Shown here: positions 1 through 64,000 of the stretch, in pieces
How the letters are laid out: each line of letters starts with the position of its first letter
Position numbering within the stretch: position 1 is the first letter of the stretch
Source of the DNA: Candidatus Poribacteria bacterium
Lineage (GTDB): Bacteria; Poribacteria; WGA-4E; JAJDTR01
Assembly: GCA_028820655.1 (NCBI GenBank)
Contig: JAPPIK010000056.1
Span: forward strand, 89,880 to 153,879
DNA: 64,000 nt
Direction of reading: 5' to 3'
Notes under the pieces: model-generated
What the model saw: only the letters and a program-made list of their open reading frames with translations
Told to the model about the DNA's origin: nothing
Databases searched by the model: none
Translations under genes and position numbers: made by a program

Positions 1-368
1 TGGTTGTGCGATGGAACAATACGAACCACGGCCTCCCGATTCCGCCCAATGTCCGACGAAGTTATCGGGACGGGCTGAGACCGGAGGATCTCCGTGCTGT
101 CGCGCACTGCCACTGGGAAGCCATCGTCAGAGTTCATCGTGAACTGGCAGAACTTGGACGCAGTATGAAGCGCGATAACCCTATCGGAGATCAAGCCTCG
201 GTACTTGGTCGGGCAATGCAAGCCGATCGTCCCGGAATCGTGTTTGCGCGCGCAGCGGCAACAGGGACAGTAGAACCGCTTACAGATATTGACAGCCGGA
301 TGTTCGTAGGGTTGCCAGCGATTGACAGCCATGAGAATGTGGGCAAGAATGGAATTGATAAACCGTAG
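1..368 (+). CDS. C-terminal end of an unrecognised protein (partial at window edge)
   Basis: The reading frame is open from the window edge to a stop at about 368, so this is probably the tail of a gene starting upstream. The first 50 or so residues (for example LRPEDLRAVAHCHWEA) look like genuine protein. The last third (GLPAIDSHENVGKNGIDKP) merges into DNA that continues as a palindromic intergenic repeat, so the true gene may have been extended or overwritten by a repeat. I do not recognise the family. The GTG at position 6 listed in the ORF track is unlikely to be the true start. Confidence 0.35.
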   Translation, partial: VVRWNNTNHGLPIPPNVRRSYRDGLRPEDLRAVAHCHWEAIVRVHRELAELGRSMKRDNPIGDQASVLGRAMQADRPGIVFARAAATGTVEPLTDIDSRMFVGLPAIDSHENVGKNGIDKP

Positions 369-383
369 ATGGCTTTCTTCGGA

Positions 384-405
384 TGGTGGGCGATGCCCAC
401 CCTAC
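384..405. repeat. GTAGGGTGGGC-type palindromic intergenic repeat
   Basis: GGTGGGC-GAT-GCCCACC forms a perfect 7-bp inverted repeat followed by CTAC. On the minus strand it reads GTAGGGTGGGCATCGCCCACC, a repeat style scattered through many uncultured-bacterial genomes. The CCCACCCTAC half recurs near position 57570. No coding role is visible. Confidence 0.6.
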
Positions 406-638
406 AGAAATTGCAAAACCTCGAAATTGCGCCCATTAAATTGTGATTAGAACATACGGACGCATTTAGGAAACACCGGGCTTCCGCGATTCCCGCCGAC
501 TCGAAGCCTTGACAGCATAATCGCCTTCGGTTAGAATGCCACAAGCCGTTTCACAATTCTTCTCAGAACCCGAGGTGATTTTCAATCAAGGAGACGCCCC
601 AAACCGGGAACACATCGCTTCCACACCAAGCTAGAAGA

Positions 639-1790
639 ATGACGATTTGGGCATTCTATGTGGCGATGTTTTTGTATTGGGGTGCGCTCTATGTCTACTC
701 GCCCATATTGTCAGTGTATGCCGTATCGCTGGGTGCTTCATTCACAATAGTGGGCGTCATTGTGGGCGCATACGGTTTCGTTCAAATGCTCCTGCGAATC
801 CCGGTCGGCATTTGGTCGGACCGTCTCGGGTGGCGGCTGCCCTTTCTATATGCCGGTCACTTCTTCAATTTGGTTGGGTGCCTCGGTCTTGCTTTTGCGC
901 CAAACGCGTGGTGGTTAGTCATAGCCCGCGGAGTGTTCGGAATCAGTGCGTCGACTTGGGTCGGGTTCACGGTACTGTACGCAAGTTACTTTCCGCCGAA
1001 TGAAACGCCCAAGGCGATGGGGGTTGTCAGCGCCATCAATGGCATATCACTCACGATTTTTATCGGTTTAGGCGGTCAGATTGCAGAAATCTGGGGAATG
1101 CATTCCACATTTTACGTCGGCGCCGTCTTGGCAGTTTTAGGCATTGTTACAACAGTACCGGTTGGTGAACAGCGCGTGCCCTGGAAATCTGCCACTGTTC
1201 GGCAGATCCGGTCGGTCATGACGCATCCGATAGTGATTACAACGGCGCTGATTTCCGCTCTGAATCAGTATGTCATTTGGGCAACGACATTCGGATTTAT
1301 CCCGTTGTATGCGGATGCTCTGGGTGCGAGCAAATCGGCACTCGGGGTCATCGGCGTGATTGCCCTCCTGCCCTACACTCTAGCGTCGCTGGTCAATCAT
1401 CGCATTGCCGGTCGATTAGGCGAAAATCGATCACTTTTCGTAGGCATTCTTGTTATGGCGATGACGGCGTTTGCCGTGCCTCTTATCACCAACCTACCAC
1501 TTCTGGCAATTTCTCAAGGCATCAGCGGGATTGGACGGGGTATGACGTACCCGCTGCTGATGGGATTGAGTATCCGACATATACCGGATCAGGAGCGGGC
1601 AACGGCGATGGGAGTTTTTCAAGCGACGTATGCCATCGGGATGTTCTTGGGTCCGATGACGTGCGGCGCTCTGGCGGATGTTTTTGGTCTTACCGGCGCG
1701 TTCGTGGTTGCGGGAGTAATCTCTACGGTTGCCGCGTTCATCGCATTGATTCTGCTTAAGCCTCCAGCCAGCGAAGCCATGAACACGTGA
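639..1790 (+). CDS. MFS family transporter
   Basis: A 383-residue polytopic inner-membrane protein with about 12 hydrophobic segments, the usual length for the major facilitator superfamily. The loop between helices 2 and 3 contains RIPVGIWSDRLGWRLP, the family A-motif (G-x-x-x-D-R-x-G-R-R-like), and a related RIPVGI/GALADVFG repeat occurs in the second half. Substrate cannot be told from sequence; the shape is typical of drug/sugar effluxers. It is on the same strand as the following three genes but separated by 265 bp, so membership of their operon is uncertain. Only a weak AGAAG precedes the ATG. Confidence 0.85.
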   Translation: MTIWAFYVAMFLYWGALYVYSPILSVYAVSLGASFTIVGVIVGAYGFVQMLLRIPVGIWSDRLGWRLPFLYAGHFFNLVGCLGLAFAPNAWWLVIARGVFGISASTWVGFTVLYASYFPPNETPKAMGVVSAINGISLTIFIGLGGQIAEIWGMHSTFYVGAVLAVLGIVTTVPVGEQRVPWKSATVRQIRSVMTHPIVITTALISALNQYVIWATTFGFIPLYADALGASKSALGVIGVIALLPYTLASLVNHRIAGRLGENRSLFVGILVMAMTAFAVPLITNLPLLAISQGISGIGRGMTYPLLMGLSIRHIPDQERATAMGVFQATYAIGMFLGPMTCGALADVFGLTGAFVVAGVISTVAAFIALILLKPPASEAMNT

Positions 1791-2055
1791 TTTACCCCCA
1801 ATCCCTTCGTTCAAGCCACCTCACATCGTGCTCATCCAATCCTGACTGGTAAGGATTTTCAAGTTGACACTGATTACCCCGCGTGGCATAATTGCCCCCG
1901 GTCCGAAGTAGTGGGCGGCGCGCGATTCAAGGGTTAAATTCACTGGTAATTCGGCATTTTTTCCACTTAAAAACCGGTTCTTAAATGCACGGAAAAAGTG
2001 TTCTGGTAACTCAGAGCCGATAAGGCATTCCTCCGGCAGAGGAGAATAGCAGGGA

Positions 2056-3099
2056 ATGAATATCGTATGCACGGGAATCAGTTGCTCCGGTAGAAAGGAG
2101 TTGATGGCGGATTTTGAAGCACTCTGCCGCGAGAAGAACGTGCAGATTGGCTTCTTCAATGTTGGTGATTTTATGCACCATGCAGCCGCTGAAGCCGGAG
2201 TGCGTTTTACGGAGAAGGTTCTCGACTCCGATCCTGCCGTGCTCTCCTTGGCACGGCGCTCCGCGTTCCACGAAATCGCGAACCGCGCATCCGAATACGA
2301 GTATGCGTTTATCGGACTACATTCGTGCTTTCGCTGGCGCGGCAGATTGATTGAAGGTATATCTTTTCGGGATATTCGGGAGTTTCCATCCGATGTGTTT
2401 GTCAATGTGGTGGATGACCTTGCGGACATAGCAGATCGTATGGCGCCAAATCCTCAGTGGACAGGTATGCGGCGCGAAGAGATCAACGTCTGGCTGGATG
2501 AGGAAGAGTTCTTAACCAAGCAGATGGCGACCCTCAATAGCAAACCCCATTACACGGTTGCACGGCGACACAATCTTAAGAATTTCTATGATCTCTTATT
2601 CTCCGACAAGCAGAAGTTTTATCTAAGCTATCCAATCACTCTGCTCCGAGACAATTCCGAGCACCTCAATAAAATCCAAGCGTTCGGATCGAAGATGCGC
2701 CAAGATTTTATCGTGTTCGATCCGCTAGACATAAAGGATATGGAGTTAATTCACGACGCGGAAACCGAGCCGATCGAGAAACCGGAAGCCGAGAGTTCCG
2801 ACGGCATAACCACAATTAGCGGTCTTGACGCCGGTTTTAGCGAACAGATTAAGACACGCACCATCTCTAGGGATTTTCAATTCATCCATCAAAGCGATTT
2901 TGTTGTTGTGCTTTATCCAACCGACAAGCTCTCCCCGGGCGTATTAAGTGAGATGAACTTCGCATCGCGCTATAACAAACCGGTCTACGCCGTTTACTCT
3001 CATGCCCGCAGTCCTTTTTTTGAGAACCTGTGCGAGAAAATCTTCGACACCGTTGAGCAACTTGATTCATTCTTGACGAGCAGGCGACACAACAGATAA
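2056..3099 (+). CDS. Adenylate-kinase-like P-loop protein fused to a nucleoside 2-deoxyribosyltransferase-like domain
   Basis: 347 residues in two parts. Residues 1-170 resemble archaeal-type adenylate kinase / AAA_18 proteins: an N-terminal beta strand and loop GISCSGRKE, then NVGDFMHHAAAEAG, which matches the nucleotide-kinase GD(V/F)M helix. The Walker A is altered: an Arg precedes the Lys and Glu replaces Ser/Thr. Residues 190-340 contain FYLSYPIT, then DFQFIHQSDFVVVLYP and SPGVLSEMNFASRYNKPVYAVY, the pattern of the nucleoside 2-deoxyribosyltransferase fold (Asp in a DxVVV strand, Glu in the SEM helix). Start supported by CAGGGA just upstream. Precedes a RimK-like ligase and a GT4 enzyme. 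Substrate unknown; a nucleotide-sugar or nucleoside salvage/sensing role is only a guess. Confidence 0.6.
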   Translation: MNIVCTGISCSGRKELMADFEALCREKNVQIGFFNVGDFMHHAAAEAGVRFTEKVLDSDPAVLSLARRSAFHEIANRASEYEYAFIGLHSCFRWRGRLIEGISFRDIREFPSDVFVNVVDDLADIADRMAPNPQWTGMRREEINVWLDEEEFLTKQMATLNSKPHYTVARRHNLKNFYDLLFSDKQKFYLSYPITLLRDNSEHLNKIQAFGSKMRQDFIVFDPLDIKDMELIHDAETEPIEKPEAESSDGITTISGLDAGFSEQIKTRTISRDFQFIHQSDFVVVLYPTDKLSPGVLSEMNFASRYNKPVYAVYSHARSPFFENLCEKIFDTVEQLDSFLTSRRHNR

Positions 3100-3141
3100 C
3101 GCCATTACCTCACCTACCCATCCCCCTTTTAGATTTCCAGT

Positions 3142-4038
3142 ATGAAGATAGCTATTTTATCACGCGCCGCCCAGAATCATTCCACGCGAAGATTGACCGA
3201 GGCGGCGCATTCGGCAGGATGTGTCCCACACGTACTCAACCCGTTCGGTTTTGATTTACAAATTGGAGGCAGAGGCAACCGGATTTGTTACGAGGGAGTT
3301 CCCGCAGAGGATTATGATGTGGTTATTCCTCGTCTGAGCGCTGCGACCGCGATGTACGGCGGCGAGGTAGTTCGCCATTTCGAATGGACAGGAATCCCGG
3401 TCATTAATCGTGCAACGTCGATTGCTAGCGCCCGCAACAAATTTCGCACGCTTCGCATCCTTGCCGAACATGGACTGCCGGTTCCACCGAGTTTCACTGC
3501 CGGATCCGCCGACTTTCTAGACCGTGCGGTTAGTGAAACGGGAGAATATCCCTTCCTGATGAAGCCGTTTCAGGGCACCCATGGCGATGCCTTTCTTCTC
3601 CTCGACACCCGGACCTCGCTCGCATCCGCCGTCGGTGCGATGTGCGACTTGCACCAGGATTACGTCATTCAGCCCTTCATAGAAAATTCGGGGGTGATGG
3701 ATCTTCGGGTAATTGTGGTCGGAGGAAAAGTGACTGCCGCCATGAGGCGAGTCGCCCAGGCTGGCGAGTTTCGATCAAACATCCACCGCGGCGGACACGG
3801 AGCCGCTGTGGAATTACCCGCACCGTGCATTGAAACTTCCATCGGCGCGGCAGCAGCCATGGACTTGGAGGTAGCCGGAGTGGATATGCTGCACACCGCC
3901 GATGGGGCTCTGATACTTGAGGTCAATCCCTCGCCCGGATTCGAAGAGATTGAAACGGTTACCGGAGCCCGGATCGCAGAGGCAATCATCGCGTTAGCGG
4001 TCGAGTATGCTAGGGATTCCCTGCCACTATCAAAATAG
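3142..4038 (+). CDS. RimK-family ATP-grasp ligase
   Basis: 298 residues, the standard RimK length. It starts MKIAILSRAAQNHSTRRLTEAA as RimK proteins do, with the pre-ATP-grasp domain to about residue 95, then NRATSIASARNKFRTLRILAEHGLPVPP, the conserved entry to the ATP-grasp fold. The metal/ATP site is ILEVNPSPGFEEIE (E-x-N plus SPG-x-E). Family members join amino acids, typically glutamate, to a carboxylate using ATP; known targets include ribosomal protein S6, coenzyme F420 and amino-group carrier proteins. The target here is unknown. It sits 42 bp after the kinase-like fusion and 18 bp before a glycosyltransferase, so a small operon making a modified conjugate is plausible but inferred. 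Confidence 0.82.
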   Translation: MKIAILSRAAQNHSTRRLTEAAHSAGCVPHVLNPFGFDLQIGGRGNRICYEGVPAEDYDVVIPRLSAATAMYGGEVVRHFEWTGIPVINRATSIASARNKFRTLRILAEHGLPVPPSFTAGSADFLDRAVSETGEYPFLMKPFQGTHGDAFLLLDTRTSLASAVGAMCDLHQDYVIQPFIENSGVMDLRVIVVGGKVTAAMRRVAQAGEFRSNIHRGGHGAAVELPAPCIETSIGAAAAMDLEVAGVDMLHTADGALILEVNPSPGFEEIETVTGARIAEAIIALAVEYARDSLPLSK

Positions 4039-4056
4039 GTCCTTGGACACCTAGAT

Positions 4057-5214
4057 ATGCAAATTCTGATGTTTAACCACGAGTTTCCCCCAATAGGGGG
4101 TGGAAGCGGCTGGGTGAGTTATTTTTTCGGGAAACACTTCGTAGAGGCGGGGCACGATGTACACCTTATTACGTCCCAATTCCAGAATCTCCCCGATGAG
4201 GAGGAAGTTGAAGGAATTCATGTTCGCCGCGTGCCTACATTGCGGAGTAACAAGGATGTCTGCGCCGTACACGAGATGCTGACCTACTCGATTAGCTCAG
4301 TTGTGCATGGATTGCGGAATGTCTCTCGACTCAAGCCGGATATTGTGCAGATATTCTCGGGCATTCCAGCCGGCGGCGGCGGATACCTGTTGAAGAAGAT
4401 TCACGGTTTGCCGTATGTGGTCTTTCTTAGTGGACGCGATGTACCAAGCCAGAATCCGGATCCCCCATATTACCGTTGGATTTACGCCCTGCTGCGTCCC
4501 ATGATACGAGGAATTTGGAATAACGCCGGAGCGGTGGTCGCGTGCAGCGACGGATTGCGCGACTTGGCGTTGCAGACCGCACCACACCTTAACTTTAAGG
4601 TTATTCCCGACGGATTAGACCTGAATCGTTTTTCGCCGGTAGATCGGGCTGCTGCTCCAGCTAGTGTCCGAATCCTCACGATCGGCAGACTAATTCCTAG
4701 GAAAGGTTTTCAACTCCTAATCCGGGCGTTACCTCGAGTGATTGCCGAAGCGATGGTTGATTTCGAGATAGAGGTTGTCGGGGATGGTCCCGACCGCGAT
4801 ACGCTCGAGGCGTTGGCGAAAGAGCTAAAGGTCGATCACAAGATTTTTTTCTCCGGTTCGGTTTCCTATTCGGAACTCCCCCAAAAATACCGGGACGCTG
4901 ATGTTTTCGTTCTTTGCTCCTTAGCGGAGGGGATGCCACTTGTCGTGCTTGAAGCAATGGGAACCGGATTACCGATCGTAGCAAGCAGGGTGCAGGGGAT
5001 TGAAGACTTAGTCAGAACAGGAGTAAACGGCGCACTGTTTCCACCAAATGATGTCGACGGTTTAGCAAGAAGTTTGGTGGGCCTGATTAACGACGGGATA
5101 AGCCGCGTCCGAATGGGGAGGTCAAGTATCGATTTTGTACAGAAATACGATTGGAAGAATATCGCGAGTGCCTACCTGGCAATTTACGAGCGCCTTCTGG
5201 AGGAACGAGACTAA
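4057..5214 (+). CDS. GT4-family glycosyltransferase
   Basis: 385 residues with the GT-B layout. The N-terminal acceptor half starts NHEFPPIGGGSGWVSYFF with the glycine-rich loop and EAGHDVHLIT. The C-terminal donor half has TIGRLIPRKGFQLLIRAL and EGMPLVVLEAMGTGLPIVAS, the E-x7-E retaining GT4 signature. It should transfer a sugar from a nucleotide-sugar onto a lipid, glycan or small molecule at the cytoplasmic face. It follows the ATP-grasp gene by 18 bp and is probably cotranscribed. Acceptor and donor cannot be read from the sequence. Confidence 0.85.
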   Translation: MQILMFNHEFPPIGGGSGWVSYFFGKHFVEAGHDVHLITSQFQNLPDEEEVEGIHVRRVPTLRSNKDVCAVHEMLTYSISSVVHGLRNVSRLKPDIVQIFSGIPAGGGGYLLKKIHGLPYVVFLSGRDVPSQNPDPPYYRWIYALLRPMIRGIWNNAGAVVACSDGLRDLALQTAPHLNFKVIPDGLDLNRFSPVDRAAAPASVRILTIGRLIPRKGFQLLIRALPRVIAEAMVDFEIEVVGDGPDRDTLEALAKELKVDHKIFFSGSVSYSELPQKYRDADVFVLCSLAEGMPLVVLEAMGTGLPIVASRVQGIEDLVRTGVNGALFPPNDVDGLARSLVGLINDGISRVRMGRSSIDFVQKYDWKNIASAYLAIYERLLEERD

Positions 5215-5320
5215 TTCGAGGCTTACACACACCGGAAACCCGACCTTTCGCAACACTCGATTTCATCACGTAGGTCTGGGTAAAAACCCTTAGGGAAGAG
5301 CGGGTTATTCGGACTCCGAC

Positions 5321-5812
5321 TTACTGTCTCTTGCCAAAAACCCTTCCAAACCACCGTCCAACCCGTGCGAGCGTGGACAGTTCCTGTTCGTCCTCTTCTG
5401 CTTCCCCGTGCTCGTATTCGGGAATCTCGCTGTTGACATCAAATTGCGGCGTGCCTTCTGCCAAATGTAGATTGTGCAACGCTTCTCGAAAGTCGGGGTC
5501 AATTTCCAGGGCTTGATTCCAGCTTGAAATAGCCAATTCACGATGTCCTTGATCGTAGAATATGCAGCCTAATTTGTGGTGGGCTTCAGCCAAGGCTGGG
5601 TCTAGTTCAAGCGCCTGTTTCAGGGATTCGATAGCTTTGTCGGGAAGATTTTGGTGAGCGTAGGCGTTTCCCAAGTTGTGATGAATCTCCGCCACTTGGG
5701 GATTCATGCGCAGGGCTTCTTCCCATTGAGCAATTGCTTTGCCAAACCGATTCTGTTTCCAATATTCAATCGCTTGATCGTTCGCGATTTCTGCTTGTTT
5801 GCTCATGGACAT
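5321..5812 (-). CDS. Small TPR protein
   Basis: 163 residues with three to four consecutive 34-residue tetratricopeptide repeats between residues 8 and 115 (motifs AIAQWEEALRMNP, NLGNAYAHQNLPDKAIESLKQALELDP, KLGCIFYDQGHRELAISSWNQALEIDP). The tail is acidic and then basic. There is no signal peptide, so it is probably a cytoplasmic scaffold. It stands alone, convergent with the glycosyltransferase gene and upstream of the tRNA pair. Function beyond protein binding is unknown. Confidence 0.75.
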   Translation of the reverse strand: MSMSKQAEIANDQAIEYWKQNRFGKAIAQWEEALRMNPQVAEIHHNLGNAYAHQNLPDKAIESLKQALELDPALAEAHHKLGCIFYDQGHRELAISSWNQALEIDPDFREALHNLHLAEGTPQFDVNSEIPEYEHGEAEEDEQELSTLARVGRWFGRVFGKRQ

Positions 5813-6265
5813 TAGTGGCGCGGTAAAATAGGTTTATTTCGTCGAAGAGTATCCTGAAATGCGATCCGATGGATAGTTTCTTGTCGCTCTGCCGCCGTGG
5901 CCCTTCTGATCACTACGGCTATCTCTTTCATTTCGGCCACTCGAACGTTTATTACAATTCAGCTACATTGATGCCGGATTCCAGGAAACACGGCGGCCTT
6001 GTTTTAACGCTTGGATCTTCTTCGAATCAAACGCGATCAGCTTGAGGAAAGCACTAGGCAAGAAAATGTCGGTTCCACAACTATACCACATTCTGTTTCT
6101 GCCGTCAAATGCAAACACCGCTTTTCACTCAAAATAAGGTTGGTTAAAGTATCCACATTGCAAACCCCAGATTTTCTTGGGCTACGCAAGAACACCGGAC
6201 TAGCGATTTGCGAAGTGTCGCGTCTTGCAGCGGATTTGAGAGACGCAGTCGAAGGCAAAATAACC
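5813..6265. other. Intergenic stretch with no supported gene
   Basis: About 450 bp between the TPR gene and the tRNA promoter. The short ORFs on both strands have no protein-like composition, start signals or family resemblance. I see no repeat or stable hairpin here. Confidence 0.5.
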
Positions 6266-6295
6266 TTGACAATTCTTCGTCTATTTGGGTATTAT
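6266..6295 (+). promoter_or_regulatory. Sigma-70 type promoter of the tRNA pair
   Basis: TTGACA (6266-6271), an 18-bp spacer, then TATTAT (6290-6295), about 20 bp before the first tRNA. This is a near-consensus housekeeping promoter placed where a stable RNA promoter is expected. Confidence 0.7.
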
Positions 6296-6314
6296 TCTAG
6301 CCGCTTCATTTGAT

Positions 6315-6387
6315 GCCGAGGTAGCTCAGTCGGTAGAGCAGTGGACTGAAAATCCATGTGTGGGCAGTTCGATTCTGCCCCTCGGCA
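6315..6387 (+). tRNA. tRNA-Phe (GAA)
   Basis: A 73-nt cloverleaf: acceptor GCCGAGG pairs with CCTCGGC, D arm GCTC/GAGC, anticodon stem GTGGA/TCCAT with loop CTGAAAA (anticodon GAA at 6348-6350), T arm GGCAG-TTCGATT-CTGCC, discriminator A. The CCA tail is not encoded (TCC follows). Confidence 0.95.
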
Positions 6388-6432
6388 TCCTTCTTCGACG
6401 TTGCCATCGCGGCGTGGGCCTACTCTTGATAC

Positions 6433-6505
6433 GCCGGTGTAGCTCAGGGGCTAGAGCGGCTGATTCGTAATCAGCAGGTCGGAGGTTCAAATCCTCTCAC
6501 CGGCT
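6433..6505 (+). tRNA. tRNA-Thr (CGT)
   Basis: A 73-nt cloverleaf: acceptor GCCGGTG/CACCGGC, D arm GCTC/GAGC, anticodon stem GCTGA/TCAGC with loop TTCGTAA (anticodon CGT at 6466-6468, reading ACG), T arm GGAGG-TTCAAAT-CCTCT, discriminator T. No encoded CCA. It lies 45 bp after tRNA-Phe and probably shares its promoter. Confidence 0.94.
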
Positions 6506-6552
6506 TCCTTTGCCGTCCGGCCTATTCCTCCTATCGGCTATTCTACACCTTC

Positions 6553-7683
6553 CTACAATCCGCTTTCCTCTCTACGCCATCGCTCCAACGGGTGTTCGCG
6601 CGGTGCAAGCGGCATATACACCCTGGCTTTCTGTCGATGTGATTCCCACGTCGCGTGAATCATTTCGAGGCAATCTCGACCGTCCCTGCCGCTTGCGAAG
6701 GGATCTCGATCTTCCTCGATTGCTTCAATCAGATCGCGAAGCATAAGGCGTTGCAACAGCAACCGAATTGAACCCTGATTCCGGTGATTTCCAGCCTCGT
6801 CAATGTCTTCGGCAGGAAGGCGCACCGGCTCCCAAGCATCCGCCGGTGTTTTGTGTTGCCCTCTGTGAATAAACATGGTTGTGCCCACGCTTTCTCGAAC
6901 AGCGATTCGTCCCTCGGCACCGATGATGTCGATTCCGTAGGCATTATCGTTCGTTTGGGATTGCCCGAGGTATTGCACGTCCGCGTGAATGCCGTTCTTG
7001 AAGCGAAATGACGCGTGACCCCGCTCGCCAAGTACGATTCCGGCATCGCGGTCTCGCGGGTGAACCTCTTGGGTATGTTTGATGTCATCAACAGTTGATT
7101 CGCGTCCATCCATCTGAACGAGGTGGGCGTGCGTCCACTCCACATCGCCACCGAAGAGCCGCACCCAATCGTATAGGTGTGTGCCCATTTCCATCAGTGA
7201 GTTGCCTGCCTTGCGACCACCCTTGTCCGTTGCCTGCAATAAGACCACGTCTCCGATTTCCCCGTTTTCAATCAGCGATAAGGCGTGCCGATTGTAAGGA
7301 CTGGCGCGTTTAATGTGGTTTATGGAAAACTTGACGTCGTGCTCGTCACAGGTCTCAACCATCTCGTCGGCTTCAATAAGGTTCAAGGCAGTCGGCTTTT
7401 CACAGAAGACGTGAATGCCGCGCTTTGCCGCAGCAATCGTGGGGGCGTGGTGCATAGGCGCCTGCGTGGGAATGATGACAATGTCCGGTCGCTGTTCATC
7501 AAGCATCTTTTCGTAGTCATCGTAAATGGTATTAACGCCAAATCGCTCCGCCCAAGATGCTGCCCGTCCCGGGTCGATTTCCGCGCCGGCGATCAGCTCA
7601 CAATTTTCTTCCGACTCCACCGCCGCGGCATGACTCCCTCCCATGCCGCCTAATCCGATAATCGCAATACGATACTTGCTCAT
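6553..7683 (-). CDS. Gfo/Idh/MocA family oxidoreductase
   Basis: 376 residues. The N-terminal Rossmann fold carries GLGGMGGSHAAAV (dinucleotide loop) and the diagnostic FCEKPTAL motif near residue 95, whose Lys is catalytic in the family. The C-terminal alpha/beta domain contains MGTHLYDWVRLFGGDVEW (family G-x-H-x-x-D-like motif). Members oxidise or reduce sugars, inositols and related polyols with NAD(P). The gene is alone on the minus strand; the specific substrate is not evident. Such genes are often highly multiplied in Poribacteria-like genomes degrading host or algal carbohydrates. Confidence 0.87.
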   Translation of the reverse strand: MSKYRIAIIGLGGMGGSHAAAVESEENCELIAGAEIDPGRAASWAERFGVNTIYDDYEKMLDEQRPDIVIIPTQAPMHHAPTIAAAKRGIHVFCEKPTALNLIEADEMVETCDEHDVKFSINHIKRASPYNRHALSLIENGEIGDVVLLQATDKGGRKAGNSLMEMGTHLYDWVRLFGGDVEWTHAHLVQMDGRESTVDDIKHTQEVHPRDRDAGIVLGERGHASFRFKNGIHADVQYLGQSQTNDNAYGIDIIGAEGRIAVRESVGTTMFIHRGQHKTPADAWEPVRLPAEDIDEAGNHRNQGSIRLLLQRLMLRDLIEAIEEDRDPFASGRDGRDCLEMIHATWESHRQKARVYMPLAPREHPLERWRREESGL

Positions 7684-7862
7684 GCACGTCTCCGAATCAA
7701 CCGATGGAAAATGAATTTCTACAGTCGTTGAGTACGCAGCCAGCGACTTCCCGCATCTGTAAAACTAATCTTCGTGTTATCAGTAGAATCAGCACCAGCA
7801 AATCACGGGCGCCAAGTGGAATCTCATGCATTGTATCAACTATCACTTCAATCTGCAACAAT

Positions 7863-10184
7863 TCATTTGCGGACAAGCATTTTGCGTGTTGCTAAGAAGT
7901 TGGCGGCATTTTTCGTGTAGAGGTAGATACCACTCCCTACTGACTCTCCCATCGCATTGCACCCATCCCAATAAACCGCCTGCGATCGGGAGGAATAGTC
8001 ACCGGCAGGCAGCATGCCCACTGGTATAACACGAACGACTTCGCCTGCAGGTGCATAAATACGAATCGTGACGGCGTTTTCATTCGCAAGCTGGAATGGA
8101 ATCCACGTCTCTGGCGTGAAGGGATTGGGGTAGTTTTGCAGAAGGCGATTCTGTTTAACCTGTCCCCATTCGACAATCTGTTTGTCGCGCGCTTCAACCG
8201 GGAGCAGCGCCCTCCCATCCCAAACCTCAATTCGCCCCGCATTGCGAGAAAGGAGAACCGTCCCGTTTCGACTAATGGCAAAGTAATCCGGAATGGGCGG
8301 GTGTTCAATCAGTGTGTATGTTTGTACGTCCCAAGTTTGGATGTTGTTGTTCTGATTGGTGAAGAGATACCGACCGTCTGACCTGAAGCGCACCGGAGGC
8401 TCGGTATCCAGCGTTGCCACTAACTGCGAACCGCCTGGCATGAGTGTCCAGATTTGGAGGTGTTCCGGATTAGGTGCCGCGAGTGTTACAGAACCATCTC
8501 TCCGAATGTGAAGACTTGCCTTGTAGCTACTAAAGGGTTCTGGCACTATCCATAATTGTCGAAAAACGAAGTTGCCACCTTCGCGTTTCCACAACAGCAC
8601 GCCGCCGTCGGTGTCGACTGCCGCCAGATATTGGTCGTTCTCGCTGAACGTGATTCCACGCTTTCGTGTCAAACTGTTTCCGCCATCTGGCGCCGCTATC
8701 AGGATTCTTTCCGGTTTTTCGATATCGAAGACACGAATTTTGCCTCTATCTCCGTCTGCCGCGATCCATTTTCCGGATGCACTGAATGCGATGTCAGAAT
8801 GTCCGTGGTGATATGGAAACCGGGTTTCAATTTTGCCGGTGTGAAGATCGTAAACTTCAATCGAGGGATCCCTGCCAACGGCCAGTTTCTGTCCATCGGG
8901 AGAAATTGCAAATTCTCGAAACAGCCCGCCGTCCGCGGAAACGAGGAGCCGCATCTGCTGTGAAGCGACATCCCAAGTCTTAACGAAGTATCTAGAAACA
9001 GAAACCACGGTTTGGCCGTCAGGGCTCAGATCAACAATCCCGCTCGGAAAATCAACCCACACATTCAGCGGCTGCTTCGCGACAATATCCCAAATCACGA
9101 CAGCGTCCCGATAGTGTAGGAGGGCGATCTTTTCATCCGGAGACAGTTTAATCGCATTCAAATCATGAAATTCGGTGCTGAACGTATCGATCAGTTGTCC
9201 CGATTTGACATCCCAGACGCGCACGCTGTCGTCCCAACCTTCCCAGTAAGGTTCTCCGGGCCTGGCCAGAGAACCAAGTGCATGAAGAACACCTGTCTCA
9301 TTTGAAACATATAGACTTTTGCTATCCGGACTGAATACCATTCCTGTAGTCCTTCCTATACCGATTCGTTTTTTCCACAACAGATCTCGCGTATTAAAAT
9401 CCCAGACGTTGACGTAATCCGTGCCCTCTGCAAACGATGCCATGCGTGTACCATCCGGACTAATGGCCACGCAATCAATCCAGTTAGCTTCATGGCCCTC
9501 AAAGTGGCCTTCCAAACGTCGAGTTTCGACATTCCACAACTCAATATCCGGTCGCATAGACACTACGATGAGGAAACGACCATCCGGGCTAAAGACAGAA
9601 TCATGATCGCCGGGAGAGCGCGCGTACCTGTAAGTGCCTACACGGAGATTGCCTTCAAACCATGGCCGACGCTCACCTAGCATTTTTCCAGCATGCTCCC
9701 CGGTTTGCCAGTTCCACAGGTGAATCTCATCGTTTAAAGAGGCAGCGAACAGCGGCTGCACCGGATTGAACGCTGACACCCGTATCCTAGCTGGAATCCG
9801 CCACTCGGATATCTTCTCGCGTACCGATACATCCCATACATGTGCGTTCGTTGTCTTGGAATCAGGGGAATAGTTAAGGATTGCTAAATGCTCAGCGGTT
9901 GGACTAAACACCACATCGCTGCTAGGTGACCGTTTGCCGAATTCGTCGATCACCTCCCCGGTGCGTGGCTGAAATATCTGAATGCGAGTTGGGACAGCCC
10001 GAAGGAGGGCTTCATTGGAAAGGAAGGCGTGATGTTCTGGATATGGCTGACCAATCACACCGATGGGTTCGATTGCGATCAAGGTGCAGGGGACACAGAG
10101 AATGCCGAGCCATGCGATAACAGAAAAATCCCCAATCCAAAACGGGAGGATTGCTTTTGGTGGAGATTCTCTTGGAGACTTCAT
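7863..10184 (-). CDS. Secreted WD40-repeat beta-propeller protein with C-terminal sorting/FlgD-like domain
   Basis: 773 residues. A hydrophobic N-terminal stretch (VIAWLGILCVPCTLIAI, about residues 22-38) looks like a signal anchor. Residues 60-670 hold about 13 WD40-type units with recurrent FSPDGRFLIVVS, LSPDGQTVVSVS and VWDV/LWNWQTG motifs, enough for two propellers. The last 95 residues begin LLQNYPNPFTPETWIPFQ and end with SGIYLYTKNAANFLATRKML, the FlgD-Ig/type A C-terminal domain used in FCB bacteria for secretion or surface anchoring. The protein is likely exported and surface-associated. The PorX-like regulators elsewhere in the window fit a type IX-like secretion context, though no T9SS core gene is present here. 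Confidence 0.82.
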   Translation of the reverse strand: MKSPRESPPKAILPFWIGDFSVIAWLGILCVPCTLIAIEPIGVIGQPYPEHHAFLSNEALLRAVPTRIQIFQPRTGEVIDEFGKRSPSSDVVFSPTAEHLAILNYSPDSKTTNAHVWDVSVREKISEWRIPARIRVSAFNPVQPLFAASLNDEIHLWNWQTGEHAGKMLGERRPWFEGNLRVGTYRYARSPGDHDSVFSPDGRFLIVVSMRPDIELWNVETRRLEGHFEGHEANWIDCVAISPDGTRMASFAEGTDYVNVWDFNTRDLLWKKRIGIGRTTGMVFSPDSKSLYVSNETGVLHALGSLARPGEPYWEGWDDSVRVWDVKSGQLIDTFSTEFHDLNAIKLSPDEKIALLHYRDAVVIWDIVAKQPLNVWVDFPSGIVDLSPDGQTVVSVSRYFVKTWDVASQQMRLLVSADGGLFREFAISPDGQKLAVGRDPSIEVYDLHTGKIETRFPYHHGHSDIAFSASGKWIAADGDRGKIRVFDIEKPERILIAAPDGGNSLTRKRGITFSENDQYLAAVDTDGGVLLWKREGGNFVFRQLWIVPEPFSSYKASLHIRRDGSVTLAAPNPEHLQIWTLMPGGSQLVATLDTEPPVRFRSDGRYLFTNQNNNIQTWDVQTYTLIEHPPIPDYFAISRNGTVLLSRNAGRIEVWDGRALLPVEARDKQIVEWGQVKQNRLLQNYPNPFTPETWIPFQLANENAVTIRIYAPAGEVVRVIPVGMLPAGDYSSRSQAVYWDGCNAMGESVGSGIYLYTKNAANFLATRKMLVRK

Positions 10185-10465
10185 AGCTTAATGTGTCTCC
10201 GTCTTTTTCATAGCAGAACGCTACCAGCGCCCTACTGCACTGAATTCGAGGGGCATTCAGCAATCCTAAATACTTCACGTCGTCGGGAATCCCGCTGTCG
10301 AATCGCTCCAGTCGAATTTGCTTCTAGGTTTTCACACTATGACGGTAACTTGAATCTCTGTCGCATGTATCCCTATCATGCTGATTATGATTCTTTGCTT
10401 TCCGTGGGACGCTGTGTGGATGGGGTTTTGCGATGAACTTCCTTTTTTTGGTCTCAGTCCAACAA

Positions 10466-12778
10466 TTAGAATAGGTTATTGAGACTGACAATCACATTGA
10501 AGCCCGGCGCGTTTATTCCGCTGCCGTGTTCGCGATACCGCTTATTGAGCAGGTTTTCAAGAGCAAGCGTGAAGTGGCTATACTCGGTTACTTGCATTCC
10601 GCCGCGCAAATTGAGAGTGAACCAGCCCGGAGAACCCTGGCCGATGGCTTTCCCACCTTCGTCGAATTCAACCTCCGCAGTGTCACGTGTTGTGCCCGGT
10701 ATGCGCGGATCACGAATGTCGCTGCGATTCAGCCGTCTCTGCTCGGTTGCACCGCGAACAAAGAATCCACCCCAATACTGTTTGGCGGGTGGGTGCCAAC
10801 GGAGGCCTAGCATGCCGTTTAGCGGGGGTTCCCGGCGAATTCGTTCTTCCCACGGCCTTTGAGGGTCCGGCGCCGCGCCGTTGATGACCAAAACCTTTCC
10901 GCGCGTGAACATCGCGTTACCGTAAACGGAAAGACTGTCCTGAATCGGAACGGTCCCAGCAACCTCAACGCCTTGAATTTGAACTTCATCGACATTGTCA
11001 AAAACGAAGACCTCAACTCCAGGGTTGTTTCGCTGGAGTTCCTGAATCAGGTCTGGAAGCTGCTGTCCGGCGTAGGCGTCTTTAGCTAGAACGCGGTTGA
11101 CCAGATCGTTGATGCGGCCATGAAAAACTGTGAGAGAGCCGACAAACCGGGGGTAACGCGCTTTAAACCCTCCTTCAACGGTCCACCCCTTCTCGGACTC
11201 AAGATCCGGAGAGGGGGAATCGATTCCTTCATTTGTGACTTCCACGGCGGTCGTATCGTTAAGCGATGGCGCGCGGAATGATGTGGCGAAATTGCCGACG
11301 AGGTTTAATTGGTCGTTGATGCTTGCGACAACCCCTGCGCTCCCAGTCAACGCGCTCCCTGATTCGTTGAAATCGCCGAACTGATCAGAACGCACGGAAA
11401 GGTCTGCGCGTGTATTGTAAAGGGTGTACCGCCCACCGAGTGTGAGTTCGAGGCGCTCATGCAACGCAATTTCGTCCTGAAGGTATAGGTTGGCATCCCA
11501 GAATCGGGAGCCGTCAATAAATCGACCTTTCGTCCCGTCCACCTTTTCGACACCCGTATTGATATCGGTTTTGATGATTTGGCTCGCGATGGTATCAAAG
11601 TAAAATTCGCCGCCGGCTACGACACGCTGACTCGGCAGGGAGGTGCTGGTCGCTTGTGCGCTTAGTCCCAATGTGCTGACGGTATCGAATCGCTGACGCC
11701 GCTCCGTCGCATCGCGCAGCAGCTCATTTCTTCCCTCCTTTTGGCGATGGATCGAGGCAGTAAGTCGAAGCTGGTCGATCGTCGCAATGGTTGGTTTAGA
11801 ATAGTAAGTAGCGTAGAATAGGTCTCGGTTTTGCGGCTCAAAGAAAAACTCGTCATACTGGCGCGGCGCGATCTTGTCGTAGCGCGGCGTTCGAGGTTGC
11901 CGCCAGAGTTGATAGGCGACATTGATTGTGCTGGCGTTGCTAAATTCGTAAGCGAATTTGGCATCGGCGTCGTACGCGTTCCAGCCAAGCGGCCCCTGTG
12001 AATCAATTAACCAACGGTCGGGGACATCTTCGGGAGGTCCATCAGATATTGGTACCCCATCTAGTTCGTCGCTGACGAATTCAAATTTGCGGTTCTTGTA
12101 GTGTAGATCGTATCCGCTTCCCGGATTTATATCGCCGAACCATCGCGCAGATGCACCAACCGAGAAACCGAGTTGCTTTTTATTTCCCATCACCTCAAGG
12201 CGTCCAAACCGCTCAGAAGTGCCTGATGCGAATCGCCCAAGAACTCGGGATTGGAAATTCCACTGTTCAGACGCGTTATCTAGAATTAAATCTCTGGTGT
12301 GCATGCTGATGACTCCGCCCATAGCGCCACTGCCGTACAGCATTGAACCGGGACCTCGCAATACTTCAATCCGATCGAGAATATCGGGACTAATTGTCGC
12401 CAAATACTGATTGGGACCGGAGCGGAAGGTCGAATTATTGAGTCGCACACCATCTATGGAAAGAAAGGCTTGATAGCCGGTGAGACCCCGAAGTAACGGC
12501 GAGCCCTGTCCAGTTGTGGTTTGTTGTGCCCATACGCCCACCGTTTCCCGCAGCATTCGCGGGGCGATGTCGGCGTTGACGCGCTCAATCTGAGAGCGGT
12601 CGAGGACCGAAATGGCATTCGGGGTTCGAAATGTATCTTTCTCGACGCGAGTAATGACGGTGATCTCCTCGAATTGAATTGGGTCATCCTTCCCATAGTC
12701 TGTATTGGCATGGGTGAGTGACGCCAATATGAGGAGAAAACCGCAACCTATCAACAGTCGTATTCCTGTGATTTTCAT
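10466..12778 (-). CDS. TonB-dependent outer-membrane receptor
   Basis: I place the start at the internal MKITGIRLL (ORF residue 134): it has GGAGGG about 10 nt upstream and begins a proper signal peptide (LLIGCGFLLILASLTHA); the ORF track's 133-residue extension looks noncoding. The mature 770-residue precursor has a TonB-box-like EEITVITR, a plug domain (PNAISVLDRSQIE, LLRGLTGYQAFLSIDGVRLN, IEVLRGPGSMLYGSGAMGGV) and a 22-strand-type barrel ending LLNKRYREHGSGINAPGFNV with terminal Phe. It takes up an iron chelate, cobalamin or glycan across the outer membrane; the substrate is not evident. No riboswitch or Fur box was convincing upstream. Confidence 0.9.
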   Translation of the reverse strand: MKITGIRLLIGCGFLLILASLTHANTDYGKDDPIQFEEITVITRVEKDTFRTPNAISVLDRSQIERVNADIAPRMLRETVGVWAQQTTTGQGSPLLRGLTGYQAFLSIDGVRLNNSTFRSGPNQYLATISPDILDRIEVLRGPGSMLYGSGAMGGVISMHTRDLILDNASEQWNFQSRVLGRFASGTSERFGRLEVMGNKKQLGFSVGASARWFGDINPGSGYDLHYKNRKFEFVSDELDGVPISDGPPEDVPDRWLIDSQGPLGWNAYDADAKFAYEFSNASTINVAYQLWRQPRTPRYDKIAPRQYDEFFFEPQNRDLFYATYYSKPTIATIDQLRLTASIHRQKEGRNELLRDATERRQRFDTVSTLGLSAQATSTSLPSQRVVAGGEFYFDTIASQIIKTDINTGVEKVDGTKGRFIDGSRFWDANLYLQDEIALHERLELTLGGRYTLYNTRADLSVRSDQFGDFNESGSALTGSAGVVASINDQLNLVGNFATSFRAPSLNDTTAVEVTNEGIDSPSPDLESEKGWTVEGGFKARYPRFVGSLTVFHGRINDLVNRVLAKDAYAGQQLPDLIQELQRNNPGVEVFVFDNVDEVQIQGVEVAGTVPIQDSLSVYGNAMFTRGKVLVINGAAPDPQRPWEERIRREPPLNGMLGLRWHPPAKQYWGGFFVRGATEQRRLNRSDIRDPRIPGTTRDTAEVEFDEGGKAIGQGSPGWFTLNLRGGMQVTEYSHFTLALENLLNKRYREHGSGINAPGFNVIVSLNNLF

Positions 12779-13154
12779 GCGCAATTTTCCCTCCACAGCT
12801 TGTTGTGATAGTTGAAGTTTTGAAATCGTGTGCTTTTTAAGGCAATTTACGTGCCATAGCGGATGGGTGCACAAGTTGTGCCTCTGGGCGGACCTTTTCC
12901 CGATTGTATCCATCAATCGAAGTAGTCCATGTTCAACTTCTGAACAACGGTGTCCATTATTTGAAATACAACCTGATGGGCGATTAACGAATGACCAGGC
13001 GCTATTCGCAACTCTCGACATTGGTTGACTATGCGCCAATTGGATATACCGGAGTGGAGCCTTCAAATTTTGCGCGAATGGAGCGCAAGCCTCCGTCGAC
13101 GAAGGAGAACTCAAAAATTGACGCGCAGAACCGTGACTGCTGCCTGAGGAGGAA
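12779..13154. other. Leader region upstream of the TonB receptor
   Basis: About 375 bp without a supported gene. The ORFs here lack start signals and protein-like composition. It must carry the receptor's promoter, but I found no confident -35/-10 pair or aptamer. Confidence 0.4.
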
Positions 13155-13194
13155 ACAAAAAAGCCGCCTGAAAGCATAAACTCCCAGACGGCTT
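13155..13194 (-). terminator. Rho-independent terminator of the DsbD-TPR operon
   Basis: On the minus strand AAGCCGTCTG...TTTCAGGCGGCTT forms a 10-bp stem with a G-T pair, followed by TTTTTTG, just after the TPR gene stop. Confidence 0.85.
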
Positions 13195-13211
13195 ACGACG
13201 TGGGAAGGGTA

Positions 13212-14309
13212 TTATTGCTCCTGCTGATCTGCTTCGTTTGCCAAATCAGCTTCAAGATTCTCAATCTCGGCGAGAATTGCCGGGGCGGGCTCTATTCGGT
13301 AGGCTTCTTTGAAGGTTTTGAGGGCGGCCTCCTTGTCATGCATGAAATGGGCGTGAATCTCTCCCATTTTCTTCCATATGTCCGCGTCGGTTGGGTCTAG
13401 TTCGACTACACGTTCATACACCTTGAGCGCTTCGTCGTAGGGGCGGGTATCTCCTTGCCGTTCGATGATTAAAGCTCGTGATACCAGTTGGCGGATGAGT
13501 TCGGTCCTAGCTTCGGCGAAATTGGGGCTTCTATCAACTGCCTCCTCCAAAACAGCCACGGCGGCCTCCTCCATCTGACCAATCATGTTAATCTCCTGCT
13601 CCGATATCTCCCGATCAATTAACCGATAATCTTGTAGCATCTTCCAATAGGTTCGCGCCAACTGAAGGCGCGCCTGCAATCCAATCGGCTGAGATTCAAA
13701 CGGCAACTCGACCAACTCGGAGTCGTTCTTGATGGCGGCCTTATAATGTGCAACAGCGTTTTCAAATTGCTCATTACTACGATATAACAGACCTAGGAGA
13801 TAATGTGCTTCCGCATGGTTGGGATCTTTTTCAATCACGGCGAGAAATTCGTTCGCAGCCGACGGTCTTTCACCGATGTCACGTTCAAGCTTGCCGCGCA
13901 ACAGATGCACTTTCACGTGATCCGGCTTGATCCGCGCCGCATGCTCCAAGCGGCTTCGCGCATCCTTGATCCAACTGCTATGCAGATAAATCTCCGCGAC
14001 TCGTAAGTTTGCATGAAACAGTTCGTGGCCTAGTGCATCGACTCGCTGCTTGTCCTCCCGTTTCGCCGACTCGATAATTCGGATGGCTTCCCAGTACGCG
14101 AGTGCCGCCCTTCCTAGATCCCGTTCAGCGAAATCCTGGTCCCCTTTTTTGATAAATTCGTGTGCCTGCGTTACGGACGATGCGTTGGATTGAGTTGCTC
14201 CGTTGTGAATAAACACAACGATCAGCGCGATAAATAGTACGATTATGGCGCCCTCAAGCAATGGCAACCAATTCCGAAGCGGGGATCGGGACTTCGTTTC
14301 GTCAGACAT
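13212..14309 (-). CDS. Membrane-anchored TPR protein
   Basis: I chose the MSDETKSRSP start (ORF residue 38). It gives 365 residues and clears the upstream DsbD stop by about 50 bp; MPKDEINTM eight codons earlier is an alternative. One transmembrane helix near the N-terminus (EGAIIVLFIALIVVFIHNG) is followed by at least six TPR units (AAYWEAIRIIES, RLEHAARIKPDHVKVHLLRGKL, AHYLLGLLYRSNEQFENAVAHYKAAI, ALKVYERVVELDPTDADIWKKMGEIHAH). Probably an inner-membrane protein with TPRs in the periplasm, acting as an assembly or chaperone-like scaffold. It is cotranscribed with DsbD and followed by a terminator. Confidence 0.75.
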   Translation of the reverse strand: MSDETKSRSPLRNWLPLLEGAIIVLFIALIVVFIHNGATQSNASSVTQAHEFIKKGDQDFAERDLGRAALAYWEAIRIIESAKREDKQRVDALGHELFHANLRVAEIYLHSSWIKDARSRLEHAARIKPDHVKVHLLRGKLERDIGERPSAANEFLAVIEKDPNHAEAHYLLGLLYRSNEQFENAVAHYKAAIKNDSELVELPFESQPIGLQARLQLARTYWKMLQDYRLIDREISEQEINMIGQMEEAAVAVLEEAVDRSPNFAEARTELIRQLVSRALIIERQGDTRPYDEALKVYERVVELDPTDADIWKKMGEIHAHFMHDKEAALKTFKEAYRIEPAPAILAEIENLEADLANEADQQEQ

Positions 14310-14358
14310 GGTATTAATCTCGTCTTTCGGCATTTGCGTTACGTGATAGCCACACTGC

Positions 14359-16209
14359 TTAACCTTCGTCAATCTCATCAAGGATCTTGAGGAACGCGTC
14401 AGGGCCAACGAATTTCTCAAGCCGTTTCAACGGTTTTCCTTCAGAATCAAGAAAGAGTACAACCGGCAAACCAACGATGCCGTATTTCTTCTTGAGCTGT
14501 TCAACTTGCTCCGAGCCTCGGCTGAAGTCGAGCTTAATCTTGACATACTCTTCCAATCCAGATTTGACTCGCGGATCGGAAAAAGTGAATTTGTCGAGTT
14601 CAACGCAAGCGCCGCACCACGTTGCGTAAAAGTCGATCATGGCGGGTTTGTTTGTAGCCCTTGATTTCTCTAGCGCTTGCGCTTCATCGTAAGCCCAATC
14701 CAGAGACTCTTCTACGGTGGTAAATGAGCCAACGATTACAAACAACCCAAAAACGGCGGCAAGAATCCCAACCGATTTGCGCATTTGTGCGGAGCGAGAA
14801 ATGTCTCTGAATCGCTGAGTGAATTTTCCCAGAATAACACCTAGGAGAAGTAGGATTCCTCCGATGATGAAAAACGGAGCAGAATTATCGAGAAGCGCAC
14901 GCAGGGGTGCGACGACCTCCTTCAAGAAGTACAGCGCCATTGCAATAATAACGACTCCAAAAATGTTCTCCAACACATACATCCAACCACCGGACTGTGG
15001 CAGCGACGAAATCAAACCCGAAAATGTACCGATTAGGATGAAGAGCAGTCCCATACCGATGGCATAGGTCAGCATTAGCCAGAATCCCAAAAAGGTGTTG
15101 CCGGTTGTGGCGACAAAGGAGAGTACGGCTCCGAGGGCGGGACCGGTGCAAGGCGCCGCAATCAGTCCGGCAACGGTGCCCATGGCGAAGGCGCCTCCGA
15201 AACCTGCACCTCCGACCGTGTTCAATTTATTTTGGAGGGCGTAGGGCAGCCTGAGTTCAAAAACTCCTATGAGGGAGAGTCCGAGGGCGACAAGGATGAC
15301 ACTCACGAACCCCACCACAATGGGATTTGCCATTATCTGACCGAACACCGCGCCCGTTGAAGCGACAGCAACTCCCAAAATTGAGTACATTAAGGCAATA
15401 CCCAGCACATAGGTGACCGAGAGTAGAAACGACTTCATGCGGCTCGCCTCTCGATTCGCGCCAAAGATGCTGACCGTGATCGGAATCAGCGGATAAACAC
15501 ATGGTGTCAAGCTTGTTAGTACCCCTCCAATGAAAACAAACAAGAATGCCCAGAAATAGCCTTTGGATAACGCTTGGCGGAACTCGCCGGTTTCGCTGGT
15601 TGCGGACGGAGTCACTTGCGGCATATTGAGCTGCAGTCCGGAGAAGATTTCAGCATTAATCGGCTGCACCGGTCGATCGGTACCGACAATGTCCATAGGT
15701 ATGTTCACGGCGACGGTTTTCGGCAACAGACACTGCTCGTCGCTACATGCTTGGTAGGTTAACTTGAATGGAAGCTCTACCTTTTGGAGTTGCGCCGTCT
15801 GTCCCAGAGTCGCCTGTACGCCGATTACCGCTTGATCATGATAGACGGGGGCCTTTCCGATCGAAGTGATCTCAAGCACATCCCCTTCGGGGTATATCAC
15901 TTCACCGAATTCTAAATCGGGGTAATCCGGCAGCATCAGTTGTGTCGGGATGAGATCTGGTCCGGCGGGATTCGCATTTGCGTGCCAGCCTTCATCAAAT
16001 GTCATCACGACGGCAATTTGAAAAGTGCTTCCGGGTTGCACCTTATCCACGGACAATACGCCTTCCGCATGCACAGTGTCTTTCGGTTGACTTGGTGCCT
16101 TGAGCGCATCAAGCCCTGTTAACTGCCCATACGCCCCCACGGCTCCAATGTAGAAGGCACAGATCAAAACTATCAATCGATGGACAAAAATAACGTTGAA
16201 TTTCTTCAT
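14359..16209 (-). CDS. dsbD: Thiol:disulfide interchange protein DsbD
   Basis: The MKKFNVIFVHR start (ORF residue 17) has GGAGAAA 8 nt upstream and opens a signal peptide; the product is 616 residues. Order: periplasmic DsbD-alpha-like domain (residues 45-180, with CSDEQCLLPK), eight-helix CcdA-like core with the two redox Cys in TSLTPCVYPLIPI and IAAPCTGPALGA, and a C-terminal thioredoxin domain with FYATWCGACVELDKF. All three cysteine pairs are kept, so it should carry electrons from cytoplasmic thioredoxin to periplasmic reductive pathways (cytochrome c maturation, disulfide isomerisation). It is first in an operon with the TPR protein. Confidence 0.92.
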   Translation of the reverse strand: MKKFNVIFVHRLIVLICAFYIGAVGAYGQLTGLDALKAPSQPKDTVHAEGVLSVDKVQPGSTFQIAVVMTFDEGWHANANPAGPDLIPTQLMLPDYPDLEFGEVIYPEGDVLEITSIGKAPVYHDQAVIGVQATLGQTAQLQKVELPFKLTYQACSDEQCLLPKTVAVNIPMDIVGTDRPVQPINAEIFSGLQLNMPQVTPSATSETGEFRQALSKGYFWAFLFVFIGGVLTSLTPCVYPLIPITVSIFGANREASRMKSFLLSVTYVLGIALMYSILGVAVASTGAVFGQIMANPIVVGFVSVILVALGLSLIGVFELRLPYALQNKLNTVGGAGFGGAFAMGTVAGLIAAPCTGPALGAVLSFVATTGNTFLGFWLMLTYAIGMGLLFILIGTFSGLISSLPQSGGWMYVLENIFGVVIIAMALYFLKEVVAPLRALLDNSAPFFIIGGILLLLGVILGKFTQRFRDISRSAQMRKSVGILAAVFGLFVIVGSFTTVEESLDWAYDEAQALEKSRATNKPAMIDFYATWCGACVELDKFTFSDPRVKSGLEEYVKIKLDFSRGSEQVEQLKKKYGIVGLPVVLFLDSEGKPLKRLEKFVGPDAFLKILDEIDEG

Positions 16210-16247
16210 GCTTGAATTTCTCCAATCAGATCTTGGTTTGGCATTTA

Positions 16248-16263
16248 GACACAACATTGTGTC
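16248..16263. promoter_or_regulatory. Perfect palindrome upstream of dsbD, candidate operator
   Basis: GACACAA-CA-TTGTGTC is a perfect 7-bp inverted repeat with a 2-bp centre, 39 to 54 bp upstream of the dsbD start. Position and symmetry fit a dimeric repressor or activator site; no regulator is identified. Confidence 0.4.
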
Positions 16264-16324
16264 ATAACCGTAGCACTACGTACGATAACCAAGTAAAAGA
16301 GATTTAACCCAATCGGTATTGCGT

Positions 16325-16380
16325 GAAAAAAAGCGGATTGAAGATACCTTTGGGCAACAAAGGAATCCACAATCCGCAAA
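16325..16380 (-). terminator. Rho-independent terminator of the glcD-glcE-NUDIX-PorX operon
   Basis: On the minus strand GCGGATTG pairs with CAATCCGC, with a nested CCTTTG/CAAAGG stem, followed by a run of T, about 50 bp after the response-regulator stop. Confidence 0.87.
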
Positions 16381-16425
16381 AGACACGCCTGATGGGACAA
16401 TTAACGTCAACACTAGATTTACCGT

Positions 16426-17985
16426 TCAGCGGGGATCGAGAACAATACAGGGCAAGATCATCTCTTCCAACGAAATGCCCCCATGTTGGAAGCCCCCGCC
16501 GAAATGATCCTTATAGTCATTGAATTGGGTTGCGTAGACAAAGTAATAGTCTTCCTTGGCGAGGACATAATTCTTCTGTGATGTATCTTCGGGCAATCGG
16601 TAACGCTTTGGATCGGTGATTCGGAGACCGAACTCTTCGTCCACATGAATTTCTGCACCGAGTTTAAATCGAAGGCCGCTGGTCGCGGCTTGGTTGCTGG
16701 ACACGCGTGCCGGACGCTCGGACAGAATCGAACCGTGATCTGATGTCATTATGACAGTGATGCCCCGTTCAGCGAGTAGCTGCAAAATTTTGAATAGTCC
16801 CGAATGCCGGAACCAGCCGTGCACCACGGTTCGGAACGCTGCTTCATCCGGAATAAGTTGCTTAAGCAAACTCGTTTCTGAACGCTTGTGGGTCAGGATA
16901 TCAATAAAGTCAACCACGAGAGCTGCCAAACTAATCCGCGGAACGCTGTTCATCCATTGCAGATATTCCGTCTCGCCTCGTACATCGAAAATCTTGAAAT
17001 ACTGCGGGGCAGGCTTCAACACAATGCCGTGACGCTCAAGCTGCATGCGCATGAGATTTTTTTCGTGACGATTGATGCTTGTATTCTCATCGTCAATTTC
17101 TGTCCAAAGATTCGGATACCGCTGAGCGAGCTCAAAAGGAAAGAGCCCACTGAAAATTGCATTGCGTGCGTAAGACGTTGCAGTGGGCAGAATGGAATAG
17201 TAGTAGTGGGTGGTCATGTCGAAATAAGGTTGTAGGAGTGGTTTGATCGTAAACCAATGATCCAACCTCATGCAATCAAGCACGACGAAGAGCACCTGTT
17301 TTCCAACTTGCACCTCTGGAAGGACGTACTTATAGATAACATCAACTGACAAAGCTGGAGAATCTTCGCCTATCAGCCAATTGCAATAGCTATCTTCGAC
17401 ATAGCGAGCAAAGACGCTTTGGGATTCCTGCTTTTCTAACCGATGAGTTTCGCGCAGATCATCTGCTGAACCAAGGTCGTCTAACCGCAAATCCCATTCC
17501 GCCATCTGAACATAAAAATCGATCCACGATCGCCAATCGGCTGCTTGTTGTTTGAGGGCCCCACGCGTATTGAAATCAACGACGTACTCTTGAGCGGTAT
17601 AGTCCTGCTTAATTGTTCCGTGATCGAAGACAAACGTGAGAACGGAGGCGATTTGTTTCGGGCTCACCGGTTTAATCAAAAAATCGTCGACCGCGTGAAT
17701 TATTGCCGCGCTCATAACGTGCTTTTGATCACTGCCCGTAACAATTACCACTGGTAGGTGCGGATGGCTCTTCTTGATTTTCGAAAGGACGCGAATTCCG
17801 TCCATCTCCGGCATTTTGTGATCAAGCAAAACAGCATCACAAGTCTCTGATTCTAGTATGGACATTCCTTCGGAATCGCTTGTCGCCGTAGTAATGAAAT
17901 ATCCGTTATGTTCGAGGAACAGGATGTGTGACTGTAATTCATCGATTTCACTGTCAATCCACAGGATTCTTCGTTGTCTATCCAT
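16426..17985 (-). CDS. PorX-like response regulator with PglZ (alkaline-phosphatase-fold) effector
   Basis: 519 residues. The receiver domain (1-120) has phospho-acceptor Asp55 in LLDHKMPEMDG, switch Thr in VIVTGSD and Lys in FLIKPVS. A helical linker leads to a PglZ domain (about 205-519) with VVLDCMRLDHW, LPTATSYARNAIFSG, TSDHGS and FGGGFQHGGIS, the metal ligands and Thr of the alkaline-phosphatase superfamily. PorX in Bacteroidota has this architecture, controls type IX secretion and hydrolyses oligonucleotides. SD GGAGGAAAGGTG overlaps the end of the NUDIX gene, one base apart, so translation is coupled. No sensor kinase is adjacent. A second copy of exactly the same length lies at 59.7 kb. 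Confidence 0.85.
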   Translation of the reverse strand: MDRQRRILWIDSEIDELQSHILFLEHNGYFITTATSDSEGMSILESETCDAVLLDHKMPEMDGIRVLSKIKKSHPHLPVVIVTGSDQKHVMSAAIIHAVDDFLIKPVSPKQIASVLTFVFDHGTIKQDYTAQEYVVDFNTRGALKQQAADWRSWIDFYVQMAEWDLRLDDLGSADDLRETHRLEKQESQSVFARYVEDSYCNWLIGEDSPALSVDVIYKYVLPEVQVGKQVLFVVLDCMRLDHWFTIKPLLQPYFDMTTHYYYSILPTATSYARNAIFSGLFPFELAQRYPNLWTEIDDENTSINRHEKNLMRMQLERHGIVLKPAPQYFKIFDVRGETEYLQWMNSVPRISLAALVVDFIDILTHKRSETSLLKQLIPDEAAFRTVVHGWFRHSGLFKILQLLAERGITVIMTSDHGSILSERPARVSSNQAATSGLRFKLGAEIHVDEEFGLRITDPKRYRLPEDTSQKNYVLAKEDYYFVYATQFNDYKDHFGGGFQHGGISLEEMILPCIVLDPR

Positions 17986-17986
17986 T

Positions 17987-18562
17987 TCATATCACCTTTC
18001 CTCCGTATTGTTTGAGCGTCGCATCCTGCAATTCGGCACGATATTGCAAACCGGCGGAAGCAGACTGCCGCAATCTTTCCAGCAAATCTGTCCTCAATTC
18101 GTCGATTGTCGCCCAACGAACGCCGGCAATTTCCTTCTTGTCAACCTGTTCCAAACGTCCCCCAATTGCGTGCGCAGTAAGCACGTGAGAGGTCCAAGGT
18201 ACGATCTCGCCTTCAAAGTGAAGATTGACGTGTGATTTGATTGCGTATTCCTGGAGTTCAATTTCTAAGCCAGTTTCTTCATAAGCTTCCCGCCGTGCGC
18301 CGACTTCAAAATCCTCTCCGGGTTCAATTCCACCGCTTGGGGGACGGAAAACCTGCTTAGGGTAACTCGGCTTTCGGATAACGGCAATCTTGTCTCGTTC
18401 TTCGTTGGAGATGAACAATGTCACGTCGTGCCGCCGTCCATTTCTCATACTCCACTTCAATAAGTCGAATTCGGAACGGTTCATGGGGTATCGAGTGTGG
18501 AGAACATCGGGCACGCCGTATTTGCGCTCAATCTCATTCAACACTGCTTGTGTAATGTACAT
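17987..18562 (-). CDS. NUDIX hydrolase
   Basis: The Nudix box GGIEPGEDFEVGARREAYEETGLEI (G-x5-E-x7-REUxEExGU) is complete. I prefer the start at MYITQAVLNEIERKYG (191 residues); the alternative GTG at 18613 shares its G with the glcE TAG stop (TAGTG), which would give tight coupling and 208 residues. These enzymes cleave nucleoside diphosphates linked to another group; the LFISNEERDKIAVIRKPSYP region suggests an ADP-ribose/NDP-sugar or dNTP type, not determined. It is the third gene of the operon and one base before the PorX-like gene, an association worth noting because PorX itself is a nucleotide phosphodiesterase. Confidence 0.85.
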   Translation of the reverse strand: MYITQAVLNEIERKYGVPDVLHTRYPMNRSEFDLLKWSMRNGRRHDVTLFISNEERDKIAVIRKPSYPKQVFRPPSGGIEPGEDFEVGARREAYEETGLEIELQEYAIKSHVNLHFEGEIVPWTSHVLTAHAIGGRLEQVDKKEIAGVRWATIDELRTDLLERLRQSASAGLQYRAELQDATLKQYGGKVI

Positions 18563-18612
18563 GATGTTAAACACAACCTGGATCGTGTGCAGATACGTCT
18601 GTGGACGACTCA

Positions 18613-19947
18613 CTAAATTCCGTCGGCAAATCGACCGGGATTCAGCAGCATGTTGGGGTCAAACTGCGCCTTTATCTTTCTCATAATCTCGGAACCGCTG
18701 CCGACCGTTCCCCAAACGTCAATTTGGCGTTTTACATCCACCGGCGCTGCTTCAAGAATCAGGTTTCCGCCAACACTGGCAGCATGTTTACGCAGTTGTG
18801 CCAATGTTGAAGCAATCATCTTGGGTTCGATCATATCGAAAAATTCGGAAAACACGAAATAAACCTGCCCCGTACCCATCAATCCCATTACTCTGACGGA
18901 CCACGATAGGGCGTTGGTCACAGCGAACGCTACACCGAGGTATTCTCCAATGTCGCTCATTCGCAAGTTTGCCTTGCAAACAATGACTTGCCCGGATGGA
19001 TTCGCCTGGGCGAATGCCCGCATCGCTTCCACCAATTTCGCTGCTTGCGGCTCTTGGATGATTTCCACACCAATAGCCCCCCTTTGTTTCGCAATCCATT
19101 GTACCTGGTTTCTTTGCCAAGCAGCGGCTTTGGGATGGGCATCAAGACCGACCACGAGACTTGATTCCGCAAGCGTTGTGTCCGGCACACCATTGATAAT
19201 AAGATTGAGATAGCTTGGTAAGAGTTGAGAAGTGGTGATGTCGGAAGCCGCCTTGACTGCGTCTTCATACCGTTGGAATCTAAGAAGCATTGTGATTCGG
19301 CTCTCCGCGAGAGGAAATAACTTGAATGTCAACTCCGTTATAATACCAAGCGTGCCGAATGAACCGATGTATAGCTTGTTAAGATCGTAACCCGAAACGT
19401 TCTTGACGACTTTTCCGCCGCTCTTTACTACGGCACCGTCTGACTGAACCACTCGCATCCCCAATACTTGGTTTCTAGGTGTACCGTGCCGCATTCGCAA
19501 TGGGCCACTTGCGTTCGTCGCCGCAATTCCACCTACCGTAGCCAGCGAAGCGTATGTGGGATCTAATGGAAGATACTGTCCGTTTTCGGCAAGTTGCGCC
19601 TGAAGATTCTCCAACCGCATACCGGCTTGCACTGTGACAGTTAAATCGGCGGGTTCATATTCAACCATATTGTCAAGTCTTCGTGTTGAGAGCACGAGAT
19701 CGACCTTCTGTGGTAAGTTGCCAATTCCGAGTTTTGTTCCACTTCCGGCAGGGATGACCGAGAGCTTTCGATCAGCGGCGCATGTTAGAAGTTCTCGAAT
19801 CTGTTGAACCGATGCCGGTAAAACAACCGCTCTGGGCGTGAAGCCATCCACGCGGTAGTCATTGTACCAATCGTTGGGCAACAAGCCGTTTTTACCAACA
19901 ATCTGAATTAACTCTTCGTGCAACAGGTGTAAATTGGGCATGGTCAT
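18613..19947 (-). CDS. glcE: FAD-binding oxidase subunit, GlcE-like
   Basis: 444 residues with the FAD_binding_4 fold: PRAVVLPASVQQIRELL and VIPAGSGTKLGIGN near residues 35-75, then the PLRMRHGTPRNQVLGMRVV and GKVVKNVSGYDLNKLYIGSFGTLGII motifs of glycolate oxidase subunit E. The C-terminal half is divergent, and the end ANFDPNMLLNPGRFADG is the family tail. GlcE works with GlcD and the Fe-S subunit GlcF to oxidise glycolate to glyoxylate. GlcF is absent from this operon. It follows glcD by 129 bp. Confidence 0.85.
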   Translation of the reverse strand: MTMPNLHLLHEELIQIVGKNGLLPNDWYNDYRVDGFTPRAVVLPASVQQIRELLTCAADRKLSVIPAGSGTKLGIGNLPQKVDLVLSTRRLDNMVEYEPADLTVTVQAGMRLENLQAQLAENGQYLPLDPTYASLATVGGIAATNASGPLRMRHGTPRNQVLGMRVVQSDGAVVKSGGKVVKNVSGYDLNKLYIGSFGTLGIITELTFKLFPLAESRITMLLRFQRYEDAVKAASDITTSQLLPSYLNLIINGVPDTTLAESSLVVGLDAHPKAAAWQRNQVQWIAKQRGAIGVEIIQEPQAAKLVEAMRAFAQANPSGQVIVCKANLRMSDIGEYLGVAFAVTNALSWSVRVMGLMGTGQVYFVFSEFFDMIEPKMIASTLAQLRKHAASVGGNLILEAAPVDVKRQIDVWGTVGSGSEIMRKIKAQFDPNMLLNPGRFADGI

Positions 19948-20076
19948 TGGTGCGACATCGTACGATATTGATGAAGTGCTGCCGATTATGAGCCATAGAA
20001 AAATTCAACGTCAGTTCGTCGTCAATGATAATTAAACCTACAGCCACCGTATTGTTCGGATCCAAGTTGCTATTCA

Positions 20077-21492
20077 TCAACCCGCAAGGCCTAGCTTGAT
20101 ATAAGATTCCGGCGTCGGAAAAATCTTCCCCGGATTGCATAGTCCCGTCGGATTGAAAACATCCCTGACAGACGCCATGACTTTGAGATCATCGGGACTG
20201 AAAATTAGCGGCATGTAATCCATCTTCTCGATGCCGATTCCGTGCTCGCCGGTGATCGTGCCGCCTGCTTCGGCGCAAGCGGTAAGAATCTCCTCGTTTA
20301 CCAGTTCAACGCGCTCGCACTGGTCCGGATCTCGCTCGTCAAATAGAACGATGGGATGGATGTTCCCGTCACCCGCGTGGAAAACATTGGCGATTGGTAT
20401 ATCATATTTCCGGGATATTGCTGCGACCTGTCGGAGAACTTTGGGCAGCTGGGTTCGTGGAACTACACCATCCTGAGTTATGTAACTTGGAGCCAACCGT
20501 CCGAAAGCGCCGAAGGCGCTTTTGCGCGCCTTCCAGAGGTTTTCTCGATCCGCGTCATCTTTGGCGTAACGCACTTCGCGGGCATTGTGCTTGTTTAGAA
20601 TGTCTATGATGCGTTGCGCCTGATCCTGCATACCGGCTTCAATACCATCAAGCTCAACAATCAAGATCGCCTCGGCATCAAGCGGGAAGCCGTAGTGGAA
20701 TCCATCTTCCAAAGCCTTGATGACGAGTTGATCCATCATTTCTAGCGCGGCAGGGATAATACCCGCAGCGATAATACTCGACACTGCGTTAGAGGCATCG
20801 TCCATCGTCTCAAATATGCTGAGAGTCGTTTGATAGGTCTGGGGACTTCGAAGGAGACGCACGGTCGCTTTCGTCACGATCCCGAAGGTACCTTCGGAGC
20901 CAATCATGACGCCGCGCAAATCGTAACCGGGAGTTTCTTCAATAGCTCCGCCGAACACGACAATCTCCCCGTTTGGCAGGACGACCTCCAGCCCCAATAT
21001 GTGATCCGTAGTCACACCGTATTTAAGGGTATGCGGGCCGCCGGAATTCTCAGCAATGTTACCGCCGATAGTACACGCTTTCTGGCTGGATGGGTCCGGA
21101 GCATAGAAATAGCCATCATCTTGTACGGCATGGGTCAACAGTAAATTTACCACTCCAGGTTCCACCACCGCACGTTGGTTCTTCAGGTCAATTTCGAGTA
21201 TCCGGTCAAGTCGATTGAGGGCAATCAGCATACCACCGCGTACCGGAAGCATTCCACCGCTCAGTCCGGTACCGCCGCCGCGGGCGATAAACGGGGTTTG
21301 ATATTTGTTAGCCAATTTTACAATTGTCGAGATTTGTTGGGCATTTTCCGGGAAAACAACCATATCGGGCAATGCTTTGAATAGCGTCGCACCATCACAT
21401 TCATACACTGACAATGCGGTCGGGTCTGTGAGTACATTCTGGGGGCCGACTACATCTACAAGCTCTTGGATTAATTCATTTTCATCAGACAT
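20077..21492 (-). CDS. glcD: FAD-linked oxidase, GlcD-like (glycolate/D-lactate dehydrogenase)
   Basis: The MSDENELIQELVD start (ORF residue 23) has GGAGG about 9 nt upstream; product 471 residues. PMHF-type flavin domain motifs: FIARGGGTGLSGGMLPVRGGM and CTIGGNIAENSGGPHTLKYGVT; the FAD-linked oxidase C-terminal domain ends with FHAGDGNIHP, GEHGIGIEKMDYM and VFNPTGLCNPGKIFP, diagnostic for GlcD/D-lactate dehydrogenases. It oxidises a 2-hydroxyacid at the membrane. First gene of a four-gene operon with glcE, a NUDIX hydrolase and a PorX-like regulator. Confidence 0.88.
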   Translation of the reverse strand: MSDENELIQELVDVVGPQNVLTDPTALSVYECDGATLFKALPDMVVFPENAQQISTIVKLANKYQTPFIARGGGTGLSGGMLPVRGGMLIALNRLDRILEIDLKNQRAVVEPGVVNLLLTHAVQDDGYFYAPDPSSQKACTIGGNIAENSGGPHTLKYGVTTDHILGLEVVLPNGEIVVFGGAIEETPGYDLRGVMIGSEGTFGIVTKATVRLLRSPQTYQTTLSIFETMDDASNAVSSIIAAGIIPAALEMMDQLVIKALEDGFHYGFPLDAEAILIVELDGIEAGMQDQAQRIIDILNKHNAREVRYAKDDADRENLWKARKSAFGAFGRLAPSYITQDGVVPRTQLPKVLRQVAAISRKYDIPIANVFHAGDGNIHPIVLFDERDPDQCERVELVNEEILTACAEAGGTITGEHGIGIEKMDYMPLIFSPDDLKVMASVRDVFNPTGLCNPGKIFPTPESYIKLGLAG

Positions 21493-21760
21493 TGGGACAT
21501 CCTCCTTACATGTGATTAATTCCTGAGTGGGTGCCGGCGAAGGAACATATCGGTGCATGGATGTGTAAATTCATTGTTAATGAGCCGGGATATAGATTGA
21601 AAGCGAGGTTTTTGAGCATCACTATATTTATGACTCATGAACGACGTGATAAAGAACGATTTCATTGCGCGATCTTTCTAGGTACCAACAATCGCAATTG
21701 AATCACTGCAGAAAGTTTGTTATCAGTCTTGAAATTCGGTTCATCCTAAGTCGTCAAAAA
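21493..21760. other. Leader region upstream of glcD
   Basis: About 270 bp holding the Shine-Dalgarno and, presumably, the promoter of the glcD operon. I found no confident promoter hexamers, operator or RNA structure. Confidence 0.4.
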
Positions 21761-21809
21761 CAAAAAAGCCAAGATTTCTTTGTATCGGAAGTGTCGGAAA
21801 CCTCGGCTT
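21761..21809 (-). terminator. Rho-independent terminator of the Fe-S assembly operon
   Basis: On the minus strand AAGCCGAGGTTTCC...GAAATCTTGGCTT forms an imperfect stem followed by TTTTTG, about 45 bp after the Mrp stop codon. Confidence 0.8.
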
Positions 21810-21852
21810 GAGTTGCGCCACATGCAAAACTTTGGAAGCAAAACAGTTCAAT

Positions 21853-22836
21853 TCATTGTTCGATAATCTTCAACTCATCTTCGGGGCCCCGCTCACTCAA
21901 CTCCACCGAGAGTTGGTTCGCAACTTCGTGAAACGCTTGAGATTGCGGCGATTCTGGGTGGGCGGCGACAATCGGGACACCGAGATCTCCGGCGGTGCAC
22001 ACTTCCGCGTCCAGAGGAACGCACCCAAGGAATGAAACCCCTAGCTTGTGGCTAGTCTTTTTTCCGCCGTCAGACCTGAAGATGTCCGTCCTCTCGCCGC
22101 AGTGGGGGCACAGAAAGTAACTCATATTCTCCACGACACCCAGAATCGGCACGCCCAAGCGGTCGAACATGGCAGCACCGCGTCTAACATCGGCTAAGGC
22201 GACATCTTGGGGTGTCGTCACTATCACCGCACCGGTGAGAGGGATGGCTTGGGTCAAGGAGAGCGCCGCATCTCCCGTGCCGGGCGGTAGATCAATGATA
22301 AGGTACTCCAGTTCCCCCCAATTCACGTCGCTAAGAAATTGACGGATTGCGCTGTGCAACATGGGACCCCGCCATATCATCGCCTGTTCCTCCGGCACCA
22401 TGAAACCGATTGACATCAACTGAATGTTATGTCGAACAAGCGGGATTAATTTTCTTTCCGGGTTTGTTTGAGGTTTCTCGCTAATGCCCATCATTGTGGG
22501 AATACTCGGCCCATACGCATCGGCATCCATTAGCCCCACCTTTGCTCCGCTGCGGGAGAGCGCAATTGCCAAGTTGGTTGCGACCGTCGATTTTCCCACA
22601 CCTCCCTTTCCGCTTGCCACGGCAATCTTATAACGAATGTCAGGAAGTTCCACATTGTGTTGTCCGGTTTCCGCTTGGGGCACACCCTGCGCAGGGCTTG
22701 AGCGCGGCGGGGCCGCAGGACGGGAAAGTTGCGAGCCACTTATTACTTTAAGCTCCGGATGCCCCTTTGTGGTCGACTGATTCAATTCGTTGCTCGTTGA
22801 ATCCGAATTTTTATTGCCTTTCTTGAAGAGGTTCAT
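21853..22836 (-). CDS. Mrp/ApbC-family Fe-S cluster carrier ATPase
   Basis: 327 residues. The deviant Walker A SGKGGVGKSTVATNLA near residue 75, the switch motif DADAYGPSIPTMMG and the strand DLPPGTGDAALSLTQ are ParA/Mrp signatures. C-terminal FLCPHCGERTDIF is the C-x-x-C that binds the bridging Fe-S cluster in the homodimer. It lacks the N-terminal MIP18 domain of longer Mrp proteins and has instead an approximately 60-residue low-complexity head (PAAPPRSSPAQG). Delivers Fe-S clusters to apoproteins. It follows the cysteine desulfurase by 75 bp, the expected functional partner. Confidence 0.9.
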   Translation of the reverse strand: MNLFKKGNKNSDSTSNELNQSTTKGHPELKVISGSQLSRPAAPPRSSPAQGVPQAETGQHNVELPDIRYKIAVASGKGGVGKSTVATNLAIALSRSGAKVGLMDADAYGPSIPTMMGISEKPQTNPERKLIPLVRHNIQLMSIGFMVPEEQAMIWRGPMLHSAIRQFLSDVNWGELEYLIIDLPPGTGDAALSLTQAIPLTGAVIVTTPQDVALADVRRGAAMFDRLGVPILGVVENMSYFLCPHCGERTDIFRSDGGKKTSHKLGVSFLGCVPLDAEVCTAGDLGVPIVAAHPESPQSQAFHEVANQLSVELSERGPEDELKIIEQ

Positions 22837-22911
22837 GGTTAATCCTTTAGAAGGTACACATCATGCAAATTCGTCATGTCTCAATGTTTTCCCTTAGAAC
22901 GCATTCATCTC

Positions 22912-24108
22912 TCACGCCGTATTCGAAATATTCTCTTCATAAAGCGGTGACAGTTGCCGCAAGCGATGAACCTCTTTCACAACGGCGTCAATAACTTGAT
23001 CGACCTCTACCTCGGTTGTGAATCGGCCCAATCCAAAGCGAACCGCCGTATGCGCGAGTTCCTTTTTCAGTCGCATGGCGAGCAAAACGTGCGACGCTTG
23101 AACTGCGCCGGATGTGCAAGCAGAGCCTGCAGACAGCGCAATGTTGTCCAAACTTGCCAACAATGCTTCGCTTTCGACAAATTCAAAACTTATGTTGAGA
23201 TTCCCAACTAAGCGCTTCAACGGGTGGCCGTTGAGATTAATGTGGTCTATCCGATTGAATAGCGCGTGAAGGAGCTTGTCTCGCAGAACCGCGATTCGCT
23301 CAGATTCATCGACCATCAGAGTTTTAGAGAGTTCGCATGCCTCGCCAAAACCTACGATTGCCGGAACGTTGAGCGTGCCGGGTCTTATGCGATTTTCCTG
23401 CCCGCCGCCGTGAATCATTGGAGCTAAATGAATTCTCGGTTTTCTCGCTCGAATGTAGAGAGCGCCAATTCCTTTGGGGCCATACATTTTGTGCGCGGTA
23501 AGAGACATAAGGTCAAGGCCGAGCCGGTTTACATCTGAGTCAATCTTTCCAACCGCCTGCACAGCATCAGAATGGAACAGGACACCTTGGCATCCTGCAA
23601 TCTTTCCAACCTCCGCGAGAGGATTAATGGTGCCAACCTCATTGTTCGCATAGATTAGACTAATCAGAATAGTTTGCTCCGTGATACAGTCCCGAACCTG
23701 CTGCGGATGTACCATCCCATACTTGTCAACAGGCAGATACGTGACTTTGAACCCGTCGTTCTCCAAGACCGCACACGTGTCCAATACGGCGTGGTGCTCC
23801 GCAGTGCTGGTAATAATGTGGTTGCCTTTGTGCCTATAAGCGTATGCAACGCCTTTGATCGCCAGGTTGTCCGATTCCGTGGCGCCGCTCGTAAAAATCA
23901 GTTCGTCCGTTGAGCAACCGATGAGTTCAGCCACTTGGTGCCGAGCTTTTTCAACAGCGTCTCTTGCTTTCCACCCAAACAAATGCGCTGTGCTAGACGC
24001 ATTGCCGAAACAGGTTGTCAGATAGGGTATCATCGCATCTACGACCTGTGGATCTATGGGTGTCGTCGCATGGTAATCCATATAGATGATGCTGTCTTGG
24101 CTATTCAT
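22912..24108 (-). CDS. Cysteine desulfurase (NifS/IscS family)
   Basis: The MNSQDSIIYMDYHATTPIDP start (ORF residue 23) has AAGGTG upstream; the product is 398 residues. PLP-dependent class V aminotransferase fold with the Schiff-base Lys in SLTAHKMYGPKGIGALY and the active-site Cys in LSAGSACTSGAVQ; FTSGATESDNLAIKG and TSTAEHHAVLDTC are conserved. It removes sulfur from cysteine for Fe-S cluster assembly or thiolation. IscS/NifS group I features (SACTSG loop, HHAV) are clear; IscS and NifS cannot be told apart here. Confidence 0.92.
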   Translation of the reverse strand: MNSQDSIIYMDYHATTPIDPQVVDAMIPYLTTCFGNASSTAHLFGWKARDAVEKARHQVAELIGCSTDELIFTSGATESDNLAIKGVAYAYRHKGNHIITSTAEHHAVLDTCAVLENDGFKVTYLPVDKYGMVHPQQVRDCITEQTILISLIYANNEVGTINPLAEVGKIAGCQGVLFHSDAVQAVGKIDSDVNRLGLDLMSLTAHKMYGPKGIGALYIRARKPRIHLAPMIHGGGQENRIRPGTLNVPAIVGFGEACELSKTLMVDESERIAVLRDKLLHALFNRIDHINLNGHPLKRLVGNLNISFEFVESEALLASLDNIALSAGSACTSGAVQASHVLLAMRLKKELAHTAVRFGLGRFTTEVEVDQVIDAVVKEVHRLRQLSPLYEENISNTA

Positions 24109-24139
24109 CTGCGCACACCTTCGGCTCGAATCATTGATA

Positions 24140-24168
24140 ATTTTACTGCACACCAAACTGAAAGTCAA
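24140..24168 (-). promoter_or_regulatory. Promoter of the cysteine desulfurase-mrp operon
   Basis: On the minus strand TTGACT, 17 bp, TAAAAT, ending about 30 bp before the desulfurase start codon. Close to sigma-70 consensus. Confidence 0.65.
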
Positions 24169-24225
24169 GCGCAATGCCGAGGTTTGCTCGGGGCTTGTGC
24201 AGCGACGGCGCTTCCTTATTTCAAC

Positions 24226-24255
24226 TTGAATCTCCGTCCCATTTTCACCTATAAT
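24226..24255 (+). promoter_or_regulatory. Promoter of the BatA-like gene
   Basis: TTGAAT, 18 bp, TATAAT on the plus strand, about 125 bp before the TTG start. It is divergent from the desulfurase promoter, so the two operons share this intergenic region. Confidence 0.55.
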
Positions 24256-24379
24256 ACCATTCTATCGTATAGGTGTTTATTGTGTACGTGCCGTGATACA
24301 TTCTTGCCGTTCCCGACACACTGACTGCGCATCTCGTTCCCACATTTCTGCTTCTTGACCCGCGAAGGAGTTTATTTCT

Positions 24380-26470
24380 TTGGGCTTTCTCAACCCGATT
24401 TTGCTTCTCGGAGTGCTTGCAGCCGCAGTACCTCTTCTCATTCACCTTTGGAGCCGCCGTCAAGCGAAAAGGGTTGATTTCAGCAGCCTTATGTTTCTCT
24501 TGGTTGCGCATCGCCAGAACGTGAGGAGAATTCAGCTCAAGAATCTTCTAATCCTGCTACTGCGAGCGGCGATCATCACCCTTATTGCACTAGCCCTCGC
24601 CCGCCCTCTGCTGAAGAATCAGTTCTCGTTTGCAGGGGCCCGCGCGAAAACTAGCGCAGTCGTAATACTGGATAACTCCTTCAGTATGGGATATAAAGGT
24701 GTGCAGGGTCAAAGATTCGAGAAGGCAAAACAGGTAGCAATGGAAGTCAACGACTCGCTTCGACGCGGAGACAGCGTAGCGGTCATCTTGATGTCTGACA
24801 TTCCTGACCCAATCTTCATGAAGTTGACAAGAGACTTGGATGCCGCAAAAGCAGAGATTCGCCGGGCCGAGATTTCCAGCAGGCCTACTCTCGTACCTCC
24901 TAGCCTAGAGCTGGCTCACGATATCCTTGAAACCACGGTGAACCCGAACAAGGAGATTTACTTAATTTCCGACTTTGGCAGAAATGGTTGGACCAATTGG
25001 GGAGGCGTGCCGAATCGTTCAGGAGCTAAGATTTACCTGATTCCGGTTGGTGAGGGGAATGACGACAATACAAGCATTGAAGAAGTTCACATTTCTAATC
25101 AACTAATTGGCGCACATCGTCCGGTTCAGTTTAAGGTAAGTGTGAATAACCATTCTGCGTTGTCACCGAGGGAGATCACGTTGACGTTGTATATTGATGA
25201 CAAAAAGCGGAGATCGCTGAGTTCCACCGTACCGGCACGCGAGTCTATCGCTGCCACGTTCACACAAAAATTTGAGTCGCCCGGAACACATACAGGTCAT
25301 GTCGATCTCACACCGGATCGATTACAGTTTGACAATCGGCGTTACTTTGCGTTAGGCGCCTACGGTCAGATTCGAGTGCTCTGCGTCGGTGAACAGACCC
25401 TTTACTTAACGTTAGCATTGAATCCCGAATCACAGGTAACACCTTCATCAGATTACACCATTCTTCCGGTAAGTTGCTCTGCTCAAGAGTTCGAAGATTT
25501 CGCGTTAGAGGACTACGACGTTGTCGTCTTTGTTGATGTGCCACTACTGACAGATCGGATAAAGCAACAGCTCCAAAGTTTCAACCGCGCCGGTAAGAGC
25601 GTCGTATATTTAGTGGAGGACAAGATTGACGTGTCAAGCTACAATCGGTTTTCAAATTGGTTGCCAGCCAGCCTTGGCGCCTTAACCGACTGGCAGGTGC
25701 CTTTGAATTTGTCCGAGTTCGACCCGGACCACCCAATCTTCGATATTTTTGGTGCGAACGATTTTTCGGGACAATACGCGCCACAGTTTTATCAAGGATT
25801 AGTCCTCGATCCGGCGGAGGAGGCACGAGTCATTGCGAGATTGTCTGATGACACGCCTTTTATGGTTGAACGGCGAATTCATACTGGCACGGCCATCATA
25901 ATTAATGTATCCGGTAGCCGACGTGATGCGTCAAACCTAATGGTCAATCCGCATTTTGTCCCGTTGCTGCAACAGACTGTACTTTATTGCAAGGCAATTC
26001 AATCTGCACACGACAGGAATCTGTTGGTTGGAGACACTTTCACCGCAAATTACCGTCATGCGAAGGCAACAAAGGCCTCAGTGGTGCGAGTGGGAGACTC
26101 ATCCGGTTCAAACAGAACTATTTCAATTGGTGCAAGTGGTGTTCTGAAATTTGATCAAACGGAATTACCCGGCATCTATCAGGTCGATATACACGGCAGG
26201 GATCGCTTGGTTCGAGATTTTTTTGCCGTAAACGTTGACCCTGCGGAGTCCGATTTGCAGACAATTGAGATTCAGGAAGCAATCGAACGAATCGGTGCTC
26301 AACCGTTGTTTGCCGACTCGTCCGAATCCTTGCATCTTAGGCTTGACTCTTACCGAATGGGAAAGGAGATTTGGGGCGAACTGATAATATTGGCACTAAT
26401 CTTTATGCTCATCGAAGGCATACTCTCGAATCATCAAGGTGCTGCTCCAAAAGAATCATCGGCAGCATGA
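24380..26470 (+). CDS. BatA-like membrane protein with von Willebrand A domain
   Basis: 696 residues starting at TTG with GAAGGAG about 10 nt upstream. The N-terminal BatA domain is typical (LLLGVLAAAVPLLIHLWSRR, then two helices to ALARPLL). A vWA domain follows with MIDAS DNSFSMG near residue 97. The middle is a periplasmic beta-rich region, and a second transmembrane helix lies near the C-terminus (ELIILALIFMLIEGIL). BatA/Aer-type proteins sit in the inner membrane and help with stress resistance or envelope assembly, usually with MoxR and DUF58 genes, which are not here. It is followed by an Omp85-type protein 27 bp later, suggesting an envelope function. Confidence 0.78.
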   Translation: MGFLNPILLLGVLAAAVPLLIHLWSRRQAKRVDFSSLMFLLVAHRQNVRRIQLKNLLILLLRAAIITLIALALARPLLKNQFSFAGARAKTSAVVILDNSFSMGYKGVQGQRFEKAKQVAMEVNDSLRRGDSVAVILMSDIPDPIFMKLTRDLDAAKAEIRRAEISSRPTLVPPSLELAHDILETTVNPNKEIYLISDFGRNGWTNWGGVPNRSGAKIYLIPVGEGNDDNTSIEEVHISNQLIGAHRPVQFKVSVNNHSALSPREITLTLYIDDKKRRSLSSTVPARESIAATFTQKFESPGTHTGHVDLTPDRLQFDNRRYFALGAYGQIRVLCVGEQTLYLTLALNPESQVTPSSDYTILPVSCSAQEFEDFALEDYDVVVFVDVPLLTDRIKQQLQSFNRAGKSVVYLVEDKIDVSSYNRFSNWLPASLGALTDWQVPLNLSEFDPDHPIFDIFGANDFSGQYAPQFYQGLVLDPAEEARVIARLSDDTPFMVERRIHTGTAIIINVSGSRRDASNLMVNPHFVPLLQQTVLYCKAIQSAHDRNLLVGDTFTANYRHAKATKASVVRVGDSSGSNRTISIGASGVLKFDQTELPGIYQVDIHGRDRLVRDFFAVNVDPAESDLQTIEIQEAIERIGAQPLFADSSESLHLRLDSYRMGKEIWGELIILALIFMLIEGILSNHQGAAPKESSAA

Positions 26471-26497
26471 TAGCCCTACTCCGATTTTAGGATTCAA

Positions 26498-28321
26498 GTG
26501 ATAAGCGCTCGTATATTCGTCAGTGTGGCGATTTTCATTACATTTTGCAGTTTGGCGATGGCAAATCACCAAGCTGTACGCAAAATCATCCTGCGCGGTA
26601 ATGAGGCATTTTCTGATGAGCAGCTCCGTCAAGGAATGCGAACCGAAGTGGGAAAGGTTTACGATGAGGAATTGCTAAAGGAGGACTTCCAACGAATAGT
26701 CGACTTCTACAAAAAACATGGGTACAGTTTTGCGCGAATTGATGAAAAACGCCTGTTTAGAAGACGGTTCCCCGATGGAGTTTATCTTCATATCTACATC
26801 GACGAAGGACGAATTGGGCGGCTGACAGTCGAAGGCAACTCGCGCACGAGGGATCATGTTATTCTCCGAGAGCTTCTAATCAAGACAGGGGATGTCTACA
26901 CGGTTGAAGATGAATTGGAAAGTGAACGCATTCTACGCCGAAAACCATTTCTGGGGGATGCAGAAATTGGCGCTACGTGGGACGCCGAAACGTCTACCGT
27001 CGAGGTACATGTTGTTGTCACGGATCTCTGGTCGTTGATTCCTGCCCTCGATATTCCGGCGTTTAGCAAAGATAGTTCCGACTTTCTCGTTCAGGTCGTT
27101 GATTCGAATATGTTTGGCACCGGCAATCAAGCACAATTTCGATATCAGCGGATTAGTGAGGCGGGGGAAAGAACGAGAAGCCTCATTCGCACCCGGTACA
27201 CGGATCCGCGCCTCTTCAGTTCGCATTTAGAATTTGATGGACATTACACGCAGAAACGTGAGGGCGATTCGTGGCAAGTCAGTCTAAAGCGGCCACAATA
27301 CACGCTGAAAACCCGGTGGAGCGCTGCATTTTTGGCATCAGAGCACGTAGATTTGAAACGCTGGTATGAGAATGGCAAGAAAACGGAGACGTTCGACCGT
27401 AGTCTTTATCGGGGCACGGGGCAGATCACCCGTTACTTCGGGACTCGACATCGGCAGGTACAACTCTCCGTATGGGGCTTTTCAGAACGCTCAAGGTTCG
27501 AGTTGCTGGAATCACATTCTTCACCCAATCTTGGTGCGACGTGGGGAGCTACCAAACGTCGGGAGTCACAATTTTCTCCGCGAGATCGTGACATAAAGAT
27601 CCTCGGCATCTCCATTGGGCGTCGAGACATCGATTTCGTTCGGACTCGATACGTCAATCAAATGGGTCGGGTGGAGGACATTGCCGTAGGATACGGATAC
27701 AGCATGTCCATGGGGTATGGTTCGCCGTTCTACGGATCCGATCGGTCGGAAACGGTCTTAAACTGGTTGTTCTCCTCATCGCTGGCGCACCAAGACTCGC
27801 TCTTCCTGAATATCCATGCTGACTATACGATTCAATTTAGCAATAGGAATCGTGACTCGGTTTTTAAAGGCAGGGTTAAGTCTGTCCGTAAAGACCTGTT
27901 CTATCAAACATTAGCAGTTCAGTTGTCTAGTGTGTTCGAGTTCGGGCGTGAGGAGGAGAGCCAGGTAATTCTAGACGGGGAACACGGGATGCGCGGTTAC
28001 TCCCCGTACGCCTTCAGTGGTGAAAAGATGATAATCTTGAATATTGAAAGCCGCTCAATCTTCAACGGCGGCATATTCGAGAGGCTGAAATCTTTAGTTG
28101 CAGTCGGATCGGTGATATTTTTGGATCTTGGTTACATTTGGAGCGGCAATGAATTCGTCTTCAACGAACCGAAGCGCAGCGTGGGTGCAGGACTAAGATT
28201 TAGCATCCCACGGTTAAGCGGATCACGCGTGTTTAGATTCGATCTTGCTTACCCGTTGGATATGCGCGGCGGCACTTCACGCGTTCCTGTTATTACCTAC
28301 GGCATCGGTCATGTCTTTTAG
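26498..28321 (+). CDS. Omp85/BamA-like outer-membrane protein with POTRA domains
   Basis: 607 residues from a GTG start with AGGA upstream. The signal peptide (ISARIFVSVAIFITFCSLAMA) is followed by two POTRA-like units: KIILRGNEAFSDEQLR...VDFYKKHGYSFARI and GRLTVEGNSRTRDHVILRELLIKTGDVY. The rest is a beta-barrel of alternating polar/aromatic strands, with RGYSPYAFSG near residue 505, equivalent to the Omp85 (V/I)RGY motif of loop L6. BamA proteins usually have five POTRAs and about 800 residues, so this is a shorter paralogue (TamA- or surface-antigen-like) moving proteins or lipids across the outer membrane. Probably cotranscribed with the BatA-like gene. Confidence 0.82.
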   Translation: MISARIFVSVAIFITFCSLAMANHQAVRKIILRGNEAFSDEQLRQGMRTEVGKVYDEELLKEDFQRIVDFYKKHGYSFARIDEKRLFRRRFPDGVYLHIYIDEGRIGRLTVEGNSRTRDHVILRELLIKTGDVYTVEDELESERILRRKPFLGDAEIGATWDAETSTVEVHVVVTDLWSLIPALDIPAFSKDSSDFLVQVVDSNMFGTGNQAQFRYQRISEAGERTRSLIRTRYTDPRLFSSHLEFDGHYTQKREGDSWQVSLKRPQYTLKTRWSAAFLASEHVDLKRWYENGKKTETFDRSLYRGTGQITRYFGTRHRQVQLSVWGFSERSRFELLESHSSPNLGATWGATKRRESQFSPRDRDIKILGISIGRRDIDFVRTRYVNQMGRVEDIAVGYGYSMSMGYGSPFYGSDRSETVLNWLFSSSLAHQDSLFLNIHADYTIQFSNRNRDSVFKGRVKSVRKDLFYQTLAVQLSSVFEFGREEESQVILDGEHGMRGYSPYAFSGEKMIILNIESRSIFNGGIFERLKSLVAVGSVIFLDLGYIWSGNEFVFNEPKRSVGAGLRFSIPRLSGSRVFRFDLAYPLDMRGGTSRVPVITYGIGHVF

Positions 28322-28424
28322 CGCGGCTTGCGAAGAGTCATTTCTCAATAATAGAAACTTTCGCAACATCATGTGAACGCCGGAAGTTCTTCGTGATTCC
28401 AGGTGACACAATTGGTGAGACTTC

Positions 28425-29396
28425 ATGAAACGTATCCTGATTGACACTGACATCGGTGTAGACGATGCGCTCGCCGTTATCTTTGCACTGAAATCTCCGG
28501 AACTCCACGTTGAGGCAATTACAACGGTGAGCGGCAACGTTCATGTGGAGCAGTGTACTCGAAATCTACTGATCACGCTTGGGTGCATGGAGCTCAAAGA
28601 AATACCGTTGATTTCCCAAGGGGAAGAGGCACCGTTGACTTTACCGCTAGTCACATCCGCTCACGTTCACGGTTCCGATGGGCTGGGCGGTATATCTGAG
28701 AGCTTGAGCCCTGACGGAACTAGGCTTTACCCGCCACTTGAATGGCCGCTGTCCTCGATGCGCGGGCCGGATGCGATAATCGATCTGGTCAATCGATATT
28801 CCGGCGAGCTAATTCTGGTTCCTGTCGGTCCTCTGACTAATATTGCAAAGGCGATGCTCAACAATCCGACTGCGATGCGAGGGGTTCGAGAGATTGTGCT
28901 GATGGGTGGTGTATTCGAAATCTACGGCAACGTGACGACACAAGCCGAATTTAACATTTATGCGGATCCGCAGGCGGCACAGGTGGTATTCAACTTTGGT
29001 GTGCCAGTCACCATGACTCCCCTTGATGTAACACACGACGTGGTTCTGACCCGCGACCGGTTGGACGCAGAGGCTAACCAGCGGAACACGCGGTTGATTC
29101 AGTTCTTGCGCGACTCAACACAGGCATGTATGGTGTACCATCAGGGGCGCGAAGGGGTCAAGGGATTGTATTTGCACGATCCTCTTGCAATCGGCTATCT
29201 ACTGCAACCGGACCTTTTTGATGTTGTGGATGCCTATGTACAGGTGGAGACGCCAGACAACTTGACTCGAGGCAGAACCGTCGGCAACCTCCGCGCACAT
29301 CGCGCAGATTCTGCTCCAAACGCTCGAGTGTGTGTCGGGGTTGATGCGGATCGATTTTTGAGATTCTTCCTCGACCGTGTCGTGGATGGCCACTAG
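28425..29396 (+). CDS. Inosine/uridine-preferring nucleoside hydrolase
   Basis: 323 residues. N-terminal ILIDTDIGVDDALAVIFAL carries the DTDxGxDDAxA calcium/ribose site that defines the family; LVPVGPLTNIAKAM and LMGGVFEIYGNVTTQAEFNIYADPQAAQVV are also conserved. It splits nucleosides into base and ribose in salvage. It ends immediately next to the convergent lipoprotein gene. Confidence 0.9.
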   Translation: MKRILIDTDIGVDDALAVIFALKSPELHVEAITTVSGNVHVEQCTRNLLITLGCMELKEIPLISQGEEAPLTLPLVTSAHVHGSDGLGGISESLSPDGTRLYPPLEWPLSSMRGPDAIIDLVNRYSGELILVPVGPLTNIAKAMLNNPTAMRGVREIVLMGGVFEIYGNVTTQAEFNIYADPQAAQVVFNFGVPVTMTPLDVTHDVVLTRDRLDAEANQRNTRLIQFLRDSTQACMVYHQGREGVKGLYLHDPLAIGYLLQPDLFDVVDAYVQVETPDNLTRGRTVGNLRAHRADSAPNARVCVGVDADRFLRFFLDRVVDGH

Positions 29397-29927
29397 CTAG
29401 AAATTACGATGGCTCCCCATTCGTGAACCGGGAATGAAGAGGAAATCGTTATAACGGCTTCGCCGAAGAACATTCGGGAGTTTCAACTTGGGCAGTTCAA
29501 TCTCCTCGAAAGTCACGAGTTGCCGGGGGGTAAGAGTTGCTCGAATCTCTTGAATGAGATTCGTAATTTCCTTTATGTATTCCTGACGTTGCCGGGCAAA
29601 AGCCCTAATCATCGTTCTCAATGCGTTCTGTTCACGATATACTTGCCGCATCGTTCGCCTTCCTCCGCCTTCATATCGGCTTAGCCGCGGCAGGCTTGCT
29701 TCACTCCGATAACGCTGATAAGACAACTCTAATTCGTGCTTTTCAAAGTTGTAATCTTCAACAATATCAGAAATGAACTCAATTTTTGGTTCAACAATTT
29801 CTCTCTGTCCAGGAGATAGGTTGAGCGCGGCAGCACTCTTTTGCACTTCTATGAGCTTGACTCCCCCACATGCCGCAAGCGTTAACACGTAGCTCAATAG
29901 AACGAGCGCGTAATTTGGCTGTCCCAT
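29397..29927 (-). CDS. Small lipoprotein with coiled-coil body
   Basis: 176 residues. The N-terminal hydrophobic stretch (ALVLLSYVLTLAAC) ends in a lipobox LAAC, so it is a likely membrane-anchored lipoprotein. The rest is charged and mostly helical (NLSPGQREIVEPKIEFISDIVEDYNFEKHELELSYQRYR, then RQRQEYIKEITNLIQEIRATLTPRQLVTFEEI), a pattern reminiscent of Spy/CpxP-like periplasmic chaperones but without their LTxxQ pair clearly duplicated. Function unknown. It lies 13 bp downstream of the carboxypeptidase gene and is probably cotranscribed. Confidence 0.65.
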   Translation of the reverse strand: MGQPNYALVLLSYVLTLAACGGVKLIEVQKSAAALNLSPGQREIVEPKIEFISDIVEDYNFEKHELELSYQRYRSEASLPRLSRYEGGGRRTMRQVYREQNALRTMIRAFARQRQEYIKEITNLIQEIRATLTPRQLVTFEEIELPKLKLPNVLRRSRYNDFLFIPGSRMGSHRNF

Positions 29928-29940
29928 CTCTTAATTCCTT

Positions 29941-31479
29941 TCAATCAAGATTACTCACCGGAGATTCTTCGCAGGGCAACTCATACAATTCACCGTATTT
30001 CTGCCTCAGGTAGGCGATATAAGGTTCCACTTGTAACGAGCCGCCGGTGACGCGCTGAACAAGCTCAGACGCCGTGAATTTACATCCGTGTTGGTAGATA
30101 TTCTCCTTCAACCACCGGTGGAGCGTTCCAAATTCGCCAGCCTCAATTTCGGAGAATACTTCGGGGTGATTGTCGAGTGCGCTCGCGAAAAACTGTGCAC
30201 CAAGGATGTTTCCCAAGGTGTATCCCTGAAACGCTCCGCCAATTGTTCCGGCGTACCAATGGACATCCTGCAGTACACCATCACGGTCATCCGGCGGGAC
30301 AATCCCGAAATCGGCTTGAAAACGCTCCCGCCACGCATCGGGCAGGTCTGCCACCTTCAGCACGCCATCCAACAGATCCAACTCCAATTCGAACCGCAAC
30401 ATTACATGTAGGTTATATGTGACTTCATCGGCATCCGTTCGGATTAGCGACTTCTGTACCTTGTTAATCGCGCGATAGAAAGTCTCCAAAGATACGGTGC
30501 CAAGTTGATCGGAGAATTCCGCTTGGAGCCTGGGGTAAAAGCAGTTCCAAAATCTTCTGCTCCGCCCCACGACATTTTCCCATAGGCGAGACTGGCTCTC
30601 GTGAACACCTGAAGACGTGCCGTTAGCGAGAGGCGTTCCGTCAAGTTCCATACGGATTCCTTGTTCGTACATCCCGTGTCCGGCTTCATGGATCGTACTG
30701 AAGAGGGCATCGCTCAAATCATCCTCTTTTGAACGGGTCGTAATGCGAACATCACCGAGAGAAAATTTCGTCATGAATGGGTGATGAGTTTTATCTTGCC
30801 GACCACGTTCGAAGTCGTAGCCGAGGCGCTTGATTGTTTCGATTCCAAACCTCAATTGCCGCTCTTCAGGGAAAGTTTGATGAAGGCAAGAATCATCAGC
30901 GGGCGTTTGCGCAGTGATTGCATCCACGATGGGTACAAGGCGCTCGCGCAAATTGGAAAAAATGCGTCTTACGTCCGAGGCTTTCATGCCGTAGTCGCTA
31001 AAGTCAATCAGTGGATCAGCGATATGTTCGTATCCGGGAAAGAATTCAGCCATTTGACGGCTCATCGCCAGTGTTTCTTCAAGGCAGGGTCGCACCATGT
31101 TGAAATCATTCGCCGGTCTAGCTTCGGTCCAGACTTGATAGGACTCCGAGCAGTGACTATAAAACTTTTGCATAAACGCCGGTGGAACTTTGATCGCACG
31201 TTCATATTCGCGCCGCGTCACGCGAATCAGGCTGGCGTCATCCGAGTCACACGGAAGTTGCTCTTCGTACGGTTGAAGTTCATCAAGGAGTTTGCCGAGT
31301 GCCGGGGTTGTAAATTTCTCATGAGCGAGGCGGCTCAAGGTTGCGGTTTGGCGTGCACGCGCCGCGGCCCCTCCCGATGGCATGTAAGTTGATTGGTCCC
31401 AATACAACAGAGCTGCGGCGGACTGTAGATCGTCAACTTCAATAAGGCAGCACTTAAGTTCCTTTAATTTTGCTTCCAA
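29941..31479 (-). CDS. Carboxypeptidase Taq (M32 metallopeptidase)
   Basis: 512 residues, normal for the family. The zinc motif HEAGH sits in FSTIHEAGHGMYEQGIR, followed by HESQSRLWENVVGRSRRFW (third ligand Glu region) and IRTDADEVTYNLHVMLRFELE, all characteristic of M32. It removes C-terminal amino acids from peptides in the cytoplasm, except after proline. The start ATGGAAGCAAAATTAAAGG is preceded by GAGGAG. Confidence 0.9.
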   Translation of the reverse strand: MEAKLKELKCCLIEVDDLQSAAALLYWDQSTYMPSGGAAARARQTATLSRLAHEKFTTPALGKLLDELQPYEEQLPCDSDDASLIRVTRREYERAIKVPPAFMQKFYSHCSESYQVWTEARPANDFNMVRPCLEETLAMSRQMAEFFPGYEHIADPLIDFSDYGMKASDVRRIFSNLRERLVPIVDAITAQTPADDSCLHQTFPEERQLRFGIETIKRLGYDFERGRQDKTHHPFMTKFSLGDVRITTRSKEDDLSDALFSTIHEAGHGMYEQGIRMELDGTPLANGTSSGVHESQSRLWENVVGRSRRFWNCFYPRLQAEFSDQLGTVSLETFYRAINKVQKSLIRTDADEVTYNLHVMLRFELELDLLDGVLKVADLPDAWRERFQADFGIVPPDDRDGVLQDVHWYAGTIGGAFQGYTLGNILGAQFFASALDNHPEVFSEIEAGEFGTLHRWLKENIYQHGCKFTASELVQRVTGGSLQVEPYIAYLRQKYGELYELPCEESPVSNLD

Positions 31480-31565
31480 TAGTTTAACTCCTCTTCAAAA
31501 ACCAAGCGCAAATGCCAGAGGTTTCGTGTCCACCATGAATCCGCAAGATTGCCAAACAAGCAAGT

Positions 31566-33022
31566 TTAATGAACAAGCAACCCGTCAATCTGGCTTGGTT
31601 CGACTGTGTGTCCAAAATGACTCAAGATAGTTGGAAACAGGTCAACGGTGCGAATGTATTCTGTCTCAATGGGTACGTTGATAGCGAGCGGTACGAACAT
31701 CTGTTGTGCATGCAACGCTCCGTGGGTTGCGTGATGTTCCGGGTATTCATAGCGCGCGCGCAAGTCGTAGCCGGGTTTGGCGCTTAGTACGAGGTCTCCT
31801 GTTCGTTCACCCTGGAAAATCTGCCACAGTTGCACCAAACCGTCAGGATAATCGGAATCGTACGTTTGAGAAAGCGCCTCACGGTAAGATATGTCTTCAT
31901 AGAATGTCCCGTAACCGAGAGGATCTGTGCCTCGAAATGTATACGAGAATGCCCCGTTATAAAGTGTAATTTTCCCTTCCCCTGTTTTTTTCTTTACGAT
32001 TATGCTCTTGCTTTTGCTCTGTCCCGCGACAAAATCAAGCCCTTCAATGTCAAGGAGCGGGATCAATGACACCTATACCGTTCAGTTGTTCAATTGACAG
32101 GCATTCTCCCCAACCTGACTTCGGCTTGACAGCCGCACCTGTTGTCCCTATATTTTGCCCTTTGACATAAACATGCGCCATCCCGTTCCCCGAGACCATG
32201 CTAGAGGAATCAGCTTGTTGCCTCCACAGCAGCGGATAATGGAGACAGCGCAAACCCATAATTTCCAAATGGCGTGGAACATCAATATGCGTGTGTGTAT
32301 TGCTCATTCCGTGGTCGCTTGTAATCAAAATCAATGTATCGTCAAAGTCATCTGATTCTTGCAGAATTCGGCAAACGTCCCCGACAGTTTTGTCTATCTC
32401 CCGGTAAGTGTCAAGCACTCTGGCTGATGTCGTGTGCGACAAATGCGATAACGTGTCCACTCCGGGGAAGAGACACATTACAAATTCGTCGCCAGCTTTT
32501 ATTGCATTCAATAGGCCGCGAGAAACAATGGTATTCACGAACCGCCAGCGATCGGAAAAATGGGCGTAGGTATACACCAGCGGTTTTATACAACGAGTTC
32601 GGTTTCGAGATGGTGGACAGCCGCGGGTCAATGGGTTGCAAATATTACTCACCGGCGAAAAAAAAATCGAGCAGCGTAGGCTTAAGCGGTAAATCGTCGG
32701 TAAAGGAAAGTCCGTCTAGCCCCATGTAACTGGATATTCCCGGGCTGCGGAATCGGTGAGGATTTTGAAACTGCCTCTTTGACAACCAGCGAAGACCGGG
32801 GACATTTGCAGTACCTGGAAAAAGCCCTATAAAGAACGGAATAAATGCAGGTCCTGTCGCTGATGGAAAGGTCGAAACGGCTTTTTTGAATGAGCCTCGA
32901 TCTATCACATGTTCCTTGATATTCGAGAGTGTACCATCGTTGACTAAATCCTTAAATATCTGATATGGCGAACCGTCAATCAAGATGAAGATGAAACGTG
33001 TAAACGAAGCCTTATGACTCAT
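31566..33022 (-). pseudogene. Alkaline-phosphatase-superfamily phosphodiesterase, two frameshifts
   Basis: One gene read in three frames: N-terminus to 32645, middle 32652-32050, C-terminus 32072-31566. Start taken at MSHKASFTRFIFILIDG. The catalytic pieces are all present: first metal Asp in FILIDGSP, nucleophile Thr in TFPSATGPAF, D-x-x-x-H in GVDTLSHLSH, SDHGM, and the His of ATHGALH. This is a type I phosphodiesterase/nucleotide pyrophosphatase. The first shift lies in an A9/T9 run (32658-32666): dropping one T gives LLDFFSPVSN and joins the middle part. The second lies between 32050 and 32072 near a CCC run. Both could be sequencing indels, slippage, or decay. Confidence 0.7.
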
Positions 33023-33554
33023 TGGAGACGTTAATTTGAACGGGGTGTCACTTCCGGGAACATCTGAAAGAATCTCTGGTTTTCGGCGCCCCAAGTAAGT
33101 ACGCAAAGTAACGCGGTCCGAATTCGGGAAATGATTGCAAGGATCTAGCAGCCTTCGGGAACCAAGAATAGATGTGCAATTCGCCGTAGAGTTGGGATTG
33201 AACAGACGTGAGAAATAGTTGTCAGTCCAAATTGTGGTACTGTTGTTCGAGTAGGAGGCCGCGCGGATTATCTGTAGTGGAACCCCGACTATACAAGACG
33301 AGTCTTTACGTCCAGCGAAACTCGTTTTCAGTCTTCACGTCGACGATTATTGGTATTACAAAAGACTCTGATTTGCACGCGATTTTCGAGGAGGATTGCA
33401 GAAACCGCAGAACCATGAAAAAGGTACCTCCTCGAAACCCCGAGTATGGTTTCGCTGTCTACTGATTGACATGGTTGGGACACTCTCAAGCACTTGAGCA
33501 AGCAGTGTATCAGAAATCGACGGGAAACGCAAGGATTGGTTAACCCAAAAATCC
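33023..33554. other. Gene-free stretch with an 11-bp inverted repeat
   Basis: About 530 bp with no supported gene. It contains TTTCGAGGAGG (33384-33394) and its exact complement CCTCCTCGAAA (33427-33437), separated by 32 bp. Otherwise I see nothing. Confidence 0.45.
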
Positions 33555-33583
33555 TTGACAACACACGGTTCAGGTGCTATGCT
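33555..33583 (+). promoter_or_regulatory. Promoter of the SLC13-type transporter
   Basis: TTGACA (33555-33560), exactly 17 bp, TATGCT (33578-33583). This lies within the ORF-track N-terminal extension, showing that the real start is the downstream ATG at 33615. Confidence 0.65.
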
Positions 33584-33614
33584 CATTCCCACGCATTACT
33601 TCCGAGGACTTGAT

Positions 33615-35396
33615 ATGGGTTGGGAAACATTGGGCCTGGACGCCTGGGTGACATTGGCTGTCGTTACATTAGTGCTCAATTTGTTGATTTTCACGCGTGT
33701 CAGTCCGGACGCAATCCTGCTTGGTGGCTTAATCCTGTTGCTGACAGCAAGGATTCTCACGCCTGCCGAAGCCTTCTCCGGATTCGCAAACCCCGGGATG
33801 ATTACGGTGGGGGTGCTTTTCGTCGTCACTGCCGCACTACGTGAGACGGGTGTCATTAACCTGATTGTTCGACACTTGCTCGGTCGCCCCAAATCGCTCT
33901 CGGCAGCGCTTTTTCGCATTGCGTTGCCTGTTGCAGCCACCAGCGCGTTTCTGAACAACACTCCCGTTGTCGCGACACTCCTACCGGCGGTTGATGAATG
34001 GGCGAAACAGAATCGTCTATCTGTATCCAAATTGTTGATCCCGCTAAGCTATTCGGCGATCTTGGGCGGGATGTGTACGCTGATAGGCACGAGCACCAAT
34101 TTGGTAGTCAACGGCCTGCTGGTAGAGTGGGGAAAACAGGGCCTTGGAATGTTCGACATCACGAAGGTCGGGTTGCCCTGCGCGTTGATAGGAACAATTT
34201 ACACGGTGGTGTTTAGCCGGTGGCTATTGCCCGAGAGGCGCCCGGTGCTTCGGCGAACCGATGATCCGCGCGAGTACACGGTCGAAATGCTTGTAGAAGG
34301 TGGTAGTTCTCTCGTAGGTCAATCGATCGAGCAAGCGGGGTTGCGGCATCTTGAGGGACTTTACTTGATGGAAATTGACCGCGACGGCCAAGTGATGGCT
34401 GCTGTTTCACCGCAAGAACGGCTTCGAGCAAGAGACCGCCTAATCTTTGTCGGGATTGTCGAATCAGTTGTCGATCTGCAGAAAATTCCCGGCTTAACCC
34501 CCGCCACAGATCAGATTTTCAAACTTGACACGCCAAGGTCCGAGCGATGTCTCATTGAAGCCGTCGTCTCAAACACTTGTCCGCTCGTTCGCCAAACCAT
34601 TCGCGAGGGGCAATTTCGTTCGACTTACAATGCGGTAGTTATTGCAGTCGCTCGAAATGGCGAACGCATCCGTCGAAAGATTGGAGACATCGTGTTGAGG
34701 GCAGGCGACACCCTACTGCTGGAGACCCATCCTTCGTTTGGGACTCAGCAGCGAAACTCGCGCGATTTCTTCTTGGTGAGCCAAGTGGCGGATTCCAACC
34801 CGCGGCGCCACAGCCATGCCTTGATGGCGATAGGGCTTCTGACCGGGATGGTTGCGATAGTGGTCGTCCAACCCGAACTCATGCTGAATGCCGCACTCTT
34901 AGCGGCCGGACTCATGCTCTTGACCGGTTGCTGCTCGATGGCAACGGTAAGACGCAGCATCAACTTGCAGGTCTTGCTAGTCATTGCGGCGTCTATAGGA
35001 ATTGGTCACGCAATGCAGAACACCGGAATTGCCGGCGCAATTGCGCGATCACTGATCGCGATGGCGGGCCAAAAACCGTTGCTCGTGTTAGCAGTGGTAT
35101 ATGTCATCACCTTGTTGTTCACCGAAACTTTAACCAACGTTGCGGCGGCTGTGCTCGTTTTCCCGATTGCAATTGCGACGGCTGACAACCTCGGCGCGAA
35201 TTTCATGCCGTTTGTAATCGTGACAATGGTGGCAGCGTCGGCGAGTTTTGCCACTCCGTTAGGTTATCAGACCAACTTGATGGTGTATGGGCCCGGCGGC
35301 TACCGTTTCAGTGACTACCTGCGAATCGGACTTCCGTTAGATATATTAGTAGGGGGTATAGCAATACTCCTCACACCTCTCGTATGGCCTCTCTGA
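33615..35396 (+). CDS. SLC13-family ion/anion transporter with two TrkA-C domains
   Basis: 593 residues from MGWETLGLDAW, which has CGAGGA upstream and a promoter just before it. Two membrane halves flank a cytoplasmic insert. The first half carries SAFLNNTPVVATLLPAV and GTSTNLVVNGLLV, the second TETLTNVAAAVLVFPIAIA and FATPLGYQTNLMVYGPGGY, the duplicated hairpin/SNT-type sodium and anion sites of DASS transporters. Between them (about 210-390) are two RCK_C/TrkA-C units (EMLVEGGSSLVGQSIEQAGL and EAVVSNTCPLVRQTIREGQF). Bacterial members move sulfate, dicarboxylates or phosphate. Single gene, own promoter. Confidence 0.88.
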   Translation: MGWETLGLDAWVTLAVVTLVLNLLIFTRVSPDAILLGGLILLLTARILTPAEAFSGFANPGMITVGVLFVVTAALRETGVINLIVRHLLGRPKSLSAALFRIALPVAATSAFLNNTPVVATLLPAVDEWAKQNRLSVSKLLIPLSYSAILGGMCTLIGTSTNLVVNGLLVEWGKQGLGMFDITKVGLPCALIGTIYTVVFSRWLLPERRPVLRRTDDPREYTVEMLVEGGSSLVGQSIEQAGLRHLEGLYLMEIDRDGQVMAAVSPQERLRARDRLIFVGIVESVVDLQKIPGLTPATDQIFKLDTPRSERCLIEAVVSNTCPLVRQTIREGQFRSTYNAVVIAVARNGERIRRKIGDIVLRAGDTLLLETHPSFGTQQRNSRDFFLVSQVADSNPRRHSHALMAIGLLTGMVAIVVVQPELMLNAALLAAGLMLLTGCCSMATVRRSINLQVLLVIAASIGIGHAMQNTGIAGAIARSLIAMAGQKPLLVLAVVYVITLLFTETLTNVAAAVLVFPIAIATADNLGANFMPFVIVTMVAASASFATPLGYQTNLMVYGPGGYRFSDYLRIGLPLDILVGGIAILLTPLVWPL

Positions 35397-35581
35397 AGAT
35401 TCTAGACCTATCGATTCCTGGTGCAACCGTGCGGCTCGAATCGCTAGTTTGTGCCTCAGCCGCATATAGTAGGTCAAAGGAACTGACTACGGGTGTGACT
35501 TGCAAGCAACAAAGGGGCAATTGTTAGCGGGAATTTGCGTCGAGCAATCTTGCCCGAAAATCGTTGGCTGGTTGAACGCAC

Positions 35582-36421
35582 ATGCTGAACTTTCGATTAA
35601 TCGATCCCTTGATTGAATTGGCACTTGTAGAGGATGTCGGCTCTGGCGACATTACCACTGAGTCCACTATTTCGAAATTTCAGGCTGCGAGAGGCACTAT
35701 CGTTGTACACAACAGCGGTGTCATTGCGGGGCTGCCTATTGCCGAACGTGTGTTTGGCAAGATTGATCCATCTCTCAAATTCGAGTCGTTTGTTTCAGAC
35801 GGTTACTTCGTGCAAGAGACAGCGCCGATCGCCAGTGTGACCGGTACAACGAGTTCAATTCTCACCAGTGAGCGTATCGCCCTCAACTTTCTGCAGCGGC
35901 TCTCGGGCACGGCGACACTAACCGCAGAGTTTGTTGCTGCCACGGCTGAGTACCCTGTTAAGATTCTCGACACTCGGAAAACAACGGCAGGCTGGCGGAC
36001 GATTCAAAAGTATGCTGTTCAGGTCGGCGGCGGGCATAACCATCGCTTTGGACTGTACGATGGTATTCTGATTAAGGATAACCACATCATTGCCGCTGGA
36101 GGCGTCGCTCGAGCCGTCGAGCAAGCCCGGATTATCGCACCACATACTTCAAGAATCGAGATAGAGGTGGAAACACTAGATCAGGTACAAGAAGCCTTGC
36201 AAGCCCAAGCCGATATTCTTCTGTTCGATAATATGCCCGTTGGCATAATGAAGGCGGCCGTTGAATTGGTCAACGGCAGAGCCATCACGGAAGCGTCGGG
36301 TGGAATCACGTTGGAAAAGGTCGAGGCTGTCGCGGCGTCAGGTGTAGACCTTATCTCTGTCGGTGCACTAACTCATTCGGCAGTACCGCTAGACATGAGT
36401 TTGGACTTGGAAATCTGTTAA
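35582..36421 (+). CDS. nadC: Nicotinate-nucleotide pyrophosphorylase (quinolinate phosphoribosyltransferase)
   Basis: 279 residues, the family length. The order of motifs is diagnostic: EDVGSGDITTEST, ERIALNFLQRLSGTATLTA, ILDTRKTTAGWR, VQVGGGHNHRFGLYDGILIKDNHI, EVETLDQVQEAL, EASGGITLEKV and DLISVGALTHS. It converts quinolinate and PRPP to nicotinate mononucleotide in de novo NAD synthesis. nadA and nadB are not adjacent. No strong ribosome binding site is seen before the ATG. Confidence 0.95.
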   Translation: MLNFRLIDPLIELALVEDVGSGDITTESTISKFQAARGTIVVHNSGVIAGLPIAERVFGKIDPSLKFESFVSDGYFVQETAPIASVTGTTSSILTSERIALNFLQRLSGTATLTAEFVAATAEYPVKILDTRKTTAGWRTIQKYAVQVGGGHNHRFGLYDGILIKDNHIIAAGGVARAVEQARIIAPHTSRIEIEVETLDQVQEALQAQADILLFDNMPVGIMKAAVELVNGRAITEASGGITLEKVEAVAASGVDLISVGALTHSAVPLDMSLDLEIC

Positions 36422-36551
36422 AGAGGGAGGGATTATTGGCACAGGCGAGTTGTTTGGGAAGCATTTTCCCGTGTTCAAGATTGATTCAGGAGCGCAGATC
36501 AAGCGGTTTCGGAGGTGACGATTTGTGTGGAAGGAGCCCATGGAATCATAA

Positions 36552-37613
36552 ATGCAAGAGTTCTTGAGTCGATCCCTAAATCGTAAAAACATCACACGCG
36601 GATTCGTATTTTTCGGCCTTTGTACGGTAGTTGGGTTGTGTGCTAGCTTCTTGTGGAGCGGCACTCAAGATCTTGGCACTCACATCCTGTCCATGCGGGG
36701 GAAGTTCATTCTCCTGGCAGGGTTGTGCATGCTCACGGATTGGCTGCTTGGGGGAGCGCGTATCCATATCTTTTGCCGGAAGATGACTACCGGCCTCACC
36801 TTCTATGACAGCATACGCGCGAATCTGTCAACTATATGCGTAGGAGGCATTACGCCCTTTCAGGCGGGCGGAGTGGGTCACATCTATATTTGCAGTCGTG
36901 TAGGGGTGCCCGTAGCAGGCTGTATTACGGCGGGGATTATATCTTTTACCGGCACCCTAATGTTCCTGTTTCTCGCCGCGGCGTACGTTGCCGTTCACGC
37001 ACCGGATTTCGTTCCCAGCGAAATCACGCGTGTTAGTCGATACACCCTGTTGATGTTTTCGCTCTTCCTCTCGTTTTTTCTCCTCATGGTGGTAAAGCCG
37101 AAGGTTTTTCTCATTCCTTTGACGCTGATGCGGTTTCCCGATCGTCGTGGATTCCACTTCGCGAGTAACCTTCTCAATCGATTGGTTACGACGCTCGACA
37201 AACTCATCACGGATCATGCGACGTACACTCGGATGTTCATCACGGATCACAAAGGGATTTGCGTCGTCAACTTTTTGTGTACTGCAGGAATCTATGCAAG
37301 TCGATTCACGGGCGGATATGTCATCGTTCGTGCGCTCGGCGGAGACGCGCCTTTCTGGCATGTAATCGCAATACAATCAATATTACACTTTGTCACACTG
37401 TTTGCGCCTAGCCCGGGCGCAGCCGGAATAGCTGAAGTCTTGACCGTTATATTTATGGGGAACCTCTTGGTTGGACACACGGGCGGGTTATATTCCCTGT
37501 TGACACGGTTTTTCACTACGTACTGCGGCGTGATAGTTGGAGGAATTGTGCTGGTATCACAACTGGCAAAAGATTTGGATTGGCAATCAAGCAAGGTCAC
37601 ACAAGCGAAGTAA
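36552..37613 (+). CDS. Flippase-like membrane protein (LPG synthase TM region / UPF0104)
   Basis: 353 residues with eight or so transmembrane helices (GFVFFGLCTVVGLCASFLW, ILLAGLCMLTDWLLGGARI, TLMFLFLAAAYVAV and others). The signature NLSTICVGGITPFQAGGVGHIY (T-P-x-x-x-G-G) and APSPGAAGIAEVL (S-P-G-x-x-G-x-x-E) identify the lysylphosphatidylglycerol synthase TM-region/AglD family. It lacks the soluble aminoacyltransferase domain, so a lipid-linked glycan flippase-like or glycosyltransferase-associated role is more likely than lipid aminoacylation. Stands between nadC and a decayed epimerase. Confidence 0.8.
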   Translation: MQEFLSRSLNRKNITRGFVFFGLCTVVGLCASFLWSGTQDLGTHILSMRGKFILLAGLCMLTDWLLGGARIHIFCRKMTTGLTFYDSIRANLSTICVGGITPFQAGGVGHIYICSRVGVPVAGCITAGIISFTGTLMFLFLAAAYVAVHAPDFVPSEITRVSRYTLLMFSLFLSFFLLMVVKPKVFLIPLTLMRFPDRRGFHFASNLLNRLVTTLDKLITDHATYTRMFITDHKGICVVNFLCTAGIYASRFTGGYVIVRALGGDAPFWHVIAIQSILHFVTLFAPSPGAAGIAEVLTVIFMGNLLVGHTGGLYSLLTRFFTTYCGVIVGGIVLVSQLAKDLDWQSSKVTQAK

Positions 37614-37670
37614 CCGACAGTCAGTTCTAACTGGGTATATGACCTTTCATCTTAGGAGTTCTACTTTGGG

Positions 37671-38634
37671 ATGAAATTGACAGCAGAACCACCAAGTAGG
37701 CATTTGCAATTGACGCCGCCGGCTTCATTGGCAGCCATTTGATGGACCTGTTAGTGGATCGTAGTTATCAAGTAACGTGCACTGTTCGGCAGACGAGCAC
37801 CCTACGGTGGCTTGAGACGCAGCTTGCCGGGAAGAGTCCGCCAATTCAATTAGTGGCCACCGACCTTAACGATCCGACTGTGTCACTACCGTCGTTACGA
37901 GGTGTCGACATTGCCATTCACCTCGCCGGTTTGACCAAAGCATTCGGTGCTGATGATTACTATCGTACACATGCCGAGGCGACTAGGCACTTGCTTGATG
38001 CTTGTGCAGCTAAAAATGGCAGTATGGTTAGGTTTCTCTACTGGAGCAGTTTGGTGGCATGCGGTCCAAGTCCAGGTGGCAGGCAAGCGTCTGAGGACAC
38101 GCAAGCGAATCCTCCGACAAATTACGGAAGAAGCAAATTAAAAGGGGAGATGGTCGTTCGCGAGTATGCGACTCGGTTGACTGTTCCATTATCCGTCCAC
38201 CTGCGGTTTACTGCCCTCGCGGAAAGGATATTTAATATTTTGGCGGGAAAAAAGGGATCTTGCCGATTGTCGGCAATCCAGGGCCGCAATTAAGTCTTGT
38301 GAATGTGAAGGATCTGGTCCGCGGGATTCACGCGGCGGCGGCCTCCGAACGCGCAGTGGGTGAAACCTCCTTCCTCATTGATGGCGTCGATCATACGTGG
38401 TCGTATGTAGCGAAGGCCATCGCTCACAGTTTGGAAACACGACCGTTACCACTGCACGTGCCGTATTTTCCCTTGGATGTCGTGGGCCATTTCACGGAAG
38501 TTCCCGCCAAATTCAGGGACGAGCCAGCTACTTTGAATCGCCGGAGGATGATTGATTTAAAACAGCAACATTGGATTTGCGACGATTCCAAGTCAGTGAG
38601 GGAACTTGCCTATCGCGCCGCCATTCCAATTTAA
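37671..38634 (+). pseudogene. NAD-dependent epimerase/dehydratase, multiply disrupted
   Basis: An extended SDR gene with several lesions. GFIGSHLMDLL marks the Rossmann start, but the preceding residues read FAIDAAGFIG where VTGxxGFIG is expected (Thr and Gly lost), and the start ATG at 37671 is in another frame. VDIAIHLAGLTKAFG, YWSSLVACG and YGRSKLKGEMVV (catalytic Tyr/Lys) are fine. At about 38187 a base is missing: the expected IIRPPAVYCPRGKDI continues in the next frame, which then meets TAA at 38233-38235 before resuming GKKGILPIVGNPGPQLSLVNVKDL. The ORF track's two pieces are its halves. Four independent defects argue for real decay. Confidence 0.75.
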
Positions 38635-38919
38635 CAGGGCATCAACGAAACCACCCGTTAGTATCTGGAAATGGGGTGGTTGTGATGCCATGATGCACTC
38701 AATATTCATCTAAGTGCTGTAGGGAACCCTGATTTGCGTACCTAACTAGCGTTCAATCGTGAAACACCTAATATGAAAGCTAGATTGACACAATGAAGAT
38801 TCGGTAATGTGGTCAGAACATTAAAGATGAGAAAGCCGCAATAACCGTCTCGCACCTTAACCGGATTGAGTTCACATCATATCGAATCTTGAAAATATTA
38901 GCGGTAAAGGAGAAAGATT

Positions 38920-39828
38920 ATGAGTATCACTGTAATACCTGGGGAAACGAAGATAGGATGGATTGGCACCGGCGTCATGGGGCGTTGGATGTGTCAACAC
39001 ATTATGGATTCCGGGTATTCGGCAACCGTGCACAACCGTACAAAGGAAAGGGCACAACCGTTGCTTGACGCCGGTGCAACGTGGGCGGAATCTTCGCAGG
39101 AGGTCGCCGCCGCGTCCGATGTAATCTTCACAATCGTCGGCTTTCCTCCGGATGTTCGCGATGTCTATTTGGGTGAAAACGGTATCCTCAAGGGGGCGAA
39201 GTCGGGAAGTATTATCGTCGATATGACGACGACAGAACCGTCGCTGGCGAAGGAGATTTACGCCAAAGCACGGTCACAAGGTATAGCTTCCGTTGACGCT
39301 CCCGTGTCGGGCGGTGATGTAGGCGCGCGGGAGGCTCGTCTCTCAATTATGGTCGGCGGCGACGAGGGCGCCGTCAACTCGATTATGCCTCTTTTTGAAG
39401 CAATGGGAAAAAGTATCGTGCATCAGGGAGGAACAGGCGCCGGGCAGCACACGAAAATGTGTAACCAGATTGTTGTTGCGGGGACCATGATCGGGGTCTG
39501 TGAGTCGCTTCTCTACGGTCACAAAGCGGGTTTAGACTTGGAGACGATGCTATCGTCAATTAGCGGAGGCGCTGCTGCCTGTTGGACGCTTGATAACTTG
39601 GCGCCGCGAGTCCTCAAACGCAATTTTGATCCCGGATTCTTCGTAGAACACTTCATCAAGGACATGGGCATTGCCCTTGATGAATCCAAAAAGATGGGCA
39701 TGAGCCTTCCGGGGCTTTCCCTTGTCCACCAACTTTACATTGCCGTGCAAGCTCAAGGGCACGGTAGACTTGGGACACATGCGCTGACGTTGGCGTTGGA
39801 ACAGATGTCTGGTGGAGGGACGGATTAA
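38920..39828 (+). CDS. NAD(P)-dependent beta-hydroxyacid dehydrogenase (HIBADH family)
   Basis: 302 residues with AAGGAGAAAG ahead of the ATG. The N-terminal Rossmann fold has [17 protein letters not shown] (GxGxMG) and [31 protein letters not shown] is the substrate-binding signature and [18 protein letters not shown] holds the catalytic Lys. The family covers 3-hydroxyisobutyrate dehydrogenase, tartronate semialdehyde reductase and glyoxylate/succinic semialdehyde reductases; which one cannot be fixed. A tartronate semialdehyde or glyoxylate reductase role would link with the glycolate oxidase subunits in this window, but that is inference. Confidence 0.88.
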
Positions 39829-39904
39829 TTGCTCGTGGGGCAATAGATCCGGTGGCATCGACACGTAGAATACGGAATTTGCCATTTAATCGGCAACTAT
39901 CCCT

Positions 39905-39930
39905 AGGGGGTCAACGATTGTTGACCCCTT
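39905..39930 (+). terminator. Hairpin terminator between the HIBADH gene and proA
   Basis: GGGGTCAAC-GATT-GTTGACCCC is a perfect 9-bp stem with a 4-nt loop followed by TTCT. It lies between convergent genes, 77 bp after the dehydrogenase stop and 57 bp beyond proA, so it may stop both. The U-tract is short. Confidence 0.65.
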
Positions 39931-39985
39931 CTCGCCGGTCTGATACTCGATTCCTTCCGAGAAACCCTATGGTTTCAACTCGCCT

Positions 39986-41248
39986 CTAAGTGCGCAACTG
40001 CCCGTTTCCATAGACGATGTATTTGTAACTCGTTAATCCTTCAAGCCCCATAGGCCCTCGACAGTGGAGTTTCTGCGTGCTGATGCCAACTTCCGCACCG
40101 AGTCCGAATTCATAACCGTCGGTAAAACAGGTGCTGGCGTTGACATATACTGCCGCCGAGTCGACCTCCCGCAGAAACCGCTGCGAGTTTGCATAGCTCT
40201 CGGTAACGATCGCGTCGGAGTGGTGCGATCCGTAGGTTTCGATGTGATTCACCGCGGCATCGAAGTCCGGAACAACCCGAATCGACAATATCTCATCCAG
40301 ATATTCCGTTCTCCAATCCTCCTTGGTTGCCGGCTTGGCATCGGGATGCAACTTTCGCGATTCCTCACAGCCCCGCAGCTCCACTCCCTTGGCCGCGAAC
40401 TTCTCACACATTGACGGGAGGAATTTCGGTGCGACCGACGCATGAACAAGCAACGTTTCCATTGCATTGCACACGGCAACTTTGTATCCCACTTTGGCGT
40501 TGATGCAAATATTCTCAGCCATGTTGATGTCGGCAGCCTCATCGACGTAAACATGGCAGATTCCGTCCGCGTGACCAACGACCGCGATGTCGGAGGTATT
40601 CATAATGCTACGGATGAACTCTTGGCTGCCTCGGGGAACGATGAGGTCGATGTGGTCGGACATTGAAATCATCTCCCATACCGCCTGTCGATCCGTGATG
40701 TCAACAATCTGTATCGCGCCAGGTACACCTTCTGTTTCCGCAGTCTCGGTCAATATGTTTGCTAGGGCGGTGTTTGAATGGATGGCTTCCGATCCGCCTC
40801 GCAGGATAACGCCATTGCCCGACTTGAGGCACAAAGCAGAGACCTCGACAGTGACATCCGGGCGCGACTCGTAGATGACACCGATAACGCCAATCGGGAC
40901 GCGAACTGTCCCAATCTTAAGTCCATTCGGGCGTTCCCCCATGTGAACAATCTCGCCGATCGGATCGGGCAACGCAGCAACCTGAAGGAGGTTGTCCGCC
41001 ATTTTTTCAATCTTCGTTTCGTCGAGCGCGAGTCGACTCATCAGGGGACCGGCAAGCCCGGTATCGCGTCCAGCTTTCAGATCAACTTCATTCGCGTCTC
41101 GAATTTTGTCCCTGAACCGAAGGATGTTTTCCGCCATTGCGACGAGCGCGCAATTGCGCACATCAGAGGATGTCTTGGAAAGTTTTCGCATCGCCGCTTT
41201 TGCGGTGCGTGCCTTGGATTCTACCATTGCACGAATCGTTTGACTCAC
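39986..41248 (-). CDS. proA: Gamma-glutamyl phosphate reductase
   Basis: 420 residues. Aldehyde dehydrogenase-fold motifs of ProA: GTVRVPIGVIGVIYESRPDVT, ALCLKSGNGVILRGGSEA, the catalytic Cys in KVAVCNAMETLLVH, and the C-terminal FGLGAEVGISTQKLHCRGPMGLEGLT. It reduces gamma-glutamyl phosphate to glutamate semialdehyde, the second step of proline synthesis. It is downstream of proB, with one small ORF in between, in the obgE-proB-proA cluster. Confidence 0.95.
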   Translation of the reverse strand: MSQTIRAMVESKARTAKAAMRKLSKTSSDVRNCALVAMAENILRFRDKIRDANEVDLKAGRDTGLAGPLMSRLALDETKIEKMADNLLQVAALPDPIGEIVHMGERPNGLKIGTVRVPIGVIGVIYESRPDVTVEVSALCLKSGNGVILRGGSEAIHSNTALANILTETAETEGVPGAIQIVDITDRQAVWEMISMSDHIDLIVPRGSQEFIRSIMNTSDIAVVGHADGICHVYVDEAADINMAENICINAKVGYKVAVCNAMETLLVHASVAPKFLPSMCEKFAAKGVELRGCEESRKLHPDAKPATKEDWRTEYLDEILSIRVVPDFDAAVNHIETYGSHHSDAIVTESYANSQRFLREVDSAAVYVNASTCFTDGYEFGLGAEVGISTQKLHCRGPMGLEGLTSYKYIVYGNGQLRT

Positions 41249-41281
41249 CTAGTTATCTCCTTTTCGTGTATTTCTCAACAG

Positions 41282-41563
41282 CTATTTGCACACTTTCAAT
41301 TCATCGATCTGTTTCAAGTTTTCTTCTAGACGGTGTAGAACTTCAATCTCACCTTCCCACTCTACCAAATCAATATCGTCGATTGGCGTGGTCGAACTAA
41401 CCAGCTCTTGTGACGAGCCGCCATATTTTTCTTCAAAGTGGGAAATTCGCCCTGTCGTTTTTTCAATCCCTAAGCGCAAAAAAGCAGCCTTTTTGAGGAA
41501 ACCGGAACGAATGAGACGTGCCGCAGATTCAGAATTCACGGTCCGGATTGTCAATAATTCCAT
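41282..41563 (-). CDS. Small unknown protein between proB and proA
   Basis: I take the start at MELLTIRTVNSESAARL (ORF residue 13), with AAAGGA upstream, giving 93 residues. It is acidic and helical (GFLKKAAFLRLGIEKTTGRISHFEEKYGGSSQEL, then DIDLVEWEGEIEVLHRLEENLKQI). I do not recognise the family with certainty; the size, charge and HFEEKYG/EWEGE pattern recall antitoxin-like small proteins, but no toxin partner lies next to it. It lies 39 bp after proB and 34 bp before proA, so it is cotranscribed with them. Confidence 0.6.
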   Translation of the reverse strand: MELLTIRTVNSESAARLIRSGFLKKAAFLRLGIEKTTGRISHFEEKYGGSSQELVSSTTPIDDIDLVEWEGEIEVLHRLEENLKQIDELKVCK

Positions 41564-41602
41564 GATCTCGTATTCCTTTCGACATAAGCGGCACATCATG
41601 TT

Positions 41603-42772
41603 TCACGCCTGTTCCATCAGCACCAGATTGTCTCGATGGATTACCTCTTCGTAGTAGCGTGATCCCAGGATTTTTTCGATCTCGCGGGTCCGTTTACCGA
41701 TAATCTTGGTAATGTCCTCAGTGTTGTAATTGACCAGTCCGCGGCCAAATTCATCCCTGTTTTCATCAAGGCATGACACGGTATCGCCGTATTCGAACTC
41801 GCCTTCCACACCTTGTACGCCGGATGCAAGGAGGCTTTTTCCTCGATCCACAAGGGCGGCTCGTGCCCCGTTGTCGACAAGCAAACGCCCCTTGGGCGGA
41901 CGCGAGTAAGCAATCCATCGTTTTCGCGAAGATTTAGGCGTTTGTGGGAGAAACAGTGTGCCGATATGCTCGCCACTAAGGATACGATTGACGGCCTCAG
42001 GTTCTTTTCCATCTGCCAGCACCATCATTTCGCCCGACCCTGTCACGATCTCCGCGGCTTGCAATTTCGTAACCATCCCGCCTGTGCCGCCTTGGGTGCC
42101 CGCTCTGCCGGCGGCTTTCCTTATGTCTTCGGAGATGACGGGAACAACGTTAATCAGCTCCGAGTGTGAGTCTCTTCGTGGATCACCGGTGAAGAAACCG
42201 GCCTGATCGGACAAAACAACCAGCAGATCGGCATCCGCCAAGTTGGTGACTTGGGCTGAAAGCGTGTCGTTGTCGCCGACCTTAATCTCTTCCACGGCCA
42301 CCGTGTCGTTCTCATTGATGATAGGCACCGTGCCAAGTTGCAGCAGCGTATTAAGGGTATTACTGATATGGGTGTACCGTTTGCGATTTGTAAAGTCATC
42401 TTGTGTCAGGAGCATCATCGCCGCCATCTCGCCATAATCCTGAAATCGATCCTCGTAGGCGTGCATCAATCGACTCTGGCCCACGGCTGCCGCCGCCTGC
42501 AATCCGGGAATCGTCCGCGGACGACTTGAAAGCCCGAGTGCGCCTACACCGGCAGCAATGGCGCCCGACGTAACAAGGATGACCTCTATGCCCGACTCCT
42601 TGACGCGTGCCAAATCGGCGACGAGCCTATCCAAGGCGTTATCATCCAGCTCGAATCCCCTCGAAATGGTGCTGCTGCCGACCTTTACAACGACACGCTT
42701 CACACCGGATAGTTGATCTCGGCTACTATCCGGCGTCGATGCCGCTGGTACTGTAGGCGAACTCGAATTCAT
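41603..42772 (-). CDS. proB: Glutamate 5-kinase with PUA domain
   Basis: Amino acid kinase domain (VVVKVGSSTISRGFELDD, VILVTSGAIAAGVGALGL, INENDTVAVEEIKVGDNDTLSAQVTNLADADLLVVLSDQAG, GTQGGTGGMVTKLQAAEIV) followed by a C-terminal PUA domain (GRLLVDNGARAALVDRGKSLLASGV). It phosphorylates glutamate for proline synthesis. The start is ambiguous: MNSSSPTVP at 42772 overlaps the obgE stop by 47 bp and gives 389 residues; a GTG just before KRVVVKVG would give a tighter, more typical N-terminus. Its upstream neighbour obgE reads straight into it. Confidence 0.93.
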   Translation of the reverse strand: MNSSSPTVPAASTPDSSRDQLSGVKRVVVKVGSSTISRGFELDDNALDRLVADLARVKESGIEVILVTSGAIAAGVGALGLSSRPRTIPGLQAAAAVGQSRLMHAYEDRFQDYGEMAAMMLLTQDDFTNRKRYTHISNTLNTLLQLGTVPIINENDTVAVEEIKVGDNDTLSAQVTNLADADLLVVLSDQAGFFTGDPRRDSHSELINVVPVISEDIRKAAGRAGTQGGTGGMVTKLQAAEIVTGSGEMMVLADGKEPEAVNRILSGEHIGTLFLPQTPKSSRKRWIAYSRPPKGRLLVDNGARAALVDRGKSLLASGVQGVEGEFEYGDTVSCLDENRDEFGRGLVNYNTEDITKIIGKRTREIEKILGSRYYEEVIHRDNLVLMEQA

Positions 42773-44018
42773 CGATCTGTACCGTGTCCCCTTCCTTAAT
42801 CCCGGCCTTGTTGAGCGCATTTATTAGTCCCATCTTCTTCAATTTACGATGGAGTAGGATTAGCGCTTGATCATTTTCCATGTCCGTCATCAAAACGGCA
42901 CGACGGGGTTCGTCGCCAGCCACAACGAAGCGATGCCCGTCCTTTGTCAATTCAAATCGCCCCCGAGGATTGGCTTCAGAAAGTTCCATTTCTTCAAATG
43001 GGAATTCATCTTCCAATCTCTTTTCATTCAGCTCTTGTAAACGGTGATGTATTGCCCAGATTAGCTCTCTGATCCCCTCACCGGTGATAGCGGAAATGGG
43101 GAAGGATCGGCGCTTCTCAAAGTAACGCCGGATTCGCGGCAAGTTGGTTCGCGCTTCGGGGACATCCATTTTGTTAAGTGCTATCAACTGTGGGAGTTGG
43201 ATCAATCGTTGGTCGTGCCCTTCAAGTTCCGCGTTGAGTTTTTCATAGTCCGCGATTGGGTCTCTGCCGTCAATCGCTGCGGCATCGATGACGTGAACTA
43301 GCATCTTGGTGCGTTCAATATGCCGCAGAAAATCATGACCCAGCCCTGCTCCTTCGTGCGCGCCTTCGATCAATCCGGGTATGTCCGCCATCACGAAGTT
43401 GCGTTCCGCGTCAATTCTAACCACACCGAGGTTGGGCGCGAGGGTTGTGAACGGATAGGGGGCAACTTTCGGTTTGGCAGATGAAACCCTTCCCAACAGC
43501 GTCGACTTTCCGGCGTTTGGGTATCCCACCAACCCCACATCAGCAATCAGCTTGACTTCCAGTTCAACGGTGCGTTCCGCGCCGGGTTCGCCCTTTTCCG
43601 CAACTCGAGGCGTCTGGAAGATGCTACTTTTGAAATGCGTGTTTCCCTTCCCGCCGATGCCTCCGCGAGCCACAACGACGCGCTGTTCGGCAACAGTGAG
43701 GTCGGCGAGAATCTCACCGCCTTCGACATCTCGCACAATAGTACCACAGGGAACGCGGATGATTCGGTCGGCGGCATCCGCCCCGTGCATATCTTTGCCC
43801 ATACCGGGCTTGCCGTCTTCCGCAACTTGAAGCGGGTTGTGTCTCAGATCGATTAACGTGCTCATGCCTTCCGCCGCTTCAAGAATGACGCTCCCGCCTC
43901 CTCCGCCATCACCCCCGTTCGGGCCGCCGCGAGGCACAAACTTCTCCCTGCGGAAACTGATGCAACCATTTCCTCCCTTACCGCCCTTTGCGTGGATTCT
44001 GGCTGTGTCTATGTTCAT
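42726..44018 (-). CDS. obgE: Obg family GTPase
   Basis: Start chosen at MNIDTARIHAKGGKGGNG (ORF residue 4), matching the family N-terminus, with GGGTG upstream; 430 residues. The glycine-rich Obg fold (RGGPNGGDGGGGGSVIL, GGIGGKGNTHF) is followed by the G domain: G1 GYPNAGKSTLL, DIPGLIEGAHEGAGLGHDFL, G4 NKMD; then a C-terminal OCT domain. A late 50S ribosome assembly and stringent-response GTPase. In many bacteria it follows rplU and rpmA directly; here those genes are 12.7 kb away on the same strand. Confidence 0.95.
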   Translation of the reverse strand: MNIDTARIHAKGGKGGNGCISFRREKFVPRGGPNGGDGGGGGSVILEAAEGMSTLIDLRHNPLQVAEDGKPGMGKDMHGADAADRIIRVPCGTIVRDVEGGEILADLTVAEQRVVVARGGIGGKGNTHFKSSIFQTPRVAEKGEPGAERTVELEVKLIADVGLVGYPNAGKSTLLGRVSSAKPKVAPYPFTTLAPNLGVVRIDAERNFVMADIPGLIEGAHEGAGLGHDFLRHIERTKMLVHVIDAAAIDGRDPIADYEKLNAELEGHDQRLIQLPQLIALNKMDVPEARTNLPRIRRYFEKRRSFPISAITGEGIRELIWAIHHRLQELNEKRLEDEFPFEEMELSEANPRGRFELTKDGHRFVVAGDEPRRAVLMTDMENDQALILLHRKLKKMGLINALNKAGIKEGDTVQIDEFEFAYSTSGIDAG

Positions 44019-44041
44019 CGCTGACACCCGTGAAGGTGAAA

Positions 44042-44253
44042 AACAATCTGTAACTGTTTAGTTCGCTCCAAAAAAAAGAGGAAAATTGGTCTAGCATTCA
44101 TTTCGGTTTGATCGCTTGTAGGAGGGACACCCCTCTGTGGGAGGGGCATCCCTGCCCCGATACTGATTACGGCAGACGTGCAATGAATTGCACTAATACA
44201 AAACGGCATCGGCGATATAGATTGATGGACTAAACAGTTATAACAATCTGTAA
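44042..44253. mobile_element. MITE-like unit with 12-bp direct repeats upstream of obgE
   Basis: AACAATCTGTAA occurs at 44042-44053 and again at 44242-44253, exactly 200 bp apart. Just inside are inverted ends CTGTTTAGT (44054-44062) and ACTAAACAG (44229-44237). The interior has no ORF but carries a GC-rich palindrome-like stretch, GGGACACCCCTCTGTGGGAGGGGCATCCCTGCCCC. Direct repeats around inverted ends fit a small non-autonomous insertion with target duplication; the TTAT before the right repeat is unexplained. It also marks the obgE-side edge of the accessory island. Confidence 0.5.
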
Positions 44254-44354
44254 ACTACCATGCGTGATTTACGCTCCGTTGTCGCCAAACGCGAGCACGT
44301 CAATTTGAGTCCGTTACCAAACACTGTCAAATTGATGGTGTTCCCCCAAGCAGG

Positions 44355-44831
44355 CTATTCCATCTCTTCCAAGTCGGTTAAATCTTCGACGCCTGCAATA
44401 TCTGCTAGCATTCGCGAATATTTTCGCAATTCTCCTTGGAGCGCGCCGAGTTCCTCGCGGAAAATGGCGCGCTCAGAATCATGCTCGAAATCTCCCGCCA
44501 GGCTTTTTCGATGCCACTTTGCCGTGAAAGGACGAATCACTTGGTTGAGAACGACAATCGCAATCTTCGTAAAGTTGATGCAGTCGGGCCCCTGTTCTTT
44601 GATAACCTCTCTCGTGATTGCAAATAACGAATAAACGCTGTCCAATGCCGTCTGTTCATCGCCGTGATCCACCGGTAGAGGCTGAGTCGTGATTCGCGTC
44701 AGCAATTCTATGTACAGCGCCCAAGCGGCATTTTTGTCGGCTGCCTTTGGCGTCCACTCCATTTGTAGAAAGGGAGGAGTGATTTTCAGACTTTTCATGC
44801 CCCATTTTTCAAGGAAACTTGAGAGTCTCAT
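44355..44831 (-). CDS. Unknown 158-residue partner of the TIR protein
   Basis: Start at MRLSSFLEKWGMKSLKI, two bases after the TIR gene's TGA; its Shine-Dalgarno GAAAGGTGG is inside the TIR coding sequence, so the pair is translationally coupled. Soluble and helical, with TPKAADKNAAWALYIELLTRITTQPLPVDHGDEQTALDSVYSLF and TKIAIVVLNQVIRPFTAKWHRKSLAGDFE, and an acidic C-terminus (DLTDLEEME). No signal peptide or membrane segment. I do not recognise a named domain. The strict linkage suggests it acts with the TIR protein, as sensor, regulator or antitoxin-like brake. Confidence 0.65.
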   Translation of the reverse strand: MRLSSFLEKWGMKSLKITPPFLQMEWTPKAADKNAAWALYIELLTRITTQPLPVDHGDEQTALDSVYSLFAITREVIKEQGPDCINFTKIAIVVLNQVIRPFTAKWHRKSLAGDFEHDSERAIFREELGALQGELRKYSRMLADIAGVEDLTDLEEME

Positions 44832-44833
44832 TT

Positions 44834-45379
44834 TCACCACCTTTCACCAGAACGGTTATTTACAAACGATGGATAAGAATTGTCAGGACTAATCGTCTTT
44901 CGCCGATCGAAAGCTTCATGTATCCACGATTGCACGAGGTTCGGATCGTCGACCCAATTGTAAATCTTCGCGAAATCACATTCTATATTATCATGAAGTC
45001 TAGGAGGGATTGTATTAGGAAAATAGTTATTCGGCTCTCCGTGTGGTCTAGGATAGGTCTGTAGCAAAATTCCTAAAAGACCTGAACGCGGGCTGTACTC
45101 CGTTTGACGGATGCTCGCCCCAATCTCCCAATCCACATGCTTTCTCTTCCATGTTTCTGGACCTATCAAAACGACTGTCACTGTTGAATCTCGAAGATAT
45201 TCATCGCGTATCTTTTGGCGAATAGTTTCAGTCTTTAAATTTGATGCGATATCACCAATTTGGACAGATTTTGATACCATTATGTCGTGAATATCCGAAA
45301 ACAGCCCTTCGAATAATTCCCTATATTCTTGATCGTTGTCATGATGATAACTTACAAAGACCTTATGGCGATTATTCAT
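44834..45379 (-). CDS. TIR-like (MTH538/DUF1863, ThsB-type) domain protein
   Basis: 181 residues, a single TIR-like domain. KVFVSYHHDNDQEYRELFEGLF is the beta-A strand and BB-loop entry of this class, followed by IRDEYLRDSTVTVVLIGPETWKRKHVDWEIGASI, the conserved strand plus W-x-x-x-H-x-x-W-E motif. Bacterial TIR proteins of the ThsB type make NAD-derived signals in Thoeris defence. No ThsA (SIR2/SLOG) effector is nearby; instead a coupled 158-residue unknown follows. Catalytic Glu is plausibly in VDWEIG. Cytoplasmic. Confidence 0.75.
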   Translation of the reverse strand: MNNRHKVFVSYHHDNDQEYRELFEGLFSDIHDIMVSKSVQIGDIASNLKTETIRQKIRDEYLRDSTVTVVLIGPETWKRKHVDWEIGASIRQTEYSPRSGLLGILLQTYPRPHGEPNNYFPNTIPPRLHDNIECDFAKIYNWVDDPNLVQSWIHEAFDRRKTISPDNSYPSFVNNRSGERW

Positions 45380-45439
45380 CTGATTCAGTCCCTCCTTAGT
45401 TTTTCATTTGGAACATAATGAAAAGTTCAATTTCAGCGA

Positions 45440-45668
45440 TGACTTATTGAAATTCTCTGCCAAAATAAACGCGATGGTTGACGATGAAAGTGGAATGACG
45501 TCCCTATCTTCTCTCAGAACTCGGTATAAATTGGATTGTTTCCATAATCAACTTGTGAGAATCAATCTTCGTTCCGTCTACTGCGACGCAGCCGGGCAGG
45601 TTTGGAACGTAGGCGCCGTAATTGTTCGCGCCTTCTTCGATAATAATGAGGTATTGCAATTCATCCAC
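45440..45668 (-). pseudogene. Relic of a HicB-like antitoxin
   Basis: Not in the ORF track. On the minus strand from a GTG at 45668 the frame reads DELQYLIIIEEGANNYGAYVPNLPGCVAVDGTK, the HicB fold signature (YSAYVPDLPGC type), then continues METIQF and hits a stop at residue 55. Shifting frame restores EFLREDRDVIPLSSSTIAFIL, the expected HicB C-terminal strand. Two single-base losses explain it. No HicA toxin lies next to it. The 90-residue plus-strand ORF here is a shadow. Confidence 0.65.
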
Positions 45669-45761
45669 CTTCCTCAGTAATCTTGCAGAATGCTCAATCC
45701 GTCGCTATGTCATTACCAAGAATTTTGAATTCAATTTCTGTGTACAGTCTTGCCCTGCGAA

Positions 45762-48095
45762 TTAGTCGAGTCTACACATTGCCGACTCAATGTCGGCTTT
45801 GAGTCTTTTATTACCGGCCCGTTCCGCGAGTTTTAATGCGGTGTCGTAGTCTATGAGAGCATCACGATAATCCTTCAATTGAGCTTTAACCCATGCCTTA
45901 GCGGCCCAAGCCTCAGCGAAATCTGGCTTGCGTAGTATTTCCTCGTCAAGATCTGCTATAACAGCACTATATGGTCCGAATTTAGCCATTTTTACAATCC
46001 CTCTTTTCCCAGAGGAGATTTCGGCACCAGCTTGTTCAAGACGCATCGCGGTGTCGTAATCTTTGATACTGTCTAAGTATTGACCTGAGATTATCTTGGC
46101 AAATCCGCGGTTAACCAAAGCGTCGGCATAATTCGGTTTATTTCGTATTGCTTCGTCATAGTCATTGATTGCATCGGCATATTGCTCCCGGTAAACTCTG
46201 ACGTTACCACGGCTATAATAAGCTTCGGCATGATCCGGTTTACATCGTATTGCTTTGTCATAGTCATTGATTGCATCGGCATATTGCTCCCGGTAAACTC
46301 TGACGTTACCACGGTTACAATAAGCTGCGGCATAATCCGGTCTGAGGCGTATCGCGGTATTGTAGTCATTGATTGCACTGGCATATTGCTTGAGAAAAAC
46401 CTTTGCAATGCCACGGCTACAATAAGCTGCGGCATAATCCGGTCTGAGGCGTATCGCGGTATTGTAGTCATTGATTGCACTGGCATATTGCTTGAGAAAA
46501 ACCTTTGCAATGCCACGGCTACAATAAGCTGCGGCATAATCCGGTCTGAGGCGTATCGCGGTATTGTAATCTTCAGTGGCAGAAGCGATTTGCCCCAATT
46601 TAGTTTTTGCCATACCCCGTTTCTGGTAGAATAAAGCATCGCGCGGTTTGAATCGGATAGCGGTGTCATAGTTTTTGATGGCGTTAGCGTACTCACCTAA
46701 CTGAGACTTCGCGAGTCCTTGATTATAGTAGGTTTCGGCGTATTCTAGATTGGGGGGCATCGTATAATTTGGTTCGAGTCGGGCGACAGCGTCGAAATCG
46801 GTGATGGCAGCAGCATATTGCTTTAACTCAACTTTTGCCATCCCACGATGGTAGTAGGTTGAAACATAGCTTGGTTTAAGTCGTATCGCGTTGTCGTAGT
46901 CTTCAATGGCAGCCGTGTATTGGCCCCTCTCAAATTTCGCCTTGCCTCTCCCAATTAGAGCTTCTGCATAATCTGGTTTTAGTAGAATAGCCAGGTCGTA
47001 ATCCTTGATGGCTTCGGAGTGCTGTCCAGACAAGGCGTTCGCCATCCCTCGATTTCCGTAGATGGTGGCATCCTCGGGTTTGAGTCGCATCGCTGCGTCA
47101 TAGTCTTTGATGGCATCGGCGTATTGTTCAATTTTAACCTTTGCGAACCCTCGATCAAGGTAGATTTCGGCATCATCCGGTCTGAGCAGAATCGCGGCGT
47201 CGTAATCTGCTACTGCATCGGCGTATTGTCTTGCTTTTTCCTTTGCACGCGCCCGACTCACGTAAATCTCGGCGTTATTCGGTTCGACTTGAATAGCGGC
47301 ATCGTAGTCCTTAATGGCTTCGTTGTATTGTCCTAACTCAACCTTCGCCAATCCCCTAGCGGCGAACGCTGCAGAATAAACCGATTTAAGCTCTATATCT
47401 AGTTTGAGTTGAATGGCTGTATTGTAGTCCTTCATGGCTTCGGCATATTGCCCCAACTCAACCTTCACCAAACCCCGTGCGGCATACGCCTCAGAATAAT
47501 CCGGTTTGAGCTCTATTGCTGTGTCGTAATCTGCGATCGCGTCAGAATAGTGTCCCAAGCCCACCTTAGCCTTGCCGCGACCGGCGTATGCCTCAGGATA
47601 ATCGAGTTGGAGCCGGAGCGCAATCTCAAAGGCTACTATGGCATCCTGATGTAGACCAAGCGCGGACTTGACAATGCCCCTTATAAGGTAGGTTTCAGCA
47701 GTTGTTGCTTGTCCCTTCTTCGCGAAAGGTTTCGATATACCCGATAACGGTTTCGCCGTTCCCATCTGATCGATAAGGCCCTCAAGGTAGTTTGAAGGCA
47801 CGGCGAAATTGAGGTTCTGTCCATCTTTAACCTGTGCTACGGCGACGCCTATGACTCTGCCCTTGTCATTGAGCACAGGCCCACCACTGTTACCGGATGA
47901 AATCGGCGCGGTGAGCTGGAATAACTTTCGCGTGTCTAGCTGACGAATTGCGCTGATAAGCCCATGCGAGAACGTTCCCTCTAAAAAACCCTTCGGATTG
48001 CCAACAACATACACAGTATCTCCGACAGCGACAGCATCGCTATCGGCAAGAGGCAGCGACCGTACTTGAGCATCTGACACTTGTACAATCGCCAA
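45762..48095 (-). CDS. Trypsin-like (S1C) protease with a long TPR array, C-terminal fragment of a frameshifted gene
   Basis: 777 residues in the main reading frame. Residues 1-115 complete a trypsin-like domain: Asp in the frame just before residue 1 (DRDLAIVQV), then VYVVGNPKGFLEGTFSHGLISAI and the Ser nucleophile in TAPISSGNSGGPVLNDKG. From about residue 130 to 770 there are roughly 18 tetratricopeptide repeats of 34 residues, several near identical. The N-terminus with the signal peptide and His lies in the next ORF, in another frame. If joined, the product would be an exported protease with a TPR stalk of about 880 residues. The paralogue downstream of 48519 has the same layout. Confidence 0.75.
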   Translation of the reverse strand: MAIVQVSDAQVRSLPLADSDAVAVGDTVYVVGNPKGFLEGTFSHGLISAIRQLDTRKLFQLTAPISSGNSGGPVLNDKGRVIGVAVAQVKDGQNLNFAVPSNYLEGLIDQMGTAKPLSGISKPFAKKGQATTAETYLIRGIVKSALGLHQDAIVAFEIALRLQLDYPEAYAGRGKAKVGLGHYSDAIADYDTAIELKPDYSEAYAARGLVKVELGQYAEAMKDYNTAIQLKLDIELKSVYSAAFAARGLAKVELGQYNEAIKDYDAAIQVEPNNAEIYVSRARAKEKARQYADAVADYDAAILLRPDDAEIYLDRGFAKVKIEQYADAIKDYDAAMRLKPEDATIYGNRGMANALSGQHSEAIKDYDLAILLKPDYAEALIGRGKAKFERGQYTAAIEDYDNAIRLKPSYVSTYYHRGMAKVELKQYAAAITDFDAVARLEPNYTMPPNLEYAETYYNQGLAKSQLGEYANAIKNYDTAIRFKPRDALFYQKRGMAKTKLGQIASATEDYNTAIRLRPDYAAAYCSRGIAKVFLKQYASAINDYNTAIRLRPDYAAAYCSRGIAKVFLKQYASAINDYNTAIRLRPDYAAAYCNRGNVRVYREQYADAINDYDKAIRCKPDHAEAYYSRGNVRVYREQYADAINDYDEAIRNKPNYADALVNRGFAKIISGQYLDSIKDYDTAMRLEQAGAEISSGKRGIVKMAKFGPYSAVIADLDEEILRKPDFAEAWAAKAWVKAQLKDYRDALIDYDTALKLAERAGNKRLKADIESAMCRLD
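46157..46567. repeat. 102-bp tandem repeats inside the TPR array
   Basis: From 46318 to 46567 a 102-bp unit (one 34-residue TPR) is repeated two and a half times with no visible difference; ATAAGCTGCGGCATAATCCG recurs at 46320, 46422 and 46524. A second pair, starting CATAGTCATTGATTGCATCG at 46157 and 46259, has the same period. These are recent duplications and a hot spot for copy-number change or assembly collapse. Confidence 0.85.
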
Positions 48096-48151
48096 ATCAC
48101 GATCTTCATCAATCGCTGTTAAACCTTCAATGGAAAATACCGTGTCCTGTC

Positions 48152-48406
48152 CTACGCGCTTTGCAGTGCCGCGCGCCGCCCCCCTATCACGTGGAAGTTA
48201 GTCGCTATTTGGTTCGGTTGCACAAAGAATCCGCTCCCGACACCTAGGGGTTGCCCGTTCGTATCTTCCATGACAAGCAGCACCGTTGAATCTAACGCCT
48301 TTTTGGCAATTTCTTGTGGGGTCAGGACATTTGCTGCAACAATCTGGCAGAATAGGAAAAGCACCAAATATACAAAACACAGGGATGATTTAATCTTTCG
48401 TTCCAT
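48152..48406 (-). pseudogene. N-terminal fragment of the frameshifted trypsin-TPR gene
   Basis: 84 residues with AAGGAG before the ATG. Signal peptide (SSLCFVYLVLFLFCQIVAA), then LTPQEIAKKALDSTVLLVMEDTNGQPLGVGSGFF and the catalytic His in ATNFHVIGG. The frame then leaves at a G6 run (minus strand, 48179-48184). Seven Gs would give HVIGGAARGTAKRVGQDTVFSIEGLTAIDEDRDLAIVQV, matching the intact paralogue (HVVEGAARGYAKLIGQ) and joining the 777-residue ORF. So a single missing base separates the pieces. Confidence 0.75.
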
Positions 48407-48518
48407 AACAGTCTCCTTGGTGAGGGAAAATATGCATTCAAGAGTAGAAATATCAATGTGAAAATGTCAGGTTAGGTTGTTCTACTTGTCCTATTGTCAA
48501 TACTCGCCAAGCCACCAT

Positions 48519-49553
48519 TTAAAATCGTTTTCGTAGCTTGACTTGGATTTCTGTATGGAGAGTTTTATTGCCGGCCTGCTTCGCGAGCCGAAGTGCAGTT
48601 TGTAGGTCGCTCTTCGCGCCAAAATTGCGCCGTAATTTGTACCTTGCCAGACCTCGATTATAGTAGGCTAATGTGGCCTTCGGTTGCAATTCGATGGCTT
48701 TGCTATAGTCGTTGATAGCGGAGTTGTATTGTCCCAAGTTAGCCTTGGCAAGTCCTCGATAAGTGTAAGCGTAGGCCGAATTCGGATTGAGTTGTATTGC
48801 AGTGTCACAGTCGGCGATGGCAGCCTTGTATTGTTCTAACTCTACCTTCGCTGCACCGCGGTAAGCGTAGGCTTCGGCCAAATCTGGGTTGAGTTGTATT
48901 GCAGTGTCACAGTCAGCAATGGCAGCCTTGTATTGCTCTAACTCTACCTTCGCCATACCCTTACAGGCGTAAGCTTCAGCCGAATCAGGGTTGAGTTGGA
49001 TTGCAGCGTCACAATCTTTCGATGCATCACTATACTGTCCCAAGTTGGCTTTCGCAATTCCTCGGTTGTAATAGGCGGCGGCATAATCTGGCTTAAGTTG
49101 TATCGCAGTGTCATAGTCTGTAATAGCCTCGGAGTATTGTCTCAAATGAGCATTCGCAATTCCTCGGTTGTAGTAGGCTACGGCATAATCTGACTTCAGT
49201 CGTATCGCAGTGTCGTAATCTTTAATAGCCTCAGAGTACTGTCTCAAGAAAGCATTCGCAATTCCCCGCTCGTAATGGGTCACAGCAGAATCCGGTTCAA
49301 GTTTTATAGCGGCATCATAGTCTTTAATGGCATCGGTGTATTGTCCTAAGATTAAACTCACCATGCCTCTACCAAAGTAGATTTCAGCGTTATCTGGATT
49401 GAGTTGCACTGCCGAATCGCAATCTCTGATGGCATCCTGGCCTTGCCCTAGCATAGCTTTGGAAACACCACGATTGTAATATGCTAAGGCATAATCCGGT
49501 CTGAGTCCAATTGCAGTATCAAAGTCCTTCAGTGCCGCGCGGTGTTTCCCCAT
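48519..49553 (-). CDS. TPR array, C-terminal fragment of a second frameshifted trypsin-TPR gene
   Basis: 344 residues made of about nine TPR units (ALAYYNRGVSKAMLGQGQDAIRDCDSAVQLNPDNAE, then AVAYYNRGIANAHLRQYSEAITDYDTAIQLKPDYA and similar), ending with a short helical tail (ALRLAKQAGNKTLHTEIQVKLRK) that resembles the end of the neighbouring 777-residue protein. The ORF-track ATG is internal to a repeat. Reading upstream in this frame gives RSRGIAKARMGKHRAALKDFDTAI, continuous with the preceding ORF once a single C is restored near 49580. Confidence 0.75.
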   Translation of the reverse strand: MGKHRAALKDFDTAIGLRPDYALAYYNRGVSKAMLGQGQDAIRDCDSAVQLNPDNAEIYFGRGMVSLILGQYTDAIKDYDAAIKLEPDSAVTHYERGIANAFLRQYSEAIKDYDTAIRLKSDYAVAYYNRGIANAHLRQYSEAITDYDTAIQLKPDYAAAYYNRGIAKANLGQYSDASKDCDAAIQLNPDSAEAYACKGMAKVELEQYKAAIADCDTAIQLNPDLAEAYAYRGAAKVELEQYKAAIADCDTAIQLNPNSAYAYTYRGLAKANLGQYNSAINDYSKAIELQPKATLAYYNRGLARYKLRRNFGAKSDLQTALRLAKQAGNKTLHTEIQVKLRKRF

Positions 49554-49564
49554 GCGCGCTTTTG

Positions 49565-50830
49565 CTATTCCCCGGCTTCGTAACAGGAGAATGCAAAAGT
49601 CGGCTTGAGTTGTATCACGGCGTCATAGTCCTTTATGGCGTCAGCGTACTGCCCTAAGTTTAATTTTACGGTGGCTCGGTTGTTGTAAAAGAGGTCATAA
49701 TCTGGTTTAAGTTGTATTGCCGTGTCGTAGTCTTTAATCGCGTCAGAGAATCGTCCTAACCCCGATCTTGCCGCTGCGCGACCTTCGTAGGCTAGAGCAA
49801 AATCAGGAAGAAGCCGAATTGCAGTGTTACAATCGGCCACGGCAGTCTCATGTTGTGCTACGTCATTGCGTAGAAATCCACGCCAGAAATGGGCGATAGG
49901 GTTATTTGGGGTTAGTCGGATGGCATCATCAATTTCTGAAATTTCGTAAGCAAGTTGTCTTTCGTTCTTATTTCTAATTCCAAGGTGTATCTCAATTCGT
50001 CTACGACTTATGAGTTTTCGAGCGGTATAGCAGTCCTGCCTAGCGACGGTATGTTGGCCTAGTTCATGTTTCGCAAAGCTGCACCGGATGTACGCTAGGA
50101 CATTAGATGGATTCAACTGGATAGACGTATCGTAGTATTCGATAGCTGATTGATACACTCCTTGTTCATATTTAGCATTACCATTCTCATAGCGGAGCAT
50201 TGCATCAAGAAAGTTCGAGGGAATAGCAAAATTGAGGTTTTGTCCATCTCTAATCTGTGCTACAGACACACCTATTACTTCGCCTTTGTTGTTGAGCACA
50301 GGACCGCCGCTACTTCCAGAAGAAATCGGGGCGGTGAGTTGAAGAAGCTTCTCCATCCCCTCAAAACGGATGCTACTTATAATGCCTTGCGAAAATGTAC
50401 CCTCCAAAAATCCTTTCGGATTCCCAGCAACATAACAAGTGTCACCGACCACGACTGTGTCGCTATTGCCGAGGGGTAGAGGTCGAACATTAGCATCAGG
50501 AACATGTAATATCGCTAAATCGTGTTTTTCATCTACTGCATTGAAATCATCAAGTGTATATGCTGTTCCTTGACCAACAAGCTTCGCAGTCCCTCGCGTT
50601 GCGCCTTCAATGACATGATAGTTTGTCGCAATGTAATCCGGTAGCAGGAAGAAACCGCTCCCGAATCCAAGTATTTGGCCGTTGGCATCTTTCATGACAA
50701 GAAGCACTGTAGCATCTAGCGCCTTTTTGGCAATCTCTTGGGGTGTCAGGTCGTTCGCAGGAAGGGTTTTGCAGAACAGTAAAAACACCAAAGACACGAA
50801 ACTCAGAAGTGATTTTACCTTGTGTTCCAT
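49565..50830 (-). CDS. Trypsin-like (S1C) protease with TPRs, N-terminal fragment of the second frameshifted gene
   Basis: Start at MEHKVKSLLSFVSLVFLLF (ORF residue 9; GGAG 6 nt upstream), about 421 residues. Signal peptide, then a complete trypsin-like domain: His in ATNYHVIEG, Asp in KHDLAILHV, Ser in TAPISSGSSGGPVLNNKG, closing with NLNFAIPSNFLDAM. Four to five TPRs follow, the first degenerate. The frame ends CYEAGE-stop; a missing C near 49580 would continue YRSRGIAKARMG and join the 344-residue TPR ORF, for about 770 residues in total. The catalytic triad is complete, so even the truncated product could be an active exported protease. Confidence 0.78.
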   Translation of the reverse strand: MEHKVKSLLSFVSLVFLLFCKTLPANDLTPQEIAKKALDATVLLVMKDANGQILGFGSGFFLLPDYIATNYHVIEGATRGTAKLVGQGTAYTLDDFNAVDEKHDLAILHVPDANVRPLPLGNSDTVVVGDTCYVAGNPKGFLEGTFSQGIISSIRFEGMEKLLQLTAPISSGSSGGPVLNNKGEVIGVSVAQIRDGQNLNFAIPSNFLDAMLRYENGNAKYEQGVYQSAIEYYDTSIQLNPSNVLAYIRCSFAKHELGQHTVARQDCYTARKLISRRRIEIHLGIRNKNERQLAYEISEIDDAIRLTPNNPIAHFWRGFLRNDVAQHETAVADCNTAIRLLPDFALAYEGRAAARSGLGRFSDAIKDYDTAIQLKPDYDLFYNNRATVKLNLGQYADAIKDYDAVIQLKPTFAFSCYEAGE

Positions 50831-50922
50831 AAGGGTCTCCGAATGGTATGCCAATGGCGGGCATCAGCACATTGTAAACACTCTGTATCTAAACGTGAAG
50901 TGATACCTGCTGAACCAAAGCG

Positions 50923-64000: not shown

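Follow-up and report, generated by a model that had tools for sequence, protein, structure and literature searches.

A family of adenylate kinase-like/nucleoside deoxyribosyltransferase-like fusion proteins from Candidatus Poribacteria and four further bacterial phyla: candidate nucleoside monophosphate N-glycosidases

Background

Hydroxymethyl-dUMP arises by deamination. In humans, this nucleotide is cleared by DNPH1 (Rcl, 2'-deoxynucleoside 5'-phosphate N-hydrolase) before it is phosphorylated by dTMP kinase (PMC10603095). The catalytic pair of DNPH1 is D80/E104 and the phosphate is coordinated by S98 (PMC10603095). In the rat enzyme, Ser87, Gly89 and Glu93 match this spacing, and the ribose is contacted by a glycine located three residues after the active-site tyrosine (PMC3834327). 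The related enzyme MilB displays a phosphate site made of S97 and G99 and a catalytic E103 (PMC4081090), and its F17Y substitution moves the preference toward deoxyribose (PMC10603095). The 5'-phosphate pocket, whose serine stands in both enzymes six residues before the catalytic glutamate (S98 in DNPH1, S97 in MilB; position Glu-6), is missing from the nucleoside 2'-deoxyribosyltransferases (NDTs) (PMC10603095, PMC4081090). A purine or nucleotide enzyme joined to an adenylate kinase domain has been described as well, namely the HGPRT/adenylate kinase fusion of Zobellia, whose kinase is active (PMC7326950).

The present work is devoted to a protein in which an adenylate kinase fold precedes a domain of the NDT/DNPH1 fold. 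It shares the principle of the Zobellia fusion but differs from it in the fold of the partner. A reading of the DNA made from its letters alone had recognized the two halves and knew of no characterized protein with this combination; none was found in our library and literature searches. We propose, with moderate confidence, that the fusion is a (deoxy)nucleoside-5'-monophosphate N-glycosidase carrying a kinase-derived, non-phosphorylating nucleotide-binding domain; the activity, the substrate and the role of the kinase half are those which we infer from the features described below.

Results and Discussion

The fusion gene and its family

The window, i.e. the whole stretch of 64,000 nucleotides that was analyzed, originates from a Candidatus Poribacteria genome of 5.9 Mb. 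The fusion gene (2056..3099, forward strand) is a single uninterrupted open reading frame of 347 amino acids with an ATG start. An MFS transporter gene is located upstream (639-1790). Downstream on the same strand, a RimK-family ATP-grasp ligase (3142..4038) follows after 42 bp and a GT4 glycosyltransferase (4057..5214) after a further 18 bp. The joining of both halves in one frame, as perceived in the sequence-only reading, recurs in 70 of the 85 Poribacteria genomes. A GTDB search returned 61 loci encoding proteins 62-97% identical to that of the window, all of them in Candidatus Poribacteria, and sampling of other bacteria provided sparse full-length relatives in four further phyla, designated here by one of their genomes: those of G182 (6/7 genomes), G181 (2/4), G097 (4/54) and G470 (2/6). 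In these phyla, where every relative displays both domains in the same order, the proteins are as little as about 31-33% identical to that of the window. The Pfam AAA_17 model is matched in 17/17 members; in all 28 aligned Poribacteria members it is matched weakly in the N-terminal half, as is PF05014 in the C-terminal half. The fusion, whose recurrence greatly exceeds chance, is a real family distributed over five bacterial phyla and not a one-off. An in-frame TAA, due either to a pseudogene or to an error of the assembly, is recorded for one fusion gene match of another Poribacteria family (L102, G013:C332:583-1590).

The clades corresponding to the lineages are well supported in the family tree, which was rooted at its midpoint and in which long branches were flagged by the program. 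The two lineages with deoxynucleotide-related neighbors (see below) form a single clade with a support of 100/98. The window protein, about 31-35% identical to the members of this clade, sits in the other half of the tree.

No full-length model was found in Pfam or NCBIfam, the latter returning nothing for the fusion protein, and literature searches on the fusion, on RimK of Poribacteria and on nucleotide sensors with a degenerate P-loop provided nothing relevant. Each component fold has been described before; judging by the searched libraries and papers, neither their combination nor the family has been characterized. PADLOC gave no match for the gene and no homologues were detected in phages, plasmids and viral contigs at the sensitivities used; assignment as a defence or viral gene was therefore dropped.

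Gene neighborhoods outside Poribacteria

In the phylum of G182, the order established with Pfam at locus L124 is deoA-hpt-deoC-lipoprotein-fusion-btpA-deoB, with overlaps of 4 bp or less around the fusion gene. These genes include a pyrimidine-nucleoside phosphorylase (deoA), a hypoxanthine phosphoribosyltransferase (hpt), the DeoC aldolase and a phosphopentomutase (deoB), which matches the Pfam Metalloenzyme model and whose identity was read from its sequence. Uridine kinase, thymidine kinase, RpiB and adenosine deaminase are found beyond deoB, and similar salvage gene sets are present at L109, L110, L125 and L126. In the phylum of G470, the fusion gene is followed by a deoxynucleoside monophosphate (dNMP) kinase (PF21448) and then by a dCMP deaminase (PF00383); the three genes, observed in two genera, abut or overlap one another at L143 and lie near each other at L138. 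This pairing with a dNMP kinase recalls the setting of human DNPH1 and dTMP kinase. Such salvage contexts, with Hpt and DeoC in one phylum and dNMP kinase and dCMP deaminase in the other, speak for the N-glycosidase proposal: a dNMP N-glycosidase would release a base and deoxyribose 5-phosphate, on which Hpt and DeoC, encoded nearby, act.

Other neighbors are found in the two remaining phyla. A deoxyhypusine-synthase-family gene and a cysteine synthase accompany the fusion gene in the phylum of G181. In four genomes of the phylum of G097, it overlaps with an upstream gene for a protein of 208-219 amino acids, anti-sigma-factor-like and without Pfam match, itself preceded by an ECF sigma factor.

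The C-terminal half

The AlphaFold2 model of the window protein displays a pLDDT of 71.9 and a pTM of 0.72; the AlphaFold2 models are of moderate quality (pLDDT 69-72) and derive from shallow alignments. The C-terminal domain (residues 183-347; 2602..3096) was assigned to the NDT/DNPH1 fold using Foldseek, Pfam and profile alignment. With the full-length model, Foldseek matches this half to the NDTs 7o62 (E=2e-6) and 1s2d (E=2e-4). With the C-terminal half alone, human DNPH1 (8rpt, 5e-5) is placed alongside the NDTs 7o62 (1.4e-6) and 1s2d (9e-5). The transferase-like fold assigned to this half from the letters was thus recovered rather than found lacking. The best Pfam match is PF05014 (nucleoside 2-deoxyribosyltransferase), at scores of 25.4 for the whole window protein and 27.1 for its C-terminal half that remain below the gathering threshold of 28.8.

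Three segments hold the predicted active site. In YLSYPI (residues 189-194; 2620..2637), Tyr189 corresponds to the active-site tyrosine of NDTs and DNPH1, and Tyr192 replaces the ribose-contacting glycine. The invariant Arg272-Asp273 pair (2869..2874) contains the predicted catalytic acid, Asp273 (D80 in DNPH1). SPGVLSE (residues 293-299; 2932..2952) would provide the nucleophile, Glu299, and the phosphate-binding serine, Ser293 (S98 in DNPH1, S97 in MilB). Tyr189, Asp273 and Glu299, as well as Ser293 and Gly295, are invariant in every member over the five phyla, and the SxGVxxE motif occurs in 41/41 distinct fusion sequences. The correspondence with DNPH1 residues is indirect and combines published numbering with the NDT register obtained from 7o62. 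The DNPH1 entries of the PDB covered by the profile alignment showed no detectable sequence similarity to the fusion. An insert between the first two segments (residues 227-268; 2734..2859) is variable in length, gapped in the alignment and predicted at low confidence (pLDDT <50).

Besides its fold and its Tyr, Asp and Glu set, the domain shares with DNPH1 the serine at Glu-6 and the glycine at Glu-4 (S293 and G295, identical spacing) and an isoleucine at the base-sandwiching position; it differs by the adenylate kinase fold, the Tyr or Phe in place of the ribose-contacting glycine and the long insert. The likeness to the (hm)CMP N-glycosidases MilB and BlsM resides in the fold, the phosphate serine and the alignment of YLSYPI with MilB FL(G/A)(G/A)PF, but the fusion has a tyrosine for Phe17, the DNPH1-like state that in DNPH1 and MilB accompanies a preference for deoxyribose, and no nucleoside-antibiotic genes nearby. 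Throughout the family, position Tyr+3 is occupied by Tyr or Phe192 where the DNPH1/MilB class has a small residue. The pocket is therefore unlike that of DNPH1, and this invariant substitution argues for an unusual substrate. In the DNPH1/MilB class, the second phosphate ligand is S128' of the partner subunit or Arg23 of MilB. The nearest single-domain matches outside the family (L139, L140 and L141) are stand-alone NDT-like proteins of 175-247 amino acids with the motifs YLAGAIEYAPD...WR and KGAGTxGE.

A weak similarity to SLOG (LDcluster4) observed in most members suggests another function for this half, that of a SLOG/TIR-like module in a non-catalytic or NAD-family-directed sensor or regulator, both halves binding nucleotides in order to signal a change in the pool. 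The ECF sigma factor and anti-sigma-type short protein encoded directly upstream in one phylum, together with the degenerate P-loop detailed below, are consistent with such a device. We nevertheless regard it as unlikely, since the SLOG similarity is outranked by the NDT/DNPH1 matches and the complete, invariant NDT catalytic set would be needless in a pure sensor.

The fusion could also be a true deoxyribosyltransferase swapping bases between deoxynucleosides, with an accessory kinase fold. PF05014 and 7o62 are indeed the best Pfam and structural matches, Tyr, Asp and Glu are kept, and deoA, deoB, deoC and hpt occur in one context. However, the fusion departs from PF05014 enzymes by its sub-gathering score and its adenylate kinase partner, and at position Glu-6. 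The profile alignment to 7o62 places Glu299 on the glutamate of ELGYA and Ser293 on an aspartate; this position is Asp in the compared transferases and an invariant Ser in the fusion family. The genome moreover already possesses a canonical NDT (169-aa frame), with Asp at Glu-6 (PPDEGVMVELG), and we consider a transferase improbable. The product of this canonical gene (G000:C60:167299-167643, L094) is very close to the NDT of Chroococcidiopsis thermalis (8rh3, E=1e-66).

The N-terminal half

The N-terminal domain (residues 1-182; 2056..2601) adopts the archaeal adenylate kinase (AdkA) fold according to Foldseek, AAA_17 and a profile search of the PDB. Foldseek matches the first half of the model to the archaeal adenylate kinases 6ln3 (E=3e-9), 6pk5 (E=8e-9) and 1nks, and by sequence the family profile retrieves AdkA entries 6pjw (E=1e-6) and 6ln3 (2e-6), in agreement with the archaeal-type kinase fold of the sequence-only reading. 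The domain resembles the AdkAs of Methanotorris igneus and Sulfolobus and OdinAK in fold, overall length and the His and basic residue of the HSTVKT region. It differs in being bacterial, in the loss of both Mg-site motifs, the Thr-Thr of Walker A and the Asp of Walker B, and in its extra C-terminal enzyme domain.

The altered P-loop GISCSGRKE reported in that reading is located at residues 7-15 (2074..2100), a segment modeled at a pLDDT <50. Its variants (GISCSGRKE, GISCSEKGI, GISCSSSKE, GISKTGRAP, GISGIQKLK) do not match AdkA GxPGxG[KGS]TT, and only G7 and S9 are invariant across phyla. The Thr-Thr of AdkA G-x-G-[GSK]-T-T is gone across the family. IGLHSCFRW (residues 86-94; 2311..2337) stands in place of AdkA VDTHSTVKT, and the Walker B Asp of VDTH is replaced by Gly, Ser or Thr in all members (G/S/T-L/I/T-H). 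His89, Phe92, Trp94, Leu98 and Gly101, beside the lost Asp, are invariant.

The missing Walker Lys was not by itself accepted as proving the kinase dead, since this residue is absent from methanococcal AdkAs as well (GVPGVGGTT), and these are named adenylate kinases. The case for a non-catalytic half therefore relies on Thr-Thr and Asp being lost too, from which this half appears to be inactive in phosphotransfer. A bifunctional enzyme, whose N-terminal half would remain a phosphotransferase with an unorthodox P-loop using R13 or K14 for the Walker Lys, would agree with the methanococcal sequences, with the invariance of R13 in Poribacteria and with the existence of adenylate kinase fusions having active kinases (HGPRT/AMPK, PMC7326950). 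The same losses speak against it, no fixed basic residue exists at that place outside Poribacteria, and its probability is estimated as low.

The Poribacteria neighborhood

The sequence-only reading had pointed out the row formed with RimK and GT4, which is conserved in Poribacteria: of the 54 loci with enough flank, 49 have a same-strand RimK gene no more than 5 kb away and 43 have GT4. That row is nevertheless not family-defining, as no RimK adjacent to the fusion gene was found at the loci read in the four other phyla. Throughout Poribacteria, RimK occurs as a single copy, and most genomes that lack the fusion gene have it as well. The presence of RimK does not track the fusion gene, so that RimK was rejected as a defining partner and is probably not needed for the function of the fusion protein. 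A step in a RimK/GT4 pathway to a modified nucleotide, cofactor or glycoconjugate, suggested by this conservation and by intergenic gaps as small as 8-30 bp, is very improbable given the distribution of RimK, its tighter spacing to GT4 and a fusion gene-RimK gap ranging from 8 bp to 4 kb.

Two further observations were made on the DNA flanking the fusion gene. Copies of the 5' end of the gene (76-130 bp, 85-93% identical) are present in several Poribacteria of one genus (L097-L101). They span 12 bp upstream and the first ~20-40 codons, and 0.5-1.4 kb separates them from the intact gene downstream, e.g. at 2505-2630 for a gene at 3279-4307 in L097 (reverse complement); the copy of L101 has no intact fusion gene nearby. 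Insertions at the gene start displacing the old 5' end, i.e. an integration hotspot, are a possible explanation. Variable flanking DNA (L013:2181-7210, L025, L015, L023, L030, L043, L060) bears defence-type genes: a type III restriction methylase and Res subunit, a GmrSD (type IV) restriction enzyme and an addiction-module antidote.

Proposed function

The N-glycosidase proposal is favored by the invariant Tyr189, Asp273 and Glu299, by Ser293 and Gly295, by the lost kinase motifs and by the salvage linkage in two phyla. Tyr/Phe192, the sub-gathering PF05014 score and the moderate models count against it, as does the fact that the salvage-linked members constitute a separate clade, the neighbors being RimK and GT4 in Poribacteria and an ECF sigma factor in another phylum; we extend the salvage argument to the Poribacteria branch by inference. 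The fusion is probably a nucleotide-cleaving, pool-cleaning enzyme. In place of the earlier suggestion that it might make or sense a modified nucleotide, we favor the binding and probable cleavage of a nucleoside monophosphate, on account of the intact glycosidase residues, the lost Mg-site motifs and the deoxynucleotide salvage context in two phyla.

The mechanism can be outlined as follows. Glu299 would attack C1' of the bound nucleoside monophosphate while Asp273 would protonate the leaving base. The glycosyl-enzyme would then be resolved by water to free base and (deoxy)ribose-5-phosphate, as in DNPH1. The adenylate kinase-derived half, which has presumably lost phosphate transfer, may bind nucleotide as a lid or as an allosteric sensor and thereby determine the substrate choice or gate the activity. 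A surplus or wrong nucleotide would in this manner be taken out of the pool or fed into salvage.

A more specific and tentative version of this proposal, which we hold to be rather unlikely, is that the pseudo-enzyme domain derived from a kinase senses a nucleotide and thereby switches the covalently attached N-glycosidase. The fusion would then be a one-chain, allosterically gated analogue of human DNPH1 pool sanitizing, possibly directed at a modified or damaged deoxynucleotide, a target hinted at by the neighboring genes for dNMP kinase and dCMP deaminase.

Conclusion

If true, this proposal would provide bacteria with a dNMP-pool sanitizer with built-in sensing, in which a kinase fold has been turned into a regulatory domain. 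What had been a fusion without assigned function now comes down to a sharp question that is cheap to ask: is the base released from a (d)NMP, and is this release modulated by ATP or another nucleotide bound to the kinase half?
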